Source of the DNA: Oscillospiraceae bacterium
Lineage (GTDB): Bacteria; Bacillota; Clostridia; Oscillospirales; Ruminococcaceae
Length of the DNA: 64,000 bases
Reading direction: 5' to 3'
Assembly (NCBI GenBank): GCA_017435565.1
Contig: JAFSEU010000006.1
Coordinates: 1 to 64,000, forward strand
Numbering within the stretch: position 1 is the stretch's first letter; each line of letters begins with the position of its first letter. A model generated the notes under the pieces. The model was given only the letters and a program-made list of their open reading frames with translations. It had not been told where the DNA came from and searched no databases. Made by a program: the position numbers and the translations under genes. Below, piece by piece: positions 1-64,000 of the stretch.

Positions 1-1209
1 GTTGTCGAATTCGGAGCTGATGCAGGGGCAGTTCTTTGCAGGAGCTGTAAATCTGGAGTTGGGATGAGCAAGCTTCTGAGGCTTACCGTCAGCACCGATT
101 TCAGAAGTAAACTCAACACCGTTTACCTTTGCACCCTTCCATTCAGTTGCATTAACAGGAGGATTCTTGTCAAGACCTTCCCACCAAACTGTCATATCAT
201 CGTTGTTGATTGCAACGTTTGTGAAGATTGTATCCTTCTTTGTGGAAGCAAGAGCATTGTAGTTGGACTTTTCATTAGTACCGGGAGCAACACCAAAGAA
301 TCCGTTTTCAGGGTTGATAGCATAGAGTCTGCCATCTGCACCGGGCTTGAGCCAAGCGATATCATCACCGACTGTCCAGACCTTATATCCCTTTTTGGTG
401 TATGTTTCCGGAGGGATAAGCATTGCAAGGTTTGTCTTGCCGCAAGCCGAGGGGAATGCAGCAGAAACATACTTAACCTCGCCGTTGGGCTTTTCAATGC
501 CGAGGATGAGCATATGCTCTGCCATCCAGCCTTCGTTCTTGCCCTGGTAGGAAGCAATTCTGAGAGCGAAGCACTTCTTTCCAAGAAGAACATTTCCGCC
601 GTAGGCAGAGTTGATTGACCAGATTGCGTTATCTTCGGGAAAGTGAACAATATATCTCTTTTCGGGGTCAACATCGCCCTTTGCGTGAAGACCGCGAACA
701 AAGTCGTTGGATTCATCGCCGAGGTTCTTGAATGCATCAACACCGATTCTTGTCATAATGTTCATATTAAGAACAACATAGATAGAGTCAGTAACCTCAA
801 CGCCCACCTTTGCAAGAGGAGAACCGATAGGTCCCATTGAATAAGGGATAACATACATTGTTCTACCCTTCATGATTCCATCATACATAGGTGTGAGTTT
901 TGCGTACATTTCTTTAGGATCGCACCAGTTGTTTGTAGGGCCTGCGTCCTCTTCCTTGCGTGAGCAGATGAATGTTCTGTCCTCAACACGCGCAACGTCG
1001 TTTGCAGCGGTTCTGTGATACAAACATCCGGGGAGTTTTTCATTGTTAAGTTCAATCATCTCGCCTGTAGCGATTGCTTCGGCCTTAAGAGCTTCAATCT
1101 GCTCTTCGCTGCCGTCAATCCAGACTACCTTTTCAGGCTTTGTGAGAGCAATAACCTCATCAAGCCATGCAAGAACATTAGGGTTGTTTGTGAGTTTTAC
1201 TTCTGACAT
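1..1209 (-). CDS. pckG: Phosphoenolpyruvate carboxykinase (GTP), 3' end cut by window edge
   Basis: Cytosolic enzyme interconverting oxaloacetate + GTP and phosphoenolpyruvate + GDP + CO2; in anaerobes it often runs in the PEP-carboxylating direction. The frame is open from the ATG at 1209 to the left edge, giving 403 residues of a family usually about 600 long, so roughly the C-terminal third lies outside. The start (MSEVKLTNN) is preceded by a strong AGGAGG. The kinase P-loop FPSACGKTNLAM is visible with its reactive cysteine at residue 256, which separates this GTP-dependent family from the ATP-dependent one. A TTGACA-17-TATAAT promoter lies 135 bases upstream, leaving a long leader in which I recognise no riboswitch. 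Identity is very secure; the missing end is only an edge effect. Confidence 0.96.
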   Translation of the reverse strand, partial: MSEVKLTNNPNVLAWLDEVIALTKPEKVVWIDGSEEQIEALKAEAIATGEMIELNNEKLPGCLYHRTAANDVARVEDRTFICSRKEEDAGPTNNWCDPKEMYAKLTPMYDGIMKGRTMYVIPYSMGPIGSPLAKVGVEVTDSIYVVLNMNIMTRIGVDAFKNLGDESNDFVRGLHAKGDVDPEKRYIVHFPEDNAIWSINSAYGGNVLLGKKCFALRIASYQGKNEGWMAEHMLILGIEKPNGEVKYVSAAFPSACGKTNLAMLIPPETYTKKGYKVWTVGDDIAWLKPGADGRLYAINPENGFFGVAPGTNEKSNYNALASTKKDTIFTNVAINNDDMTVWWEGLDKNPPVNATEWKGAKVNGVEFTSEIGADGKPQKLAHPNSRFTAPAKNCPCISSEFDN

Positions 1210-1350
1210 TGATATACCTCCTGTTGCGAATCCTTATAAGCCGTTATACAAGATATAGCATACGGCAGGATTGATAAAATTATGCGGAAACAATTATATT
1301 TAAGGCAACAAACAACTGCTGCAAAATATATCAAATCTTCCACAAATACT

Positions 1351-1379
1351 ATTATAATAAAAATATTTTCAACTGTCAA
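1351..1379 (-). promoter_or_regulatory. Consensus vegetative promoter of pckG
   Basis: On the minus strand TTGACA (1374-1379) and TATAAT (1351-1356) are separated by exactly 17 bases. Both hexamers match the sigma-A consensus perfectly. Transcription would start near 1344, giving a leader of about 135 bases before pckG. Confidence 0.8.
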
Positions 1380-1427
1380 TATGATTTTTAAATTTTCAAA
1401 TGATTTAACATCAAATCATCTGAAAGC

Positions 1428-2165
1428 TTACTCAAATATGTAATCTGAGCTTGCGTAACCCGTTTGTCCGTTATATCTCACAACATACCAGTTGCCCGAC
1501 GAGCCAAGAATGTCTACTGTTGAACCGTTGGGAATCGACCCGATTATTGTACCCTCCATCGAAGGATACCGCCTGAGATTGAGATTGCCCTCGTTAAGAA
1601 TTACCGTACCTTTCCGAGCCGCAGTTGCTTCAATAAACGGTATATCAAAATAGTCTGTCAGCGACAAAACAAGATTTCTCGCAATAGCGGATAGGTTTGC
1701 TTTTATCCACGCTTCATCCTCAACATTATCATGATAGCCAAGCTCTGCCAAAACCGCGGTCGCACGGGTTCTTGTCACCTCGCCAAGAAAATCCGTAGGA
1801 ACAGCTCTTGATTTGTCGGGAAGAGGATATATCATTTTCAGGTTATTGGCAATTATCGTCGCAAGCCTCTCACTTGAAGGACTTCCGGGATAATAATATA
1901 TGTCAATTCCCCTTAATTTGCCTGAAAGATTAGGCGGAGCCGCATTTGAATGAAGTGCTAGGTGTACATCGTAATTGCCTGAATTCGACTCGGAAATAGC
2001 TGCCGCCGCAGTTCTGTCCGGGTCGTTTCTGACAAAGGTTATTCCGCTTGAGCGCAGATACGGCTCCATTCGGTCAGCTATCAGATTCATATATTCTTCC
2101 TCACTGCCGCCTGTGACGTATTTATTATATTCCTGAGTCGACGGACTTAAATATAATGTAGGCAT
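1428..2165 (-). CDS. N-acetylmuramoyl-L-alanine amidase (Amidase_3 type) with C-terminal SH3 domain
   Basis: A 245-residue predicted peptidoglycan hydrolase that would cut the bond between muramic acid and the stem peptide. Residues 1-175 look like an Amidase_3 fold: LALHSNAAP carries a zinc-ligand histidine and VLAELGYHDN carries the usual catalytic glutamate. The first zinc motif, normally a His-Gly-Gly after the first strand, is replaced by LSPSTQEYNKY, so the metal site may be atypical. Residues about 185-245 are a bacterial SH3 repeat (GNLNLRRYPS, GSTVDILGSSGNWYVVRYNG). No signal peptide is present, so export would need lysis, a holin or another route, or the enzyme acts in the mother cell. 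GGAGGG precedes the ATG. The neighbours give no functional clue. Confidence 0.8.
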   Translation of the reverse strand: MPTLYLSPSTQEYNKYVTGGSEEEYMNLIADRMEPYLRSSGITFVRNDPDRTAAAAISESNSGNYDVHLALHSNAAPPNLSGKLRGIDIYYYPGSPSSERLATIIANNLKMIYPLPDKSRAVPTDFLGEVTRTRATAVLAELGYHDNVEDEAWIKANLSAIARNLVLSLTDYFDIPFIEATAARKGTVILNEGNLNLRRYPSMEGTIIGSIPNGSTVDILGSSGNWYVVRYNGQTGYASSDYIFE

Positions 2166-2251
2166 AAAAATCCCTCCAAGATTATTATTTATATTGCATT
2201 ATATTTTATGTTCTACAATTTTGACACATTTTTAATTTTAAAAAAATGTAC

Positions 2252-2281
2252 TTGATATTCTATATTGTTTAGTGATATAAT
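2252..2281 (+). promoter_or_regulatory. Putative promoter of the SGNH esterase gene
   Basis: TTGATA (2252-2257) and TATAAT (2276-2281) with an 18-base spacer, followed by GAAGGAGG and the ATG at 2312. One mismatch to consensus in the -35 box. A second overlapping TATAAT starts at 2281 but has poor spacing. Confidence 0.6.
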
Positions 2282-2311
2282 ATAATGTATTTTTGAAGGA
2301 GGTTTATTTAT

Positions 2312-3358
2312 ATGTTTATTGGTGCTGATAACGTGCTTTTTTCATATATGGGCAGACTTGATAAATCAGAAGAAAACAGTTATACTTTCTATTATGCTGG
2401 TTCAATGGCGCTGATAAAATGCAGCGGCAAAAGCTTTGCCGTAAGAGTACGTAATCACCATCTTCACAGCGTTCCGCAAATCGGATTTGTTATTGATGGT
2501 GTTGTCAAAAAGGCAGATTTGCCCTATGACGATGCGATACACGATATCACGCTTTGTGACAATCTTGATGATGCAATGCATGAAATCATTATATATAAAT
2601 CACACGGCGCACACAATTATTTTGATTTTTTCGGTATTATTTGTGATGACAACGCAAAACTCGAAAAATGCGTTCTACCCGAAAGAAAAATTGAATGGTA
2701 TGGTGACAGCGTAAGCGTTGGCGAAGTTTGTGAAGCAGAAGATTGCTGTGCTGCACATGACCCCGAAGGTCATAACGGACGTTTTGACAATTCCTGGTAT
2801 AGCTTTGCTATGCAGACAGCGAGATTGCTCAATTCTCAGATTCACAATATAGCTCAGGGCGGAATTGCTCTGCGGGACAACACCGGTTATTACGACAGCG
2901 GCAAAGTTGGTCTGGAAACGGTTTATAACAAAACGTGCTATCTGCCGCACATCGGTTACACAGAATGGGACTTTTCCAAATACATACCCGATGTTGTAGT
3001 AATCGCAATCGGACAGAATGATACACACAACGAATTTGGTGATGATTTTGATATAGAAAATCCCGAATACAGAAAGATATGGAAGAACGCATATCTTGAT
3101 TTTCTCAAGAATTTGCGCAGCCACTACCCTGATGCGTACTTTGTTCTTTGTACAACCGTGCTTATGCACAGCATCGAATGGGACAAGGCTATTGATGAAG
3201 TAAAGGAAAAATCAGGCGATTCAAAGATTTACAGAATTTATTTTTCGCGAAACGGCAAGGCAACTCCCGGACACCCGCGTATTTCAGAGCAGACTGAAAT
3301 GGCTCGTGAGCTTGCTCAGTTTATTCAAGCATCAGGTATGACCTGCTGCGAAAAGTGA
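2312..3358 (+). CDS. SGNH/GDSL hydrolase, CE2-like acetyl esterase
   Basis: A 348-residue two-part protein. Residues 1-120 form a beta-rich jelly-roll-like region, followed by an SGNH hydrolase domain: block I WYGDSVSVGE with nucleophile Ser133, a Gly in AQGGIALRDN, block III GQNDTHN (Asn236) and block V GHPRISEQ (His321). The Asp usually three residues before the His is absent, which fits carbohydrate esterase family 2 acetylxylan esterases that work with a Ser-His dyad. It probably removes acetyl groups from plant oligosaccharides. No signal peptide is visible, so it likely acts on imported, acetylated oligosaccharides in the cytoplasm. Its last 38 bases overlap the convergent membrane-protein gene. 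Substrate is inference. Confidence 0.8.
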   Translation: MFIGADNVLFSYMGRLDKSEENSYTFYYAGSMALIKCSGKSFAVRVRNHHLHSVPQIGFVIDGVVKKADLPYDDAIHDITLCDNLDDAMHEIIIYKSHGAHNYFDFFGIICDDNAKLEKCVLPERKIEWYGDSVSVGEVCEAEDCCAAHDPEGHNGRFDNSWYSFAMQTARLLNSQIHNIAQGGIALRDNTGYYDSGKVGLETVYNKTCYLPHIGYTEWDFSKYIPDVVVIAIGQNDTHNEFGDDFDIENPEYRKIWKNAYLDFLKNLRSHYPDAYFVLCTTVLMHSIEWDKAIDEVKEKSGDSKIYRIYFSRNGKATPGHPRISEQTEMARELAQFIQASGMTCCEK

Positions 3359-3800
3359 TCAGGCTTTTAGAGAACAAGTGCTTTTCAAGAAATCGGCTGA
3401 TAAAGCTTGCGGGAACGCAAAGCAAATACCACACAATCATAAACGGAACACAGATTTGACCGTATAAATTCAGCGGCATATCGGAATAATCCCAGACATT
3501 CCAGTGCAGATGGAGATTTACCAACGTACCGACGGAGAATTCAAAAAACGTAATGACAAGACTTCCGACAAGGCATTGCAGATAAAGAGGTAATTTGATT
3601 TTTGTCATTATTTCAAACAGAAATACCATACACACTCCGCCGGTTATACCCATTGTCCAATGAGTATAGCCTCGCCAGAGAATCTCAATTATGCAATACA
3701 GCAAACCACCGCAAAGAAAAAGCAGCACTCTCTGCTTTGCCGATTTTTTCACCACAAGCATCATACCTTTCATAAGTCTTAATGCTTTTATTATGCGCAC
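3321..3800 (-). CDS. Small multi-pass membrane protein, CmpB/ABC-transporter type IV-like
   Basis: Up to 159 residues with about four hydrophobic segments. The stretch around LHWNVWDYSDMPLNLYG followed by an IC...W motif resembles the putative ABC_trans_CmpB family common in Clostridia, whose function is not established. The start is uncertain: besides the ATG at 3800, an ATG at 3773 and a GTG at 3755 (behind an AAAGG) are possible. The 3' end overlaps the end of the convergent esterase gene by 38 bases, so the two transcripts would be antisense to each other there. It is divergent from malQ with a 49-base gap. Function unknown. Confidence 0.65.
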   Translation of the reverse strand: MRIIKALRLMKGMMLVVKKSAKQRVLLFLCGGLLYCIIEILWRGYTHWTMGITGGVCMVFLFEIMTKIKLPLYLQCLVGSLVITFFEFSVGTLVNLHLHWNVWDYSDMPLNLYGQICVPFMIVWYLLCVPASFISRFLEKHLFSKSLITFRSRSYLMLE

Positions 3801-3849
3801 TATGCGTTTTGCAATACAATAGAAATTTTAGAAACGAGGAAATCCAACA

Positions 3850-5346
3850 ATGAGAAGAAGCGGCATTTTAATGCATATTTCAAGTCTGCCGGGTGAATAC
3901 GGCATTGGAAAACTTGGTCAGAACGCTAAGGCATTTATCGATTTTTTAGCTAAAGCGGGAATCAACTGCTGGCAGGTACTTCCGCTCACGCCCACAGGCT
4001 ACGGCGACTCGCCTTATCAGTCATCATGCGCCTTTGCAGGCAACCCCTATTTTATAGATTTTGACACTCTCTGCTTTGACGGTATGCTTTGTCACGAGGA
4101 CTATAAAAATATTGAATGGTCTTCCGAAAGCGGCAAGGTGGACTATGGCATAATATACAACAACTGTTTTGATGTTCTGAGAAAAGCTTACAAGAATTGG
4201 AACGGATGCCTTATGCCTGAATGCAGGCTTTTCTTTGAAGAAAACGGAGACTGGCTTGATGATTATGCGCTCTTTTGTGCATTGAAGCAGAAATATGAAG
4301 GTAAACCCTGGTATGAATGGGAAGAGGACCTTAAAATGCGCAAAAGTGCAGCTCTGAAAAAAGCAAAAAAAGAGCTTGAGGATGAAATCGGATTTCAGAA
4401 ATTCATTCAGCTCAAATTTTATGAGCAGTGGATATATATAAAAAAATATGCCAATGACAGAGGTATTGAAATCATCGGAGATATCCCGATTTATTGTGCT
4501 TACGACAGCGTTGAAGCATGGTGCTCTCCCGAGCTTTTCCAATTTGACGAAAACAAGAATCCCGTTTCTGTCGCGGGTTGTCCGCCCGACGGATTTTCAC
4601 CGGACGGTCAGCTTTGGGGTAATCCCGTTTACGACTGGGAATACCACAAAAAGACAAATTTCAAATGGTGGCTCAAAAGAATCGGCTTTGCGCTCAAAAT
4701 TTATGACATTACAAGAATCGACCATTTCAGAGGCTTTGAAAGCTATTACGCAATTCCCTTCGGTAGTAAAACCGCAGCAGAAGGAAAATGGGAAAAAGCT
4801 ATGGGCAGCGAGCTTTTCAAGCTTGTCAGAAAAAACTTCGGTGACAAGGGCATAATAGCTGAGGATTTAGGCTTCCTTACACCTGAAGTAAAAGAACTGC
4901 TCGATGAAACAGGATATCCCGGGATGAAAGTGCTGCAGTTCGCCTTCGACAACCCTTCAAACGTTTATCTGCCGCACAATCACCGTCACAACTGCGTTGT
5001 TTATACAGGAACACACGATAATGATACATTACAGGGTTGGATTAACAATCTTGAAGAATGGCAGCTGAAATTCTGTATGGAATACTGCGGAATCAAGGAC
5101 AAAAACGATTTGTGCGATGCTCTTATCAGAATAGCGTGGACAAGTAATGCAAGATATGCAATAGCACAGATTCAGGATTTTCTGCACCTTGATTCAAGCG
5201 CAAGAATGAACACTCCCTCAAGCTTCGGCTGCAACTGGTGCTTCAGGACCTCGGAAAGTGATTTTTCCGATTTACTTGCAAATAAAATCAACAGATTATG
5301 CTGTGTATATGACAGACTCGGAGGAATGATAGATGAAGCACGTTGA
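3850..5346 (+). CDS. malQ: 4-alpha-glucanotransferase (amylomaltase)
   Basis: Cytosolic GH77 disproportionating enzyme that moves alpha-1,4-glucan segments between maltodextrins, releasing glucose; part of starch/glycogen use. At 498 residues it has normal bacterial length. The substrate loop DSPYQ is at about 53-57. The catalytic trio is readable: Asp291 in [11 protein letters not shown] (nucleophile), Glu338 in AEDLG (acid/base) and Asp390 in GTHDND (transition-state stabiliser), with spacing as in the family. The start is [15 protein letters not shown] behind GAGGAAATCC. The stop overlaps the start of rnhA by 14 bases, so the two are translationally linked despite having no related function. 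Confidence 0.96.
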
Positions 5347-5779
5347 CGCATTTTCCGACGGAGCCTGCAGCGGCAACCCCGGGCCGGGCGGCTGGGGCGC
5401 AATTCTGCGTTTCGGCAAGCACGAAAAAGAATTATCGGGCGGAGAAAGCGATACAACAAACAACCGTATGGAGCTGACCGCTGTTATATCGGCGCTTTCG
5501 GCCCTGAAAGAACCCTGCGAGGTAACAATGACGACCGACAGCAAGTATATCTGTGATTCGGTAAACTTAGGCTGGGTATATGGCTGGAAAAAGAAAAACT
5601 GGATCAAATCTGACAAAAAGCCTGCACTTAATGTCGATTTATGGGAGCAGCTTTTGGAGCTTCTTGCCATTCATAAGGTCACTTTTGTATGGATAAAAGG
5701 TCACAACGGTCACCCTGAGAATGAGCGCTGCGACAGACTTGCTGTCGAAATGCGTGATAAATTCAGTCAAAGCACTTGA
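5333..5779 (+). CDS. rnhA: Ribonuclease HI
   Basis: Degrades the RNA strand of RNA-DNA hybrids (primer removal, R-loops). 148 residues, typical length. All active-site residues are present: Asp9 (FSDGAC), Glu47 (NNRMEL), Asp69 (TTDSKY), His124 (KGHNGH) and Asp134 (NERCD). The basic protrusion with WKKKNWIK is present, as in the E. coli type. It starts within the last codons of malQ (14-base overlap), with GGAGGAATG just upstream. The stop codon lies inside the -35 region of the next operon. Confidence 0.96.
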
Positions 5780-5804
5780 TATTTTTATAACAATGTTGTA
5801 TAAT
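5776..5804 (+). promoter_or_regulatory. Promoter of the nifS-nifU operon
   Basis: TTGATA (5776-5781), 17-base spacer, TATAAT (5799-5804). It overlaps the rnhA stop codon. Transcription would begin near 5811, just ahead of the GAAGGG that serves the ATG at 5845, and therefore excludes the upstream in-frame TTG at 5824 as the main start only weakly; the ATG is the better start. Confidence 0.7.
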
Positions 5805-5844
5805 ATAGATTTAGAAAGTAAATTTGAAGGGAATAACAAATATA

Positions 5845-7029
5845 ATGAAAAAATTTGTTTATGCTGATAATGCGGCAACAACAAAAGTAAGCGAAAAAGT
5901 TTTAAGCTCAATGCTCCCCTTCTACACCGAGGGCTTCGGCAATGCATCAAGCATTTATGCTCTGGGCAGAAGCGCACAGGCAAGCATTGAAAAAGCAAGA
6001 GAGCAGGTTGCAAACGGAATCGGTTGCGAAGCTAAAGAAGTTTATTTTACAAGCGGCGGTTCCGAGTCGGACAACTGGGCAGTCAAATCTGTTGCGAAGA
6101 ATCTTGCAAAGAGAGGCAAGAATCATATAATCACAACAGTATTTGAACACCACGCTATACTTCACACCTGCCAGGCTCTTGAAAAAGAAGGCTTTGAAGT
6201 AACATACATCCCGATTGACGACAAAGGTTATGTCAATCCCTGCGACATTGAAAATGCAATTACGGATAAAACCGCACTTGTGACTGTTATGTTTGCCAAC
6301 AATGAAATCGGAACGATTCAGCCGATTGCCGAAATCGGAAGAATATGCAGGGAAAAAAAGGTTCTGTTCCATACCGACGCTGTTCAGGCAATCGGAAATG
6401 TAGCTATCAATGTCAAGGAAATGGGCATAGATATGCTCTCACTCTCAGGACATAAAATCCACGCTCCCAAGGGTATTGGCGCACTTTATGTCAGAAAAGG
6501 AATCATACTGAACAACCTTATTCACGGCGGCGGTCAGGAAAAGGGCAAACGTGCAGGAACCGAAAATGTCCCTTCAATTGTCGGTCTTGGCATTGCTGTT
6601 GAGGAAGCCTGCAATATCGACAATATAAATGCAAAAGCAAGCAAACTCACACCTATGCGCGACAGAATCATCAGCGAGCTTTTAAAGCTTCCGAAAACAA
6701 GGCTTAACGGCGGCACTGAAAACAGACTTTGCGGCAATGTAAACATTTCGTTTGAAGGTGTTGAAGGTGAAAGCCTTCTTCTCTTCCTTGATAATATGGG
6801 TATATGCGCTTCATCGGGTTCTGCCTGCACTTCAGGCGACCTCGACCCTTCACACGTCCTTCTGGCTCTGGGCTTAAAGCACGAGGTTGCTCACGGATCA
6901 CTCCGTATTTCACTTGCTGATGACGCTTCTGAAGAAGATGTTGATTATATAATCGAATGCGTTCCAAAAGCAATATCAACTCTCAGAGCAATGTCACCCC
7001 TGTGGGAAAGAATAGTTAAGGGAGAATGA
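5845..7029 (+). CDS. nifS: Cysteine desulfurase, NifS/IscS type
   Basis: PLP enzyme that takes sulfur from cysteine, releasing alanine, and hands it as a persulfide to the scaffold NifU encoded downstream. 394 residues from the ATG at 5845 (an in-frame TTG at 5824 is less likely). Cofactor lysine Lys204 is in [11 protein letters not shown], and the persulfide cysteine Cys328 is in the long flexible loop [10 protein letters not shown] typical of group I enzymes; FEHHAI supplies the histidine that stacks on PLP. It is six bases from the next gene, and the operon nifS - EF-Tu-like - nifU suggests general Fe-S assembly. LeuC/LeuD, IlvD, NadA and IspG in this window all need Fe-S clusters. nifS and iscS are used loosely for such clostridial pairs. 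Confidence 0.93.
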
Positions 7030-7035
7030 AACAAA

Positions 7036-7401
7036 ATGGGAATTTTCAGCAAATTATTCGGGCGTTCTGACGAATCCGACTTGAGGGGCAACGCATTTAT
7101 AAACGTTCCAAACGATTATTCTTTTAGTTGTCCGGATGATGCCGAAGCCTGTTTTGCGGTCAGCGATGTCTTTACAATATCAGGCAAAGGCACCGTTGCT
7201 ACCGGAACAGTTACAAAAGGCTCGTTCAGTGTTGGCGACAGGGTAACAATCAAAAACACAGATTCAACCACTACTGTAATTGCCGGAATCGAGCAGTTCA
7301 GAAAAACGCTCGATACCATTCATACTGGTGACAATGCAGGATTATTGCTTATGGATGTCACCCGCAAGCAAGTCGCCAGAGACTGTTTGATTATTAAATA
7401 A
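7036..7401 (+). CDS. Stand-alone EF-Tu domain-II-like beta-barrel protein
   Basis: 121 residues with no recognised enzyme. Residues about 40-121 closely resemble domain II of EF-Tu and related translational GTPases: DVFTISGKGTVATGTVTKG, then SVGDRVTIKN, then TGDNAGLLLMDVTRKQVARD, the order and spacing of the domain that contacts aminoacyl-tRNA in EF-Tu. There is no GTPase domain. The N-terminal 35 residues (MGIFSKLFGR) look like an amphipathic or basic leader. It lies between nifS and nifU, six bases after the former and 13 before the latter, so it is co-transcribed with Fe-S assembly genes. Function unknown; a role as a binding module for a nucleic acid or Fe-S partner is only a guess. Confidence 0.75.
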   Translation: MGIFSKLFGRSDESDLRGNAFINVPNDYSFSCPDDAEACFAVSDVFTISGKGTVATGTVTKGSFSVGDRVTIKNTDSTTTVIAGIEQFRKTLDTIHTGDNAGLLLMDVTRKQVARDCLIIK

Positions 7402-7414
7402 AGGAGATTTTTAT

Positions 7415-7846
7415 ATGTTATACAGCGATAAGGTTCTTGACCATTTCACAAACCCCAGAAATGTCGGAGAAATTGAAAACGCCGACGGTATCGGCGAAGT
7501 GGGCAACGCAAAGTGCGGCGATATTATGAAAATGTACATCAAGGTTGAAAACGGCGTCATTGCAGACGTTAAGTTCAAAACCTTCGGTTGCGGTGCCGCT
7601 ATTGCAACATCATCTATGGCGACGGAACTTATCAAGGGCAAGTCGATTGAAGATGCGCTTTCGCTTACAAACAAAGCTGTTGTTGAGGCACTTGACGGAC
7701 TTCCGCCTGTTAAGGTTCACTGCAGTGTGCTTGCTGAGCAAGCCATCAAGGCGGCTGTTGCTGACTATTATACAAGATGCGGAATCGACCCGACACCCAT
7801 CGTAGGTGAAATTCACACCTGCGACGGCTGCTGTGAACACGAATAG
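7415..7846 (+). CDS. nifU: Iron-sulfur cluster assembly scaffold, NifU/IscU type
   Basis: Scaffold on which 2Fe-2S and 4Fe-4S clusters are assembled from NifS-derived sulfur before transfer to apo-proteins. 143 residues. The three cluster cysteines are Cys34 (KCGD, with the conserved Asp36), Cys59 (FGCGAAIATSS) and Cys103 (VHCSVLAEQAI). A C-terminal tail CDGCCEHE adds three further cysteines, common in clostridial versions. GGAGAT precedes the ATG, and a strong terminator follows. The lack of hscA/hscB beside it fits Firmicute-type minimal Nif systems. Confidence 0.94.
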   Translation: MLYSDKVLDHFTNPRNVGEIENADGIGEVGNAKCGDIMKMYIKVENGVIADVKFKTFGCGAAIATSSMATELIKGKSIEDALSLTNKAVVEALDGLPPVKVHCSVLAEQAIKAAVADYYTRCGIDPTPIVGEIHTCDGCCEHE

Positions 7847-7855
7847 GAAATATGG

Positions 7856-7891
7856 GCACTTCTGATGATAGATTCATCGGAAGTGCTTTTT
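7856..7891 (+). terminator. Terminator after nifU
   Basis: A 12-base-pair stem (GCACTTCTGATG / CATCGGAAGTGC, one G-U pair) with a 7-base loop and a following run of five T. It ends the nifS operon. Confidence 0.9.
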
Positions 7892-7928
7892 GCAATGTGA
7901 TTTTATGTGAAAATATTCAAAAAAGCCC

Positions 7929-7957
7929 TTTACTTTTTCGGCGTTTTATAGTACAAT
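7929..7957 (+). promoter_or_regulatory. Putative promoter of the pyrH-frr block
   Basis: TTTACT (7929-7934), 17-base spacer, TACAAT (7952-7957). It sits between the nifU terminator and pyrH, which is where the promoter of the pyrH operon is expected. Confidence 0.6.
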
Positions 7958-8011
7958 ATATATAATTGAAATTTGTAGAATTTACAATGAATTTTAAGGA
8001 GTGAAAAATCA

Positions 8012-8719
8012 ATGGAACCCAAGTATAAAAGAATTCTTCTTAAATTAAGCGGAGAAGCACTTGCAGGCGAAAAAAAGGTCGGTCTTGATTACAATGTCAT
8101 AACCGAAATCTGCAAAAGCATAAAAAAATGTGCCGACGCAGGGGTTGAAATCGGTATTGTTGTCGGTGGCGGCAATTTCTGGCGCGGCAGGTCAAGCGGC
8201 GGTATGGACCGTACAAGAGCAGACCATATCGGAATGCTTGCAACAGCTATGAACGCTCTTGCTGTTGCCGATGTTCTTGAAGCACTCGGCGTTGTTGTAA
8301 GAGTACAGACGGCAATCAGTATGCAGCAGGTTGCTGAGCCCTATATCAGAAATCGTGCTATGAGACACCTTCAAAAAGGCAGAGTCGTAATTTTCGGCTG
8401 CGGAACAGGCAATCCTTTCTTCTCAACAGACACTGCATCAGCTCTTCGTGCCGCAGAAATTGAAGCAGATGTGCTTCTTAAGGCGACAATGGTTGATGGT
8501 GTCTACGACAAAGACCCGAACAAATACGACGATGCTGTCAAGTACAATAAGCTTACATATACCGAAATGCTTGTCAAGGGTCTGACGGTTATGGATGCTA
8601 CTTCGGCTGCCCTTTGCAGGGACAACAACATACCGATTATTGTTTTCGACCTGAGCAGACCGGACAACATTTATGACGCTGTTATGGGCGAAGAAATCGG
8701 AACACTTCTTGAAGTTTAA
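8012..8719 (+). CDS. pyrH: Uridylate kinase (UMP kinase)
   Basis: Phosphorylates UMP to UDP with ATP; hexameric, usually feedback-inhibited by UTP and activated by GTP. 235 residues, typical. It is an amino-acid-kinase-fold protein, not a P-loop NMP kinase: [11 protein letters not shown] at the N-terminus, [10 protein letters not shown] for nucleotide binding, [12 protein letters not shown] and [10 protein letters not shown] near the end. GGAG lies ahead of the ATG. It is first in the conserved Firmicute order pyrH-frr-uppS-cdsA-dxr-rseP. Confidence 0.96.
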
Positions 8720-8760
8720 TTAATTTATAACATATTTTATCTGAAAGGAACTGATTTGAA

Positions 8761-9315
8761 ATGAAAGAAACAAAAAAACTTACTGAAGACAGAATGATTA
8801 AAACAATCAACGCACTTGAAAATGAATTTGCCGCAATCAGAGCAGGCAGAGCAAACCCTGCCGTTCTCAACAAAATTTCTGTTGACTACTACGGCTCACC
8901 TACTCCTGTAAACCAAATGGCTGCAGTTTCCGTTGCGGAAGCCAGAATACTTGTAATTCAACCTTATGACCCCAGCGGTCTCAAGTCCATCGAAAAGGCG
9001 ATTCTTGCTTCAGACATCGGAATTACTCCCGCTAACGACGGCAAGGTTATCAGACTGACTTTTCCCCAGCTTACAGAAGAACGCCGTAAGGAGCTTGTAA
9101 AGCAGATCAAGAAAAACGGTGAAGATTCAAAGGTTGCTGTTCGTAACATCAGACGTGACGCTATGGACAAATTCAAAGCAATGAAGAAGAATTCCGAAAT
9201 TACTGAGGATGATATGAAGCAGTGCGAGGAAGACATTCAGAAGCTTACTGACAAGTACTGTGCTGAGATTGACAAGACCGTTTCCGCTAAGGAAAAGGAA
9301 ATTATGAGCATCTAA
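8761..9315 (+). CDS. frr: Ribosome-recycling factor
   Basis: Splits the post-termination ribosome together with EF-G. 184 residues, standard length; three-helix-bundle sequence with [10 protein letters not shown] and the conserved central stretch [20 protein letters not shown]. Starts 41 bases after pyrH behind AAGGAAC. Only three bases separate its stop from the start of uppS, so the two are likely translationally coupled. Confidence 0.97.
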
Positions 9316-9318
9316 GCC

Positions 9319-10050
9319 ATGGCCAAGAAGAATGTTTCAATGCCGCTTGATAAAAGCAAAATGCCAAAGCACGTTGCTTTTATCATGGACGGTAACGGAA
9401 GATGGGCAAAAAAACGAGGTCTTCCACGAAAATTCGGACACGCTGAGGGTGCAAAAACCTTTAGAAAAATCCTGCGCTACTGCAAAAGCATCGGCATTGA
9501 ATATGTAAGCTTTTATGCATTTTCGACCGAAAACTGGAAAAGACCGCAGGATGAAGTCAACGCAATAATGAACCTTTTTAGGGATTATTTAAAAGACCTC
9601 GAAAACTTTCTTGCAGAAGAATGTCGAGCTGTTTTCATCGGCGACAAAAGCATTTTCGATGAAGACATAAGACTCAGCATGGAGGATTTTGAACGCCGCA
9701 CTGCACATTGTGACAAGATGACGATGCTGCTTGCAGTAAATTACGGCGGACGTGATGAAATCGTCAACGCCGCGAGAATTCTTGCCCAAAAAGTTCAAGA
9801 CAGTGAAATGACTGTTTCTGACATAAATGAAGAAACAGTCAATTCTCAGCTTTATACTGCTTGCGCTCCCGACGTTGACCTTATGATAAGACCGAGCGGT
9901 GAACAGAGAATTTCAAATTTTCTATTGTGGCAGAGCGCTTATGCAGAGTTTTATTACACAGATGTTCTCTGGCCCGATTTTTCGCCGAAACACCTCGACG
10001 CTGCTATTGAAGAATTTTCAAACAGAAAGCGCCGTTTCGGCGGAATTTAA
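9319..10050 (+). CDS. uppS: Isoprenyl transferase (undecaprenyl diphosphate synthase)
   Basis: Cis-prenyltransferase that condenses farnesyl-PP with IPP units to undecaprenyl-PP, the lipid carrier for wall synthesis; cytosolic, at the membrane. 243 residues. Signature motifs: FIMDGNGRWAKKRG with the catalytic Asp, GHAEGAKTF, YAFSTENWKRP and the C-terminal RPSGEQRISNF plus YTDVLWPDF. It supplies lipid carrier in the same block that makes the isoprenoid precursors (dxr, ispG). Confidence 0.96.
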   Translation: MAKKNVSMPLDKSKMPKHVAFIMDGNGRWAKKRGLPRKFGHAEGAKTFRKILRYCKSIGIEYVSFYAFSTENWKRPQDEVNAIMNLFRDYLKDLENFLAEECRAVFIGDKSIFDEDIRLSMEDFERRTAHCDKMTMLLAVNYGGRDEIVNAARILAQKVQDSEMTVSDINEETVNSQLYTACAPDVDLMIRPSGEQRISNFLLWQSAYAEFYYTDVLWPDFSPKHLDAAIEEFSNRKRRFGGI

Positions 10051-10111
10051 ACAAAACCTTTATGTCAATGTGTATGCCTTTACATACATTTTGACTGAAA
10101 CGGAGTAAATT

Positions 10112-10942
10112 ATGGCAAAAAGAATAATTACCGCACTCGTGGCTATCCCGATTGCGATACTTATGCTTGTATTATACAAAACTGTTTTTTTCAACATTGC
10201 CGCAGGTGTCATCGGCGGTATGATTGCGTTTGAGCTGTTACGGGCAACCGGCTGTCTTGAGCATAAAGCTTTTGCTTACCCAACAATTGCTTTTGCTGCC
10301 TCTTTCCCGATAATGATGTACCGCCATCTTTATCATACTCTCCCCTTTTTAGTTGCAATCTATCTTCTGCTGATGTTTTCACTGATGCTTAAAAACTATG
10401 AGAAAGTAAAATATGAAAAGCTGTTCTTTATGATAGCTGTTTCAATTCTCATATGCGGCTCAATGTACTGCTTTGTTGATATGACAACTCTGCATAAACG
10501 TTATGGAATAATTTATCTGACCCTTGCATTATGCCTTTCATGGATTGCAGATTCGGGCGCTTACTTTGCGGGAACCTTTCTCGGCAAGCATAAGCTTTGT
10601 CCAAACATCAGCCCCAAAAAGACTGTCGAAGGTTTTATAGGCGGTCTTCTGACCAACGGTATATTCGTTGTTATTTTTAATCTTGTCTATGTAAAAATAT
10701 GCGCTTCAAACGGCATCGACCTTGAGGTTAATTATATTGTTTCGTTTCTGCTTGGTGCTGTTTGCGCAGCTGTCGGATTACTCGGTGACCTTACCGCCTC
10801 GATCATCAAAAGGCAATGCGGCATTAAGGATTACGGTAAGCTCTTCCCCGGACATGGAGGAATGGTTGACCGTTTTGACAGTGTAATGTTTGTAGTTCCA
10901 TTTACATACTTTGCACTCCATCTGTTCAGTATTTATAAATAA
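10112..10942 (+). CDS. cdsA: Phosphatidate cytidylyltransferase
   Basis: Integral membrane enzyme making CDP-diacylglycerol from phosphatidate and CTP, the branch point of phospholipid synthesis. 276 residues with about eight hydrophobic helices. The C-terminal family signature is clear: SIIKRQCGIKDYGKLFPGHG followed by GMVDRFDS. It starts behind CGGAG, 61 bases after uppS. A stem-loop follows it before dxr. Confidence 0.95.
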   Translation: MAKRIITALVAIPIAILMLVLYKTVFFNIAAGVIGGMIAFELLRATGCLEHKAFAYPTIAFAASFPIMMYRHLYHTLPFLVAIYLLLMFSLMLKNYEKVKYEKLFFMIAVSILICGSMYCFVDMTTLHKRYGIIYLTLALCLSWIADSGAYFAGTFLGKHKLCPNISPKKTVEGFIGGLLTNGIFVVIFNLVYVKICASNGIDLEVNYIVSFLLGAVCAAVGLLGDLTASIIKRQCGIKDYGKLFPGHGGMVDRFDSVMFVVPFTYFALHLFSIYK

Positions 10943-10949
10943 TTTTCAG

Positions 10950-10976
10950 GGCAGCCGTTATTTTTTATCGGCTGCC
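10950..10976 (+). other. Hairpin between cdsA and dxr
   Basis: Perfect 8-base-pair inverted repeat GGCAGCCG / CGGCTGCC around an 11-base T-rich loop. There is no T-run after it, so it is more likely an attenuating or mRNA-stabilising hairpin than a full terminator. Confidence 0.6.
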
Positions 10977-11005
10977 GCTGTTCGGTTATAAAGGAATATT
11001 ATTTT

Positions 11006-12145
11006 ATGAAAAAGATTTCTGTTTTAGGTTCAACTGGCTCAATCGGTACTCAGACGCTTGATGTTGCAAGAGCAAACAACTACTGTGTCAGAGCTCTTGC
11101 CGCAAACAACAGCGTAGAACTTTTAGCTAATCAGGCAAGAGAATTTTCTCCCGAAATCGTCTGTATCGGCAATAAAAATATGCTAAGTAAACTCAAGGAC
11201 GCACTCAACGGCACAAGCTGTAAAATTGTCTGCGGAATGGACGGTCTGTGCGAAATTGCATCAATGTGTGATGTTGACATAATGGTAAACGCTCTTGTCG
11301 GAATGATAGGGCTTTTGCCTACACTGACAGCTATTGACAACAAAACCGACATTGCCCTAGCAAACAAGGAAACACTTGTTACCGGCGGAGAACTTGTTAT
11401 AAACAAAGCAAGAGAAAATAATGTTAAAATTTATCCTGTTGACAGCGAGCATTCTGCAATTTTTCAATGCCTTCAGGGCAACGATGGCAATAAAATTTCA
11501 AAAATAATTCTTACTGCATCAGGCGGTCCTTTCTTTGGCAAGACAAAGGCTGAACTTAAAAACGTCACAATTGCACAGGCACTCAATCATCCGAACTGGA
11601 GCATGGGAAAGAAAATCACAATTGATTCCGCAACATTGATGAACAAAGGATTGGAGTTCATCGAGGCAAAGTGGCTGTTTGGCCTTGACCCGTCACAGAT
11701 CGAAATTGTTGTTCACAGGCAGAGTGTTGTTCACTCGGCTGTTGAGTTTGCTGACAATTCGGTTATTGCTCAGTTGGGTGTTCCCGATATGAAGATTCCG
11801 ATTCAATATGCACTGACGTATCCGAACAGACTGAAATGTGATGTAAAAAAACTGTCACTAACAGATTATGGCAATTTAACCTTTGAAAAGCCTGATTTTG
11901 AAACATTTGACTGCCTGAGAGCTTGTATTGATGCGATAAAGCTCGGCGGCACATATCCATGCATAGTCAATGCTGTTAATGAAGAGGCAGTTGCAATGTT
12001 CCTTGATGAAAAAATCAGCTTTCTCAGAATCGGCGAGCTCAGTCTTGCGGCTCTTAAAGAATTTACAAAATGCAGCGTTTCATCATATGAAGATATCATC
12101 AAAGCAGAAAAGGAAGCACGCCGCTTTGTAGCTGAAACTGCATAA
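11006..12145 (+). CDS. dxr: 1-deoxy-D-xylulose 5-phosphate reductoisomerase
   Basis: Second step of the MEP isoprenoid route, DXP to 2-C-methyl-D-erythritol 4-phosphate with NADPH; the fosmidomycin target. 379 residues. NADPH-binding GSTGSIGTQTLDV at residues 7-19; ALANKETLVTGG; metal-binding VDSEHSAIFQC; the flexible loop HPNWSMGKKITIDSATLMNK. AAAGGA precedes the ATG. Pathway partner ispG lies two genes downstream. Confidence 0.96.
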   Translation: MKKISVLGSTGSIGTQTLDVARANNYCVRALAANNSVELLANQAREFSPEIVCIGNKNMLSKLKDALNGTSCKIVCGMDGLCEIASMCDVDIMVNALVGMIGLLPTLTAIDNKTDIALANKETLVTGGELVINKARENNVKIYPVDSEHSAIFQCLQGNDGNKISKIILTASGGPFFGKTKAELKNVTIAQALNHPNWSMGKKITIDSATLMNKGLEFIEAKWLFGLDPSQIEIVVHRQSVVHSAVEFADNSVIAQLGVPDMKIPIQYALTYPNRLKCDVKKLSLTDYGNLTFEKPDFETFDCLRACIDAIKLGGTYPCIVNAVNEEAVAMFLDEKISFLRIGELSLAALKEFTKCSVSSYEDIIKAEKEARRFVAETA

Positions 12146-12204
12146 TCCGAATTTTTGCGCATAAAACATAAATATACAGATACTCAGCAATTGAAAGGAC
12201 AAAT

Positions 12205-13449
12205 ATGAATATTACGACAATTTTGATAGCGCTTGTAGTTTTCGGCGTTATAACCGCAATTCACGAGTTCGGACATTTCATCGTTGCAAAATGGTGTAGT
12301 GTAAAGGTTTTGAAATTTGCAATCGGCATGGGGCCGTGCCTTTTGAAAAAACAAATCGGCGAGACCGAATATTCTCTGCGCCTTTTTCCCGTAGGCGGAT
12401 ATTGCTCGATGGAAGGCGAAGACGAAGCGAGCGACAATGAGCGTGCCTTTAACAACAAAAAACCGTGGCAAAGGTTTCTGGTACTTGTTGCGGGCGCTAC
12501 GATGAATATTATCCTTGGCTTTATTCTCATCGTTGTTGTAACCTGTATGGACGCAGACATCTGCGAAAACAAAATCGGAGGCTTCAGAGCAAACGCAACA
12601 AGCTCTCAATGCGGTCTGCAGGTCGGCGATGAAATTATTAAAATTGACGGTATGAGAGTTTTTACCGAAACTGATATATCATATAAGCTTGCCAACACTA
12701 CTGATGATACTTTTGACCTTACTGTAAAACGCAACGGCGAAAAAGTGAAGCTTAATGATGTAAAATTCTATCATCAGTATTATTATTACTACTTTTATTA
12801 TGCAAGAACCGACGAGGCAACCGGCGAACAAATAATTATCAAGAATCCTTCAGATTATTCTGCAGATGAGCTGAAAACCTTTGAGAAAGTGCCTGTTGCT
12901 GATATTGAAAATCTTACCGATGAAGAAAAAACATATGTAAAAATGCTCAAAATCACGACGGATGAAATGCAGTCGGAATATACTCAGGAACAGCTATCGG
13001 AATTTCTGACCGCAGAAAGCACGTTTGATTTTTACATTACAACAAAAAACAAAACCGTTTTCGGTGTTATCGGATATTCACTCAAAAAGACCGTAACATA
13101 TTCAAGGCTTATTGTTATGACATTTATCGACCTTCTCAGAGGAAAGTACGGTCTTAAGGATATGAGCGGCCCCATCGGAGTAATTGATGTCATCAGCGAC
13201 GCTTCTCAAAACGGTATATACGACGTACTTGTCATTGTTATAATCATTACGATAAACGTCGGTGTGTTCAATCTTCTTCCGCTTCCTGCGCTCGACGGCG
13301 GACGAATCGTTTTTGTAATAATCGAGGCTATCCGCAGAAAGCCTGTACCGCCCGAAGCTGAAGGCTTTGTGCATTTTATCGGATTTGCCTTGCTGATGCT
13401 TCTGACTTTGGTCGTAACCTTCAGCGATATATCGAAATTCTTTGCTTGA
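12205..13449 (+). CDS. rseP: RIP metalloprotease RseP (site-2 protease)
   Basis: Intramembrane zinc protease that cuts anti-sigma factors and leftover signal peptides. 414 residues. HEFGH zinc motif in the first transmembrane helix (about residues 20-24), a PDZ domain after it (SSQCGLQVGDEIIKIDG), and the second active-site motif NLLPLPALDGGR near the C-terminus. Between the PDZ domain and the last helices there is an insertion of about 100 residues that begins with a tyrosine run (YYYYYFYY at about 193-200) and is acidic, making the protein longer than most. The position between dxr and ispG is the classic one. Confidence 0.94.
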   Translation: MNITTILIALVVFGVITAIHEFGHFIVAKWCSVKVLKFAIGMGPCLLKKQIGETEYSLRLFPVGGYCSMEGEDEASDNERAFNNKKPWQRFLVLVAGATMNIILGFILIVVVTCMDADICENKIGGFRANATSSQCGLQVGDEIIKIDGMRVFTETDISYKLANTTDDTFDLTVKRNGEKVKLNDVKFYHQYYYYYFYYARTDEATGEQIIIKNPSDYSADELKTFEKVPVADIENLTDEEKTYVKMLKITTDEMQSEYTQEQLSEFLTAESTFDFYITTKNKTVFGVIGYSLKKTVTYSRLIVMTFIDLLRGKYGLKDMSGPIGVIDVISDASQNGIYDVLVIVIIITINVGVFNLLPLPALDGGRIVFVIIEAIRRKPVPPEAEGFVHFIGFALLMLLTLVVTFSDISKFFA

Positions 13450-13474
13450 AATTATATAGAATCGGAGATTTGCT

Positions 13475-14512
13475 ATGAGAAACATCAAGCCCGTAAAGGT
13501 TGGCAGCTGTGTTCTTAACGGTGAGCACATTTATATTCAATCAATGCTTTCGACACCTTCTTATGATATCGAAGCAAGTGTCAATCAAGCTGTTGAGCTT
13601 GAAAAAACGGGGTGTGAAATTGTTCGCGCCGCCATTCCCGATAAGGACGCATTAAAGCTGATTCCTGCGATTAAGGAAAAAATATCAATTCCGCTTGTCG
13701 CAGACATTCACTTTGATTACAGGCTTGCAATCGAAGCGGCTCATTGCGGCATTGACAAAATCCGTATAAATCCCGGAAACATTGGCGACAAGGACAGAAT
13801 CAAGGCTGTCGCCGATATATGCAGAGAGAAAAAAATTCCCATCAGAATCGGTGTAAACGGCGGTTCTCTGGAAAAGGATATTCTCGAAAAGCATGGCAGG
13901 GTCACAGCACAAGCTCTGGTTGAAAGTGCAAAAAGGCACATAGGCTTGCTTAATGAATTTGATTTTGATGATATCGTCGTTTCAATCAAGGCTTCAAATG
14001 TTCAGACAATGATTGAAAGCTACAGACTTATGGCAAGTCAGACTGAATATCCTCTGCATCTTGGCGTTACCGAAGCCGGCACCGAGCGAATGGGTGTTAT
14101 AAAATCTGCAATCGGAATCGGCTCACTACTTGCCGACGGTATCGGTGAAACTATCAGAGTTTCGCTGACATCCGACCCTGTAAGAGAAATTTATGCCGCA
14201 AAGGACATTTTAAAAGCTCTCGGAAAAACGGGCGGATGTGAAATTGTTTCATGCCCTACCTGCGGTAGAACACGAATTGACATTGTAAAATATGCGAGTA
14301 TTATTGAAAATGCCGTAAAAGACATTGATAAAAATATTAAAATTGCTGTAATGGGTTGCGTCGTCAACGGAATCGGCGAAGGTCGAGAGGCCGACATCGG
14401 CATTGCAGGCGGAGACGGCTGTGCTGTTCTTTTCAAGCACGGCGAAATAATAAGAAAAATCAACGAGGATGATATTGTTTCCGAGCTTTTGAAGGAAATT
14501 GAAGCCTTTTAA
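13475..14512 (+). CDS. ispG: 4-hydroxy-3-methylbut-2-enyl diphosphate synthase
   Basis: Penultimate MEP-pathway step, an Fe-S enzyme that reduces and opens MEcPP to HMBPP. 345 residues, the short bacterial form. TIM-barrel part with VADIHFDYRLA and KIRINPGNIG; C-terminal 4Fe-4S domain with SCPTCGRT and AVMGCVVNGIGE supplying the three cysteines and a glutamate. GGAG ahead of the ATG at 13475. Needs the Fe-S supply of the nifS/nifU type. Confidence 0.96.
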   Translation: MRNIKPVKVGSCVLNGEHIYIQSMLSTPSYDIEASVNQAVELEKTGCEIVRAAIPDKDALKLIPAIKEKISIPLVADIHFDYRLAIEAAHCGIDKIRINPGNIGDKDRIKAVADICREKKIPIRIGVNGGSLEKDILEKHGRVTAQALVESAKRHIGLLNEFDFDDIVVSIKASNVQTMIESYRLMASQTEYPLHLGVTEAGTERMGVIKSAIGIGSLLADGIGETIRVSLTSDPVREIYAAKDILKALGKTGGCEIVSCPTCGRTRIDIVKYASIIENAVKDIDKNIKIAVMGCVVNGIGEGREADIGIAGGDGCAVLFKHGEIIRKINEDDIVSELLKEIEAF

Positions 14513-14527
14513 GGAGAAAAACTGTTT

Positions 14528-17500
14528 ATGACTGTAACTATCGGTGAGCTTTTTAAGGCAAATGAGGAATTTATCAAATCCATTCCTCAGAATATGCTTT
14601 CGGGCTATGTTCTTAAAATTGCCCACTCTGAGGATTTTAAATACATAAGGCTGACGCTAAAGCTTAACGAGCTTATTTCATACGATGGTATATGCACTTT
14701 TGAAAACGAATGTGCGAAAGCGCTTGATGCAAAGGGCGTAAGCGTTGTATGCAAATATACGCCCGATATGATATGTGTGGAATATTTTGCAACACTGATT
14801 TCTAAACTGAAAACCCGTTGCAGTGTATGCAACGGTTATCTTGATGACGCTGACTGCAAAATTGAAGATAAAAAACTTATTATCAACGTCAGACACGGTG
14901 GAAAGCTGCTTGTTGATTCAGATGTATGCCGACTTCTGAGCGAGCTGATTTATGAGGAATTTTCCGTTAAATATGAAGTTATGCTCGACGGCTCGCTTGA
15001 ATACGACGAGGATGAGCATTTAAGGGCAGTAAGCGAAATTCAAAGCACACTCCCGAAATACATTGAACCCGAACCTAAGAGATTTGAAGCACCGAGCGCA
15101 TCAAATCTTGAGGATGTCACAGTTTTCGCAAACAATGTTACTCTCCCCTTCAAGTTTACGGATACCGTTGTTATAAAAAACCGTAAAAATTCAAAATCTG
15201 CTATGTTCAAGGAGTCTCCGATTGAGCTTTCAGAAGCTATAAAGAAAAGCGGCAGAGTAACAATCTGCGCCGAGGTCTTTGACAAGGGCGAAGCCGACTG
15301 GAAGGAAACGGCTGACGGCAACAACAAACGTATCAAATATTATATTACTGACTACACCGCTTCGATTATTGTTTCGGATTTTGTTTCTGTCGAATCCGAG
15401 ACCTGCAAGCTGTATTCAAGCGAGTTAAAAAATGGCCGCTATGTCGTGATTACGGGCAGGCTCGAATGGGACAATTACTCAAAAGACTATTGCATCAGAC
15501 CCGACTGCGTAGCAGCGGTAAAGAAGGAATTCACAAGGCTTGATAAGGCTGAAGTAAAGCGTGTCGAGCTTCACGCGCATACAACAATGTCAGCTGAAGA
15601 CGCTATCTGCGGAGCTGACGAGTTGATTGAGCGTGCAGCTCTTTGGGGACATACCGCAATTGCTATTACCGACCACGGTGTTGTCCAGGCATTCCCCAAA
15701 GCAGCTTCAAGTGCTTCAAAAGTCAAAAAAAGCGGCAAGGAGATGAAAATTCTTTACGGCTGCGAGGGATATCTTGTAGATGACACAGCATCGCTGAAAA
15801 TTCTTTTTGACCCTAATGGTAATATTGCAAATGATTCAAGAAGCATTTCCGAGGATATAATATGCTTTGACCTTGAAACAACAGGGCTTAGCCCTCATAA
15901 GGACAGAATCACGGAAATCGGTGCTGTCAAGATAAGGGATATGCAGATTATTGACAGCTTCGGAACACTTGTGAATCCGGGGATGCCGATTTCTTCAAAA
16001 ATTACTGAATTGACCGGCATTACAAATGAAATGGTTGCGAACGCACCATCACAGGAAAAAGCGCTACGCGATTTTCTGGATTTCTGCGGCGATAATCCCG
16101 TGCTTGTTGCACACAACGCAGGCTTTGATACGTCATTTATCAACGAAGCATTAAAACGATTTGATATTGATTATAAATATGTCGCCGCTGATACGGTTGC
16201 TATGAGCCGCAGTCTGCACCCCGAGCTTACACGCCACAAACTTGACACGGTTGCAAAGCATTTGAAGCTCGGCAGCTTCAATCATCACAGAGCTGTTGAT
16301 GACGCTATGATGCTGGCGCAGATTTTTATTAAAATGACGCAGCGTCTGATAAAAGAAAACGGGCTTAAAACTGTTGGCGACCTTAACACTAAATCTGCAA
16401 ATATTGATGTCAAAAAGCTTGACTCCTACCATATTGTTCTGCTTGTGAAAAACAAAGTCGGATTGAAAAATCTGTATAAGCTTGTTTCCTACGGTTTTCT
16501 TGATTATTATAACAAGACAAGACGCCGCCCGCTTATACCCAAGTCGGTGCTGATGACTCACAAGGAAGGCTTGATTATCGGCGCTGCCTGTGAAGCCGGC
16601 GAGGTTTTTCAGGCTGTATATAACGGTAAAAGTGCAAAAGATATCGATAAAATCTGTGAGCTTTATGATTATCTTGAAATACAGCCCCATATGAACAATG
16701 CCTTTATGATAAGGGACGGACTTGTTGAAAATGAGGACGAGCTGATAAAGCTCAACAAGCAAATCGTTAATCTGGGAATCAGATTGAACAAGCCTGTTTG
16801 CGCAACCTGCGACATTCATTTTTTAGACCCCGACGATGCAATATACAGAACTGTAATGCAGGCGGGAAAAGGCTTTTCCGATTGTCAGTTCCAGCCTCCG
16901 CTTTACTATCGCACGACTGAGGAAATGCTTGCTGAGTTTAAATATTTGGGCGATGAAAAAGCGTATGAGGTCGTCGTTACAAACACAAATATGATTGCCG
17001 ATATGATAGAAGACGGCATAAAACCCATTCCTGACGGTACATATAACCCCGAAATGGAAGGCAGCGAAGAAAAGCTGCGCCAGATCACTCACGAAAAAGC
17101 AGAATCGATTTATGGCACACCCTTGCCTGAAATTGTCGGCTCAAGGCTTGATACCGAGCTTAATTCAATTATCAAGCATGGCTATGCTGTTTTGTATATA
17201 ATCGCACAGATGCTTGTGGCTTATTCGGAAGAAAACGGTTATCTCGTGGGCTCGCGTGGTTCGGTAGGTTCTTCATTTGTTGCGTCAATGGCAGGTATCT
17301 CAGAGGTTAACCCTTTGCCGCCGCATTATGTCTGCCCCAAATGCAAATATTCTGAATTTGACAACACGGGACAATACGGCTCGGGATACGATATGCCCGA
17401 AAAAAAATGCCCCGAATGCGGCGCTGATTTGAATCGTGACGGACACGACATTCCTTTTGCAACGTTCCTTGGCTTTGACGGCGACAAATGCCCCGATATA

Positions 17501-18922
17501 GACCTTAACTTCTCGGGCGAAGTTCAAAGCAAGGTTCATCAATATACAGAAACACTTTTCGGAAAGGAAAATGTATTTAAAGCAGGAACAGTTTCGGCTT
17601 ATCAGGATAAAACTGCCTTCGGATTTGCAAAGAAATACGCCGAAATGTTCAACTTGGAACTTTCGCAGACTGAAATCCGCAGGCTTGCGCTCGGTTTTTG
17701 CGGCGTCAAACGAACAACAGGTCAGCACCCGGGCGGTATGGTTGTTGTTCCCTCAAAATATGAGGTATATGACTTCACACCCGTTCAGCACCCCGCAGAG
17801 GATGCAGATTCTGACATCGTAACAACACATTATGATTTCCATTCACTCCATGATACTCTTTTAAAGCTGGACGAGCTCGGTCACGATGTGCCGACAATTT
17901 ACAAGCATCTTGAAGACATGACAGGTGTTAAAATTTCAGACGTCCCCACGACCGACCCGAACGTTATCAAGATAATGACTTCGCCCGAGCCGCTTGGTGT
18001 CACAGAAGAAGAAATATACAGCAAAACCGGCAGTCTCGGCATTCCCGAAATGGGTACAAGCTTTACAAGGCAGATGCTTATCGATGCGCAACCAAAGCGC
18101 TTTTCTGACCTTTTACAGATTTCGGGACTTTCTCACGGCACGGATGTATGGCTTGGAAACGCGCAGGACCTTATCAACAACGGAACCTGCACTATCAGCG
18201 AGGTTATCGGAACACGTGACTCGATTATGACTTATCTGATATATAAAGGTCTCGAGCCGGGTCTTGCATTCAAAATTACTGAAGCCACAAGAAAAGGCAA
18301 AGCTAAAAGCTTCTTTTCACCTGAAATCATTCAGGAAATGAAGTCACACAATGTGCCTGACTGGTACATTGAAAGCTGCCTGAAAATCAAATATATGTTC
18401 CCGAAGGCTCACGCTACGGCATATGTAATCTCTGCAATAAAACTCGGCTGGTTCAAGATATATTACCCGCTTGAGTTCTATGCTACCACATTTACAGTTA
18501 AGGGCGGCGACTTTGATGTTGCGACTGCTGCCGCCGGAAAGCAGGCTGTACACGACCTTATTGAAGAGCTTATCGCAAAAGGTAATGAGCGATCCGCTAA
18601 AGAAACCGACACACTTGATACGATGTATCTCGTAAACGAAATGCTCTGCCGCGGATACGAATTTCTGCCTGTTGATTTGTTCAAGTCACACGCCAACAAA
18701 TTTACTATTGAAGACGGAAAAATCAGAATTCCATTCGGTGCGGTCAGCGGTGTCGGTGAAATTGCAGCGCAAAGTATGTATGAAACCGTGCAGAAAGGCG
18801 GATTTATGTCCGTTGAGGAATTTGCTGTGCAAAGCGGTGCAACAAAAACTACAATTGAACAATTTGAGCGTATGGGTGCTTTGGGTAATCTGCCGAAAAG
18901 CAGTCAGCTCAGCTTCTTTTAA
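14528..18922 (+). CDS. polC: DNA polymerase III alpha subunit, PolC type (Gram-positive replicase)
   Basis: Main replicative polymerase of low-GC Gram-positives with built-in proofreading. 1464 residues, usual length. Order: N-terminal and OB-fold regions to about 340; PHP domain from 349 (HAHTTMSAED); DEDD 3'-5' exonuclease inserted from 446 (CFDLETTG, Asp448/Glu450) to about 610 (HRAVDDAMM); the rest of PHP; a zinc-binding module with CPKC and CPEC around 935-965; polymerase catalytic aspartates 990 and 992 in CPDIDLNFSGE; fingers and C-terminal region ending QLSFF. GGAG precedes the ATG, 15 bases after ispG. It closes the block; proS, often present before polC in Bacilli, is absent. Confidence 0.97.
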   Translation: MTVTIGELFKANEEFIKSIPQNMLSGYVLKIAHSEDFKYIRLTLKLNELISYDGICTFENECAKALDAKGVSVVCKYTPDMICVEYFATLISKLKTRCSVCNGYLDDADCKIEDKKLIINVRHGGKLLVDSDVCRLLSELIYEEFSVKYEVMLDGSLEYDEDEHLRAVSEIQSTLPKYIEPEPKRFEAPSASNLEDVTVFANNVTLPFKFTDTVVIKNRKNSKSAMFKESPIELSEAIKKSGRVTICAEVFDKGEADWKETADGNNKRIKYYITDYTASIIVSDFVSVESETCKLYSSELKNGRYVVITGRLEWDNYSKDYCIRPDCVAAVKKEFTRLDKAEVKRVELHAHTTMSAEDAICGADELIERAALWGHTAIAITDHGVVQAFPKAASSASKVKKSGKEMKILYGCEGYLVDDTASLKILFDPNGNIANDSRSISEDIICFDLETTGLSPHKDRITEIGAVKIRDMQIIDSFGTLVNPGMPISSKITELTGITNEMVANAPSQEKALRDFLDFCGDNPVLVAHNAGFDTSFINEALKRFDIDYKYVAADTVAMSRSLHPELTRHKLDTVAKHLKLGSFNHHRAVDDAMMLAQIFIKMTQRLIKENGLKTVGDLNTKSANIDVKKLDSYHIVLLVKNKVGLKNLYKLVSYGFLDYYNKTRRRPLIPKSVLMTHKEGLIIGAACEAGEVFQAVYNGKSAKDIDKICELYDYLEIQPHMNNAFMIRDGLVENEDELIKLNKQIVNLGIRLNKPVCATCDIHFLDPDDAIYRTVMQAGKGFSDCQFQPPLYYRTTEEMLAEFKYLGDEKAYEVVVTNTNMIADMIEDGIKPIPDGTYNPEMEGSEEKLRQITHEKAESIYGTPLPEIVGSRLDTELNSIIKHGYAVLYIIAQMLVAYSEENGYLVGSRGSVGSSFVASMAGISEVNPLPPHYVCPKCKYSEFDNTGQYGSGYDMPEKKCPECGADLNRDGHDIPFATFLGFDGDKCPDIDLNFSGEVQSKVHQYTETLFGKENVFKAGTVSAYQDKTAFGFAKKYAEMFNLELSQTEIRRLALGFCGVKRTTGQHPGGMVVVPSKYEVYDFTPVQHPAEDADSDIVTTHYDFHSLHDTLLKLDELGHDVPTIYKHLEDMTGVKISDVPTTDPNVIKIMTSPEPLGVTEEEIYSKTGSLGIPEMGTSFTRQMLIDAQPKRFSDLLQISGLSHGTDVWLGNAQDLINNGTCTISEVIGTRDSIMTYLIYKGLEPGLAFKITEATRKGKAKSFFSPEIIQEMKSHNVPDWYIESCLKIKYMFPKAHATAYVISAIKLGWFKIYYPLEFYATTFTVKGGDFDVATAAAGKQAVHDLIEELIAKGNERSAKETDTLDTMYLVNEMLCRGYEFLPVDLFKSHANKFTIEDGKIRIPFGAVSGVGEIAAQSMYETVQKGGFMSVEEFAVQSGATKTTIEQFERMGALGNLPKSSQLSFF

Positions 18923-18923
18923 C

Positions 18924-18952
18924 TTGACATTGTCGTGATAGCGTGATAATAT
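18924..18952 (+). promoter_or_regulatory. Promoter of the histidine operon
   Basis: TTGACA (18924-18929), 17-base spacer, TAATAT (18947-18952), beginning one base after the polC stop. The resulting leader is only about 40 bases, leaving no room for a T-box, so no His-tRNA attenuation is visible. Confidence 0.75.
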
Positions 18953-19001
18953 ATTACTATGTTAGCACACTAAAGCGATATGCATATGAATGGAGATATA
19001 T

Positions 19002-20198
19002 ATGAAATATAATCTTATAACCCCCGAAGGCACAAAGGATGTAATTCTTGACGAATGCTTTATGCGCAGGGATATTGAATACACAATCAGAAAAATGCTT
19101 TTAAGATCGGGATATCGTGAAGTGATTACCCCCGAGATTGAATTCTATGACGTGTTTAATTCAGATTATTTTGCGCAGGAAAACCTTTATAAGCTTTTTG
19201 ATCAAAAGGGAAGAATTCTTGTTTTGCGTCCTGATTCAACAATGCCGATTGCACGTCTTGCTGCAACAAGACTCAAGGATGCGCCTGTACCCCTTCGTTT
19301 GTTTTATATTCAGAACATTTTTGTCAATAATCCGCCGCATTTGGGAAAAAGCAACCGTATTTCTCAGATGGGTGCTGAGCTTATCGGCGTGAAGTCAAAA
19401 ATGGCTGATATTGAAATGCTTGTTAGCGCTATGGAAACATTAGGCACTTTCTGCAAAAACGGATTCAACTTCGAAATCAGCGATGTCGGTTATTATAACG
19501 CTTTAATCGCAAAGCTTGATATTGATGAAAGACGTAAGGAAAAAATCCGCAGAAATATTGAGCAAAAGAACTACCCTTCTCTCAATACATTGCTCGACAC
19601 AATCGAACAAAATGCGATCACTGATACTCTTCGTGAACTGCCAAAACTTTTCGGCGGAAAAGAAGTATTTGAAAAGGCACGCTCTCTTTATACAAATGAT
19701 GAAATCAACTCTGTTCTTTCAGAGCTTGAGATGATGTATAACACGCTCAAATCAATACATTTTCCCGGAAAGCTTACCGTTGACCTTGGAATGGTCACAA
19801 GGCTCGATTATTACACAGGTCTTGTTTTCAAGGGATATGCTCCCGAGGTTGGTGATGCTTTGCTCTTCGGCGGAAGATACGACAAGCTCCTTTCCGAATT
19901 CGGATACGACGCACCTGCAATCGGTTATGCCATAAATATGGATTCGCTTGTGAGAATTGTTGCTTCAAACCTCAATTACCCCAAGCAGCCTGCTTCCGAT
20001 TGTTTGATTTATGTTGAAAAAGGCTTTGAGCTTGCGGCTCTCAAGACTGCTGCTGATCTTAAGAAAAGCGGCAAACGCGTTGAATTTGCACTTCTTGACG
20101 ATGTTGCGGACGCACAAAAGCTTGCAAAAATCAAAAATATCAAGAATATGACAATCGTTACAGGACCACGAAACGAAAACGATTCGGAGATGAATTAA
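19002..20198 (+). CDS. hisZ: ATP phosphoribosyltransferase regulatory subunit
   Basis: Histidyl-tRNA synthetase-like protein without charging activity that forms a hetero-octamer with the short HisG and is needed for catalysis and histidine feedback. 398 residues. Class II synthetase core with VLRPDSTMPIARLA, RLDYYTGLVFKGY and LLFGGRYDKL. An upstream in-frame ATG exists at 18990, but the GGAG at 18992-18995 lies inside that reading and is well spaced for the ATG at 19002. First gene of the operon; the adjacent hisG is the short form, as required. Confidence 0.93.
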   Translation: MKYNLITPEGTKDVILDECFMRRDIEYTIRKMLLRSGYREVITPEIEFYDVFNSDYFAQENLYKLFDQKGRILVLRPDSTMPIARLAATRLKDAPVPLRLFYIQNIFVNNPPHLGKSNRISQMGAELIGVKSKMADIEMLVSAMETLGTFCKNGFNFEISDVGYYNALIAKLDIDERRKEKIRRNIEQKNYPSLNTLLDTIEQNAITDTLRELPKLFGGKEVFEKARSLYTNDEINSVLSELEMMYNTLKSIHFPGKLTVDLGMVTRLDYYTGLVFKGYAPEVGDALLFGGRYDKLLSEFGYDAPAIGYAINMDSLVRIVASNLNYPKQPASDCLIYVEKGFELAALKTAADLKKSGKRVEFALLDDVADAQKLAKIKNIKNMTIVTGPRNENDSEMN

Positions 20199-20825
20199 AT
20201 GAGACCTATCAGAATCGCCCTCACAAAGGGCAGACTTGAAAAGAATACAGTTGCACTGCTTGAAAAAGCAGGGTATGACTGCGAAAGCGTAAAGTCAAAG
20301 GGAAGAAAGTTGATTTTGCCGCTTGGCAATGAAAACATCGAAATCGTCCTTGCTAAAGCTGCCGATGTTATTACTTATGTTGAGCATGGTGTATGCGATA
20401 TAGGTGTTGTCGGAAAAGACACTATTCTTGAATACGGCGGCACTTTTTATGAGATACTTGATCTCGGCTTCGGACAGTGCAAGTTTGCTCTGGCTGCAAA
20501 AAAAGATACAGACCTTTATGCTGGTTTTGAAAACAAGGTTATTGCAACGAAATATCCCAATGTTACAAAGCATTTCTTTGACAAAAAAGGAATGGACATC
20601 GGCATTGTAAAGATTGAAGGCTCGGTAGAACTTGCCCCCTTGCTTGAGCTTGCCGACGCTATTGTTGACATTGTCGAAACAGGCTCAACACTGCGTGAAA
20701 ACGGACTTGAAGTAAAAGAAGATGTCTGCACTATTTCTGCAAGAATGATTATCAACACTGCAAGTATGAAGCTGAGAAAAGATGAAATTGACGCATTCGT
20801 AAAGCGTGTTGAAGAGCAGCTCTGA
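20199..20825 (+). CDS. hisG: ATP phosphoribosyltransferase catalytic subunit (short form)
   Basis: First committed step of histidine synthesis, ATP + PRPP to phosphoribosyl-ATP. 208 residues: the short form that lacks the C-terminal regulatory domain and needs HisZ. Motifs: RIALTKGRLEK at the N-terminus and DAIVDIVETGSTLRENGLE, the PRPP loop. It starts directly after the hisZ stop, consistent with stoichiometric production of both subunits. Confidence 0.96.
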   Translation: MRPIRIALTKGRLEKNTVALLEKAGYDCESVKSKGRKLILPLGNENIEIVLAKAADVITYVEHGVCDIGVVGKDTILEYGGTFYEILDLGFGQCKFALAAKKDTDLYAGFENKVIATKYPNVTKHFFDKKGMDIGIVKIEGSVELAPLLELADAIVDIVETGSTLRENGLEVKEDVCTISARMIINTASMKLRKDEIDAFVKRVEEQL

Positions 20826-20848
20826 TTTTTGAAAGGAAATTTAAACAT

Positions 20849-22138
20849 ATGCTTAGAAAGATATATGCAAACGGAAAAGATGAAATTGAACTTTTAAACG
20901 GTATGTCCAAGCGTTCGGTTTCGGCTAATAAAGAAATCACAGAAATTGTAAGCGCAATTATTGATGATGTTAAAGAAAACGGCGATGAAGCTATAAAGCA
21001 ATACACGCTTAAATTTGACAAGCAGCTTCCTGAATATTTTGAAGTACCCAGAGAAGTTATTAACGATGCTTTAACTGAAGCTGACCCTGAATTTGTTGAT
21101 GCTATATTGAATGCTCAGGAAAACATTGCAGAATTTCACAACAGACAAAAGGAACAAAGCTTTATCGACGCAAAGCCTAACGGCGTTATTCTCGGTCAGA
21201 AGCTTCGCGGTCTTGACAGAGTAGGTCTCTATGTCCCGGGCGGCACGGCACCGCTTTTCTCATCCGTTTTGATGAATTCTATTCCTGCAAAAATCGCAGG
21301 CGTTAAAGAAATTATTATGGTAACACCGCCCCAGAAAGATGGTACACCAAATAAGGAAATGCTTATTGCTGCTGCAATTTGCGGCGTTGACAGAGTTTTT
21401 CTTGCAGGCGGTGCACAGGCTGTTGCTGCACTTGCGTTCGGAACTGAAACTGTTCCGAAATGCGATAAAATCGTAGGACCGGGAAATATCTTTGTTACAA
21501 CTGCCAAGAAACTCCTTTACGGTACAGTTGACATTGATATGATTGCAGGCCCCAGCGAAATTCTTGTTCTTGCAGACAAAACCGCAAACGCGAAATATGT
21601 TGCTGCCGACTTGCTTTCTCAGGCAGAGCACGACATACTTGCAAGCTCAATTCTTGTCACAACGGACGAAAAGCTTGCAGATGAGGTTATTTCGCAGGTT
21701 GAGATTCAGCTTGAAAAACTTCCGAGAAAAGATATTGCAAGAAAGAGCGTTGATGATTTTGGCGCTGTTATTGTGTGTGATTCACTTGAAAAAGCAATTG
21801 AAGTTTCAAACTTTATTGCGCCCGAACACCTTGAGGTTCAGACGGAAAATCCGCTTGAGCTTTTAGGTGCACTTGATAATGCAGGCTCTATCTTCCTTGG
21901 TCAGTATGCCCCCGAAGCACTCGGCGATTACTTTGCAGGCCCCAACCACGTTCTTCCCACATCCGGAACAGCAAGGTTTTACTCTCCCCTTTCCGTTTAT
22001 GATTTTGTAAAGCGTTCAAGCTATATTTACTATACGAGAGATGCACTTTGCGAAGCTAAGGACAATATCATTCTTATGGCGGAAAAGGAAGGCCTTGGTG
22101 CACACGCAAATTCTGTAAGAATACGTTTTGAAGACTGA
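20849..22138 (+). CDS. hisD: Histidinol dehydrogenase
   Basis: Zinc enzyme oxidising L-histidinol to histidine in two NAD-dependent steps, the last of the route. 429 residues. VGLYVPGGTAPLFSSVLM, KIVGPGNIFV, DMIAGPSEILV and LSQAEHD are the family motifs; the catalytic Glu-His pair is in IAPEHLEV, and the C-terminal zinc-site histidine is in GLGAHANS. AAGGAAA precedes the ATG. Confidence 0.97.
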   Translation: MLRKIYANGKDEIELLNGMSKRSVSANKEITEIVSAIIDDVKENGDEAIKQYTLKFDKQLPEYFEVPREVINDALTEADPEFVDAILNAQENIAEFHNRQKEQSFIDAKPNGVILGQKLRGLDRVGLYVPGGTAPLFSSVLMNSIPAKIAGVKEIIMVTPPQKDGTPNKEMLIAAAICGVDRVFLAGGAQAVAALAFGTETVPKCDKIVGPGNIFVTTAKKLLYGTVDIDMIAGPSEILVLADKTANAKYVAADLLSQAEHDILASSILVTTDEKLADEVISQVEIQLEKLPRKDIARKSVDDFGAVIVCDSLEKAIEVSNFIAPEHLEVQTENPLELLGALDNAGSIFLGQYAPEALGDYFAGPNHVLPTSGTARFYSPLSVYDFVKRSSYIYYTRDALCEAKDNIILMAEKEGLGAHANSVRIRFED

Positions 22139-22159
22139 ATTTTTGGAGATTGTAATTTT

Positions 22160-23242
22160 ATGTATGAGCTTAACAACAAGCTGAAAAAACTTGATGCTTA
22201 TGACCCTATTACCGGAAGCTATGAGATTAGGCTTGACGCAAATGAGTCCCCTTATAATCTTCCTGATTATATCATGAAGGATATTGCAGACAGAATCTGT
22301 GCGCTTTCGTTCAATCGTTATCCCGATCCTTTGGCAACAGATACCGTTAATGCATTTGCAAAGTACTATAACCTTGATTCTGACAATGTTACAGGCGGAA
22401 ACGGTTCTGATGAAATTATCAGCATTATTGAAAGCTGTTTTTTTGAAAAGGGTGACAGAATCTTAAGCTTTTCCAATGATTTTTCAATGTACAGATTCTA
22501 TGCTGAGCTTTATGAGCTTGAAAACGTTGTGTATCAGAAAAACGACGATTTAAGCGTTGATGTTGATAAGGTAATTGAAATCTGCAACACTCAGAATATT
22601 AAGGCTGTGATTTTTTCAAACCCCTGCAATCCAACCTCTCTCGGAATTGAAAAAAATGAGGTATTAAGGCTGATTGAAAACGTAAACTGCCTTGTAATTG
22701 CAGATGAAGCTTATATGGATTTCTGGAATCAGAGTATTCTCGATAAGGTCAACGATTATGACAATCTGATTATTCTGAAGACCTGCTCAAAGGCTGTCGG
22801 ACTGGCAGGAATCAGACTAGGATTTGCTGTGGCAAACAAAACAATCACAAATGCTCTGCGAAGTGCCAAGTCGCCATATAATACCGATAGTATTTCACAG
22901 CTTGTAGGCGCAGCTCTTTTTGAAGAAGAAAAATGGCTGAAAAAAGCCTGCGCTGATATTATCGGAAATACTGAAAAGCTTTATGATGAAATTTGCAGAA
23001 TTTGCTCAGCATTTCCAAATATATTGGCAATGCCGCAAAAACCCTGCACTAATTTTGTATTTATAAAATCTGATTATTGCGATGAGGTTTTCAAATCTTT
23101 GCAGAATAAATCAATTGCTATCCGCAACTTTAAAACATATGTGAGAATCTGCTGCGGTACAAAATCAGAAAATCAATGTCTTTTGACAGCGCTTGAAGAA
23201 ATCTGCGAAGAATTGTCTAATAATCTTGTATATGGAGGTTAA
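22160..23242 (+). CDS. hisC: Histidinol-phosphate aminotransferase
   Basis: PLP enzyme converting imidazole-acetol phosphate and glutamate to histidinol phosphate. 360 residues, class I/II aminotransferase fold. RLDANESPYNLP at the substrate end, GNGSDEIISII, VIFSNPCNPTS, VIADEAYMDF, and the cofactor lysine in LKTCSKAVGLAGIRLGFA. GGAG precedes the ATG. Normal length. Confidence 0.95.
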   Translation: MYELNNKLKKLDAYDPITGSYEIRLDANESPYNLPDYIMKDIADRICALSFNRYPDPLATDTVNAFAKYYNLDSDNVTGGNGSDEIISIIESCFFEKGDRILSFSNDFSMYRFYAELYELENVVYQKNDDLSVDVDKVIEICNTQNIKAVIFSNPCNPTSLGIEKNEVLRLIENVNCLVIADEAYMDFWNQSILDKVNDYDNLIILKTCSKAVGLAGIRLGFAVANKTITNALRSAKSPYNTDSISQLVGAALFEEEKWLKKACADIIGNTEKLYDEICRICSAFPNILAMPQKPCTNFVFIKSDYCDEVFKSLQNKSIAIRNFKTYVRICCGTKSENQCLLTALEEICEELSNNLVYGG

Positions 23243-23246
23243 CATT

Positions 23247-23831
23247 ATGAGAACAGCAAAAATAAGCCGCAAAACCAAAGAAACCGACATCACCTGTGAA
23301 ATTATTCTCGATTCAAACGGCAAGGCTGATATATCTACCGGCATAGGCTTTCTTGACCATATGCTCACCGCACTTTCTGTACACAGCGGTATTTCTATGA
23401 ACATTCAGGCGGACGGTGATTTGCACGTTGACGGTCACCACACTGCAGAAGATATCGGAATTGTGCTCGGTCAGTGTTTTGCAAAGGCGCTCTCCGACAA
23501 AAGCGGAATTGCACGTTACGGCAGCGCATACATCCCGATGGACGAGGCTCTCGGATTTGCTGCAATTGATATTTCAAACCGCCCCTTCCTTGTTTTTGAC
23601 TGCGATTTTAAAAACGAACGAATCGGTGATTTTGAAACCTGCCTTGCTCTTGAATTCTTCAGGGCTTTTGCATTCAATGCATTGATAACACTTCACGTCA
23701 GAGCAATTTACGGTGAAAACGACCACCACAAGTGCGAAGCTATTTTCAAGGCTTGCGCTCACGCTCTTAAGGATGCTGTTGCAATTAAAGGTGCAAAGAC
23801 CGTTACACTTTCAACAAAGGGTGTTATATAA
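23247..23831 (+). CDS. hisB: Imidazoleglycerol-phosphate dehydratase
   Basis: Mn-dependent dehydration of imidazole-glycerol phosphate. 194 residues, the monofunctional form; the histidinol-phosphate phosphatase domain of E. coli HisB is absent. The start is the ATG at 23247 behind GGAGG; the open frame upstream to 23193 overlaps hisC and is not likely translated. Motifs FLDHMLTALSVHSG, DGHHTAEDIGIVLG and the second HHKCEA histidine motif. The stop overlaps the hisH start by one base. Confidence 0.96.
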   Translation: MRTAKISRKTKETDITCEIILDSNGKADISTGIGFLDHMLTALSVHSGISMNIQADGDLHVDGHHTAEDIGIVLGQCFAKALSDKSGIARYGSAYIPMDEALGFAAIDISNRPFLVFDCDFKNERIGDFETCLALEFFRAFAFNALITLHVRAIYGENDHHKCEAIFKACAHALKDAVAIKGAKTVTLSTKGVI

Positions 23832-24445
23832 TGATTGCGATTATTGACTATGGTGCGGGAAATATATTCAGCGTGCAGAATGCACTTGATAGCATAAACG
23901 CTGAATATATCCTGACTAACGATGAGAATATTATAAGAAAATCCGACGGAATCATTTTGCCCGGCGTAGGTGCTTTCAAGGCAGCTATGGACAAACTGAA
24001 TTCCAGCGGACTTGTACCCGTCATTTTAGAGCAGGCAAAACAAAAGCCCTTCCTCGGAATTTGTCTTGGTATGCAGATGCTTTTTGAAAAAAGCTATGAA
24101 TTCGGCGAATGCAAAGGTCTTGGTCTTCTTAAAGGCTATGTTGATCTGATTGAGGAAAAAGATTTGATTGTTCCCCATATGGGCTGGAACAAGCTTGAAA
24201 TCAGTCAGAATTGCCGTTTGCTCGATAACATAGGTGAAAATCCATATGTATATTTTGTCCATTCCTATAAAGCTTTTTGCGATGATGATGTGCTGTATGC
24301 TTATTGTGAATACGGCTCAAGTGTTCCGGCACTGGTAAGCGACGGAAAATTTGTTTTCGGTGCACAGTTCCATCCTGAAAAAAGCGGTAATACAGGACTT
24401 AAAATTCTTTCAAATTTTGTTGATATGATTGGAGAATGCAAATGA
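23831..24445 (+). CDS. hisH: Imidazole glycerol phosphate synthase, glutaminase subunit
   Basis: Class I glutamine amidotransferase that feeds ammonia through HisF. 204 residues. IIDYGAGNIFSV at the N-terminus, nucleophile cysteine in PFLGICLGMQMLFE, and the His-x-Glu pair in GAQFHPEKSG. Starts on the last base of the hisB stop (TAATG) and ends in an ATGA overlap with hisA. Confidence 0.96.
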   Translation: MIAIIDYGAGNIFSVQNALDSINAEYILTNDENIIRKSDGIILPGVGAFKAAMDKLNSSGLVPVILEQAKQKPFLGICLGMQMLFEKSYEFGECKGLGLLKGYVDLIEEKDLIVPHMGWNKLEISQNCRLLDNIGENPYVYFVHSYKAFCDDDVLYAYCEYGSSVPALVSDGKFVFGAQFHPEKSGNTGLKILSNFVDMIGECK

Positions 24446-25161
24446 TTATTCTTCCTGCAATTGATATTAAGGACGGCAAGTGCGTAAGACTTGTCAAGGG
24501 TGATTTTGCAACTGTACATACTGTTGCCGAAAACCATATTGAAACCGCAAAAAGTTTTGAACAAAAGGGCGCAAAATGGCTTCATATGGTTGACCTCGAC
24601 GGAGCTAAGGACGGCAACCGCGTCAATTCCGAAATTTTCTTTGACTGTGCCAAAAACACTTCGCTTAAAATTGAAATCGGCGGCGGAATCCGCACATTGG
24701 ATGATGTTGAATTATATCTTTCAAACGGTATTGAACGTGTTATTATCGGATCTGCGGCGCTCACTAATCCCGATCTTGTGAAAATGGCTGTTAATGAATT
24801 CGGAGAAAGAATCGCTGTGGGAATCGACGCAAGAAACGGCTTGGTTGCGACACAGGGCTGGCTTGAGGATTCTGATGTAAACTATATCGACCTTGCTCTT
24901 GAAATGTCAGACATCGGCGTTAAATACTTTATTTTTACAGATATTTCAAAGGACGGAACATTAAGCGGCGTAAACTCAGACCAGCTTGATACACTAAACA
25001 AAGCTTTGGGCGGTAAATCCGAGGTTATCGCAAGCGGCGGAGTAAGAAGCGTCGAAGATATCAAAATGTGTAAAGCAATGAACCTTTACGGTGTAATCTG
25101 TGGGAAATCGATATACAGCGGCTCACTTGATTTGACTGAAGCGCTTGAAATCGCACGCTGA
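24442..25161 (+). CDS. hisA: ProFAR isomerase
   Basis: Amadori rearrangement of ProFAR to PRFAR. 239 residues, (beta/alpha)8 barrel with two phosphate sites. LPAIDIKDGKCVRLVKGD carries the catalytic Asp, EIGGGIRT and IASGGVRSVED are the phosphate loops, and FTDISKDGTLSG holds the second Asp. The GGAG at 24431 is correctly spaced for the ATG at 24442, which overlaps the hisH stop as ATGA; the in-frame ATG at 24436 is too close. Confidence 0.96.
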   Translation: MIILPAIDIKDGKCVRLVKGDFATVHTVAENHIETAKSFEQKGAKWLHMVDLDGAKDGNRVNSEIFFDCAKNTSLKIEIGGGIRTLDDVELYLSNGIERVIIGSAALTNPDLVKMAVNEFGERIAVGIDARNGLVATQGWLEDSDVNYIDLALEMSDIGVKYFIFTDISKDGTLSGVNSDQLDTLNKALGGKSEVIASGGVRSVEDIKMCKAMNLYGVICGKSIYSGSLDLTEALEIAR

Positions 25162-25175
25162 AAGGTAGGTAAAAT

Positions 25176-25931
25176 ATGCTTGCAAAAAGAATTATCCCCT
25201 GCCTTGACGTAAGAAACGGCAAGGTTGTAAAGGGTGTGAATTTTGAAGGTGTAAAGGATATCGGCGACCCTGTGCAGTGTGCATATGAATACAATCTTCA
25301 GGGTGCAGACGAACTTGTTTTTTATGACATTACCGCCTCACACGAAGGACGCGGACTTTTCCTTGATGTTGTAGAGCAAACCGCAAAAAAAGTTTTTGTT
25401 CCGCTGTGCGTCGGAGGCGGTGTTTCCAGCGTTGAAGATTTTCGCAAAACATTGCGTGCCGGTGCCGACAAAGTCTCAATAAACTCATCTGCGGTTAAGA
25501 ATCCACAACTGATTTCTGATGCTGCTGCCATTTTCGGAAGCCAATGCGTTGTTGTGGGAATTGACGCCAAGCGTGATGGTATGGGCGGTTTTACTGTTTA
25601 CATCAACGGAGGCAGGCTGGATATGAAGCGCGACCTTGTTGAATGGGTAAAGGAAGTCGAAAGACGAGGTGCAGGCGAGATTTGCCTTAATTCTATCGAT
25701 ACCGATGGTGTCAGAGGCGGATTCGACATTGAAATGCTCAATGCTGTTGTAAGCTCTGTAAGAATTCCTGTTATCGCCAGCGGCGGCGCAGGAAAGCTCT
25801 CGGACTTTGCAGATGTTTTCAAGAAAACAAACTGTTCAGCTGCATTGGCTGCTTCGCTGTTCCACTTTGGCGAACTCACTGTTTCGCAGGTAAAAGATGA
25901 CTGCCGCAAAAACGGCATCGAAATGAGATGA
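25176..25931 (+). CDS. hisF: Imidazole glycerol phosphate synthase, cyclase subunit
   Basis: Uses ammonia from HisH to form imidazole-glycerol phosphate and AICAR, the latter an entry to the purine branch (the AICAR transformylase lies further along). 251 residues. [17 protein letters not shown] with the first catalytic Asp, [20 protein letters not shown], and [11 protein letters not shown] with the second Asp. Starts 14 bases after hisA behind AAAGGTAGG. Confidence 0.97.
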
Positions 25932-25942
25932 AGGAATATAAT

Positions 25943-26287
25943 ATGAAAAGCATAAACAAATTCAATATTGACGACTTTTTTGTAAAATCCGAACTTATCC
26001 CTGCAATTTGCTATGATGTTGATACAAAAACTGTTTTAATGCTTGCCTTTATGAATAAAGAAAGCCTTAAAAGAACGCTTGAAACAGGCTATACATGGTT
26101 CTGGAGCCGTTCAAGGCAGGAATATTGGAACAAGGGAGCTACCAGCGGACATCTGCAAAAGGTTGTTTCAATTTACGGTGACTGCGACAACGATACTTTG
26201 CTTGTTAATGTAAAACAGACCGGCGTTGCTTGCCACACGGGAAGCTATTCGTGCTTCTTTAACAAAATTTATGAGGAGAATGAATAA
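25943..26287 (+). CDS. hisI: Phosphoribosyl-AMP cyclohydrolase
   Basis: Opens the adenine ring of PR-AMP; zinc and magnesium dependent. 114 residues as a separate gene. [35 protein letters not shown], and the metal-binding DCDNDT plus GVACHTG with its conserved cysteines. An ATG at 25928 overlaps hisF, but AAGGA at 25931-25935 points to the ATG at 25943. The stop overlaps hisE by one base. Confidence 0.95.
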
Positions 26288-26625
26288 TGACAGTATATGA
26301 GGAAATTTTTGAAGTTTTAAAAGCAAGAAAAGCTGCTTATGATAACGGAGAAGCTCAGGAAAAGTCCTATACCTGCTATCTTTATTCGCAGGGTGTAGAC
26401 AAAATCTGCAAAAAAATCGGTGAAGAGGCATCTGAAACTATCATAGCGGCAAAGAACAATGACAACGATGAACTGAAAAATGAAATCAATGACCTTTTAT
26501 ATCATGTCATGGTTCTTGCCGTCAATCAAGGACTTGATTGGAGCGATGTTGAAAAGGTTCTTGAGGAACGCAACGAAAAAATCGGCAATCTCAAAACTAT
26601 GAAGGTTGTTGACAAAAATACATAA
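26287..26625 (+). CDS. hisE: Phosphoribosyl-ATP pyrophosphatase
   Basis: Hydrolyses PR-ATP to PR-AMP and pyrophosphate, the second step. 112 residues, all-alpha MazG-like fold with the metal-binding glutamates in KKIGEEASETIIAAKN and a NEINDLLYHVMV helix. TAATG overlaps at both ends couple it to hisI and to the following reductase gene. Confidence 0.95.
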   Translation: MTVYEEIFEVLKARKAAYDNGEAQEKSYTCYLYSQGVDKICKKIGEEASETIIAAKNNDNDELKNEINDLLYHVMVLAVNQGLDWSDVEKVLEERNEKIGNLKTMKVVDKNT

Positions 26626-27347
26626 TGGACAGGAAATTAGCAATTGTAACGGGCGCTTCGAGAGGAATCGGCGAAGCGATTGCCCGAAAACTAACAGATG
26701 ACGGCTTTTTTGTATGCATGATATGCCGTAATAGCATTGACAGAGCACGAAAAATCGCTTGTGAGATTGGCGGCAGGGCATATCAATGCGATATTTCGGA
26801 CAAAACATCTGTAAAAACGTTGATAGATGAGATATATAATGAATTTTCACAGATTGATTTGCTTGTGAATAACGCCGGAGTATCATACAGCGAGCTGTTC
26901 CATTGCGCGCAGAATAATGACCTTCAAATGCTTTACGGCACAAACCTCTTCGGAACGCTGAATATGACACGAGCTGTTTTGCCGATGATGATAAACGCCA
27001 AATATGGAAATATCATCAACATTGCATCAATTTGGGGTGAGGTCGGTGCTTCGTGCGAGGTTGACTATTCAGTGACAAAATCTGCAATAATCGGTCTTAC
27101 AAAGGCACTTTCAAAAGAAGTCGGACCGTGTAACATCAGAGTCAATTGCGTTTCACCGGGCGTTATTGATACTGATATGCTCAGCGCTTTTTCATCCGAG
27201 GACAAGGATAATCTTGCGAACGACACTCCCCTTTCAAGGCTTGGAAAGACTTGTGATGTTGCAAACGCTGTAAGCTTTCTTGCAAGTGAAACTGCAGCCT
27301 TCATAACAGGAGAAGTTTTAAGTGTTGGCGGAGGCTTTGCAAAATAA
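26625..27347 (+). CDS. Short-chain dehydrogenase/reductase (FabG-like) at the end of the his operon
   Basis: 240-residue classical SDR. NAD(P)-binding TGASRGIGEAIA at residues 9-20, NNAGVSYSE, and the active-site Tyr/Lys in VDYSVTKSAI; C-terminal CVSPGVIDTDM. Closest in pattern to 3-oxoacyl-ACP reductases, but FabG would normally sit with fatty-acid genes. It starts on the last base of the hisE stop (TAATG) and is followed by the operon terminator, so it is firmly part of the histidine transcript. Substrate unknown. It is not a substitute for histidinol-phosphate phosphatase, which is missing from this operon and probably encoded elsewhere. Confidence 0.85.
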   Translation: MDRKLAIVTGASRGIGEAIARKLTDDGFFVCMICRNSIDRARKIACEIGGRAYQCDISDKTSVKTLIDEIYNEFSQIDLLVNNAGVSYSELFHCAQNNDLQMLYGTNLFGTLNMTRAVLPMMINAKYGNIINIASIWGEVGASCEVDYSVTKSAIIGLTKALSKEVGPCNIRVNCVSPGVIDTDMLSAFSSEDKDNLANDTPLSRLGKTCDVANAVSFLASETAAFITGEVLSVGGGFAK

Positions 27348-27358
27348 CATAAAAAAAC

Positions 27359-27397
27359 ACCGCATAGCGACTCAAATCGAATCGTTATGCGGTTTTT
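27359..27397. terminator. Bidirectional terminator between the his operon and sigF
   Basis: 12-base-pair stem ACCGCATAGCGA / TCGTTATGCGGT (one G-U) with an 11-base loop, T-run on the right and A-run on the left, so it can end transcription from both sides of this convergent junction. Confidence 0.88.
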
Positions 27398-28079
27398 ATT
27401 TAAGCATTTGTACACGAAGCATTGTAAGCAGCTTTTTTTCACGCCTTGAGACCTGCACCTGTGTCATATTCATCAGCATTGCGGTTTTACTCTGCGTCAG
27501 ATTCTTAAAATATCGCAGATACAACATTTTTTGATCAGCCTCGTCAAGCTCTTTAAAAATCTGACGCAATGCAAGTGAATCACTAATTTCATTCTCAGGC
27601 GACTCCACCGGAATCTCCAGATAAGTACCTGATTCATTTTCTTCAAAAATATATACAGGCGGTTTTGAAACTTCAAGTGCCTGCGCCGCCTGTGCACGAG
27701 TACATCCGCAGAATAATGCAAGCTCGCCAATAGTAGGCTCAACACCATGCTCTTTGATATATGCTTCATTGGCGCGGTTTAGCTTGAGTGAGAGCTCTTT
27801 TATTGTACGCGAAACCTTGATGCTTCCGCCTTCACGGAAAAGACGCTTGATTTCACCTAAAATCACAGGAACGGCATAAGTTGAAAACATCACTCCACGA
27901 GATTCATCAAAGCCTCTTGCCGCCTTTAAAAGTCCCATACATCCTGCCTGGTATAAATCATCGTATTCAATCCCCTTGCCCTTGAAACGGTTTGCGCAAT
28001 GATGAACAAGTCCGAGATTCTTTTCAACAGTTTCGTCAATATATCTTTTTCTCTCATCGGTATTTTCACTCATTTTCAT
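27396..28079 (-). CDS. sigF: Sporulation sigma factor F
   Basis: First compartment-specific sigma factor of the forespore; directs early forespore genes after septation. 227 residues, sigma-70 family without region 1.1: region 2 with YDDLYQAGCMGLLKAARGFD and FSTYAVPVILGEIKR, region 3, and region 4 with a HTH near QSKTAMLMNMTQVQVSR. Its identity as SigF rather than SigG rests on the order spoIIAA-spoIIAB-sigF. The start overlaps the end of spoIIAB by 14 bases; a second ATG two codons in is also possible. Held inactive by SpoIIAB until SpoIIAA is dephosphorylated. Confidence 0.93.
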   Translation of the reverse strand: MKMSENTDERKRYIDETVEKNLGLVHHCANRFKGKGIEYDDLYQAGCMGLLKAARGFDESRGVMFSTYAVPVILGEIKRLFREGGSIKVSRTIKELSLKLNRANEAYIKEHGVEPTIGELALFCGCTRAQAAQALEVSKPPVYIFEENESGTYLEIPVESPENEISDSLALRQIFKELDEADQKMLYLRYFKNLTQSKTAMLMNMTQVQVSRREKKLLTMLRVQMLK

Positions 28080-28506
28080 CTTTTCCCAACACCTTGCGCA
28101 TAATTACACTTGTACCCTTACCTAATCTGCTGGTGACTTTCAGCTTGTCCATAAAGTTTTCCATAACCGCAAAGCCAAGTCCACTGCGTTCCTCCTCAGG
28201 TGCTGTCGTAAAAAGCGGCTCCATCGCCTGCTTTACATCCTCAATTCCGCAGCCCTTGTCTTTGATTCTTATGTAAACCTCGTTGTTTTCAAGAATTCTT
28301 GCTGTAATTTCAATTTTTCCCTCAGATTTTCTGTAACCATGAACAATTGCATTGGTAACAGCCTCAGAAACTGCAGTACGAATATCTGAAAGTTCGTTAA
28401 TCGTTGGGTCAAGAGGAGTAATGAAAACAGATATTGCCGAACGGGAAAACGCCTCATTCTCAGACCTTGCAGGAATAATAAGTTTCATTTCATTTAAAAT
28501 CTTCAT
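28066..28506 (-). CDS. spoIIAB: Anti-sigma F factor (serine kinase)
   Basis: Binds sigma-F and also phosphorylates SpoIIAA, thereby setting the switch that frees sigma-F in the forespore. 146 residues, GHKL ATPase fold: N-box EAVTNAIVHGY, G1 KDKGCGIED, G2 ERSGLGFAVM. Normal length. Five bases separate it from spoIIAA, and it overlaps sigF. Neighbours confirm the role. Confidence 0.95.
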   Translation of the reverse strand: MKILNEMKLIIPARSENEAFSRSAISVFITPLDPTINELSDIRTAVSEAVTNAIVHGYRKSEGKIEITARILENNEVYIRIKDKGCGIEDVKQAMEPLFTTAPEEERSGLGFAVMENFMDKLKVTSRLGKGTSVIMRKVLGKDENE

Positions 28507-28511
28507 TAATC

Positions 28512-28841
28512 TCAGACTCCTTTCTGTAATGATGAATTTGATATTGTCACGATTCTGTCAAGACCTGACAAAAGCATTACCTTTTGAATTTCGGGAGAAA
28601 CGTTTTTAACAATCACCCTTCCGCCGCAGGCATTCATAGACTTGCATCTTCCCATAACCAGACCGATTCCCGAACTGTCCATGAAACTGACACCCGAAAA
28701 GTCCATTTCCAAAAGACTTGGCGCATTTTTTACAATCGAAATATCAATTTCGCTGCGAATTTCTTTGGCGCTGTGGTGATCAATTTCACCGCTTAAAAAT
28801 GCAACAAGCCTGTCCTTTTTTGCATTGATTAAAACCGGCAT
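28512..28841 (-). CDS. spoIIAA: Anti-sigma F factor antagonist
   Basis: STAS-domain anti-anti-sigma factor; when dephosphorylated by SpoIIE it takes SpoIIAB away from sigma-F. 109 residues. The phosphorylatable serine lies in FMDSSGIGLVMGR. First gene of the operon, behind GAGGAAG. I could not find a convincing sigma-H promoter or Spo0A box upstream, although such control is expected from the family. Confidence 0.95.
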   Translation of the reverse strand: MPVLINAKKDRLVAFLSGEIDHHSAKEIRSEIDISIVKNAPSLLEMDFSGVSFMDSSGIGLVMGRCKSMNACGGRVIVKNVSPEIQKVMLLSGLDRIVTISNSSLQKGV

Positions 28842-28985
28842 TTTACTTCCTCTTTTCTGATTTGATATTATGTTTTACAGCTGAAAAAATACAATAATTT
28901 TCATAGAATTAACTGCAAATTTACATTTTTTACTAAAACATATGTTATATTTGACATATAGATTGATTTTACGGAGGAAATTATT

Positions 28986-29981
28986 ATGAGTGCAACCATC
29001 AAAGATGTAGCTAAAGCCGCAGGCGTTTCCGTAGCGACCGTTTCACGAGTTCTCAATAACAACGCAAACGTTTCGGAAGGAACCGCACTGCTTGTAAATA
29101 ATACCATAAAGGAGCTTGGATACAGCCCGAATTTCCTTGGTCGTAACCTGCGAAAATGCGAAACAAACGTAATCCTTGCAATTATCCCTTCAGCTGAACA
29201 TACGTTTTACAGCGAAATTCTGCGAGGTATGCAGGTCAAGGCTGCCGAGCTGGGTTATGATATTCTTATTTCAACCAGCAACAGTAATGAGACCACAGAG
29301 CAGCATCTGCTCAATATGCTTTACAATCGAACTGTTGATGCGGTAATTCTTCTCGGAACAAGGCTTTCGGCTGAAACTTTGAGCGACCTTAATAATAAAT
29401 ATTGTGTGACACTTTGCTGCGAAAGGGTTGAAAACGCCGACCTTGTTACTGTCACAGTTGATGACTGTGCTGCTGCCTTTGATGCAGTTACCTGCCTTAT
29501 CAAAAAAGGCCACAGAAACATTGGTATGATTTCAACACAGGGTAACGCACTTTCATCAAAGGACCGCGAAAAAGGATATCGCGACGCACTGGAATATAAT
29601 GGAATTGAAATCCGAGAGGACTATATATACAGAGGCAGCTACGACTACCGCGACGGTGGTTATGCTGTTGAACAGTTTATGAAGCTTGATAAAAAGCCTA
29701 CTGCAATCTTTGCTGTTTCCGATATGCTTGCAGCCGGTGCGGTAAATAAAGCAATTAAGCTTGGACTTAATGTAGGAAGCGAGTTTTCAATCATCGGATT
29801 TGACAACCTGTTTTTATGCGAAATTGTAAGACCCAGCATTTCAACAATTGAACAATCCTGCTATCTTATCGGCAGCATTGCTGTTGAAAAGACAATTGCC
29901 AATCTTGCCACTCCGCACAAATACAGCGGAAGATTTATAATCGACCACAAACTTATTCTGCGCCAATCAACGGGCGACTGA
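28986..29981 (+). CDS. LacI-family transcriptional repressor
   Basis: 331 residues. N-terminal HTH TIKDVAKAAGVSVATVSRVLN (first about 25 residues) with the hinge helix after it, then a periplasmic-binding-protein-like effector domain ending in the usual FIIDHKLILRQST dimer region. Probably senses a sugar or nucleoside. GGAGG precedes the ATG. No sugar gene is adjacent; the next gene is a ROK-type repressor on the same strand, so targets are likely elsewhere. Effector unknown. Confidence 0.9.
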   Translation: MSATIKDVAKAAGVSVATVSRVLNNNANVSEGTALLVNNTIKELGYSPNFLGRNLRKCETNVILAIIPSAEHTFYSEILRGMQVKAAELGYDILISTSNSNETTEQHLLNMLYNRTVDAVILLGTRLSAETLSDLNNKYCVTLCCERVENADLVTVTVDDCAAAFDAVTCLIKKGHRNIGMISTQGNALSSKDREKGYRDALEYNGIEIREDYIYRGSYDYRDGGYAVEQFMKLDKKPTAIFAVSDMLAAGAVNKAIKLGLNVGSEFSIIGFDNLFLCEIVRPSISTIEQSCYLIGSIAVEKTIANLATPHKYSGRFIIDHKLILRQSTGD

Positions 29982-30139
29982 GATTTGATATAATTCTATC
30001 ACCTAATGGACAAGAAAATTGTCAAAAGAAATAACATATTTAAATTTTATTGTTTGTTCACCGATATTTTTCACGGTTTTATCATTTCAATGCTATGATG
30101 AATGTAGGTAAAAAAACAAAACTGTAATGTGGTGTTTAA

Positions 30140-31342
30140 ATGGAAAAAATAGGAATCGGCAGAATTACATTAAAAAAACAGACACGAGCAAATGTGCTCA
30201 AAATAATAAAGAATGAAGGTCCCATTTCAAGGGTTGATATTGCGGCACGCCTCGGATTGACAAGGGCTGCCATCACCATTATTTCCGATGATCTTATTTC
30301 AGCAGGATTGATTTCGGAAATTGGCTCTAACATTCGTGAAGGTAAAAAAGCACAGGGTCGCAGAAAAGTTCTTCTTGATATCAATGCAAATTTCAAATTT
30401 GCATTCGGTATTTTCGTAAACTCAAACCATATCAGTATGGGACTTTCGACCCTTTGCGGTGACTCACTCGACAAAATCAACTATGAACTCAAACCCGGTG
30501 AATATACACTAAATGGGTTTGTTGACATGGTTAAAAATACTTTCAATCAGCTTCTTACAGGAAATTATCTGGAACAGGAAAAAATTATAGGCATAGGTGT
30601 CGGATGTGACGACAGCTTTGCTGACGCAATCGGAATTGACACTACAAATTGCCAGTCAATAATTGCAAAAGCATTACACGAAGCAATGGATATGCCAGTT
30701 TGCGTCGAATATGCAAATCTCACTCTTGCTCTTGCAAACATATACTTTCCTGAAAAGCACGATGACATTGTAGTGAGTGATGCAATATTTCTTCAATGCT
30801 CAAAGCGCTTTGGTATGATCGAATTTTCCGGCACAAATAATTCAATTGAAATGAAGAACGACTGGACGTATATCGATGATTATGTAATTAATTTCAACGG
30901 GAGAAAATGCGAAGGATGCGTTCAAGGTTCACTTTCGGCTGAAATTTCATATGATGCGGTGCGGCAAAAAATTTCTGAACAATGCCCGGAAATCAACAGC
31001 GAGATTGTCGAAATGATTCTGCAAGGATACAACTCAGAAAGTGTTCAAAAAGCAATTGATACAAAAAACGAATGTATTGAGATGTTCGCAACATTTCTAT
31101 TCAATCTTGCGCAAACAAAAAAAGTGCAGAAAATTATTCTGCACAAATTTCATTTTTCTGATTTTGACTATGTATATCTGATAAAATATCTTGAAACAAA
31201 GTTTTCGGAAAGCAACGCCGCTTCACTGATATCAAAGAGCCGAATCAATGAAAGCTATTCCTTTCTTGGCGGATGCGCCATAGCAGTCAGAGAGTTTTTT
31301 GTCGAATGCGGTGGCCTTGATTTAAAGGTCAAATCAAAATAA
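30140..31342 (+). CDS. ROK-family-like transcriptional regulator
   Basis: 400 residues. N-terminal winged HTH (KQTRANVLKIIKNEGPISRVDIAARLGLTRA split over about residues 12-45, as in NagC/XylR-type repressors) joined to a ROK-like ATPase-fold domain. That domain is degenerate: IGIGVGCDDSFADA stands where ROK proteins have a GxxxPG glycine motif, and the zinc motif is reduced to GRKCEGCVQGSLS. Sugar-kinase activity is therefore unlikely; it is probably a sugar-responsive repressor. No sugar operon is adjacent. A strong terminator follows. Confidence 0.8.
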   Translation: MEKIGIGRITLKKQTRANVLKIIKNEGPISRVDIAARLGLTRAAITIISDDLISAGLISEIGSNIREGKKAQGRRKVLLDINANFKFAFGIFVNSNHISMGLSTLCGDSLDKINYELKPGEYTLNGFVDMVKNTFNQLLTGNYLEQEKIIGIGVGCDDSFADAIGIDTTNCQSIIAKALHEAMDMPVCVEYANLTLALANIYFPEKHDDIVVSDAIFLQCSKRFGMIEFSGTNNSIEMKNDWTYIDDYVINFNGRKCEGCVQGSLSAEISYDAVRQKISEQCPEINSEIVEMILQGYNSESVQKAIDTKNECIEMFATFLFNLAQTKKVQKIILHKFHFSDFDYVYLIKYLETKFSESNAASLISKSRINESYSFLGGCAIAVREFFVECGGLDLKVKSK

Positions 31343-31354
31343 CTTAATATAAAA

Positions 31355-31387
31355 AATGCCTGAGAAGCAAATAGCTTCTCAGGCATT
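31355..31387. terminator. Bidirectional terminator between the ROK regulator and the pur-region operon
   Basis: Perfect 14-base-pair stem (AATGCCTGAGAAGC / GCTTCTCAGGCATT) with a 5-base loop and A/T-rich flanks on both sides, at a convergent junction. Confidence 0.88.
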
Positions 31388-31397
31388 CTTATTTATA

Positions 31398-31952
31398 TTA
31401 TTCAGCAATTACAGTAATAAACCTTGCTTTTTTGTCACCTACACACCGCTGCCCGTGAGGCAAAGTCGGATTGAAATAAATCGAATCGCCGGGATTGAGT
31501 ATAAATTCTTCTTTATCAAACACAACAGCAATGCTTCCTTCAAGACACATATTGAACTCCTGACCGGAATGTGAAACAAGCTCAGCGTGGTCATCGGAAG
31601 GCTCTAATGTTACAAGAAGCGGCTGCATAATCTTTTTGCCGTATCTGAAGGCAAGATCCTCATAGCGATATCCGGGATATCTGCTGATAGTTTTTCCTTC
31701 GCCCCTTCTTACTATGTGATAGGTATCAAGCCTTGCGGGAACACCGGTAACTATCTCATTAAAATCAACACCGAATTTATGAGCAATTGCATAGAGCACG
31801 CTAATTGGAATATCCTCGCCATTTTCTTCATACTTTTTGTAAACTTCCAATTCAACGCCCAATTCCGAAGCAAGCTGTTCCTGCGTATATCCGCAGACAT
31901 CACGAAGCTCAGCAACACGTCTGGCAATATCCAACAAATTATTGTTCATCAT
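31398..31952 (-). CDS. XRE-type HTH regulator with C-terminal cupin domain
   Basis: About 184 residues. N-terminal lambda-repressor-like HTH (RVAELRDVCGYTQEQLASELG) and a C-terminal cupin barrel (HSGQEFNMCLEGSIAVVF, LNPGDSIYFNPTLPHG). This architecture is known for small-molecule-responsive regulators, e.g. PuuR-like. ATG codons exist at 31958, 31952 and 31949; AGGAAG is best spaced for 31952. It overlaps the preceding membrane-protein gene and is the last gene of the alaS-pur transcript. Ligand and targets unknown. Confidence 0.8.
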   Translation of the reverse strand: MMNNNLLDIARRVAELRDVCGYTQEQLASELGVELEVYKKYEENGEDIPISVLYAIAHKFGVDFNEIVTGVPARLDTYHIVRRGEGKTISRYPGYRYEDLAFRYGKKIMQPLLVTLEPSDDHAELVSHSGQEFNMCLEGSIAVVFDKEEFILNPGDSIYFNPTLPHGQRCVGDKKARFITVIAE

Positions 31953-32613
31953 TATCATCTCTTCCTTCTAAAGAATCTTTTCTTTGTTTTTCATTGAGAA
32001 CAAAGCCTTTTTTCTCATCAAAGCTCAATGCTTCAACAACCATATCGCCCGAAGCAAGTTTATTGTACATATATCCGTTAAGCCAGATGAGTGCAATCGC
32101 ATTTGAAAGTACGCTGTAATAAATCTGAAATTTGAAAATGCACCAAAGTGCTATCGGCAGAATCAGCGCAATCATAACAGCAATCAACGAAGCAATTCGC
32201 AGACCGTCAAAGCAATAATCAAGCCTTGAATACGAATAAAGCATAACTGCACTAAACAGCATATGCAAAACTATAAGAACAACACTTTGTCTATTATAAA
32301 TGCTTTGAAAGATCACGCCAAAGTCACACAGCATAATTATCAGCTCGGCAACGCAATATACAGAAATCATAGCCTTGAAGGGTTTTGAATTTGCCAAAAG
32401 TATATCATATGCAATTGTATAAGCGAACAAAAAGACAAATCCAATGATTTCAAACGGCATTACTCCGAATTCGCCTGCAGTTTCTAATGCGGTTGACGCA
32501 GTAGTTGATGCAATCAGATAATAGCACAACCCAAGAAAAATGAACAGCAAAAATGAAAAATTTGCCAAAACTCCAAATAAGGTTGCGGTCTGAATATTTA
32601 TATGTTTATTCAT
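31939..32613 (-). CDS. Multi-pass membrane protein of unknown function
   Basis: 224 residues with about six hydrophobic helices and a charged cytoplasmic tail (DEKKGFVLNEKQRKDSLEG). No motif I recognise. It follows purD by 18 bases and its end overlaps the XRE-cupin gene by about 14 to 20 bases, so it probably works with that regulator. Its ribosome site (TTGGTGA) is weak, suggesting coupling to purD translation. Confidence 0.6.
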   Translation of the reverse strand: MNKHINIQTATLFGVLANFSFLLFIFLGLCYYLIASTTASTALETAGEFGVMPFEIIGFVFLFAYTIAYDILLANSKPFKAMISVYCVAELIIMLCDFGVIFQSIYNRQSVVLIVLHMLFSAVMLYSYSRLDYCFDGLRIASLIAVMIALILPIALWCIFKFQIYYSVLSNAIALIWLNGYMYNKLASGDMVVEALSFDEKKGFVLNEKQRKDSLEGRDDNDEQ

Positions 32614-32631
32614 ATTTCACCAATCAAACGG

Positions 32632-33915
32632 TCAGTTTTTGAAGCAGAGTGCTCGCTGACCGATATCATTTCTGTAATGTGCCTTATCAAAGTCAATCGA
32701 TTTTACGGCAGCGTAGGCATTATCAAGCGCAGACTGCAAATCCTCGCCTGTTGATGTAACACCAAGAACACGTCCTCCTGCGGTTAAAAATTTATCATCA
32801 GCAAATTTTGTTCCCGCATGATAAACAAATGCACCTTGACACTGACCCTTTGCGTCAAGCCCGGATATTTCCTTGCCGGATTCATACTTTACAGGATATC
32901 CGCCGCTTGCCATTACAACACAGGCGCAAGAATCATTCTTCCACTTGACGTCGATTTCAGAAAGCTTCCCATCACAAATGCTGAGCATAATATCAACAAG
33001 ATCGGTATCGAGAAGAGGCAGAACCACCTGTGCTTCAGGGTCTCCGAAGCGGCAGTTGTACTCAATTACCTTCATACCGTTGGGAGTAGCCATAAGACCG
33101 AAATACAAGCATCCGGTAAAAGGTCGTCCCTCTGATTTGAGGGCATTTATTGTAGGATAAATAATAGTTTCGAGTGCTTCTTTTGCTCTCTCATCAGTAT
33201 AGCAGGGATTGGGGGCAATTGTACCCATACCACCAGTATTCAATCCCTCATCATTATCATAAGCACGCTTGTGATCCATTGAAGAAATCATCGGAACAAC
33301 TGTATTTCCATCGGTAAAGCTTAAAACAGAAATTTCGGGCCCTGTCAAAAACTCCTCAATAACGACTTTGCTTCCGCTTTCACCAAAGACCTTATCTTCC
33401 ATAATATTCTTAACAGCATCAACAGCCTCATCAAGGTTTTGTGCAATGATTACGCCCTTTCCGAGTGCCAAGCCATCAGCCTTTACAACTGTTGGAAACT
33501 TATTCTGTTCCTTTAGATACGCGATTGCTGCATCGGCATTATCAAATGTTTCGTATGCAGCAGTTGGAATATTGTATTTTTTCATAAGGTCTTTTGAGAA
33601 AACCTTACTGCCCTCAATAATTGCTGCATTTGCCTTAGGTCCGAAGGTTTTAAAGCCCAAATCATTCAGTCTGTCAACAAGACCCATAACAAGAGGATCA
33701 TCGGGTGCTACTACAACAAGGTCGGGATCAAGCTCTTTCGCAAGCTCGCAAATGCTGTCAAGGTCAGTAGCTTTAATCTCAGGAAAGCACTCTGCATAAC
33801 GTGAAATGCCGCCGTTACCGGGTGCACACCAGATTTTTTCGCACTTTTCGCTCTCACTGAGCTTCATAATAATGGCGTGCTCACGTCCGCCGCCGCCTAT
33901 TACCAATATATTCAT
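32632..33915 (-). CDS. purD: Phosphoribosylamine-glycine ligase (GAR synthetase)
   Basis: Second step of purine synthesis: ATP-dependent joining of glycine to phosphoribosylamine. 427 residues, ATP-grasp fold. NILVIGGGGREHAI at the N-terminus, KADGLALGKGVI, STGGMGTIAPNP and the C-terminal ATP-grasp motif VIEYNCRFGDPEAQV. The start is the ATG at 33915 behind GAGGAG; an upstream in-frame ATG at 33942 overlaps purH and lacks a spaced ribosome site. Follows the AICAR transformylase by 23 bases. Confidence 0.96.
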   Translation of the reverse strand: MNILVIGGGGREHAIIMKLSESEKCEKIWCAPGNGGISRYAECFPEIKATDLDSICELAKELDPDLVVVAPDDPLVMGLVDRLNDLGFKTFGPKANAAIIEGSKVFSKDLMKKYNIPTAAYETFDNADAAIAYLKEQNKFPTVVKADGLALGKGVIIAQNLDEAVDAVKNIMEDKVFGESGSKVVIEEFLTGPEISVLSFTDGNTVVPMISSMDHKRAYDNDEGLNTGGMGTIAPNPCYTDERAKEALETIIYPTINALKSEGRPFTGCLYFGLMATPNGMKVIEYNCRFGDPEAQVVLPLLDTDLVDIMLSICDGKLSEIDVKWKNDSCACVVMASGGYPVKYESGKEISGLDAKGQCQGAFVYHAGTKFADDKFLTAGGRVLGVTSTGEDLQSALDNAYAAVKSIDFDKAHYRNDIGQRALCFKN

Positions 33916-33938
33916 AAGAATACTCCTCGAAAATATAA

Positions 33939-35117
33939 TCAATGATGGAACAATCTGATTCCTGTAAATGCCATTGCAATGTTATACTTATTACAGGTAT
34001 CGATAACATTATCATCTCTGATAGAGCCGCCGGGCTGAGCGATATATTCTACGCCGCTTTTCTTAGCTCTTTCAATGTTGTCACCAAACGGGAAGAATGC
34101 ATCAGAACCGAGGCAAACGCCTGTATTCTTATCAAGCCATTCACGTTTTGCTTCACGCGTAAACACCTCGGGCTTAGTTTTGAAAATCTTCTGCCACTCG
34201 CCTTCTCTGAGTACATCTTCATATTCATCAGAAATATAAACATCGATTGCGTTGTCACGGTCAGCTCTGCGGATTGAATCAATAAATTCAAGTCCCATAA
34301 CCTGCGGGGACTGGCGAAGCCACCAGTTATCAGCCTTCTGACCTGCAAGTCTTGTGCAGTGAATTCTTGACTGTTGACCTGCGCCGATACCTACAGCCTG
34401 TCCGTTCTTGACATAGCAGACTGAGTTTGACTGTGTATATTTAAGAGTAATAAGCGAAATCAGCAAATCACGCTTTTTATCTTCAGGAATTTCTTTGTTA
34501 TCGGTAACAATATTTGAAAGCAGTTCAGTATTGATATCAAGGTCGTTTCTGCCCTGTTCAAAAGTAATGCCGAAAACCTGCTTGCGCTCGATCTTTTCGG
34601 GAACATATGAAGCATCAATCTTGATAATATTATATGTACCCTTACGCTTTGACTTCAAAATTTCAAGAGCCTCATCAGTATAATCGGGAGCGATTACACC
34701 GTCGGAAACCTCACGCTGAATCATAAGTGCAGTTGACTTGTCACAGCAATCGGAAAGAGCAATAAAATCGCCGTAGCTGCTCATTCTGTCAGCACCTCTT
34801 GCCCTAGCATAGGCACAAGCTAATTCGGAAAGCTCACCCAAATCATCAACCCAGTAGATTTTCTTAAGAGTATCGTCAAGAGGCAAGCCAACAGCTGCAC
34901 CTGCGGGCGAAACGTGCTTAAACGAGGTTGCGGCACACATTCCCGTAGCTTTTTTGAGCTCGGAAACGAGCTGCCAGCCGTTGAATGCATCAAGCAGATT
35001 TATATATCCGGGGTTGCCATTCAATACTGTAATGGGCAAATCAGCATTTTCGCAGAAAATGCGAGAAGGCTTCTGATTGGGGTTACAGCCGTATTTTAAC
35101 TGCATATCTTTTGACAT
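33939..35117 (-). CDS. purH: AICAR transformylase, single-domain form (PurH without IMP cyclohydrolase)
   Basis: Transfers a formyl group from 10-formyl-THF to AICAR, giving FAICAR. 392 residues: only the transformylase part. The N-terminal IMP cyclohydrolase domain of the usual 510-530-residue PurH is missing. Recognisable motifs: LKYGCNPNQKPSRIF, ATSFKHVSPAGAAVG with the catalytic Lys-His, VGIGAGQQSRIHCTRLAG, SDAFFPFGDNIERA, QPGGSIRDD and a final AFTGIRLFHH. The missing cyclisation is supplied by purO two genes upstream. AGGAGGAC precedes the ATG. Its substrate also arises from hisF. Confidence 0.93.
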   Translation of the reverse strand: MSKDMQLKYGCNPNQKPSRIFCENADLPITVLNGNPGYINLLDAFNGWQLVSELKKATGMCAATSFKHVSPAGAAVGLPLDDTLKKIYWVDDLGELSELACAYARARGADRMSSYGDFIALSDCCDKSTALMIQREVSDGVIAPDYTDEALEILKSKRKGTYNIIKIDASYVPEKIERKQVFGITFEQGRNDLDINTELLSNIVTDNKEIPEDKKRDLLISLITLKYTQSNSVCYVKNGQAVGIGAGQQSRIHCTRLAGQKADNWWLRQSPQVMGLEFIDSIRRADRDNAIDVYISDEYEDVLREGEWQKIFKTKPEVFTREAKREWLDKNTGVCLGSDAFFPFGDNIERAKKSGVEYIAQPGGSIRDDNVIDTCNKYNIAMAFTGIRLFHH

Positions 35118-35159
35118 AAAAATAGTCCTCCTGAAATTTTATGAATAACAGCAAGATGA

Positions 35160-35432
35160 TTATTCTTGCACATCTTGCGGATTTTCTTTTTTTCTATGGG
35201 ATTTGATTTTTCTGATTAACAGGCACAACCCACCCGCAGCGCCGCTCAGCAAACCGACCGCAAGACTGCCTTCAACAATACCGACTAATATAGCTTTTGG
35301 CAGATCATCCGGAGGGCACGGCCCGTTAAGTGCAATATAGACGTTTTTAACAATAAAAAAAGCAAAGACTAAAAAGCATAATGCAAAAATCAGTATCATA
35401 ATAGCGGCGCTTTTTAACACATTCTTATTCAT
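35160..35432 (-). CDS. Small two-helix membrane protein of unknown function
   Basis: 90 residues with two hydrophobic helices (about residues 9-32 and 48-72) joined by a short loop with CPPDD, and a basic tail (RKIKSHRKKEN). No known family. A good ribosome site (AAGGAGG) and short gaps of 36 and 42 bases to purO and purH indicate it is a real gene in the same transcript. A link to purine transport is conceivable but unsupported. Confidence 0.6.
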   Translation of the reverse strand: MNKNVLKSAAIMILIFALCFLVFAFFIVKNVYIALNGPCPPDDLPKAILVGIVEGSLAVGLLSGAAGGLCLLIRKIKSHRKKENPQDVQE

Positions 35433-35468
35433 ATTAAAGCGCCTCCTTATGATGCAATAAGCTAATCA

Positions 35469-36176
35469 TTATTTGTTTTTATTGATAATTCTTGTATCGG
35501 TCTCTCCGTTTTCAAGGTTGATATATCTGACAAACAAAGACACTTTGTTATCATCGTTAAGGCTTTCCCAAAGCATATTTGAAAAGCTGTCGATATCACC
35601 TTCAATAGCAATTTCAGTAGGCTCGCCTTCATATGAGGGAAGCGGATTTCCGTCACACATATATGTATGAATGAAATGACCTACACCTGCCATAGCATTT
35701 GTATAGCTGAAGCAATATCTTCTGCACTGCGAAGGGTCGCCATTTGCACTCTTGAGAATAGAAAGAGCGTAATTGAAATCGCCACTTTCCTGCTTGATAA
35801 TGCCCGAAATTCGAGGTGTATAGTTAGGAGCATCGGGCTCAAACTCTCTTGTTCTGAGTGCCTGCTCAAAGGTGAACTGCTGGTTCATAAGATTATAGAT
35901 TGTGTCGGTCTGGTCGCCGTTTGTGACAATTGTCTTATTTCCCAGAACACGAACAGGATAGTAAATTATCAAGCTCGGGTCTGTAAGCTTGCTTTCATCA
36001 AAAGCTTTTGTGCGCATATCAAGACCTTCAGCAACAAAAACTCTGTTTCTGCTGTTTTCGCTTCTGCCCATAATAAAATATGCAGTAACAGCGCTTTTGC
36101 CGTCGGCGCTTTTGCCGATGACAATGCCTCTTCCGGGATATTCATTCGCTTTCAAAATGTCAGCAATATTCTTCAT
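35469..36176 (-). CDS. purO: IMP cyclohydrolase, PurO-like
   Basis: 235 residues matching the archaeal-type IMP cyclohydrolase family (PF07826-like), which closes FAICAR to IMP. Near the N-terminus YPGRGIVIGKSADGKSAVTAY and FIMGRSENSRNRVF carry the conserved Gly-Arg-Ser-x-x-Ser-Arg-Asn-Arg pattern. Later YTPRISG and the SYTNAMAGVGHFIHTY stretch are also typical. This enzyme replaces the cyclohydrolase domain missing from the neighbouring purH. It starts 18 bases after alaS behind GGAGGAAT. Assignment rests on motif pattern and the complementary gap in purH. Confidence 0.85.
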   Translation of the reverse strand: MKNIADILKANEYPGRGIVIGKSADGKSAVTAYFIMGRSENSRNRVFVAEGLDMRTKAFDESKLTDPSLIIYYPVRVLGNKTIVTNGDQTDTIYNLMNQQFTFEQALRTREFEPDAPNYTPRISGIIKQESGDFNYALSILKSANGDPSQCRRYCFSYTNAMAGVGHFIHTYMCDGNPLPSYEGEPTEIAIEGDIDSFSNMLWESLNDDNKVSLFVRYINLENGETDTRIINKNK

Positions 36177-36194
36177 AAGATATTCCTCCCAAAT

Positions 36195-38834
36195 TTAGTC
36201 AATAAAATCTTTCACAATGGATTCAAAAGCTGCCAAGGCTTCGTCAACCATATATGTCTTGCCAATACCTGCCATAGCGGAATCAGGACGTCCGCCGCCC
36301 TTGCCGCCTGTAACAGATGCAACTCTGCCTACAATCTTTCCGGCATGTGCGCCTCTTGCAACGGCTTCTTTGCCGCAGATGCAGCAGAAGGTTCCGCTTT
36401 CGCCATCAACACCTGCAATCAGGGCAATTCCGCAAGGATTATTATCTCTGAACTTATCGCCGAGCTGACGGAGCACGTCAGGCTTTACGCCTCTTACCAT
36501 TGCGCTTGTAAGCGTAATTCCGTTGTATTCAATACCGGGCTTGAAAACATTACTCATTTCAATTTCGGCAATTTTTTGATTGAGAGCAAAAATCTGCTTT
36601 TCAAGAGCCTTATTATCATTGACAAGGCTTGCACATTTTGAAGGAACTTCAGCAGTATTCTGAAGCTTTAACGCAGCAGCTGTATTGCTAATCAACGCAA
36701 GCGAATTGTTAAGATATTCAAGAACGCCTGAGCCTGTTACAGCTTCGATTCTTCTTACGCCCGAAGCTACAGAGCTTTCGGAAACAATCTTGAACAGACC
36801 GAGCTTTGATGTATTATCAACATGAGTACCGCCGCAGAATTCAGTTGAAAAGCCATCTGCAACTGATACAACACGAACGATATTGCCGTATTTTTCACCG
36901 AAGAGTGCCATTGCACCAAGCTTTTTAGCTTCTTCAATCGGCATTTCATCACTGTTAACGTTGATTGCGCTGAGAATCTTGTCGTTTACAATTTTTTCTA
37001 CCTTGGCAATTTCATCGGATGTCATCGCCGAGAAATGTGAAAAGTCAAATCTGCAGCATTCAGAATTTACAAGCTGACCTGCCTGGTGAACATGATCACC
37101 GAGCACCTCGCGCAGTGCTGCCTGAAGAAGGTGCGCTGCTGTATGATTTCGCATTGTTGCGCTGCGTCTGCATTTGCAAACCTTTGCTGTGCATTTTGAA
37201 CCGAGATTTATCGAATCGCTTTCAACAGTACCGATATGTACAATATGACCGCTCGGAAGCTTCTTTGTATCCGAAACCTTGAACACACCGCCTGCAATAA
37301 TCTTACCGCAGTCACCTACCTGACCGCCGCTTTCTGCATAGAAAGCAGTTTTATCAAGAATTATAAGTGCGTCCTGTCCTGCGTTTGCACTTTCAACGCA
37401 TTCAGAATCAACAATAATTGCCTTAACCAAAGCGTCACATTCAAGTGTTGAATATCCGACAAATTCTGTCAATTCAATGTCGGGGAGCTCAACAGAATCG
37501 GCAGCCCAAGAAGAACCTGCTTTATTAGCCCTGTCTTTTCTTGCCATTTCACGCTGGCGAAGCATAAGCTCGCGATAGCCATCTTCATCAACGGAAAGAC
37601 CTTTCTCCTGCGCGATTTCAATTGTAAGGTCAACCGGGAAACCGAATGTATCGGAAAGCTTGAAGCAATCCTCACCGGAAATCACATTATTGCCGGATTC
37701 AATTGCCTTGGAAATAATCTGATTAAGAAGCTCAGAGCCCTTATCGATGGTTCTTGCAAAGTTTTCTTCTTCAATCTTGATTACCTTAATAATGTAATCA
37801 CGCTTTTCTTCCAATTCGGGATAAGCTGTCTTATTCTCGTTAATGACTGTTTCACATACATTATAAAGGAAAGAATCGTTAATTCCGAGAAGCCTTCCGT
37901 GACGTGCAGCTCTTCTTAAAAGTCTGCGCAGAACGTATCCACGTCCTTCGTTTGAAGGCAAAATACCGTCGCCGACCATAAAGGTTGTGCTTCTGATGTG
38001 GTCGGTAATAACTCGAAGCGAAATATCGGTCTTTTCATCCTTTTTATATTCAACACCCGCAATAGAGCAGATATGATTCATAATGTTTGCAACAGTATCA
38101 ACCTCGAAAAGGTTGTCCACCTCCTGCATTACACATGCAAGACGTTCAAGACCCATACCTGTATCGATATTCTTCTTTTCCATCAGGGTATAGTTGCCGT
38201 TTCCGTCACTGTCAAACTGTGAGAAAACGAGGTTCCATACTTCAACAAAACGGTCACAGTCACATCCGACAAAGCAATCGGGACTGCCGCATCCCTTGTC
38301 TTCGCCTCTGTCAAAATAAATCTCAGAGCAGGGACCGCAGGGACCGCTTCCGTGCTCCCAGAAATTGTCTTCCTTGCCGAGGCGCTTCATATGAGAAGGG
38401 TCAACACCGATTTCGTTAGTCCAGATATCATAAGTTTCATCGTCTTCTTCATATACGGAAACATAAAGACGCTCTGCAGGCAATTCCATAACCTTTGTGA
38501 AAAATTCCCACGCCCAGGCAGTTGCTTCGTGCTTGAAATAATCACCGAAAGAGAAGTTTCCGAGCATTTCAAAATATGTACCGTGACGTGAAGTTTTTCC
38601 CACACGTTCAATATCGGGTGTTCTGATACATTTCTGGCAGGTAGTAACTCTGACATTGGGAGGTGTTTCCTGCCCTAAGAAATATTTCTTCAAGGGTGCC
38701 ATACCCGAGTTGATAAGAAGTAAGCTCTTATCTCCCTGAGGAATAAGTGGTGCGCTGGCAAGCCTTGTGTGATTTTTACTTTCAAAGAAAGACAGATACG
38801 CCTCTCTTATTTCGTTAACTCCGAGTTTTTTCAT
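36195..38834 (-). CDS. alaS: Alanine-tRNA ligase
   Basis: Charges tRNA-Ala and edits mischarged Ser/Gly. 879 residues, standard. Class II catalytic core (GMAPLKKYFLG, TSRHGTYFEMLGNFSFGDYF), tRNA-recognition region, editing domain with HTAAHLLQAAL and CGGTH zinc ligands, and the C-terminal glycine-rich DHHA1-type domain (VTGGKGGGRPDSAMAG). The start is the ATG at 38834 (MKKLGVNEIREAYL) behind GGAGA; the open frame reaches to 38915 but that region is 5' leader. First gene of the long minus-strand transcript that includes the purine genes. Confidence 0.97.
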   Translation of the reverse strand: MKKLGVNEIREAYLSFFESKNHTRLASAPLIPQGDKSLLLINSGMAPLKKYFLGQETPPNVRVTTCQKCIRTPDIERVGKTSRHGTYFEMLGNFSFGDYFKHEATAWAWEFFTKVMELPAERLYVSVYEEDDETYDIWTNEIGVDPSHMKRLGKEDNFWEHGSGPCGPCSEIYFDRGEDKGCGSPDCFVGCDCDRFVEVWNLVFSQFDSDGNGNYTLMEKKNIDTGMGLERLACVMQEVDNLFEVDTVANIMNHICSIAGVEYKKDEKTDISLRVITDHIRSTTFMVGDGILPSNEGRGYVLRRLLRRAARHGRLLGINDSFLYNVCETVINENKTAYPELEEKRDYIIKVIKIEEENFARTIDKGSELLNQIISKAIESGNNVISGEDCFKLSDTFGFPVDLTIEIAQEKGLSVDEDGYRELMLRQREMARKDRANKAGSSWAADSVELPDIELTEFVGYSTLECDALVKAIIVDSECVESANAGQDALIILDKTAFYAESGGQVGDCGKIIAGGVFKVSDTKKLPSGHIVHIGTVESDSINLGSKCTAKVCKCRRSATMRNHTAAHLLQAALREVLGDHVHQAGQLVNSECCRFDFSHFSAMTSDEIAKVEKIVNDKILSAINVNSDEMPIEEAKKLGAMALFGEKYGNIVRVVSVADGFSTEFCGGTHVDNTSKLGLFKIVSESSVASGVRRIEAVTGSGVLEYLNNSLALISNTAAALKLQNTAEVPSKCASLVNDNKALEKQIFALNQKIAEIEMSNVFKPGIEYNGITLTSAMVRGVKPDVLRQLGDKFRDNNPCGIALIAGVDGESGTFCCICGKEAVARGAHAGKIVGRVASVTGGKGGGRPDSAMAGIGKTYMVDEALAAFESIVKDFID

Positions 38835-38920
38835 AATATAAGTATCTCCGTGTAATAAAAAAATTATATGCGGCAAAAATAATAATTGCCTGTCTGCGTT
38901 CACATAATGAACCACATATC

Positions 38921-38949
38921 ATTTTACCAAATTCAGAGAGATAAGTCAA
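38921..38949 (-). promoter_or_regulatory. Promoter of alaS and the downstream purine genes
   Basis: Minus strand TTGACT (38944-38949), 17-base spacer, TAAAAT (38921-38926). Start near 38914 leaves an 80-base leader with only small hairpins and no T-box or purine riboswitch that I can recognise. Confidence 0.7.
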
Positions 38950-38980
38950 TCATTTTTTAAAAATATATCAGTCAAATCTA

Positions 38981-39009
38981 TTGAAATTTGGAAAAGTATG
39001 CTGTATAAT
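38981..39009 (+). promoter_or_regulatory. Promoter of the AI-2E family transporter
   Basis: TTGAAA (38981-38986), 17-base spacer, TATAAT (39004-39009), divergent from the alaS promoter. Confidence 0.7.
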
Positions 39010-39060
39010 TGAGTTTATAATTCATATCAAAATAAAAACAATGACAGAACGGAGCAAACA

Positions 39061-40263
39061 ATGGACAAAAGATTATCAAAAACCTTGATTTTCAGCGGTG
39101 CTGTAATTGCATTTATTGTATTTCTGCTTTTCAGCCTCAGCGAATTCATTGGTATTATTTCCTACGCAGCAGCAGTTCTGCGGCCGATTATCATAGGCTG
39201 TATCACAGCGTTTATTCTCAATAAGCCCCTTGGCTTTTTCCACTCGCTGTATTTCTCGCCTATGAAAAGAAAAATCGAAAATCCGAACATAAAACCGCAG
39301 GATAAACCATCATCAAAATCAATCAGACGCACTCACGCTGTAACTTTGGCACTTGCAATCGTCACGGTATATATCATTTTTATCGGGCTGATTGTAGGCT
39401 TCTGTTGGTTTGTCATCCCACAATTGATTGAAAGCGTAAACCTCTTTATCGGCAATTTTGACACTTATTTTGCAAACCTTGAAAAACTCGCCGACAAGAC
39501 GATTCCGTTTACAAATATGAATCTTCATGATTGGCTTGTTGAAAAGGATATCAAAACAGTTATTTATGATAAGCTGACTGAGATTGCCGAAAAACTACCG
39601 ACAATTCTTGTTTCAACCTTCAACATCACAGCAAGCATCCTGGGCGGCTTAGTCGACTTTTTCCTCGGATTCATCCTTTCGATATATATTCTTGGCAGCA
39701 AATATAAGCTCAAAGCTCAGGCATCAAGTCTACTTGTTGCGTTTGTTTCGCCTAAAATTGCAAATAAAATCTCATATTTTACAAGAATTATTCTTGACAG
39801 CTACTCAACATTTTTCTCTGTTCAGTTTTTCGACTCCTTCCTTCTTGGCATTCTGTGCTTTATCGCAATGACGATTTTCGGATTTGATTACGCACCGCTT
39901 ATCAGCACGATAGTAGGCGTAACAAATATGATTCCGATTGTTGGTCCCTGGATCGGCACAGTACCTTGTGTTTTTGTCCTGCTTATGGTTGACCCGGTTC
40001 AGGCACTTTGGTTTGTTGTTCTTGTTGTTGTTGTGCAACAGATTGACTCAAACCTTATCTACCCAAGAGTTGTCGGAAACTCAATCGGTCTTCCTTCCCT
40101 CTGGGTCCTTGTTGCAGTAATTGTAGGCGGCGGCTTCTTCGGTGTTTTCGGAATTCTTCTTTCAATTCCGCTGTTCTCGATTATATATACTCTGATTTCT
40201 AACGAAACCAAAAGAAGAAAAGAACTGATGGCAATGGAGGATGTATCAAGTGAAGAAAATTAA
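39061..40263 (+). CDS. AI-2E family transporter (YtvI/PerM-like permease)
   Basis: 400-residue inner-membrane protein with about seven to eight helices. Two N-terminal helices, a soluble central part (about residues 90-200), then the conserved C-terminal half with ILSIYILGSKYK, FDYAPLISTIVGVTN, IPIVGPWIGTVPC, VVQQIDSNLIYPRVVG and a glycine-rich VIVGGGFFGVFG. Family members export AI-2 or act as Na/H antiporters; the real substrate here is unknown. GGAG precedes the ATG. The last 14 bases overlap the next gene. Confidence 0.88.
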   Translation: MDKRLSKTLIFSGAVIAFIVFLLFSLSEFIGIISYAAAVLRPIIIGCITAFILNKPLGFFHSLYFSPMKRKIENPNIKPQDKPSSKSIRRTHAVTLALAIVTVYIIFIGLIVGFCWFVIPQLIESVNLFIGNFDTYFANLEKLADKTIPFTNMNLHDWLVEKDIKTVIYDKLTEIAEKLPTILVSTFNITASILGGLVDFFLGFILSIYILGSKYKLKAQASSLLVAFVSPKIANKISYFTRIILDSYSTFFSVQFFDSFLLGILCFIAMTIFGFDYAPLISTIVGVTNMIPIVGPWIGTVPCVFVLLMVDPVQALWFVVLVVVVQQIDSNLIYPRVVGNSIGLPSLWVLVAVIVGGGFFGVFGILLSIPLFSIIYTLISNETKRRKELMAMEDVSSEEN

Positions 40264-40936
40264 ACTTAAAGCAATAATATTATGCACATTTGCAATCGGT
40301 ACACTTTTAAGCGGCTGTGCATCACAAGACAATTCAGACGATACAAGCGAAAACCAAAAAAGCGAAGTAACCTATAACGGAGTAACAAATCCGCCGACTG
40401 ATGAACCGCCGAAGGCTCACAGAGTGACCGCTGCCACAACCACAACAACTGTCACAACAGCCCCTTTGGAAACCGAAGCTGTAAACACGACAACTGCTGA
40501 AACATCAGCGACTACCACGGCGACAACAACAACAGCTACAACAACAACCACTATCCAAAATAACGATGAATCTTCACCTTCAGATGATGTGGATAATACA
40601 GGAATTGGTTTTTCTGTCAGCAACGAAAACAGCTGGGAGCAAAACGGCTCAACGGTATATCAATATGAACTAAGTATCACAAACAATTCTTCACAGGATT
40701 TATCAGGCTGGTCTATTGAAGTTCCGCTTAGTGATTCTTCTTCCGAGCTATTGCAGGGGTGGAGTGCAGAATACACCGTAACAGGTGGTACATTGATTAT
40801 CACAGGAGTTGACTTCAACTCAACGATTGCACCTACTGCACAAACCTCTGTCGGCTTTCAGATTATATCGTCAACACCAATTAGCATCAGCGATTCTGTT
40901 CTGATAGCAAACGGCGAATCAATCGCAATTCAATAA
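40250..40936 (+). CDS. Lipoprotein with Thr-rich linker and CBM2-like carbohydrate-binding domain
   Basis: 228 residues from a GTG at 40250. The in-frame ATG at 40241 directly abuts the GGAGG at 40236-40240, while the GTG is nine bases from it. Signal peptide with lipobox LLSGC, then a threonine/alanine linker (about residues 65-105, ACA/ACT repeats in DNA), then a C-terminal domain of about 110 residues. That domain resembles a family 2 cellulose-binding module: QYELSITNNSSQDLSGWSIE, LQGWSAEYTVTGGTL and APTAQTSVGFQI. There is no catalytic domain, so it is probably a surface polysaccharide-binding or adhesion protein anchored in the membrane. It overlaps the permease gene by 14 bases. Confidence 0.75.
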   Translation: MKKIKLKAIILCTFAIGTLLSGCASQDNSDDTSENQKSEVTYNGVTNPPTDEPPKAHRVTAATTTTTVTTAPLETEAVNTTTAETSATTTATTTTATTTTTIQNNDESSPSDDVDNTGIGFSVSNENSWEQNGSTVYQYELSITNNSSQDLSGWSIEVPLSDSSSELLQGWSAEYTVTGGTLIITGVDFNSTIAPTAQTSVGFQIISSTPISISDSVLIANGESIAIQ

Positions 40937-40996
40937 ACAAATCAGCAAGGACATCACCCCGCACAAAATTTATTTAAGCATTTTTTAAAAAAAGGC

Positions 40997-41025
40997 TTGA
41001 CAAATTTTATGATAACTGATATAAT
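40997..41025 (+). promoter_or_regulatory. Consensus promoter of the tRNA-Ser pair
   Basis: TTGACA (40997-41002), 17-base spacer, TATAAT (41020-41025), 17 bases ahead of the first tRNA. Perfect match in both boxes. Confidence 0.85.
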
Positions 41026-41041
41026 ATATAGGCAGTTATGC

Positions 41042-41130
<89 letters not shown>

Positions 41131-41158
41131 TAATTTAATATTTTATACGCTTATCAAT

Positions 41159-41251
41159 GGAGAAGTACTCAAGTTGGTGACGAGGCGCCCCTGCTAAGGG
41201 CGTAGGGTGGATAAAACTGCCGCGAGGGTTCGAGTCCCTCCTTCTCCGCCA
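41159..41251 (+). tRNA. tRNA-Ser (anticodon GCT)
   Basis: 93 bases with encoded CCA. Anticodon stem-loop CGCCC-CTGCTAA-GGGCG gives GCT (reads AGC/AGU). Acceptor GGAGAAG / CTTCTCC and T-arm GAGGG-TTCGAGT-CCCTC are perfect. 28 bases after the first tRNA and followed at once by a terminator. Confidence 0.96.
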
Positions 41252-41252
41252 G

Positions 41253-41287
41253 GCACGGAAAACGTTTTGTTTTCCGTGCTTTTTTAT
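41253..41287 (+). terminator. Terminator of the tRNA pair
   Basis: Perfect 11-base-pair stem GCACGGAAAAC / GTTTTCCGTGC with a 5-base loop followed by six T. Starts two bases after the tRNA CCA. Confidence 0.9.
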
Positions 41288-41321
41288 TGTCTGATAACCC
41301 GAACCCGAGCGGCAACGCGGG

Positions 41322-41424
41322 CAAAAACAACGAGCGCTGTCAGCGACAGAAAAAGCGAGTTGTTTTTGGCGCAGCGGTCAAAATTGTGTGAAGCGAACAG
41401 CGAGCAAACAATTTTGGGAACCGC
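41322..41424. other. Two long hairpins downstream of the tRNA-Ser genes
   Basis: Hairpin 1 (41322-41368): outer stem CAAAAACAAC / GTTGTTTTTG with a nested CTGTC-AGC-GACAG hairpin at 41337-41349. Hairpin 2 (41374-41424): GCGGT then CAAAATTGT pairing with ACAATTTTG then ACCGC, with a three-base bulge. Together they fill the space between the tRNA terminator and the duplicated tRNA tail. No open frame explains them; they look like a structured repetitive element or RNA. Confidence 0.65.
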
Positions 41425-41508
41425 AAGCCGGGGAGTCTCTCCTTCTCCGCCAGTGGCATACTCGACGCTTCAGCATTTTCAGATATCACTAAGCAAGTAT
41501 CAACTCTG

Positions 41509-41537
41509 TTGCAATTTAAAATTATTTATGATATAAT
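41509..41537 (+). promoter_or_regulatory. Putative promoter of the small-protein pair
   Basis: TTGCAA (41509-41514), 17-base spacer, TATAAT (41532-41537), 63 bases upstream of the ATG at 41601. Confidence 0.65.
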
Positions 41538-41600
41538 TTTTATAAGAAATCTATCTATTACTAACCGATAACAGCAGTTTAAAGGAAGACAAAAGCTATT

Positions 41601-41813
41601 ATGGAAAAATTATTGGATTTTTTAAATAAACTTGATGAAAACAATGTGCATTATCGGCTTAACAAAGTTCGTGACAGCATAATGGTTGAGGTAGCAATCC
41701 CCGGAGAAAGATGGGAAATTGAATTTTTCACTAACGGAAATGTCGAGGTTGAGAAATTCATAAGCCAAGGCATAATATTAGACGAATCCGCACTGAATGA
41801 TTTAGATATTTAA
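41601..41813 (+). CDS. Small protein of unknown function
   Basis: 70 residues, acidic, mixed alpha/beta pattern: an N-terminal helix (MEKLLDFLNKLDENN) and then alternating beta strands (IMVEVAIPGERWEIEFF, NVEVEKFIS). No family I can name with certainty; the style resembles small immunity-type proteins found near toxins, but no toxin is nearby. AAAGGAAG precedes the ATG, and a promoter lies upstream, so it is probably real. 20 bases from the next gene. Confidence 0.6.
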   Translation: MEKLLDFLNKLDENNVHYRLNKVRDSIMVEVAIPGERWEIEFFTNGNVEVEKFISQGIILDESALNDLDI

Positions 41814-41833
41814 TCTACAAAAGGAAGAAAACT

Positions 41834-42325
41834 ATGATAACAATAAATAAAGATGGTTATGTTTTTTCGGTAGACGCTGAAAAAACCAGAGAATATTATA
41901 GCAATTACACATATTGCGGCTGTCCTGATTGCCGTAATTTCTATCTGCAAATTGAAAAATATAATCCAAAGCTTACAGAATTTTTATCGGAATTCTGTGT
42001 TGATATATTACACCCTGATGAACTTCCCGCAATTTATGTTGACAATCAGGTAAATTATCTGTTTGTTGGGTATTCAGTAACCGGAAAAATGCATAATAAC
42101 AATAATTACGAAACAACAATTGATAACCTGCACATAACTATAACAAAGGGTGACAATCCGTTTGATTGGTTTCCCAACGAACAGACCGATGAATATTTTC
42201 TTATATCTGTTTCAAGCATTACTTTGCCATGGATGTTAGATGAGCCATTTCCCGAATCGGAATCCGCCCCATTGCTCAAGCGATTGACAGATAAATTGAA
42301 GCAATTTTTCAAAAAGCAACGATAA
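41834..42325 (+). CDS. Protein of unknown function with CxCxxC motif
   Basis: 163 residues. N-terminal CGCPDCRNFYLQIEKY places three cysteines as in a metal-binding or structural knuckle; the middle part is beta-rich (YLFVGYSVTGKM, NLHITITKGDNPFDWFP), and the tail is basic (LTDKLKQFFKKQR). No signal peptide. Cotranscribed with the 70-residue gene and followed by a terminator. AAAGGAAG precedes the ATG. Function unknown; a polymorphic-toxin immunity role is possible but not shown. Confidence 0.65.
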   Translation: MITINKDGYVFSVDAEKTREYYSNYTYCGCPDCRNFYLQIEKYNPKLTEFLSEFCVDILHPDELPAIYVDNQVNYLFVGYSVTGKMHNNNNYETTIDNLHITITKGDNPFDWFPNEQTDEYFLISVSSITLPWMLDEPFPESESAPLLKRLTDKLKQFFKKQR

Positions 42326-42360
42326 GTTTTTTGTAACCTATTTAATGCTCAGCTACAACA

Positions 42361-42403
42361 AACGCCCTCCTTAGGTAAATCACCATAGGAGGGCGTTATT
42401 TTT
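42361..42403 (+). terminator. Terminator after the small-protein pair
   Basis: Perfect 11-base-pair stem AACGCCCTCCT / AGGAGGGCGTT with a 15-base loop followed by ATTTTT. Confidence 0.85.
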
Positions 42404-42445
42404 CAGTCTGATTTCAGACAAGCTGATTCTTGAATCGCACATATC

Positions 42446-44653
42446 TCATTCGGCAGACTCAGGATAAGTGCCGTCAGAATATTTATATGCCACACCATAA
42501 TCAACAGCGTAGGTTTCGCCATAAGTATCTGCTGTAACTACCATAATGAAATTTTCGTCTTTTTCATACTCACCGACAATGCCGATTGCGGCATCACCAA
42601 TCCACTCGACCGTTGAGGGAACATTAAACTGTGAAAGTGATTCACATTCATAGAAGCCCAACTCGCCAATCGACAAAAGACCTTCGGGAAGTGTTACACT
42701 CTCCAAGCTCTCACAATAAGCGAACGCACCATAGCCTATTGATGTCACACCATCGGGAACTTCAAAGCTTTTGAGCGCTACGCATTGTCCGAAAGCATAA
42801 TCAGGAATATAAGAAAGACCTTCGGGATAAACAAGCTCAATCATAGATGAACATTCATAAAACGCACTCTGTCCGATATAGCTGACGTTTTCGGGCAGCA
42901 CAAACGTCACCATAGAAGCGCAGTTATAAAATGCAAAATCGCCGATATAAGTAACGGTGTCGGGAATTTCAAGAATGCAGAGCATATAGTTCATATAGAA
43001 CATATAATCAGGAATTTTTGTAAGTGTTGAGGGAAGCGTTGCGCTCATACAGTTGTCCATGCACGAAAACGCATCATTTCCGATTTCAGTAACGCTGTCA
43101 GGAACAACAACATCCGTTGCAGAATCACACTGTGAAAAAGCAAACTTGCCGATTGTTTCAACACCATCAGGAATGTCAACATTCTTAAGACCCGAGCCGT
43201 AAAACGCAAAGTTTCCGATTGTTTTTAAATTGCCACCGCTAAAGCTTTCAAGCTTGGAGCAATTATAAAAAGCGTAATCCCCTATTGCTTCAGTTTCGGG
43301 AGCGAGCTCAAGATTTGTAAGACTTCTCGGTGCAAACAATGCTTCTTTATAATCAGAAGTATAAAGTACGAAGTTTTCATCTTCAAGATAGTACGGATTT
43401 GCTGCGTCTACATTGAGCTTTTCGATTTTCGGAGAACCGGCAAAGGCTCCGGCATCAATTGAGCTTACACTTGCAGGTATGTTAATCTGTGAAAGACTGC
43501 CGCAGAAGGAAAACGCACCTTCTCCGATAGTTTCAACAGAATTGCCCAAGGTAACCGTTTCAAGTGACGAACAGCTTTCAAAAGCCCAATCACCGATTTC
43601 AACGACGTTATCACCAATGGTAACACTGACTATTTTTTCGTTTTCGCTGAATGCACCGTTTGCAATAACGGTTACATCATCGGGAACAATAACATCGGTA
43701 GTGTTTCCTTCGCCGTAATATTCAAGGAAATACAGCAGAATTCCATTTACAACAATAAATTCGCTCGGAAGTGAATTTACCCATTTGGTATTGACAAACG
43801 CCTCAAGCCCGAAGTCCACACATCCGACAGGTATTTCGGGAGCTTCAAGCTGTGTACAGCCGTCAAACGCATTATCGCCGATGCTTTTCAGAGTTTCGGG
43901 AAAATCCACTTGCTTAAGGCTGGTGCAGGTGTTAAAAGCATTATGTTCAATAACCTCAAGGCCGTCGCCGAAATCTATACTTGAAAGAGTAGTCTGACCG
44001 TGAAAAGCTGCAGCTCCGATAACAGTTACGCTGTCAGGAAGCATAACGGACTGTACCGTGTGCGAATCATAAAAAGCAAAAGGAGCAATTTGTGTAATCC
44101 CCTCAGGAACGGTCACGCTCGCTTCATTTCCTAAGTATGTAACATAAATATCATTAATTATAAGACAGTCCTCTTCCCTGTTTTCGAGCCAAGGTGTTCC
44201 GTTAAAAGCAAGACCGCCGACATCCTCGATACTTTCGGGAATATTTAAAGCTTCAAGAGAAGCACATCCGCCAAAAGCGCTGTCGCCGATTTCGGTAATT
44301 GTATCAGGCAGAACGATTTCGGTGATTTCATCGCATTCATAAAATGCCTCAGCAGCAATTCTTGTCACGGGGCAACCCTGTATCTGAGAGGGAATTTTAA
44401 GTATTGTACCTCTCTTATAGCTGACAATATGAGCCTCGCCGTCAACAATTTCATAAGCAAAATCATCTTCGTTTTCAACAACGATTACAGTCTCGGAACG
44501 TTCGATAGTCTGCGTATCATCAGAGCTGTCAGATGAAGCTGATTCCTCATTTGATGATGAAGAAGAACTTGAAGCCGCTTCATCATCCTTACACGATGTC
44601 AAAAACGTTGTTAACATTGACATTGCAATCAGCAAGGATATAATTCTTTTCAT
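42446..44653 (-). CDS. BspA-type leucine-rich repeat surface lipoprotein
   Basis: 735 residues. Signal peptide and lipobox (MKRIISLLIAMSML..FLTSC) followed by a serine/aspartate linker (SSSSSSSNEESASSDSS), then about two dozen LRR_5 (BspA-like) repeats with the pattern IGDSAF..C..L..V.LP..V from residue 85 to about 690. A non-repeat C-terminal part follows (ETYAVDYGVAYKYSDG). Such proteins bind host or plant surfaces or partner proteins outside the cell. Monocistronic with its own promoter. Some repeat units are interrupted by longer inserts (e.g. NREEDCLIINDIYVTYL). Partner unknown. Confidence 0.9.
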   Translation of the reverse strand: MKRIISLLIAMSMLTTFLTSCKDDEAASSSSSSSNEESASSDSSDDTQTIERSETVIVVENEDDFAYEIVDGEAHIVSYKRGTILKIPSQIQGCPVTRIAAEAFYECDEITEIVLPDTITEIGDSAFGGCASLEALNIPESIEDVGGLAFNGTPWLENREEDCLIINDIYVTYLGNEASVTVPEGITQIAPFAFYDSHTVQSVMLPDSVTVIGAAAFHGQTTLSSIDFGDGLEVIEHNAFNTCTSLKQVDFPETLKSIGDNAFDGCTQLEAPEIPVGCVDFGLEAFVNTKWVNSLPSEFIVVNGILLYFLEYYGEGNTTDVIVPDDVTVIANGAFSENEKIVSVTIGDNVVEIGDWAFESCSSLETVTLGNSVETIGEGAFSFCGSLSQINIPASVSSIDAGAFAGSPKIEKLNVDAANPYYLEDENFVLYTSDYKEALFAPRSLTNLELAPETEAIGDYAFYNCSKLESFSGGNLKTIGNFAFYGSGLKNVDIPDGVETIGKFAFSQCDSATDVVVPDSVTEIGNDAFSCMDNCMSATLPSTLTKIPDYMFYMNYMLCILEIPDTVTYIGDFAFYNCASMVTFVLPENVSYIGQSAFYECSSMIELVYPEGLSYIPDYAFGQCVALKSFEVPDGVTSIGYGAFAYCESLESVTLPEGLLSIGELGFYECESLSQFNVPSTVEWIGDAAIGIVGEYEKDENFIMVVTADTYGETYAVDYGVAYKYSDGTYPESAE

Positions 44654-44689
44654 AATTGCCGTTTCCTTTCAATTTCTCACATATATTTA

Positions 44690-44718
44690 ATTTTACAATA
44701 AACCCTTTCTTTTGTCAA
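44690..44718 (-). promoter_or_regulatory. Promoter of the BspA-like gene
   Basis: Minus strand TTGACA (44713-44718), 17-base spacer, TAAAAT (44690-44695), 36 bases ahead of the ATG. Confidence 0.75.
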
Positions 44719-44777
44719 TACAACACGAAATTTTTATATATAAATCAAAAATTGCACAAAAACTTATGTTATCAACC

Positions 44778-44806
44778 TTGACATTTAGTTAAAAATCGGT
44801 TATAAT
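44778..44806 (+). promoter_or_regulatory. Promoter of the marR-citrate synthase operon
   Basis: TTGACA (44778-44783), 17-base spacer, TATAAT (44801-44806). A TAGTTA hexamer occurs at 44786-44791 and again at 44806-44811, two helical turns apart and over the promoter, a possible operator for the MarR-type regulator encoded first in the operon. Confidence 0.78.
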
Positions 44807-44841
44807 AGTTAGAGTTCAAATTAATATTTCGGAGGCGTTCT

Positions 44842-45300
44842 ATGGAATCATCATTTCACTATCTTATGATGGTCAATCATCTCCGCTTTTACAAGTCCGC
44901 ATATTCAAAGCTTGAAGGTACAGGTCTGACATTCGGTCAGCCTAAGGTTCTTGAGTATATCTGCATTCACAGCGGCTGTCTGCAAAAGGATATCGCAAAA
45001 GGCTATTGCATTGAGCCCGCCACCGTAACAAGCCTGCTTCTTCGTATGGAAGCGCAGGGGCTTATTACAAGAGTATGTGACAACGACAAGCGCTCGCACA
45101 GAGTTTTTCCGACAGAAAAAGGCGTTGCGATGAATCAACTGATATGCCAAGCATTCAAAGACACAGAAAAGCTTGCTTTCAATGGCTTTTCTGAAGAAGA
45201 AATACTGTTATTTTCACAAATGCAGAAACGAATAAATGAAAATTTGTGTAATATATCGGATAAAAAACAAATAACAGAAGAAAGGAAGAAAAAACGATGA
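44842..45300 (+). CDS. MarR-family transcriptional regulator
   Basis: 152 residues with the MarR winged HTH: GLTFGQPKVLEYICIHSG, KDIAKGYCIEPATVTSLLLRME (recognition helix) and the wing GLITRVCDNDKRSHRVFPTEKG. Probably an autorepressor answering a small molecule. It overlaps the citrate synthase start by four bases (ATGA), so the two are coupled. A TAGTTA direct repeat over the promoter is a candidate operator. Ligand unknown. Confidence 0.9.
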   Translation: MESSFHYLMMVNHLRFYKSAYSKLEGTGLTFGQPKVLEYICIHSGCLQKDIAKGYCIEPATVTSLLLRMEAQGLITRVCDNDKRSHRVFPTEKGVAMNQLICQAFKDTEKLAFNGFSEEEILLFSQMQKRINENLCNISDKKQITEERKKKR

Positions 45301-46664
45301 GAAGAAACCCCTATTCTAAGAACATGACGCATGAAATTGAAAAGCTCTCTGAAATATGCATCAGTAACGGTGCCTTCGACCCAGAGCTTTACAAAAAATA
45401 CGACGTAAAAAGAGGCTTGCGCGACCTCGACGGCAAGGGAGTTCTGACAGGACTTACTGAAATCAGCGAAATCCGCCAGAATAAGATTGTCAACGGAGAG
45501 GTGGTCCCCTGCGACGGTCAGCTTTTTTACAGAGGCATCAATATTGAAGACCTTGTCAACGGCGTCAATGCCGATAAGCGCTTTGGGTTTGAAGAAGTAA
45601 CATATCTTCTCTTGTTCGGAAAGTTGCCCAACAAAAAAGAGCTTGCAAAATTCAACTCGCTTCTCAGCGATTACCGCACATTGCCGAAGAATTTTGTCAA
45701 AGACGTAATTATGAAGGCTCCGAGCGATGATATGATGAACACTCTTGCAAGAAGCGTTCTGATGTTATTTTCATATGACGAAAATGCTAACGATATATCT
45801 ATCCCCAATGTACTACGGCAGTGTCTGCGTCTTATTGCAATCTTTCCGCTTCTTTCCGTTTACGGATATCAGGCATATAATTTTTACACCGGCAAGGACA
45901 GTATGCTTCTGCAGCACCCCAGCGAAAACCTTTCCACCGCAGAAACCGTACTACAGTTGCTCAGAAAAGACGGAAAGTATACTAATCTTGAAGCGAGAGT
46001 GCTTGATATGGCGCTTATGCTTCACGCTGAACACGGCGGCGGTAATAATTCAACATTCACTACCCATGTTGTCACCTCATCGGGCACCGATACTTATTCA
46101 GCTATTGCAGCAGCCCTGTGCTCACTCAAAGGTCCCAAGCACGGAGGTGCAAATATAAAGGTAATGAAAATGTTTGAGGATTTGAAAGCTAATGTTACAG
46201 ACTGGAACGATGATGAACAGATTACAGATTATCTGACAAAATTGCTTCACAAGGAAGCATTTGACAAAAGTGGTCTTATTTACGGTATGGGTCATGCCGT
46301 GTACTCAATCTCTGACCCGAGGTCAAAAATGTTCAAGCAATTTGTTAAAGAGCTTTCTGATGAAAAAGGGCTTGGCAGTGAATATGCACTTTATTCAAAG
46401 GTTGAAGAGCTTGCACCAAAGGTTATTGCAAGCGAGAAGAGAATTTATAAAGGCGTCAGCGCAAATGTCGATTTTTACAGCGGATTTGCATATCATATGC
46501 TGAAATTGCCGCTTGAGCTTTATACACCGATTTTTGCAATCGCAAGAATTTCGGGATGGTCTGCACACAGACTGGAAGAACTTATAAACGCCGGTAAAAT
46601 CATCCGACCCGCTTACAAAAGCATTAAAGAAGAAGAGCAGTACATCCCCTTGTGTGAAAGATAA
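45297..46664 (+). CDS. gltA: Citrate synthase
   Basis: Condenses acetyl-CoA and oxaloacetate to citrate, probably for glutamate synthesis through an incomplete TCA path in this anaerobe. 455 residues, a longer clostridial type with an N-terminal extension of about 60 residues. Catalytic motifs: LHAEHGGGNNSTF, SLKGPKHGGAN (His of the active site), YGMGHAVYSISDPRS (second His), and VNVD-like SANVDFYSGFAYHML with the catalytic Asp, then Arg in FAIARISGWSAH. Type (Si or Re): sequence is that of the common Si type. ATGA overlap with marR; a microprotein gene follows 16 bases later. Confidence 0.94.
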   Translation: MRRNPYSKNMTHEIEKLSEICISNGAFDPELYKKYDVKRGLRDLDGKGVLTGLTEISEIRQNKIVNGEVVPCDGQLFYRGINIEDLVNGVNADKRFGFEEVTYLLLFGKLPNKKELAKFNSLLSDYRTLPKNFVKDVIMKAPSDDMMNTLARSVLMLFSYDENANDISIPNVLRQCLRLIAIFPLLSVYGYQAYNFYTGKDSMLLQHPSENLSTAETVLQLLRKDGKYTNLEARVLDMALMLHAEHGGGNNSTFTTHVVTSSGTDTYSAIAAALCSLKGPKHGGANIKVMKMFEDLKANVTDWNDDEQITDYLTKLLHKEAFDKSGLIYGMGHAVYSISDPRSKMFKQFVKELSDEKGLGSEYALYSKVEELAPKVIASEKRIYKGVSANVDFYSGFAYHMLKLPLELYTPIFAIARISGWSAHRLEELINAGKIIRPAYKSIKEEEQYIPLCER

Positions 46665-46680
46665 AAAGGAGGCAATCAAT

Positions 46681-46767
46681 ATGCAGGGATTCAGTTTATT
46701 GAGTATAATTGCGGTAATTCTCGCAATTTTCGTACCTACATTTATTGGCTATACAAGTATGATGTAA
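46681..46767 (+). CDS. 28-residue membrane microprotein
   Basis: A short open frame ATG...TAA coding for 28 residues (MQGFSLLSIIAVILAIFVP, then TFIGYTSMM), one hydrophobic helix with little charge. AAAAGGAGG lies eight bases before the ATG, one of the best ribosome sites in the window, and the frame sits between citrate synthase and the operon terminator. Translation is therefore likely. It may be a regulatory or stability peptide of a membrane complex; function unknown. Confidence 0.65.
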   Translation: MQGFSLLSIIAVILAIFVPTFIGYTSMM

Positions 46768-46782
46768 CACTCTAATACACAC

Positions 46783-46817
46783 AAAAGACCGTAAAGCGCT
46801 GCTTTACGGTCTTTTTT
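46783..46817. terminator. Bidirectional terminator between the citrate synthase and branched-chain operons
   Basis: Perfect 15-base-pair stem AAAAGACCGTAAAGC / GCTTTACGGTCTTTT with a 3-base loop; A-run on one side and T-run on the other at a convergent junction. Confidence 0.92.
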
Positions 46818-46828
46818 CGTATTTTCTG

Positions 46829-48010
46829 TCAATCAGCTGAGAGCAGACTATTGATATAATGCAAAGCAAGTCTCGGCGACCTGCCTCCTCTTTGAAGTGC
46901 AAGTCGCTCTGCACCGTTCTCAAGTTCGGATTTTTCAATATTCAGTCCATTCTTTTCGGCAAGCTTTGTAACGATAGTCAGATAGTCTGCTTTATCGGGC
47001 TTGTGAAAAGAAACATGCAGACCGAAGCGTTCTGACAAAGAAATCTGCTCCTGCATAGTATCGTTGCGATGTATGTCATCACCGTCACGGTCAGAAAACT
47101 TTTCTTTGATAATGTGCCTGCGATTGCTTGTAGCATATATCACAACATTATCGGACTTTGCGCATACCGAGCCTTCAAGCACAGCCTTGAGTGCATTAAA
47201 GCTGTCATCATCAGTCGAAAACGAAATGTCATCGATGAATATGATAAATTTCAAAGGATTTGACGAAAGCTCGGATATAACCCTCGGAATCAGCGCAAGC
47301 TGGTGCTTATAAACCTCAACGATTCGCAAACCGCTGCCGGAAAGCTCGTTGCAAACCGCTTTGACAGTGGATGATTTACCCGTGCCCGCATCACCGCTGA
47401 GAAGAACATTAGCCGCACTTTTGCCGCTTAGCAACGCTTTTGTATTGTCAATAATCTGTTTTTTCTGCAAATCATATCCGAATAAATCGCTAAGCCGAAT
47501 CGGATCGGGATGTTCAACAGGAACAAGTGAGGCATCGTCTGCAACGCAGAACATAGTGTTCTGCGAATAAATGCCATAGCCGTATCTTCCGATATTATCG
47601 AGCTTATGATTATAATAATCATACAATTCAAACTCAGCGGACTCAAAATCGGGCAGGAATTCACAATTCTGAATGTATTGCTGCAAATCGCAAGGCTTAA
47701 CAGCACATAACAATTGCAGAGTTTCAAGCTCAGTCACAAGCGATTTTTTCATATAATCAGGCACGCATTTTCCCTGTCCTATCAAACGAACGACAATATT
47801 ATCGCTCGAATCGCAGAGTGATTTCACATAATCGGTAAGATTACCAAAGCCGTAATTATACAGATTTGATACAAATTCGCAATATGAGCTGTTGCAGGGG
47901 TGTGCGATAAACTCCAAAAGCGATGAAATCACTTTATCACTAAGCAAAGCGCGGAAAACAGTAAGGGATTCAAGCCGATTTTGTAACTCAATCAAATCAA
48001 TAGCTTTCAT
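46829..48010 (-). CDS. AAA-type ATPase, DUF815 family
   Basis: 393 residues from the ATG at 48010 (an in-frame TTG at 48016 overlaps ilvD). Residues about 1-180 are a poorly conserved helical region; the AAA core follows with Walker A GDAGTGKSS (Lys212), Walker B FIIFIDDISF, sensor-1 VIYATSNRRH, and a C-terminal lid with LALQRGGRSPRLAL. It matches the DUF815 family of putative MoxR/DnaA-like ATPases whose role is unknown. It begins three bases after the ilvD stop, so it is the last gene of the branched-chain operon, although no link to amino-acid synthesis is known. Confidence 0.85.
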   Translation of the reverse strand: MKAIDLIELQNRLESLTVFRALLSDKVISSLLEFIAHPCNSSYCEFVSNLYNYGFGNLTDYVKSLCDSSDNIVVRLIGQGKCVPDYMKKSLVTELETLQLLCAVKPCDLQQYIQNCEFLPDFESAEFELYDYYNHKLDNIGRYGYGIYSQNTMFCVADDASLVPVEHPDPIRLSDLFGYDLQKKQIIDNTKALLSGKSAANVLLSGDAGTGKSSTVKAVCNELSGSGLRIVEVYKHQLALIPRVISELSSNPLKFIIFIDDISFSTDDDSFNALKAVLEGSVCAKSDNVVIYATSNRRHIIKEKFSDRDGDDIHRNDTMQEQISLSERFGLHVSFHKPDKADYLTIVTKLAEKNGLNIEKSELENGAERLALQRGGRSPRLALHYINSLLSAD

Positions 48011-48012
48011 AG

Positions 48013-49668
48013 TCAATTCAGAATTGCCCCCGAAGCGCCGCCGGAAACAAGTGCGGCATATCGCTTGAGATAGCCCGAAAGCTCTTTTGATTTCGGAACA
48101 AAATCAGACATTCGCCTGTCAAGCTCGCTTTGCTCAACCAAAAGCTCAATTTTGTTTTCCGGTATATTTATGCTTATGATGTCACCGTCTTCGACAACTC
48201 CGATAAGTCCGCCGCTTGCGGCCTCAGGCGTAATGTGACCGATGCACGCACCCCTTGTAGCGCCCGAAAAACGTCCGTCGGTAATGAGTGCAACACTGTC
48301 GCCGAGCCCCATCCCCATAACAGCCGATGTAGGATTAAGCATTTCTCGCATACCGGGTCCGCCCTTTGGTCCTTCATATCTTATGACAACAACATCGCCG
48401 GGTTTAATTTTCCCTGCATTGATTGCACTCTGAGCGTCCTCTTCACAATCAAACACCCTCGCAGGTCCGCTGTGAACAAGCATTTTCTCACATACAGCCG
48501 AACGTTTAACAACACATCCGTCCAAAGCAAGGTTTCCTCGCAATACTGCAATTCCGCCCGTTTCGCTAAAGGGATTATCAATCGGTCTGATAACTTCATT
48601 GTCAAGATTCTCACAGCCGCATATATTCTCACCAACAGTCTTTGTGCTTACTGTAATACAATCGGTGTTGATAAGATTTTTCTTTGAAAGCTCATGCATC
48701 ACAGCATAGACTCCGCCTGCCTCGTCAAGCTCCTCAATATAAGTTCTTCCTGCAGGAGCAAGGTGACACAAATTCGGTGTGTTCTTGCTGATATCATTAG
48801 CAATATCAAGATTTATTTCAATTGAGCATTCGTGCGCAATTGCGGGCAGATGCAGCATACTGTTTGTCGAACAGCCCAGAGCCATATCAACTGTAAGAGC
48901 ATTGACAAAAGCGTCATAGGTCATAATATCACGCGGACGGATATCCTTTCTCACAAGCTCCATTACTGCCATTCCCGTATGCTTTGCAAGCTCAATTCTC
49001 GATGAATATACAGCAGGAATTGTTCCGTTGCCCTTCAAAGCCATACCAAGAGCCTCAGTCAGGCAATTCATAGAATTTGCGGTATACATTCCTGAGCACG
49101 AACCGCAAGTCGGGCAGGATTTACATTCAAATTCACGGAGCTTTTCTTCCGAAAGCTTTCCGGCAGAGCACGCTCCGACAGCCTCAAACATACTTGACAA
49201 ACTGGTTTTTTTGCCGTCAACTCGTCCTGCAAGCATAGGTCCGCCCGACACAAAAATTGTCGGAACATTAACTCTGGCAGCCGCCATCAAAAGTCCGGGA
49301 ACATTCTTGTCACAATTGGGAACCATAACCAGTGCGTCAAAGCCATGAGCCAGAGCCATTGCTTCGGTCGAATCTGCAATCAGGTCACGGGTAACAAGTG
49401 AATATTTCATACCGTTGTGACCCATTGCAATTCCGTCGCAAACTGCAATCGCAGGGAAAACAACAGGTGTTCCTCCTGCCATTGCAACGCCGAGCTTTAC
49501 CGCATCAACGATTTTGTCTATATTCATATGTCCCGGTACAATTTCGTTATATGAGCTGACAATACCTACAAGCGGACGGCTGAGTTCCTCCTCAGTAAGC
49601 CCCAATGCGTGGAAAAGTGCACGGTGAGGAGCATTTATCATTCCGTTTTTTATAGAATCGCTTTTCAT
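48013..49668 (-). CDS. ilvD: Dihydroxy-acid dehydratase
   Basis: Fe-S enzyme dehydrating dihydroxy-isovalerate and dihydroxy-methylvalerate to the 2-keto acids of valine and isoleucine. 551 residues. Cluster cysteines in [10 protein letters not shown] and [18 protein letters not shown]; magnesium/active-site region [16 protein letters not shown]-terminal [15 protein letters not shown] with the catalytic Ser. GGAGGAT ahead of the ATG. Confidence 0.97.
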
Positions 49669-49693
49669 AAAATCCTCCGATAATCCGAATCAA

Positions 49694-50716
<1,023 letters not shown>

Positions 50717-50742
50717 TTACCTCATTTCTTTTATTGTAATAT

Positions 50743-51258
50743 TTATAAATTTATAGTCTGACGAATAGTCGTACTTCCCTTTTCAAGAGAAACACTGCCC
50801 GTGCGGCAAATTTCAAGAATAGTATAATCACGCATCAAATCAATAAAATCGTCAATCTTTCTGCTGTCATCAGCAAGTCTGAAAACAATTGAATCCTTTG
50901 AATAATCAACCGTCTTTGCACCAAATGCCGAAGCAGCGGTTCTAATGTCATCACGGTTGGCAGCTTCATTAGCCATCTTTATAAGCAAAAGCTCACAGCT
51001 AACAGAATTATCTGAGTTAAACTCCTTGATTGAGCAAACATCGGGCAGCTTATACAGCTGATTGACAAGCTGCTGTTTATATGTTTCTTCGCCGTCAAAC
51101 GTAACAGTAATTCTCGAAAATTCACTCGACTCTGTTTCACTTACGCTCAATGAACTGATATTGAACTGTCTGCGGCGGAACATACTTGTTACACGGTTCA
51201 ATACACCGAACTGGTTTCTTACAAGAACTGCTACAGTATATCTATTCATATCAATCAC
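50743..51258 (-). CDS. ilvN: Acetolactate synthase, regulatory subunit
   Basis: Small subunit that binds valine and activates and feedback-regulates IlvB. 171 residues: N-terminal ACT domain (YTVAVLVRNQFGVLNRVTSMF) and C-terminal regulatory domain (YTILEICRTGSVSLEKG). Overlaps the end of ilvB by eight bases. Confidence 0.95.
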   Translation of the reverse strand: MIDMNRYTVAVLVRNQFGVLNRVTSMFRRRQFNISSLSVSETESSEFSRITVTFDGEETYKQQLVNQLYKLPDVCSIKEFNSDNSVSCELLLIKMANEAANRDDIRTAASAFGAKTVDYSKDSIVFRLADDSRKIDDFIDLMRDYTILEICRTGSVSLEKGSTTIRQTINL

Positions 51259-52918
51259 CCGCCTTCACGATAATATCATCCATTGAGCCACCGGGAGGAA
51301 GCATCGGAAGAACAAATTCATCCTTATCGATATAACAGTCAATCACATACGGCATATCTGATTCAAAAGCTTTTGCAAGCACATTTTTCAGCTCGGTTAA
51401 ATTTGTCACTTTGTCGCCGTCAGCACCAAATGCTCTTGCAAGTTCGACAAAATCAGTCTTTCTGTCAATAATCGAGTTGGAGTAATGCTTGTCAAAGAAA
51501 AGCGTCTGCCACTGGCGAACCATTCCAAGCACACCGTTGTTCATAATCAGAACAACAACCGGAACTTTATAAGAAACAGCAGTAGCAAGTTCATTCAGAC
51601 ACATTCCGAAGCTGCCGTCACCTGTTATAAGCACGCTCTTTTCCTTGGTGCCGAAATATGCGCCAATCGCCGCACCAAGCCCGAATCCCATAGTTCCGAG
51701 GCCTCCTGACGAAACAAAACGTCTGCTCTTTCTGAAATAAAGATTCTGAGCTGACCACATCTGATGCTGTCCGACATCGGTTGCAACAGCAGTATTTTCA
51801 CCAAGAAATTCATTAACGGTGCAGACAACATTTTTCGGAGTAAGACCTTCTCTGTTATCGCTGTATTCTTCTTCCTGCTGTCTGAGCACAGCTATCTTAT
51901 CATTCCATTCTGTGCGCTCTGCCTTATCAAGAAGAGGAATCAGCTTTTGCAGGGTAAGCTTTATATCACCGCGCAAACCGTGCACCGAATTGACTGTCTT
52001 TGAAAGCTCAGAGCCATCAATATCAATATGAACGATTTTTGCATTTGTTGCAAATTTCAGACGGTTACCCGTTACTCTGTCATTAAAGCGCGTACCGAGC
52101 GAAATTATCAAATCAGACTTGTGCATAGCCATTGAGGAAGCATAATGACCGTGCATCCCCTGCATTCCAAGAAAACGCGGATGATCAGTCGGAATTGCTG
52201 AAAGAGCCATCATTGAACAGCCGATAGGAGCGTCGATTTTTTCAGCAAGCTCAAGCACCTCGGTCTGAGCATTGCTTGCAAGAACGCCGCCGCCGATATA
52301 AATATACGGACGCTTAGCCAGATTTATAGATTCGGCAGCAGCTTCGATCCGCACATCCTTTGCAGCAGCTTTTTCAAAGCATTCAACCGGACCTTTGCTC
52401 TCATATTCACACATTGCTATCTGAACATCCTTGGGAACGTCAATAAGTACAGGTCCGGGTCTGCCTGACTTAGCGAGCTTGAATGCCTGACGAACCGTGT
52501 CCGCAAGGTCTTTGACATCGCCTACAAAGTAATTATGCTTAGTAATTGGCAAAGTGACACCTGTTATATCAATTTCCTGAAAGCTGTCCGTACCAATCTG
52601 CGAAGTCGGAACATTTCCGCAGATTGCAACCATCGGGATAGAATCAAGATATGCAGTTGCAATTCCTGTTACAAGGTTTGTAGCCCCCGGTCCCGATGTC
52701 GAAATCACAACTCCGACCTTGCCTGTTGTTCTTGCATAGCCATCAGCAGCGTGTGCCGCACCCTGTTCGTGAGCAGTAAGTATATGCGTAATCTCATCAC
52801 TGTATTTATACAGCGAATCATAAACATTAAGAATCTGACCGCCGGGATATCCGAACACAACATCACATTCCTGCTCGATAAGAGTCCTTATAAGTATATC
52901 CGAACCGGATAAAAGCAT
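51251..52918 (-). CDS. ilvB: Acetolactate synthase, catalytic subunit
   Basis: ThDP- and FAD-dependent enzyme giving acetolactate or acetohydroxybutyrate. 555 residues. VFGYPGGQILNVYDSL at the N-terminus with HEQGAAHAADGYAR supplying the catalytic Glu; FAD region RFNDRVTGN; ThDP motif GDGSFGMCLNELATA through NNGVLGMVRQWQ. Four bases from leuB. Confidence 0.97.
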   Translation of the reverse strand: MLLSGSDILIRTLIEQECDVVFGYPGGQILNVYDSLYKYSDEITHILTAHEQGAAHAADGYARTTGKVGVVISTSGPGATNLVTGIATAYLDSIPMVAICGNVPTSQIGTDSFQEIDITGVTLPITKHNYFVGDVKDLADTVRQAFKLAKSGRPGPVLIDVPKDVQIAMCEYESKGPVECFEKAAAKDVRIEAAAESINLAKRPYIYIGGGVLASNAQTEVLELAEKIDAPIGCSMMALSAIPTDHPRFLGMQGMHGHYASSMAMHKSDLIISLGTRFNDRVTGNRLKFATNAKIVHIDIDGSELSKTVNSVHGLRGDIKLTLQKLIPLLDKAERTEWNDKIAVLRQQEEEYSDNREGLTPKNVVCTVNEFLGENTAVATDVGQHQMWSAQNLYFRKSRRFVSSGGLGTMGFGLGAAIGAYFGTKEKSVLITGDGSFGMCLNELATAVSYKVPVVVLIMNNGVLGMVRQWQTLFFDKHYSNSIIDRKTDFVELARAFGADGDKVTNLTELKNVLAKAFESDMPYVIDCYIDKDEFVLPMLPPGGSMDDIIVKAGD

Positions 52919-52922
52919 AATA

Positions 52923-54020
52923 TCATTCCTTTCTCAGATGCTCAATGATGAGTGAGCCGCACTCTGAGCATCCGATTTGTCTGCAGTTGAGAGCTTCCGA
53001 TTCATTGCGCGGCATAATATCCGCACAACGGTATCCAAGATCAAGCACCTGCGACACGGCATTTTCAATACAATCAGCCTCGCTCGTCATATCAAAGCTG
53101 TATCTGAGCATCATTGCTGCCGAAAGAATTGTTCCTATCGGGTTAGCGACATCCATTCCCGCAATGTCGGGCGCCGAACCGTGAATCGGCTCGTAAAGAC
53201 CGCAGCTTGTCGCACCAAGGCTTGATGAAGGTATCATACCGATTGAGCCTGTAATCATTGAAGCCTCGTCTGACAAAATATCGCCGAACATATTTTCAGT
53301 TACGATTACATCAAACTGAGAAGGGTTTTTGACAATCTGCATAGCACAGTTGTCAACAAGCATATCCGACAGCTCAACATCGGGATATTCCTCGCTCAGT
53401 CTGTGCATAACCTTTTTCCACAAACGGCTCGAATCGAGAACATTGCTCTTTTCAACTGAGCAAAGCTTCTTAGAACGCTTTCTCGCAGTTTCAAACCCGA
53501 TTCTGCCAATACGCTCAATTTCATCCTCAGTATATACAAGAACATCGGATGAAACCTCAGTTCCGTCAACATTTTCGGTTTTATGCTCACCGAAATATAT
53601 TCCGCCGATAAGCTCCCTTACAATTATAAAGTCTATTCCCTTATCAACAATCGACTGCTTTAAGGGCGAAGCCGAACTGAGCTGAGGCCAGATTTTTGCG
53701 GGACGGTTATTTGAATAAACACCCATACCTGCACGCAGTCTGAGAAGACCTTTTTCGGGACGCATATTCCCGGGAACGCTGTTCCATTTTTCTCCGCCGA
53801 CAGCCCCGAGAAGCACGCTGTCGGAATTCTTGCATCTGTCCAGCATTTCCTGCGGCAAAGGGTCACCCCATTTGTCGATTGCGCATCCTCCCATATCGAC
53901 ATTGGTATAGGTAAAGGTATGACCGTAAAGCTCTGCGATTTTATCGAGCACTCTCAGCGCCTGAGTAACAATTTCCGGACCGATTCCGTCCCCTCGTATA
54001 ACCGCAATATTCTTATTCAT
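52923..54020 (-). CDS. leuB: 3-isopropylmalate dehydrogenase
   Basis: NAD-dependent oxidative decarboxylation in leucine synthesis. 365 residues from the ATG at 54020 ([18 protein letters not shown]); the open frame extends nine codons further into leuD but AGGGGGA is spaced for this [19 protein letters not shown] is the substrate loop, [21 protein letters not shown] and [12 protein letters not shown] are typical, and [14 protein letters not shown] is the cofactor loop. It overlaps leuD by eight bases. Confidence 0.96.
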
Positions 54021-54510
54021 TGCTCTGTCCCCCTTTAAGCGACGCAAGCAGACCGCCGCATCTGATTATATTCTGAATAAACGGTGGAAACGGCTGTGCC
54101 GTGTATGATTTTCCCGTTGTAACATCAGTAATAATGCCCGTATCAAAATCAACCTTGACTTCATCGCCTGCATTGATTTCATCAGCAGCCTGCTCACATT
54201 CAAGAATCGGCAGACCGATATTTATAGCGTTTCTGTAAAAAATCCTTGCAAAGCTTTTGGCAATTACGCATCCTGTTCCGCAGTGCTTGATAACAAGCGG
54301 AGCGTGCTCACGCGATGAACCGCAGCCAAAATTATAGCCTGCAACGATAATATCGCCTTTATTTACCTTTTTTACAAATTCTTTGTCAATATCTTCCATG
54401 CAATGCAAGCTAAGCTCGTTTGCGTCGGGCGTATTGAGATAGCGTGCGGGGATGATAACATCCGTATCGACATTATCGGGATATTTAAAAACCTTACCCT
54501 GTGTATTCAT
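54013..54510 (-). CDS. leuD: 3-isopropylmalate dehydratase, small subunit
   Basis: Swivel domain of the aconitase-like isomerase, 165 residues, the short archaeal/clostridial type. [19 protein letters not shown] at the N-terminus and the active-site loop [13 protein letters not shown]. Five bases after leuC. Confidence 0.96.
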
Positions 54511-54515
54511 AAAGC

Positions 54516-55775
54516 TCAGTCCTCCTTATATTCAGTAATATATCCGCAAAGAGCACTTGCTGCTGCTGTTGCCGGCGAAGCAAGGTAAACCTCGCTGTCA
54601 GTGTGTCCCATTCTTCCGACAAAATTACGGTTTGTGGTAGCGATGCATCTTTCGCCTGCAGCCAGAATTCCCATATATCCACCAAGGCACGGTCCGCAGG
54701 TAGGTGTCGAAACAACAGCACCTGCGTCAATGAACGCGGTATAATATCCACGCTCAACACATTCACGCAGAATCTGCATTGTTCCGGGGATGATAATGCA
54801 GCGGACATTGTCTGCAACCTTTTTGCCACTCAGAATCTTATATGCACACTCCATATCTTCCATTCTGCCGTTTGTACAGCTTCCGATTACAACCTGGTCT
54901 ATTCTGATATCCGAAAGCTCGCTTGCATCTTTTGTATTTTCGGGAAGATGCGGACAAGCGACAGTAGGTCTGATATCGCACAGATTTATTTCGATTGTCT
55001 GTTCATACTCAGCGTCATCATCTGCTGTGTAAATCACAGGTACACGCTTGCTTCTGCCGCTCAGATAATCCACAGTCACCTTATCGACGGGGAAAATACC
55101 GTTCTTTGCGCCTGCTTCAATTGCCATATTGCATATGCAGAGGCGGTCGTCCATCGAAAGGTTTGCAACACCGCTTCCGGTAAATTCCATACTCTTATAA
55201 AGTGCACCGTCAACACCGATCATACCGATAATTGTAAGTATAACGTCCTTACCGCTGCAGTTTGACGGCAATTTTCCGAAAAGATTGAATCTGATAGCGG
55301 AAGGCACCTTGAACCATGCCTGACCGGTCGCCATACCTGCTGCCATATCCGTACTGCCAACACCTGTTGAAAACGCTCCGAGTGCACCGTATGTACAGGT
55401 ATGGCTGTCAGCACCGATTATACAGTCGCCTGCGGTAACAACACCCTGTTCGGGCAAAAGTGCGTGTTCAATTCCCATTTTTCCGACATCGTAAAAATGG
55501 CTCACACAATGAGAGCAAGCAAATTCTCTGCACACCTTGGACTGCTCTGCCGCCTTGATATCCTTATTGGGCACAAAATGGTCAAGAACAATCGCAACTC
55601 TGTCCTTATCAAACACATTGTCAAATCCCGCTTTTTTGAATTCATTTACTGCGACAGGCGTTGTAATATCATTTCCAAGCACGATATCAACCTTTGCATT
55701 TATAAGCTGTCCCGCGCTGACCGTATCAAGACCGCAATGTGCGGCAAGAATTTTCTGAGTCATTGTCATTCCCAT
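54516..55775 (-). CDS. leuC: 3-isopropylmalate dehydratase, large subunit
   Basis: 4Fe-4S aconitase-like subunit that isomerises 2- to 3-isopropylmalate with LeuD. About 419 residues, again the short clostridial type. The open frame reaches 55799 inside leuA; the ATG at 55775 ([13 protein letters not shown]) follows an AAAGGA with 11-base spacing and lies after the leuA stop. Cluster cysteines in [12 protein letters not shown] and [25 protein letters not shown] substrate motif. Confidence 0.95.
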
Positions 55776-55779
55776 AAAA

Positions 55780-57459
55780 TCACGCATCCTTTCCTGCATC
55801 GTTCATATTATTATAAGCACTGAGAAGAGCGTTTACGCTGGCGTGAATAATATCCGTATCAGTTCCCGCACCCCAGAACATATTTCCGTTTTTGTCCTTG
55901 ATTCCGATATACGCTGCAGCAACGCTCTCCGAACCCTGTTCACTCAGGCTGTGCTCGCTGTATACATCAAGCAGATACGAAGCACCTGTGTACGCCTTGA
56001 GCGCATTGCTGACAGCATCAAGCGAACCGTTTCCGACTGCTCTGAGAACAGTTTCACTTCCGTCTCTGACGAATTTAATCTCAGTTTCAACAGTTTTTCC
56101 TTTGCGGTAAAAATGCATATCCGAAACATTTACGTCGGATTCGCCGAGGAAATAAGCGTCCTTGAATATTTCAAGAACCTCAAGTGCTTTAAGCTCCTTG
56201 TGTTCACGGTCAGAAATACCCTTGCAGAGATAGCTGAGATTTTCACGCATACCTGCAGGAAGTGAATAACCGTAGGTCTGTTCGAGAAGATATCCGATTC
56301 CGCCCTTGCCGCTCTGCGAATTGACTCTGATGACATCGGCATCATAAGTACGGCTGATATCACGCGGATCAATAGGAATATACGGCACATTCCAGCGGTG
56401 AAGATCCATTTCTTCGCGATATTTCATACCCTTAGCAATTGCGTCCTGATGGCTGCCCGAAAATGCTGCAAACACAAGCGCTCCTGCATAGGGTGCACGC
56501 TCATAAACGTGCATTCTGGTGCATTTTTCATATTTTTCAACAAGCTTTGGCATATCGGAAAAATCAAGCTTCGGGTCAACACCATGCGAATACATATTCA
56601 TTGCGAGAGTGATTATATCAACATTACCTGTTCTTTCACCATTTCCGAAAAGCGTACCCTCAACACGGTCGGCACCCGCAAGAAGAGCAAGCTCGGTATC
56701 GGCAACACCGGTTCCTCTGTCGTTATGCGGGTGAAGCGATAATGTAACAAACTCACGGTATTTGAGATTTTCGCTCATATATTCAACCTGCGAAGCGTAT
56801 ATGTGCGGCAGACTCATTTCAACCGTTACGGGAAGGTTTATAATCACATTATTCGTCTCGCTCGGCTCAAGCACATCAAGAACTGCATTGCAAACCTCAA
56901 GGGCATATTCCGGCTCGGTTCCGGTAAAGCTTTCGGGTGAATATTCAAAGCGGAAATTACCTTCATACTCCTGTGCAAGCTTTTTCACAAGCTTTGCACC
57001 GTCAACGGCAATCTGCTTGATTTCTTCTTTTGACTTTTTGAAAACCTGCTCACGCTGTGCAACGCTTACAGAGTTATAAAAATGTATAATCGCATTAGGT
57101 GCGCCCTTACAGGCATCAAAGGTTTTTCTGATGATATGCTCACGGCATTGGGTCAGCACCTGAACCGTTACATCATCGGGTATCATATTATTATCAATCA
57201 GTGTGCGCAGAAATTCATATTCAGTATCACTCGCCGCAGGAAATCCGACCTCTATTTCCTTGAATCCGATATCAAGCAGTACCTTATAAAACTCAAGCTT
57301 TTCGTCAAGGCTCATAGGAATAACAAGGCTCTGATTTCCGTCTCGCATATCTACGCTGCACCATACAGGCGGTTTTTCAATATGGTCTTTTTGTGTCCAT
57401 TTGTTATATTGCATCGGTGCGGGATAATACCCCACAGCATATTTACTTGAGTCCATCAT
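55780..57459 (-). CDS. leuA: 2-isopropylmalate synthase
   Basis: First step of leucine synthesis, acetyl-CoA + 2-ketoisovalerate. 559 residues, the long yeast/actinobacterial-like type 2 sequence ([20 protein letters not shown]). HMGL barrel with [13 protein letters not shown] and [14 protein letters not shown] (metal histidines), then a LeuA dimer/regulatory domain from about 425 to the end, where leucine usually binds. The start overlaps the ridA stop (ATGATG). Confidence 0.95.
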
Positions 57460-57845
57460 ATATCACTTTCACCTATTTCTGCAATCACATCTACTTCAAC
57501 AAGCACACCCTTCGGCAATTCTTTCACGGCAACGCAAGAGCGTGCAGGTGCATTTTTAAAATACAGTGCATAAACCTCATTGAAAGCAGCAAAGTTTTTC
57601 ATATCACTTAAATAACATACTGTTTTTACGGCTTTGTCAAGAGAGCTCGAAGCCGCTTCGAGAACAGCTTTCAGATTTTTGCAGACCTGATGCGTCTGTG
57701 AGGCAATATCCGTGCCTTCAATTTCACCGCTTTGCGGATTCAGAGCAATCTGACCCGATGTAAATACTAAATTTCCCGAAACGACAGCCTGAGAATACGG
57801 CCCGATTGCTTTCGGTGCGTTTTCTGTATATATTGAATATGACAT
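57456..57845 (-). CDS. ridA: RidA family enamine/imine deaminase
   Basis: Hydrolyses the reactive 2-aminoacrylate or 2-aminocrotonate that PLP dehydratases release. 129 residues, standard trimeric YjgF fold: TENAPKAIGPYSQAVVSG, FTSGQIALNPQSGE, catalytic Arg in APARSCVAVKELPKG, and VEVDVIAEI at the end. It follows ilvA by 14 bases, whose enamine product is its natural substrate, so the pairing makes biochemical sense. Confidence 0.96.
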   Translation of the reverse strand: MSYSIYTENAPKAIGPYSQAVVSGNLVFTSGQIALNPQSGEIEGTDIASQTHQVCKNLKAVLEAASSSLDKAVKTVCYLSDMKNFAAFNEVYALYFKNAPARSCVAVKELPKGVLVEVDVIAEIGESDI

Positions 57846-57859
57846 ATCAAATCCTCCGT

Positions 57860-59050
57860 TTATACTATTTTAAAGCCTTCATCACGCAAGGTCTGCGTAA
57901 TAAGCTCAATGTGCTTATAATCCCTTGTTTCCATTTCAATTCTGAGATAACATCCGTTTACGCTCTCAGTGTTTCCTTTTTCATAGTGAACGCCTGTTAC
58001 ATTTCCGCCGCAGTCAGCAATAATGCGTGAAACATCCTTCAGCTGACCGGGCTTATCAATCAGCTCAATCAAAAGGCTGAATGAACGTCCCGAATTCAGC
58101 AATCCACGGTCGATAACTCGTGAAAGACTTGTGACGTCAATGTTGCCGCCTGAAACAACGCAGACAACCTTTTTGCCACTTACCGGAAACTTTCCGAACA
58201 TTACAGCGGCAACAGCGGCAGCACCTGCACCCTCAGCAATCATCTTCTGCTTTTCAATAAGCGCTAAAATCGCCGATGAAACCTCATCATCAGTCACAAG
58301 GGCAATATCGTCAACATAATCCTTAACTATATTGAAGGTATTCTCACCGGGCTGCTTTACTGCAATTCCGTCAGCAATAGTCGTAACGGAATCGAGACAC
58401 TCAATTTGGCCACTGTTTATTGAATTGTACATACTCGGTGCACCTGCCACCTGCACACCATATATTTTTACATTCGGGCGAATCTGCTTTGCAGTATAGG
58501 CAATTCCCGAAATAAGACCGCCGCCGCCGACAGGAACAATAATCGCGTCAATATCATCAAGATCCTTAAAAATTTCAAGAGCAATTGTCCCCTGCCCCGC
58601 AATTACATTTTCATCATCAAAAGGGTGTACAAATGTATAACCCTTTTCATCACGAAGCTCTATCGCCTTTTGAAATGCGTCATCATAGCATCCCTTTACA
58701 AGACAGACATCGGCACCGTAAGCCTTAGTTGCCTCGACCTTAGAAATCGGTGCGCTGTCGGGAAGACAGATGAGAGAGCTTATTCCGCATTTTGACGCCG
58801 CAAGCGCAACACCCTGAGCGTGGTTTCCCGCAGAGCAGGCAATTACGCCTTTTTGCTTTTCCTCGTCAGACAGCATTGCTATCATATAGCCTGAGCCTCG
58901 TACCTTAAACGAACCTGTAATCTGCAGATTTTCAGGCTTCAGGTATAGCTCACAGTCAGGAGCAATGCCATAAGCTCTGACCGCAGGAGTTTTTCTGATG
59001 ATATCCTTCAGCACAACCTGTGCGTGAAAGACCTTGTCAAGAGTGAGCAT
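57860..59050 (-). CDS. ilvA: Threonine ammonia-lyase (threonine deaminase) with C-terminal ACT domain
   Basis: PLP enzyme turning threonine into 2-ketobutyrate, the entry to isoleucine. 396 residues, the shorter type with a single C-terminal ACT domain. PLP lysine in ITGSFKVRGSGYMI, SAGNHAQGVALAAS, the glycine loop PVGGGGLISGIAY, and C-terminal SLLIELIDKPGQLKDVSR. First gene of the operon, controlled by the T-box leader upstream. Start MLTLDKVFHAQ behind GAAAGGAAT. Confidence 0.95.
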   Translation of the reverse strand: MLTLDKVFHAQVVLKDIIRKTPAVRAYGIAPDCELYLKPENLQITGSFKVRGSGYMIAMLSDEEKQKGVIACSAGNHAQGVALAASKCGISSLICLPDSAPISKVEATKAYGADVCLVKGCYDDAFQKAIELRDEKGYTFVHPFDDENVIAGQGTIALEIFKDLDDIDAIIVPVGGGGLISGIAYTAKQIRPNVKIYGVQVAGAPSMYNSINSGQIECLDSVTTIADGIAVKQPGENTFNIVKDYVDDIALVTDDEVSSAILALIEKQKMIAEGAGAAAVAAVMFGKFPVSGKKVVCVVSGGNIDVTSLSRVIDRGLLNSGRSFSLLIELIDKPGQLKDVSRIIADCGGNVTGVHYEKGNTESVNGCYLRIEMETRDYKHIELITQTLRDEGFKIV

Positions 59051-59103
59051 AGATTCATTCCTTTCATTGTTTCATTTTTTGATAATTTTAAGCTTTGATG
59101 AAA

Positions 59104-59140
59104 CAAAAAACCGCCTCAAAGCTTATTATGCTTTGAGACG
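59104..59140 (-). terminator. T-box-controlled terminator of the branched-chain operon
   Basis: Minus strand stem CCGTCTCAAAGC / GCTTTGAGGCGG (one G-U type mismatch) with a 7-base loop and six T, directly after the T-box antiterminator region and 54 bases before ilvA. Confidence 0.9.
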
Positions 59141-59590
59141 GGAGTAAAGTCAGATTTACACTCGCGGTACCACTCAAATTGCGGATATAATAATCCACCA
59201 CCTCTTCGAAGTCAAACAACTTCTATGCATTAACGCAGCATTCACGGGAAGCGTCTACTTAGGAAAAACCTGTTCGGACTTCCGGCTCGGAAGTGATAAG
59301 TCTTAAGGTGATCCATACCGATTCACAGCAACCATCGGCTCTCTGAAATGTTTCTGCCTTGACCGTCTTCGTCACAGCCTTTGTTTTCGAAGTCTGTCAA
59401 CCTCTATGCATTAACGTAGCATACACGTGGCACCCTAATAAATTACAAATGCAAATGTTCAGGTACCCGGCTCAGAAGGGAGAGGTCATTAAGAAAGCAT
59501 TATACCGGTTCACAGCAACCACCGGCTCTCTGAAATTACTCTTTCTCGACCGTCTTCGTCACAGCCTTTAAAAAATATATATTCAATTTT
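59104..59590 (-). promoter_or_regulatory. T-box leader with two Stem I modules (Leu then Ile specifier) and one antiterminator
   Basis: On the minus strand two homologous modules begin at 59566 and 59379 (187 bases apart), each with GGCTGTGACGAAGACGGTC, then AGAGAGCC, GGTTGCTGTGAA and GAGC. At the same place in each, six bases before GAGC, the specifier is CTC in the first (59480-59482, Leu) and ATC in the second (59295-59297, Ile). Each is followed by a Stem II-type segment sharing GTTAATGCATAGA. Only the second continues into a T-box (59163-59180, with GAGTGGTACCGCG) and terminator. Uncharged tRNA would stabilise the antiterminator and turn on ilvA to ilvD. Confidence 0.88.
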
Positions 59591-59595
59591 TTCAC

Positions 59596-59624
59596 ATTAT
59601 AGCACTTCATTTTCGATATGTCAA
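59596..59624 (-). promoter_or_regulatory. Consensus promoter of the branched-chain operon
   Basis: Minus strand TTGACA (59619-59624), 17-base spacer, TATAAT (59596-59601). Start near 59589, just before the first Stem I. Divergent from the nadA promoter. Confidence 0.88.
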
Positions 59625-59680
59625 GAGCATTTCAAAAAAAAATACAAATGTTACAATTTCATAACATTAAATCGCTAAAG

Positions 59681-59706
59681 TTTACAGATGACTTGACAGA
59701 TGTAAA
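59681..59706. promoter_or_regulatory. Candidate NiaR operator over the nadA promoter
   Basis: TTTACA (59681-59686) and TGTAAA (59701-59706) form an inverted repeat, and ACAGATG occurs twice (59684-59690 and 59696-59702). The element covers the -35 box of nadA. The repressor gene niaR closes the same operon, so NAD-status autoregulation is likely. Confidence 0.6.
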
Positions 59707-59721
59707 TATATATGGTATAAT
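59693..59721 (+). promoter_or_regulatory. Consensus promoter of nadABC-niaR
   Basis: TTGACA (59693-59698), 17-base spacer, TATAAT (59716-59721). Because the -10 box ends at 59721, the in-frame ATG at 59722 cannot be the nadA start. Confidence 0.88.
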
Positions 59722-59769
59722 ATGTCAGCTTTTAGCGAATCCATTTTAATCAAAGAAGAGCGAATGATT

Positions 59770-60681
59770 ATGAACGACATTATTGTAAAAAAAATTGAAG
59801 AACTGAAAAAAAGCAAAAACGCTATTATTGCCGCACATTATTATGCACCGCCGCAGGCACAGCAGGTTGCAGATTTTGTCGGCGATTCATATTACCTTGC
59901 AAAGCAGGCTAAAAACACAGACGCAGATATTGTTGTGTTCTGCGGAGTCGGGTTTATGGGCGAAAGCGTAAAGATTCTCAACCCTTACAAAAGGGTTTTT
60001 ATGCCCGATATCAATGCAGACTGTGCAATGGCACATATGGCAGATGTTGAAAGAATCAAACAGCTGCGTAATGAACATGACGACCTTGCGGTTGTCTGCT
60101 ACATAAATTCAACAGCTGCACTCAAATGCCACAGCGACGTATGCGTAACCTCATCAAATGCCGTAAAAATTGTAAAATCACTTCCCAACAAGAACATTTT
60201 CTTTATTCCCGACAAAAATCTCGGAAGCTTTGTAGCAGCTCAGCTGCCCGAAAAGAATATTATTCTCAACGACGGATGCTGCCCCATTCACGATGCGGTA
60301 ACGCCCGAGCAGGTACATCTCAGCAAAGCCGAGCACCCGAACGCACTTGTTCTGACGCACCCCGAATGCCGCAGTGAAATTCTCGAAATGTCCGACTTTA
60401 TCGGAAGTACGGCTGATATAATCAGGTTTGCAAATGAAAACGATTCCGACGAATTCATCATATGCACCGAGGACGGTGTAGGCTTTGAACTACACTCAAA
60501 AAACCCTTCAAAAAAGTTTTATTTTGTATCAAAAGAGCTTTGCTGCAAAGATATGAAGCTCAATACGCTTGATAAAATACTCAGAGTGCTCGAAAACGAA
60601 GAAAACGAAATCTTTATTGACGACAAAACGCGTGCAAAAGCCATCGCACCCCTTGACCGTATGCTTGAGCTTGCGGAATAG
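59770..60681 (+). CDS. nadA: Quinolinate synthase
   Basis: 4Fe-4S enzyme condensing iminoaspartate with DHAP to quinolinate, a precursor of NAD. 303 residues from the ATG at 59770, which is nine bases behind GAAGAG; ATGs at 59764 (too close) and 59722 (inside the promoter) are rejected. HYYAPPQAQQVADFVGDSY, the cysteine-bearing VVFCGVGFMGES, VCVTSSNAVKI, LNDGCCPIHD and THPECRSEI are typical; cluster cysteines are among these. First of the nad operon. Confidence 0.95.
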   Translation: MNDIIVKKIEELKKSKNAIIAAHYYAPPQAQQVADFVGDSYYLAKQAKNTDADIVVFCGVGFMGESVKILNPYKRVFMPDINADCAMAHMADVERIKQLRNEHDDLAVVCYINSTAALKCHSDVCVTSSNAVKIVKSLPNKNIFFIPDKNLGSFVAAQLPEKNIILNDGCCPIHDAVTPEQVHLSKAEHPNALVLTHPECRSEILEMSDFIGSTADIIRFANENDSDEFIICTEDGVGFELHSKNPSKKFYFVSKELCCKDMKLNTLDKILRVLENEENEIFIDDKTRAKAIAPLDRMLELAE

Positions 60682-60695
60682 TAATCGGAGAGTTT

Positions 60696-61967
60696 ATGAA
60701 AACTGATGTTATAATTATCGGCAGTGGTGTAAGCGGTCTTTACTGCGCACTGAACCTGCCGCAGGAAAAGAATATTATAATTGTCACAAAGGACAAAGCC
60801 GACAAAAGCGATTCATTCCTTGCACAGGGTGGAATCTGCGTATTGCGTGACGACAGCGACTATGATTCGTATTTTGAAGATACAATGCGTGCCGGTCACT
60901 ATGAAAACAACAAAACCTCGGTCGATATTATGATATCGTCCTCACGTGATATTATAAACGACCTTATAGATATCGGCGTTGATTTTCATAAAGAAAACGG
61001 TGAGTATGTTTACACCAAGGAAGGCGCACATTCAAAGCCGAGAATACTCTTTCACGAGGACGAAACGGGAAAAGAAATCACCTCGAATCTTCTTGAAAAG
61101 GTAAGAAAGCTGAAAAACGTGCAGATTCTCGAAAACCACACAATGGTGGATATTCTTGAAAATCAAGGAGAATGCGCAGGTATCGTCTGCAAGGATAATG
61201 ACGGCGAGTTTATCACAATTCAAGCTGATTATACCGTTATGGCAACCGGAGGTATCGGCGGTCTTTATGCTCATTCAACAAATTATGAGCATCTGACGGG
61301 TGACGCACTTGCAATCGCCATAAAGCATAACATAGCCCTGAAAAACATCGACTATATCCAGATTCACCCGACAACGCTTTATTCCAAGGAAAAAGGCAGG
61401 GAATTTCTGATATCGGAATCCGTAAGGGGCGAAGGTGCGATTCTTCTTGGCAGAAACGGTGAACGTTTTGTTGATGAGCTTTTGCCGAGAGATGTCGTTG
61501 CAAACGCTATATACGAGCAGATGAAAAAAGACGATATGCCTCATGTATGGCTGTCCATGGCGCCGATATCGGAAGAAGAAATCAAATCCCACTTTCCGAA
61601 TATATATGAACACTGTCTCTCAAAAGGCTATGATGTGACTAATGAGCCTATTCCCGTTGTCCCCTCTCAGCACTATTTTATGGGTGGAATTGACGTAAAC
61701 TCACACAGCAAAACATCTATGGAAAGACTCTATGCCGTGGGCGAAACCTCCTGCAACGGTGTTCACGGCAAGAACAGACTTGCAAGCAACTCGCTGCTTG
61801 AAAGTCTTGTCTTTGCCAAAAGGTGTGCGCTCGACATAACTAAAGACTATTCACAGATGCACTGTGAATGCCCTGACATAAACCAAAAGCTTTACGAAAA
61901 CTTTGAGGAAGAATACAGGAAAATTGTAATTGAGGCAATTGAAAAGGAGAAGAATAAAAATGAATGA
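60696..61967 (+). CDS. nadB: L-aspartate oxidase
   Basis: FAD enzyme oxidising aspartate to iminoaspartate for NadA; in anaerobes fumarate is the likely electron acceptor. 423 residues, somewhat shorter than the E. coli enzyme (540), lacking much of the C-terminal helical domain as is usual in clostridia. FAD motif IIGSGVSGLYCAL, LAQGGICVLRD, VMATGGIGGLYAHSTN, substrate/active site SVRGEGAILLGRNGERF and HYFMGGIDVNSHSKTSM. Overlaps nadC by eight bases. Confidence 0.94.
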   Translation: MKTDVIIIGSGVSGLYCALNLPQEKNIIIVTKDKADKSDSFLAQGGICVLRDDSDYDSYFEDTMRAGHYENNKTSVDIMISSSRDIINDLIDIGVDFHKENGEYVYTKEGAHSKPRILFHEDETGKEITSNLLEKVRKLKNVQILENHTMVDILENQGECAGIVCKDNDGEFITIQADYTVMATGGIGGLYAHSTNYEHLTGDALAIAIKHNIALKNIDYIQIHPTTLYSKEKGREFLISESVRGEGAILLGRNGERFVDELLPRDVVANAIYEQMKKDDMPHVWLSMAPISEEEIKSHFPNIYEHCLSKGYDVTNEPIPVVPSQHYFMGGIDVNSHSKTSMERLYAVGETSCNGVHGKNRLASNSLLESLVFAKRCALDITKDYSQMHCECPDINQKLYENFEEEYRKIVIEAIEKEKNKNE

Positions 61968-62811
61968 AATTACAATGATGCTTAATGCTGATGAATATAT
62001 TCTTAGCGCTCTGAAGGAAGATATTACAAGCGAAGATATCACAACCAATTCCGTTATGCGCAAATACTGCCTCGGACAGGTTGAGCTTATCTGCAAGCAG
62101 GACGGAATTGTTGCCGGGCTCGGCATTTTCAAACGTGTTTTTGAGCTTCTTGATAAAAATACAGAATTTGAAATGTTTGCCAAGGACGGTGACGAGGTTC
62201 AAAACGGTCAGCTTCTCGGAATTGTCAGAGGTGATATCCGTGTCCTGCTTTCAGGCGAAAGAACAGCGCTTAATTATCTTCAGCGTATGAGTGGAATTGC
62301 TACATATACCAAAAGCGTTGCTGTACTATTGGAAAATACAGGCACAAAACTGCTTGACACAAGAAAAACCACACCTAATATGCGCATTTTTGAAAAATAT
62401 GCCGTAACAGTCGGCTCAGGTTACAACCACAGATATAATTTAAGTGACGGAATTCTTTTGAAGGACAACCACATCGGCGCAGCAGGAAGTGTTGCAAATG
62501 CTGTAAAAATGGCAAAGGAATATGCACCCTTTGTGCGCAAAATCGAAGTCGAGGTTGAAAATCTCGATATGCTTAAAGAAGCTCTTGACGCAGGTGCAGA
62601 CATCGTTATGCTTGACAATATGAGCGTTGAGGATATGAAGCAGGCCGTAATGCTTGCCAAAGGCAGAGCTGAAACCGAATGCAGCGGCAACGTCACAAAG
62701 GAAAACATCAGAACTCTCACAGACATCGGTGTTGACTATATTTCCAGCGGTGCTTTGACTCACTCCGCACCGATTCTTGACCTTTCTCTCAAGAATCTCC
62801 GTGCAATATAA
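61960..62811 (+). CDS. nadC: Nicotinate-nucleotide pyrophosphorylase (carboxylating)
   Basis: Converts quinolinate and PRPP to nicotinate mononucleotide. 283 residues from the ATG at 61960 behind AAGGAGA; the open frame extends upstream to 61930 inside nadB. ALKEDITSEDITTNS, GERTALNYLQRMSGIAT, LDTRKTTPNMRIFEKYAV, and the C-terminal barrel motifs EVEVENLDMLKEAL and VDYISSGALTHS. Eight-base overlap with nadB. Confidence 0.96.
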   Translation: MNEITMMLNADEYILSALKEDITSEDITTNSVMRKYCLGQVELICKQDGIVAGLGIFKRVFELLDKNTEFEMFAKDGDEVQNGQLLGIVRGDIRVLLSGERTALNYLQRMSGIATYTKSVAVLLENTGTKLLDTRKTTPNMRIFEKYAVTVGSGYNHRYNLSDGILLKDNHIGAAGSVANAVKMAKEYAPFVRKIEVEVENLDMLKEALDAGADIVMLDNMSVEDMKQAVMLAKGRAETECSGNVTKENIRTLTDIGVDYISSGALTHSAPILDLSLKNLRAI

Positions 62812-62823
62812 GGAGGACGGAGA

Positions 62824-63330
62824 ATGAAGGCTCAACAGCGAAGAAAAGAAATAGCTGCTCTTCTGCTGGCAAGTGATATGCCGATTACAGGCGCTGCACT
62901 TTCGGAAAAGCTCGGCGCATCAAGGCAGATTATTGTGCGCGACATTGCCATTCTCAAGGAAGAAGGCTATGATATCATTTCAACACATACCGGATATATG
63001 ATAAAAGAATCACCTCTTCCGGAAATAGTGCTGAAGCTGCGCCATACCTCTGAGCAGACCTGTGATGAGCTCACCTGCATTGTTGACCTTGGCGGAACAG
63101 TTGTTGACGTTTTTGTAAACCACAAGGTATACGGACGAATCGAAGCCAAGCTCAACATATTCTCACGAGAGTCTGTAAAAGAATTTATTGACGGAATAAA
63201 AAGCGGGAAATCAGTTGAGCTTATGAACCTTACATCGGGCTATCACTACCACACAATCAGGGCACAATCTCAGCATATACTTGACAAAATCGAACAGGCA
63301 CTCGAACAGAAGGGCTATTTAGTCAGATAA
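62824..63330 (+). CDS. niaR: NAD biosynthesis repressor NiaR (YrxA type)
   Basis: Niacin-responsive repressor. 168 residues: N-terminal HTH_11 domain (ITGAALSEKLGASRQIIVRDIAIL, about residues 20-45) and a C-terminal 3H domain named for three histidines, seen here as LRHTSE, NHKVYGR and GYHYHTIRAQSQH, which bind a metal and nicotinate. Last of the nad operon, 12 bases after nadC behind AGGAGG, and probably acts on the repeat at 59681-59706. Confidence 0.93.
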   Translation: MKAQQRRKEIAALLLASDMPITGAALSEKLGASRQIIVRDIAILKEEGYDIISTHTGYMIKESPLPEIVLKLRHTSEQTCDELTCIVDLGGTVVDVFVNHKVYGRIEAKLNIFSRESVKEFIDGIKSGKSVELMNLTSGYHYHTIRAQSQHILDKIEQALEQKGYLVR

Positions 63331-63360
63331 ACTCATCATTATAATGCGAAAGGTAAGAGC

Positions 63361-63900
63361 GTGTATATGATAGAAAAAAAGTTCAATTTGAAGGTTTATT
63401 TCTTCATCCTTTTGTTTGCTCTGATTTTGCCGCTGGCCGCAAAAGTCGTGTATATGCTCCTCAGCGGTCAGGTCACCTATGAGAATAACGAAAAGGTGCC
63501 GTTTGTATTAGCTGCAGTTATATCTGTTTTGACCATTCTTGTATGCAGTACCTATGCACTATCTCTTATAACACTGTTAAAACAGGTTATCTGCCACAAA
63601 AACTCAGCTTTCAAGCTTGACGAAAACGGAATATACGATACTGTTTGCGCAGTTATGTTCTTAGCATTTGTTATAGTTGTTCCGATAAAACATATTCCGT
63701 TCAGTTCGGTGACATATACCGACTCTGATGAAGATAGCATATATATAAGAATGAAAACAAAGGAAGTGAATGCCGGTCGGACGGCAAAAATTATTCTCGC
63801 AATAATGGGATATCATTTTTGCTATTCATTTACTTCCAAAAAGTTGACCGAGGATGAAATTATTACAATTTCCGGACTATGTAAAAACTGCATTGATTAA
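63361..63900 (+). CDS. Membrane protein of unknown function with three to four helices
   Basis: 179 residues from a GTG at 63361 (AAAGG seven bases upstream) or 177 from the ATG at 63367. Hydrophobic segments at about 12-33, 46-72 and 92-112, then a soluble C-terminal part with YTDSDEDSIYIRMKTKEVN, and a final KLTEDEIITISGLCKNCID. Pattern resembles small PH-like membrane proteins, but no family is certain. 30 bases after niaR with no terminator between, so it may be read with nadABC. Confidence 0.65.
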   Translation: MYMIEKKFNLKVYFFILLFALILPLAAKVVYMLLSGQVTYENNEKVPFVLAAVISVLTILVCSTYALSLITLLKQVICHKNSAFKLDENGIYDTVCAVMFLAFVIVVPIKHIPFSSVTYTDSDEDSIYIRMKTKEVNAGRTAKIILAIMGYHFCYSFTSKKLTEDEIITISGLCKNCID

Positions 63901-63937
63901 AAATACCGCCTGAGTAATATCACTCAGGCGGTATTTT
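63901..63937. terminator. Bidirectional terminator near the right edge
   Basis: Perfect 15-base-pair stem AAATACCGCCTGAGT / ACTCAGGCGGTATTT with a 6-base loop; A-rich on the left, T-rich on the right. Its symmetry suggests a convergent gene beyond. Confidence 0.88.
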
Positions 63938-63943
63938 ATATAA

Positions 63944-64000
63944 TCAGGTTTGTTCCTTATGAATTCCACTATCTACCGTCGGCAAATAGCTTGCATTAAA
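63944..64000 (-). CDS. Possible 3' end of a minus-strand gene cut by the window
   Basis: On the minus strand a frame open from the right edge reads 18 residues (FNASYLPTVDSGIHKEQT) and stops with TGA at 63944-63946, seven bases before the bidirectional terminator. The placement is what the end of a convergent gene looks like, but the fragment is too short to identify. Confidence 0.35.
   Translation of the reverse strand, partial: FNASYLPTVDSGIHKEQT

Follow-up and report, generated by a model that had tools for sequence, protein, structure and literature searches.

Leader and operon at the locus

The window, by which we mean the whole 64,000-nucleotide stretch of DNA analysed, carries on its minus strand an operon that makes isoleucine, leucine and valine, and NCBIfam matches bear out the gene order ilvA-ridA-leuACDB-ilvBNCD that had been read from the letters alone, before any database search (the sequence-only reading). 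The leader of this operon extends on the same strand from the promoter at 59624-59596, the single perfect one that a consensus scan finds upstream of the heads on the minus strand of the leader, to the ilvA start at 59050. Its features, and the genes behind it, are as follows.

59596..59624, minus strand: promoter of the sigma-70 type, TTGACA-17-TATAAT with an extended TG (consensus scan, 12/12 matches)
59384..59568, minus strand: head 1, with Stem I, Stem II, IIA/B pseudoknot and extra hairpin (RF00230 and nhmmer head model)
59480..59482, minus strand: head 1 specifier CTC (Leu, read by tRNA-Leu GAG), six bases before GAGC
59389..59404, minus strand: head 1 extra hairpin GAGGTTGACAGACTTC, between IIA/B and the expected place of Stem III
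59200..59381, minus strand: head 2, with Stem I, Stem II, IIA/B pseudoknot and extra hairpin (RF00230 and nhmmer head model)
59295..59297, minus strand: head 2 specifier ATC (Ile, read by tRNA-Ile GAT), six bases before GAGC
59181..59202, minus strand: Stem III, single copy (RF00230 alignment)
59135..59175, minus strand: T-box and antiterminator, GAGTGGTACCGCG...CGTCTC (RF00230 alignment)
59172-59169, minus strand: bulge TGGT, complementary to ACCA (RF00230 alignment, tRNA 3' ends)
59111..59141, minus strand: intrinsic terminator, the sole one of the leader
57860..59050, minus strand: ilvA, first gene of the operon behind the leader (TIGR01127, 474.6 bits)
48013..57845, minus strand: ridA, leuA, leuC, leuD, leuB, ilvB, ilvN, ilvC and ilvD (NCBIfam)

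In a T-box, the anticodon of a tRNA pairs with the specifier and its free NCCA end pairs with the antiterminator bulge; an ordinary T-box has one specifier and one antiterminator, both touched by the tRNA. The covariance search with RF00230 that had been proposed for this leader returned two matches and one antiterminator: head 1 is matched at 59571-59397 (61.6 bits) without the antiterminator part, and head 2 at 59384-59131 (91.2 bits) completely, T-box included. The E-values of these matches, 2.1e-20 (head 2) and 9.1e-13 (head 1), place both in the family by covariance model, but both scores fall short of the curated gathering score, 93, so that a default Rfam scan reports neither; the two-head leaders of relatives are likewise matched and likewise fall under the gathering score.

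Head boundaries were taken from the repeat profile (the nhmmer head model), with coordinates converted from locus L009. The repeat has a period of 187 bases and the window's two heads are 73% identical, in keeping with the two homologous modules 187 bases apart of the sequence-only reading, whose description of them as a Stem I plus a Stem II-like element proved too narrow. In both heads, Stem I bears the AGAGA/distal-loop module and is followed, beyond Stem II, by an IIA/B pseudoknot with a conserved F-box sequence and by an extra hairpin (GAGGTTG...GACTTC in head 1, GAAGTTG...GACTTC in head 2). Head 1 lacks a purine linker, Stem III, antiterminator and terminator, and head 2 alone continues into them; the leader thus has one competing antiterminator and one intrinsic terminator, common to both heads. 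A second T-box or terminator in the inter-head region, named beforehand as the finding that would count against the proposed layout, was looked for by RF00230 search and terminator scan and is absent between the window's heads, both methods placing the T-box and terminator after the second module only, as the sequence-only reading had them. The gap between the two RF00230 matches is 12 nt. By every sequence feature checked, the leader is a member of the T-box family and not a complete tandem, in which each head has its own antiterminator and terminator. By layout it is an adjacent-aptamer riboswitch, a class defined by two aptamers separated by <20 nt and served by one platform (PMC12452182).

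The placement of CTC and ATC in the same aligned register, six bases before GAGC, is likewise upheld. An alternative head 1 register two positions upstream, suggested by the ambiguity of CTCTC, was rejected: the leader at locus L041 (ACTGCTCCCTTCCGAGC) fits only the six-before-GAGC register, as do single-head Leu leaders. The specifiers match the amino acids of the downstream ilv-leu operon, and this holds across relatives. The window's genome encodes tRNA-Leu(GAG), whose 3' end is ACCA, as is that of its tRNA-Val(GAC); the window's assembly yielded no tRNA-Ile, and the tRNA-Ile(GAT) of a Gemmiger relative ends in ACCA. Other ends in that relative are TCCA (Thr, Gly and Cys), CCCA (His) and GCCA (Asn, Asp and Trp). 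Because tRNA-Leu, -Ile and -Val end in ACCA, the single TGGT bulge fits all three branched-chain tRNAs.

Around the locus, a divergent NAD operon occupies window positions 59693-63330 on the plus strand, with its own perfect promoter at 59693-59721 and genes for quinolinate synthase (nadA), an FAD-binding protein (nadB-like), quinolinate phosphoribosyltransferase (nadC) and an HTH_11/3H-domain regulator (niaR-like). Directly 3' of ilvD, and overlapping its end by a few bases, lies a gene for a DUF815 AAA ATPase (46829-48016, minus strand). Elsewhere in the same genome (C8:82432-82687), a single-head Ile T-box has the same T-box sequence as the window leader and does not stand in front of any gene of the window's ilv-leu operon.

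Two-head and single-head leaders in relatives

In all, 27 distinct two-head leaders, spread over about 14 genera and two or more families, came from a DNA search of the family (397 genomes), a scan of 84,980 named genomes for the exact pattern, and searches of the order, the class and two further families. Seven coded genera with such leaders belong to the window's family and six to family f21, and there are single finds elsewhere whose family labels (f16, f17, f24, f44 and f87) are uncertain because most, indeed nearly all, of the loci are from metagenome bins. Hosts include Gemmiger An87 and An194, several Candidatus Fournierella and a Ruminococcus MAG, as well as MAGs from roe-deer, water-deer and goat guts and others. 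Pattern matches at L040, L042 and L054, and most matches of one wider search, were set aside as single T-boxes preceded by an AGAGA that occurs by chance.

The head 2 specifier is ATC (Ile) in all 27 two-head leaders, 23/23 aligned relatives among them, and the head 1 specifier is CTC (Leu) in 24 and GTC (Val) in 3; none of the 27 has the same specificity in both heads. Conservation of the CTC module in relatives, a check that the sequence-only reading had proposed, came out in its favour, with CTC or GTC kept in 23/23 aligned head 1s. Every two-head leader with continuing sequence is followed by ilvA. In the three Val-plus-Ile leaders, all from Fournierella (L019, L022 and L026), ilvA is followed by ilvB and not by leu genes, and the one such operon read past ilvB has the order ilvA-ilvBNCD, without leu genes there; the valine reading of these head 1s presupposes the register that is backed by L041 and by the single-head Leu leaders. 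Across relatives, 6-11 nt separate the head 1 hairpin from head 2, no UGGN occurs in these linkers, and Stem III and the T-box lie solely 3' of head 2 wherever the sequence continues.

Covariation in head 1 was assessed on 23 aligned sequences against 500 shuffles and slid controls. Since RNAalifold gave a non-canonical fold for the head 1 alignment, the count was made on the canonical T-box helices, specified by name. In these helices, 97% of cells are paired, 10 pairs have changed on both sides (shuffled mean, 4.3) and the covariation score is 0.174 (shuffled, 0.117), and 0/500 shuffles reach either value; when helix partners are slid, the signal collapses to a score of at most 0.054. Because shuffling does not erase common descent, the argument also leans on the slid control and on the specifier: the specifier columns are conserved at 0.91, 1.0 and 1.0, against a mean of 0.81 over all columns. 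Folding energy (RNAfold against dinucleotide shuffles) gave head 1 a mean z of about 0 and head 2, a clear T-box, one of +0.6; a measure uninformative even for head 2 is without power here and was dropped. Mean column identity is 72% in head 1 and 85% in head 2; head 1 therefore evolves faster, as expected if it is the less important of the two. The extra hairpin shows a near-fixed difference between the heads (A1 column 180, A2 column 168), with GAGGTT, which makes a G-U wobble, in 22/23 head 1s and GAAGTT in 23/23 head 2s.

In a tree of 85 heads from which the specifier columns were left out, the head 2s of relatives form one clade (support, 99/98) and their head 1s, all but L041 and two more rows, form a separate clade (98/84), implying that the pair of heads predates these genera. 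Single-head leaders are nested in each clade. Two of them, L087 and L099, adjoin the head 1s of L014 and L138 (99/97) and, when aligned to L014, are precise one-repeat deletions that leave the Leu head joined without a break to the same Stem III and antiterminator, upstream of ilvA; five others (L023, L024, L027, L029 and L139) have only the Ile head before ilvA. With either head alone found in relatives, each head alone appears to serve this antiterminator. Operons that begin with leuA and have a single head of this family read Leu in 9/9 readable cases. The window's own two heads have no firm placement in the head 1 and head 2 clades, and the tree test leaves them unrejected both as sisters and as members of the two clades, so that a separate recent duplication or a gene conversion at the window locus is possible.

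Comparison with known systems and the proposed logic

The window leader shares with the transcriptional T-boxes of RF00230 that have a long Stem I and a Stem II the specifier-bearing Stem I, the AGAGA/distal-loop elbow module, Stem II, the IIA/B pseudoknot, Stem III, the UGGN bulge and the terminator, as well as an operon for the matching amino acids and a C as third specifier base. It differs from them in having two heterospecific heads on one antiterminator, whereas all T-boxes known to us have one specifier head per antiterminator. Vitreschak reportedly described, in 2008, T-boxes with duplicated terminator-antiterminator elements; in these, as in the window leader, the number of heads is unequal to the number of platforms, but the two are mirror images, with one head and two platforms there and two heads and one platform here.

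Complete tandem T-boxes, as found in trp operons and with thrS and the Clostridioides difficile homoserine dehydrogenase gene (PMC12452182, PMC11477304), resemble the window leader in placing two heads before one operon and are frequent before ilv and leu. They differ from it in that each unit has its own terminator and acts independently, giving an AND-like or steeper response, whereas the window leader has one platform. Tandem T-boxes have been argued to require both tRNAs (PMC12452182), which would be the wrong logic for an operon that has to answer either lack. A review names "partially tandem T-boxes" without detail and states that their mode of action is unknown (PMC7583486); the window leader, an incomplete duplication, is probably of the same general kind, for which that review gives no example, specificity pair or logic, and an earlier record in the primary surveys is possible. 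Adjacent aptamers on one platform include the tandem glycine riboswitch and the guanine/PRPP interactive logic gate (PMC9481103), the latter also with two ligands; here, by contrast, the ligands would be two tRNAs, both inputs would be ON and the expected logic is OR. A 2022 survey counts OR with the two-input functions that natural tandem riboswitches had not been seen to perform, and suggests two interacting ON switches as a possible origin of an OR gate (PMC9481103).

We propose, with a probability of roughly 0.6, that two complete heterospecific heads in series with one antiterminator allow starvation for leucine or for isoleucine to admit transcription. Head 1 would bind tRNA-Leu(GAG) and head 2 tRNA-Ile(GAT), and the single TGGT bulge would pair with the ACCA end of whichever tRNA is uncharged; an uncharged tRNA on either head would then stabilise the common antiterminator, letting transcription enter ilvA-ridA-leuACDB-ilvBNCD, and with the head 1 tRNA in use, head 2 would be bypassed as a looped-out domain. 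Since there are two heads and one bulge, only one tRNA at a time can stabilise the antiterminator, and as relatives place either head by itself on this antiterminator, it is simplest to suppose that either tRNA suffices when uncharged; one antiterminator for both heads would also be the simplest way to answer either tRNA. From such comparisons we infer the binding of a tRNA by head 1, its reach past the ~180-nt head 2 to the antiterminator and the OR logic. In L015, L019 and L136, RF00230 can align the Stem I of head 1 directly to the antiterminator by treating head 2 as inserted sequence, an alignment suggestive of topology only. Of the earlier proposal that two tRNAs might be sensed by one antiterminator, as an OR or an AND gate, the layout has held, and the comparative evidence leads us to favour OR. 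We give even odds to the wider claim that this may be the first natural RNA-only OR gate, with heads that alternately drive the antiterminator and a specificity re-tuned in evolution from Leu to Val.

An AND-like or cooperative sensor, in which the head 1 tRNA helps head 2 to bind or fold and full read-through needs both tRNAs uncharged, is unlikely. Adjacent aptamers with one platform are usually cooperative, as in tandem glycine (PMC9481103, PMC12452182), and the 6-11-nt linker and the inter-head period are tightly kept, as contacting domains would lead one to expect; but one antiterminator bulge takes one NCCA end, relatives drop either head yet keep the antiterminator, and under AND logic a cell starved of one amino acid would stay uninduced, although the operon makes both. 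Less probable again is a head 1 that modulates without touching the antiterminator, whether as a tRNA buffer or decoy, by transcriptional delay or pausing, or through transcript stability or processing, with head 2 as the sole real sensor. The absence of its own Stem III and antiterminator and its faster evolution would suit such a role, yet a delay or stability element would need neither a conserved specifier nor a shift from Leu to Val, toward another product of the same pathway, and in L087 and L099 the Leu head stands alone on the antiterminator.

A head 1 left over from a duplication and now decaying, an alternative which the sequence-only reading had raised, is very improbable: head 1 is truncated and tandem repeats arise easily, but about 14 genera have kept it, its specifier is intact and its helices show compensatory changes, the two heads form separate, old clades, and covariation and the natural single-head deletions likewise disfavour decay. 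We give as small a chance to a domain-swap switch in which the duplicated hairpin (GARGTT...GACTTC) exchanges strands and so presents the heads alternately to the antiterminator. Its strands are complementary across heads, and a crude calculation gives cross-pairing a comparable energy; such complementarity is, however, automatic after duplication, and in L135 the head 1 hairpin has changed to GAGGTT/GACCTC, a form with perfect local pairing and a weaker cross-pair with GAAGTT.

This layout, which many genera of gut Clostridia preserve, resembles a natural RNA detector of the lack of either amino acid. If true, the OR reading fills a gap of the 2022 tandem-riboswitch survey (PMC9481103), with one operon for three amino acids answering to more than one of them, which complete tandems, being AND, cannot do. 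Two specifiers on one antiterminator also raise the questions of how far apart the two contacts of a tRNA may be and whether an entire head of 180 nt can be skipped, and the natural series of leaders (Leu only, Ile only, Leu plus Ile and Val plus Ile) makes the matter directly testable.

Further observations at related loci

The loci L154 and L156, in bins of two families outside the window's order, share a near-identical two-head leader with a different antiterminator and terminator, and the ilvA start lies only ~400 nt past the leader; their likeness across families reflects either a bin mix-up or a transfer. Near the two-head leader of L136, a TPP riboswitch match on the opposite strand (2149-2296) scores just below its gathering score. 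Within two loci, and in contrast to other two-head loci, stretches of Stem II look alike in both heads (for instance ACACCCAGTAGGCGTTTCCCG in L015 and GTGTAGGGTGACCCG in L017), a homogenisation that suggests gene conversion sparing the specifiers.
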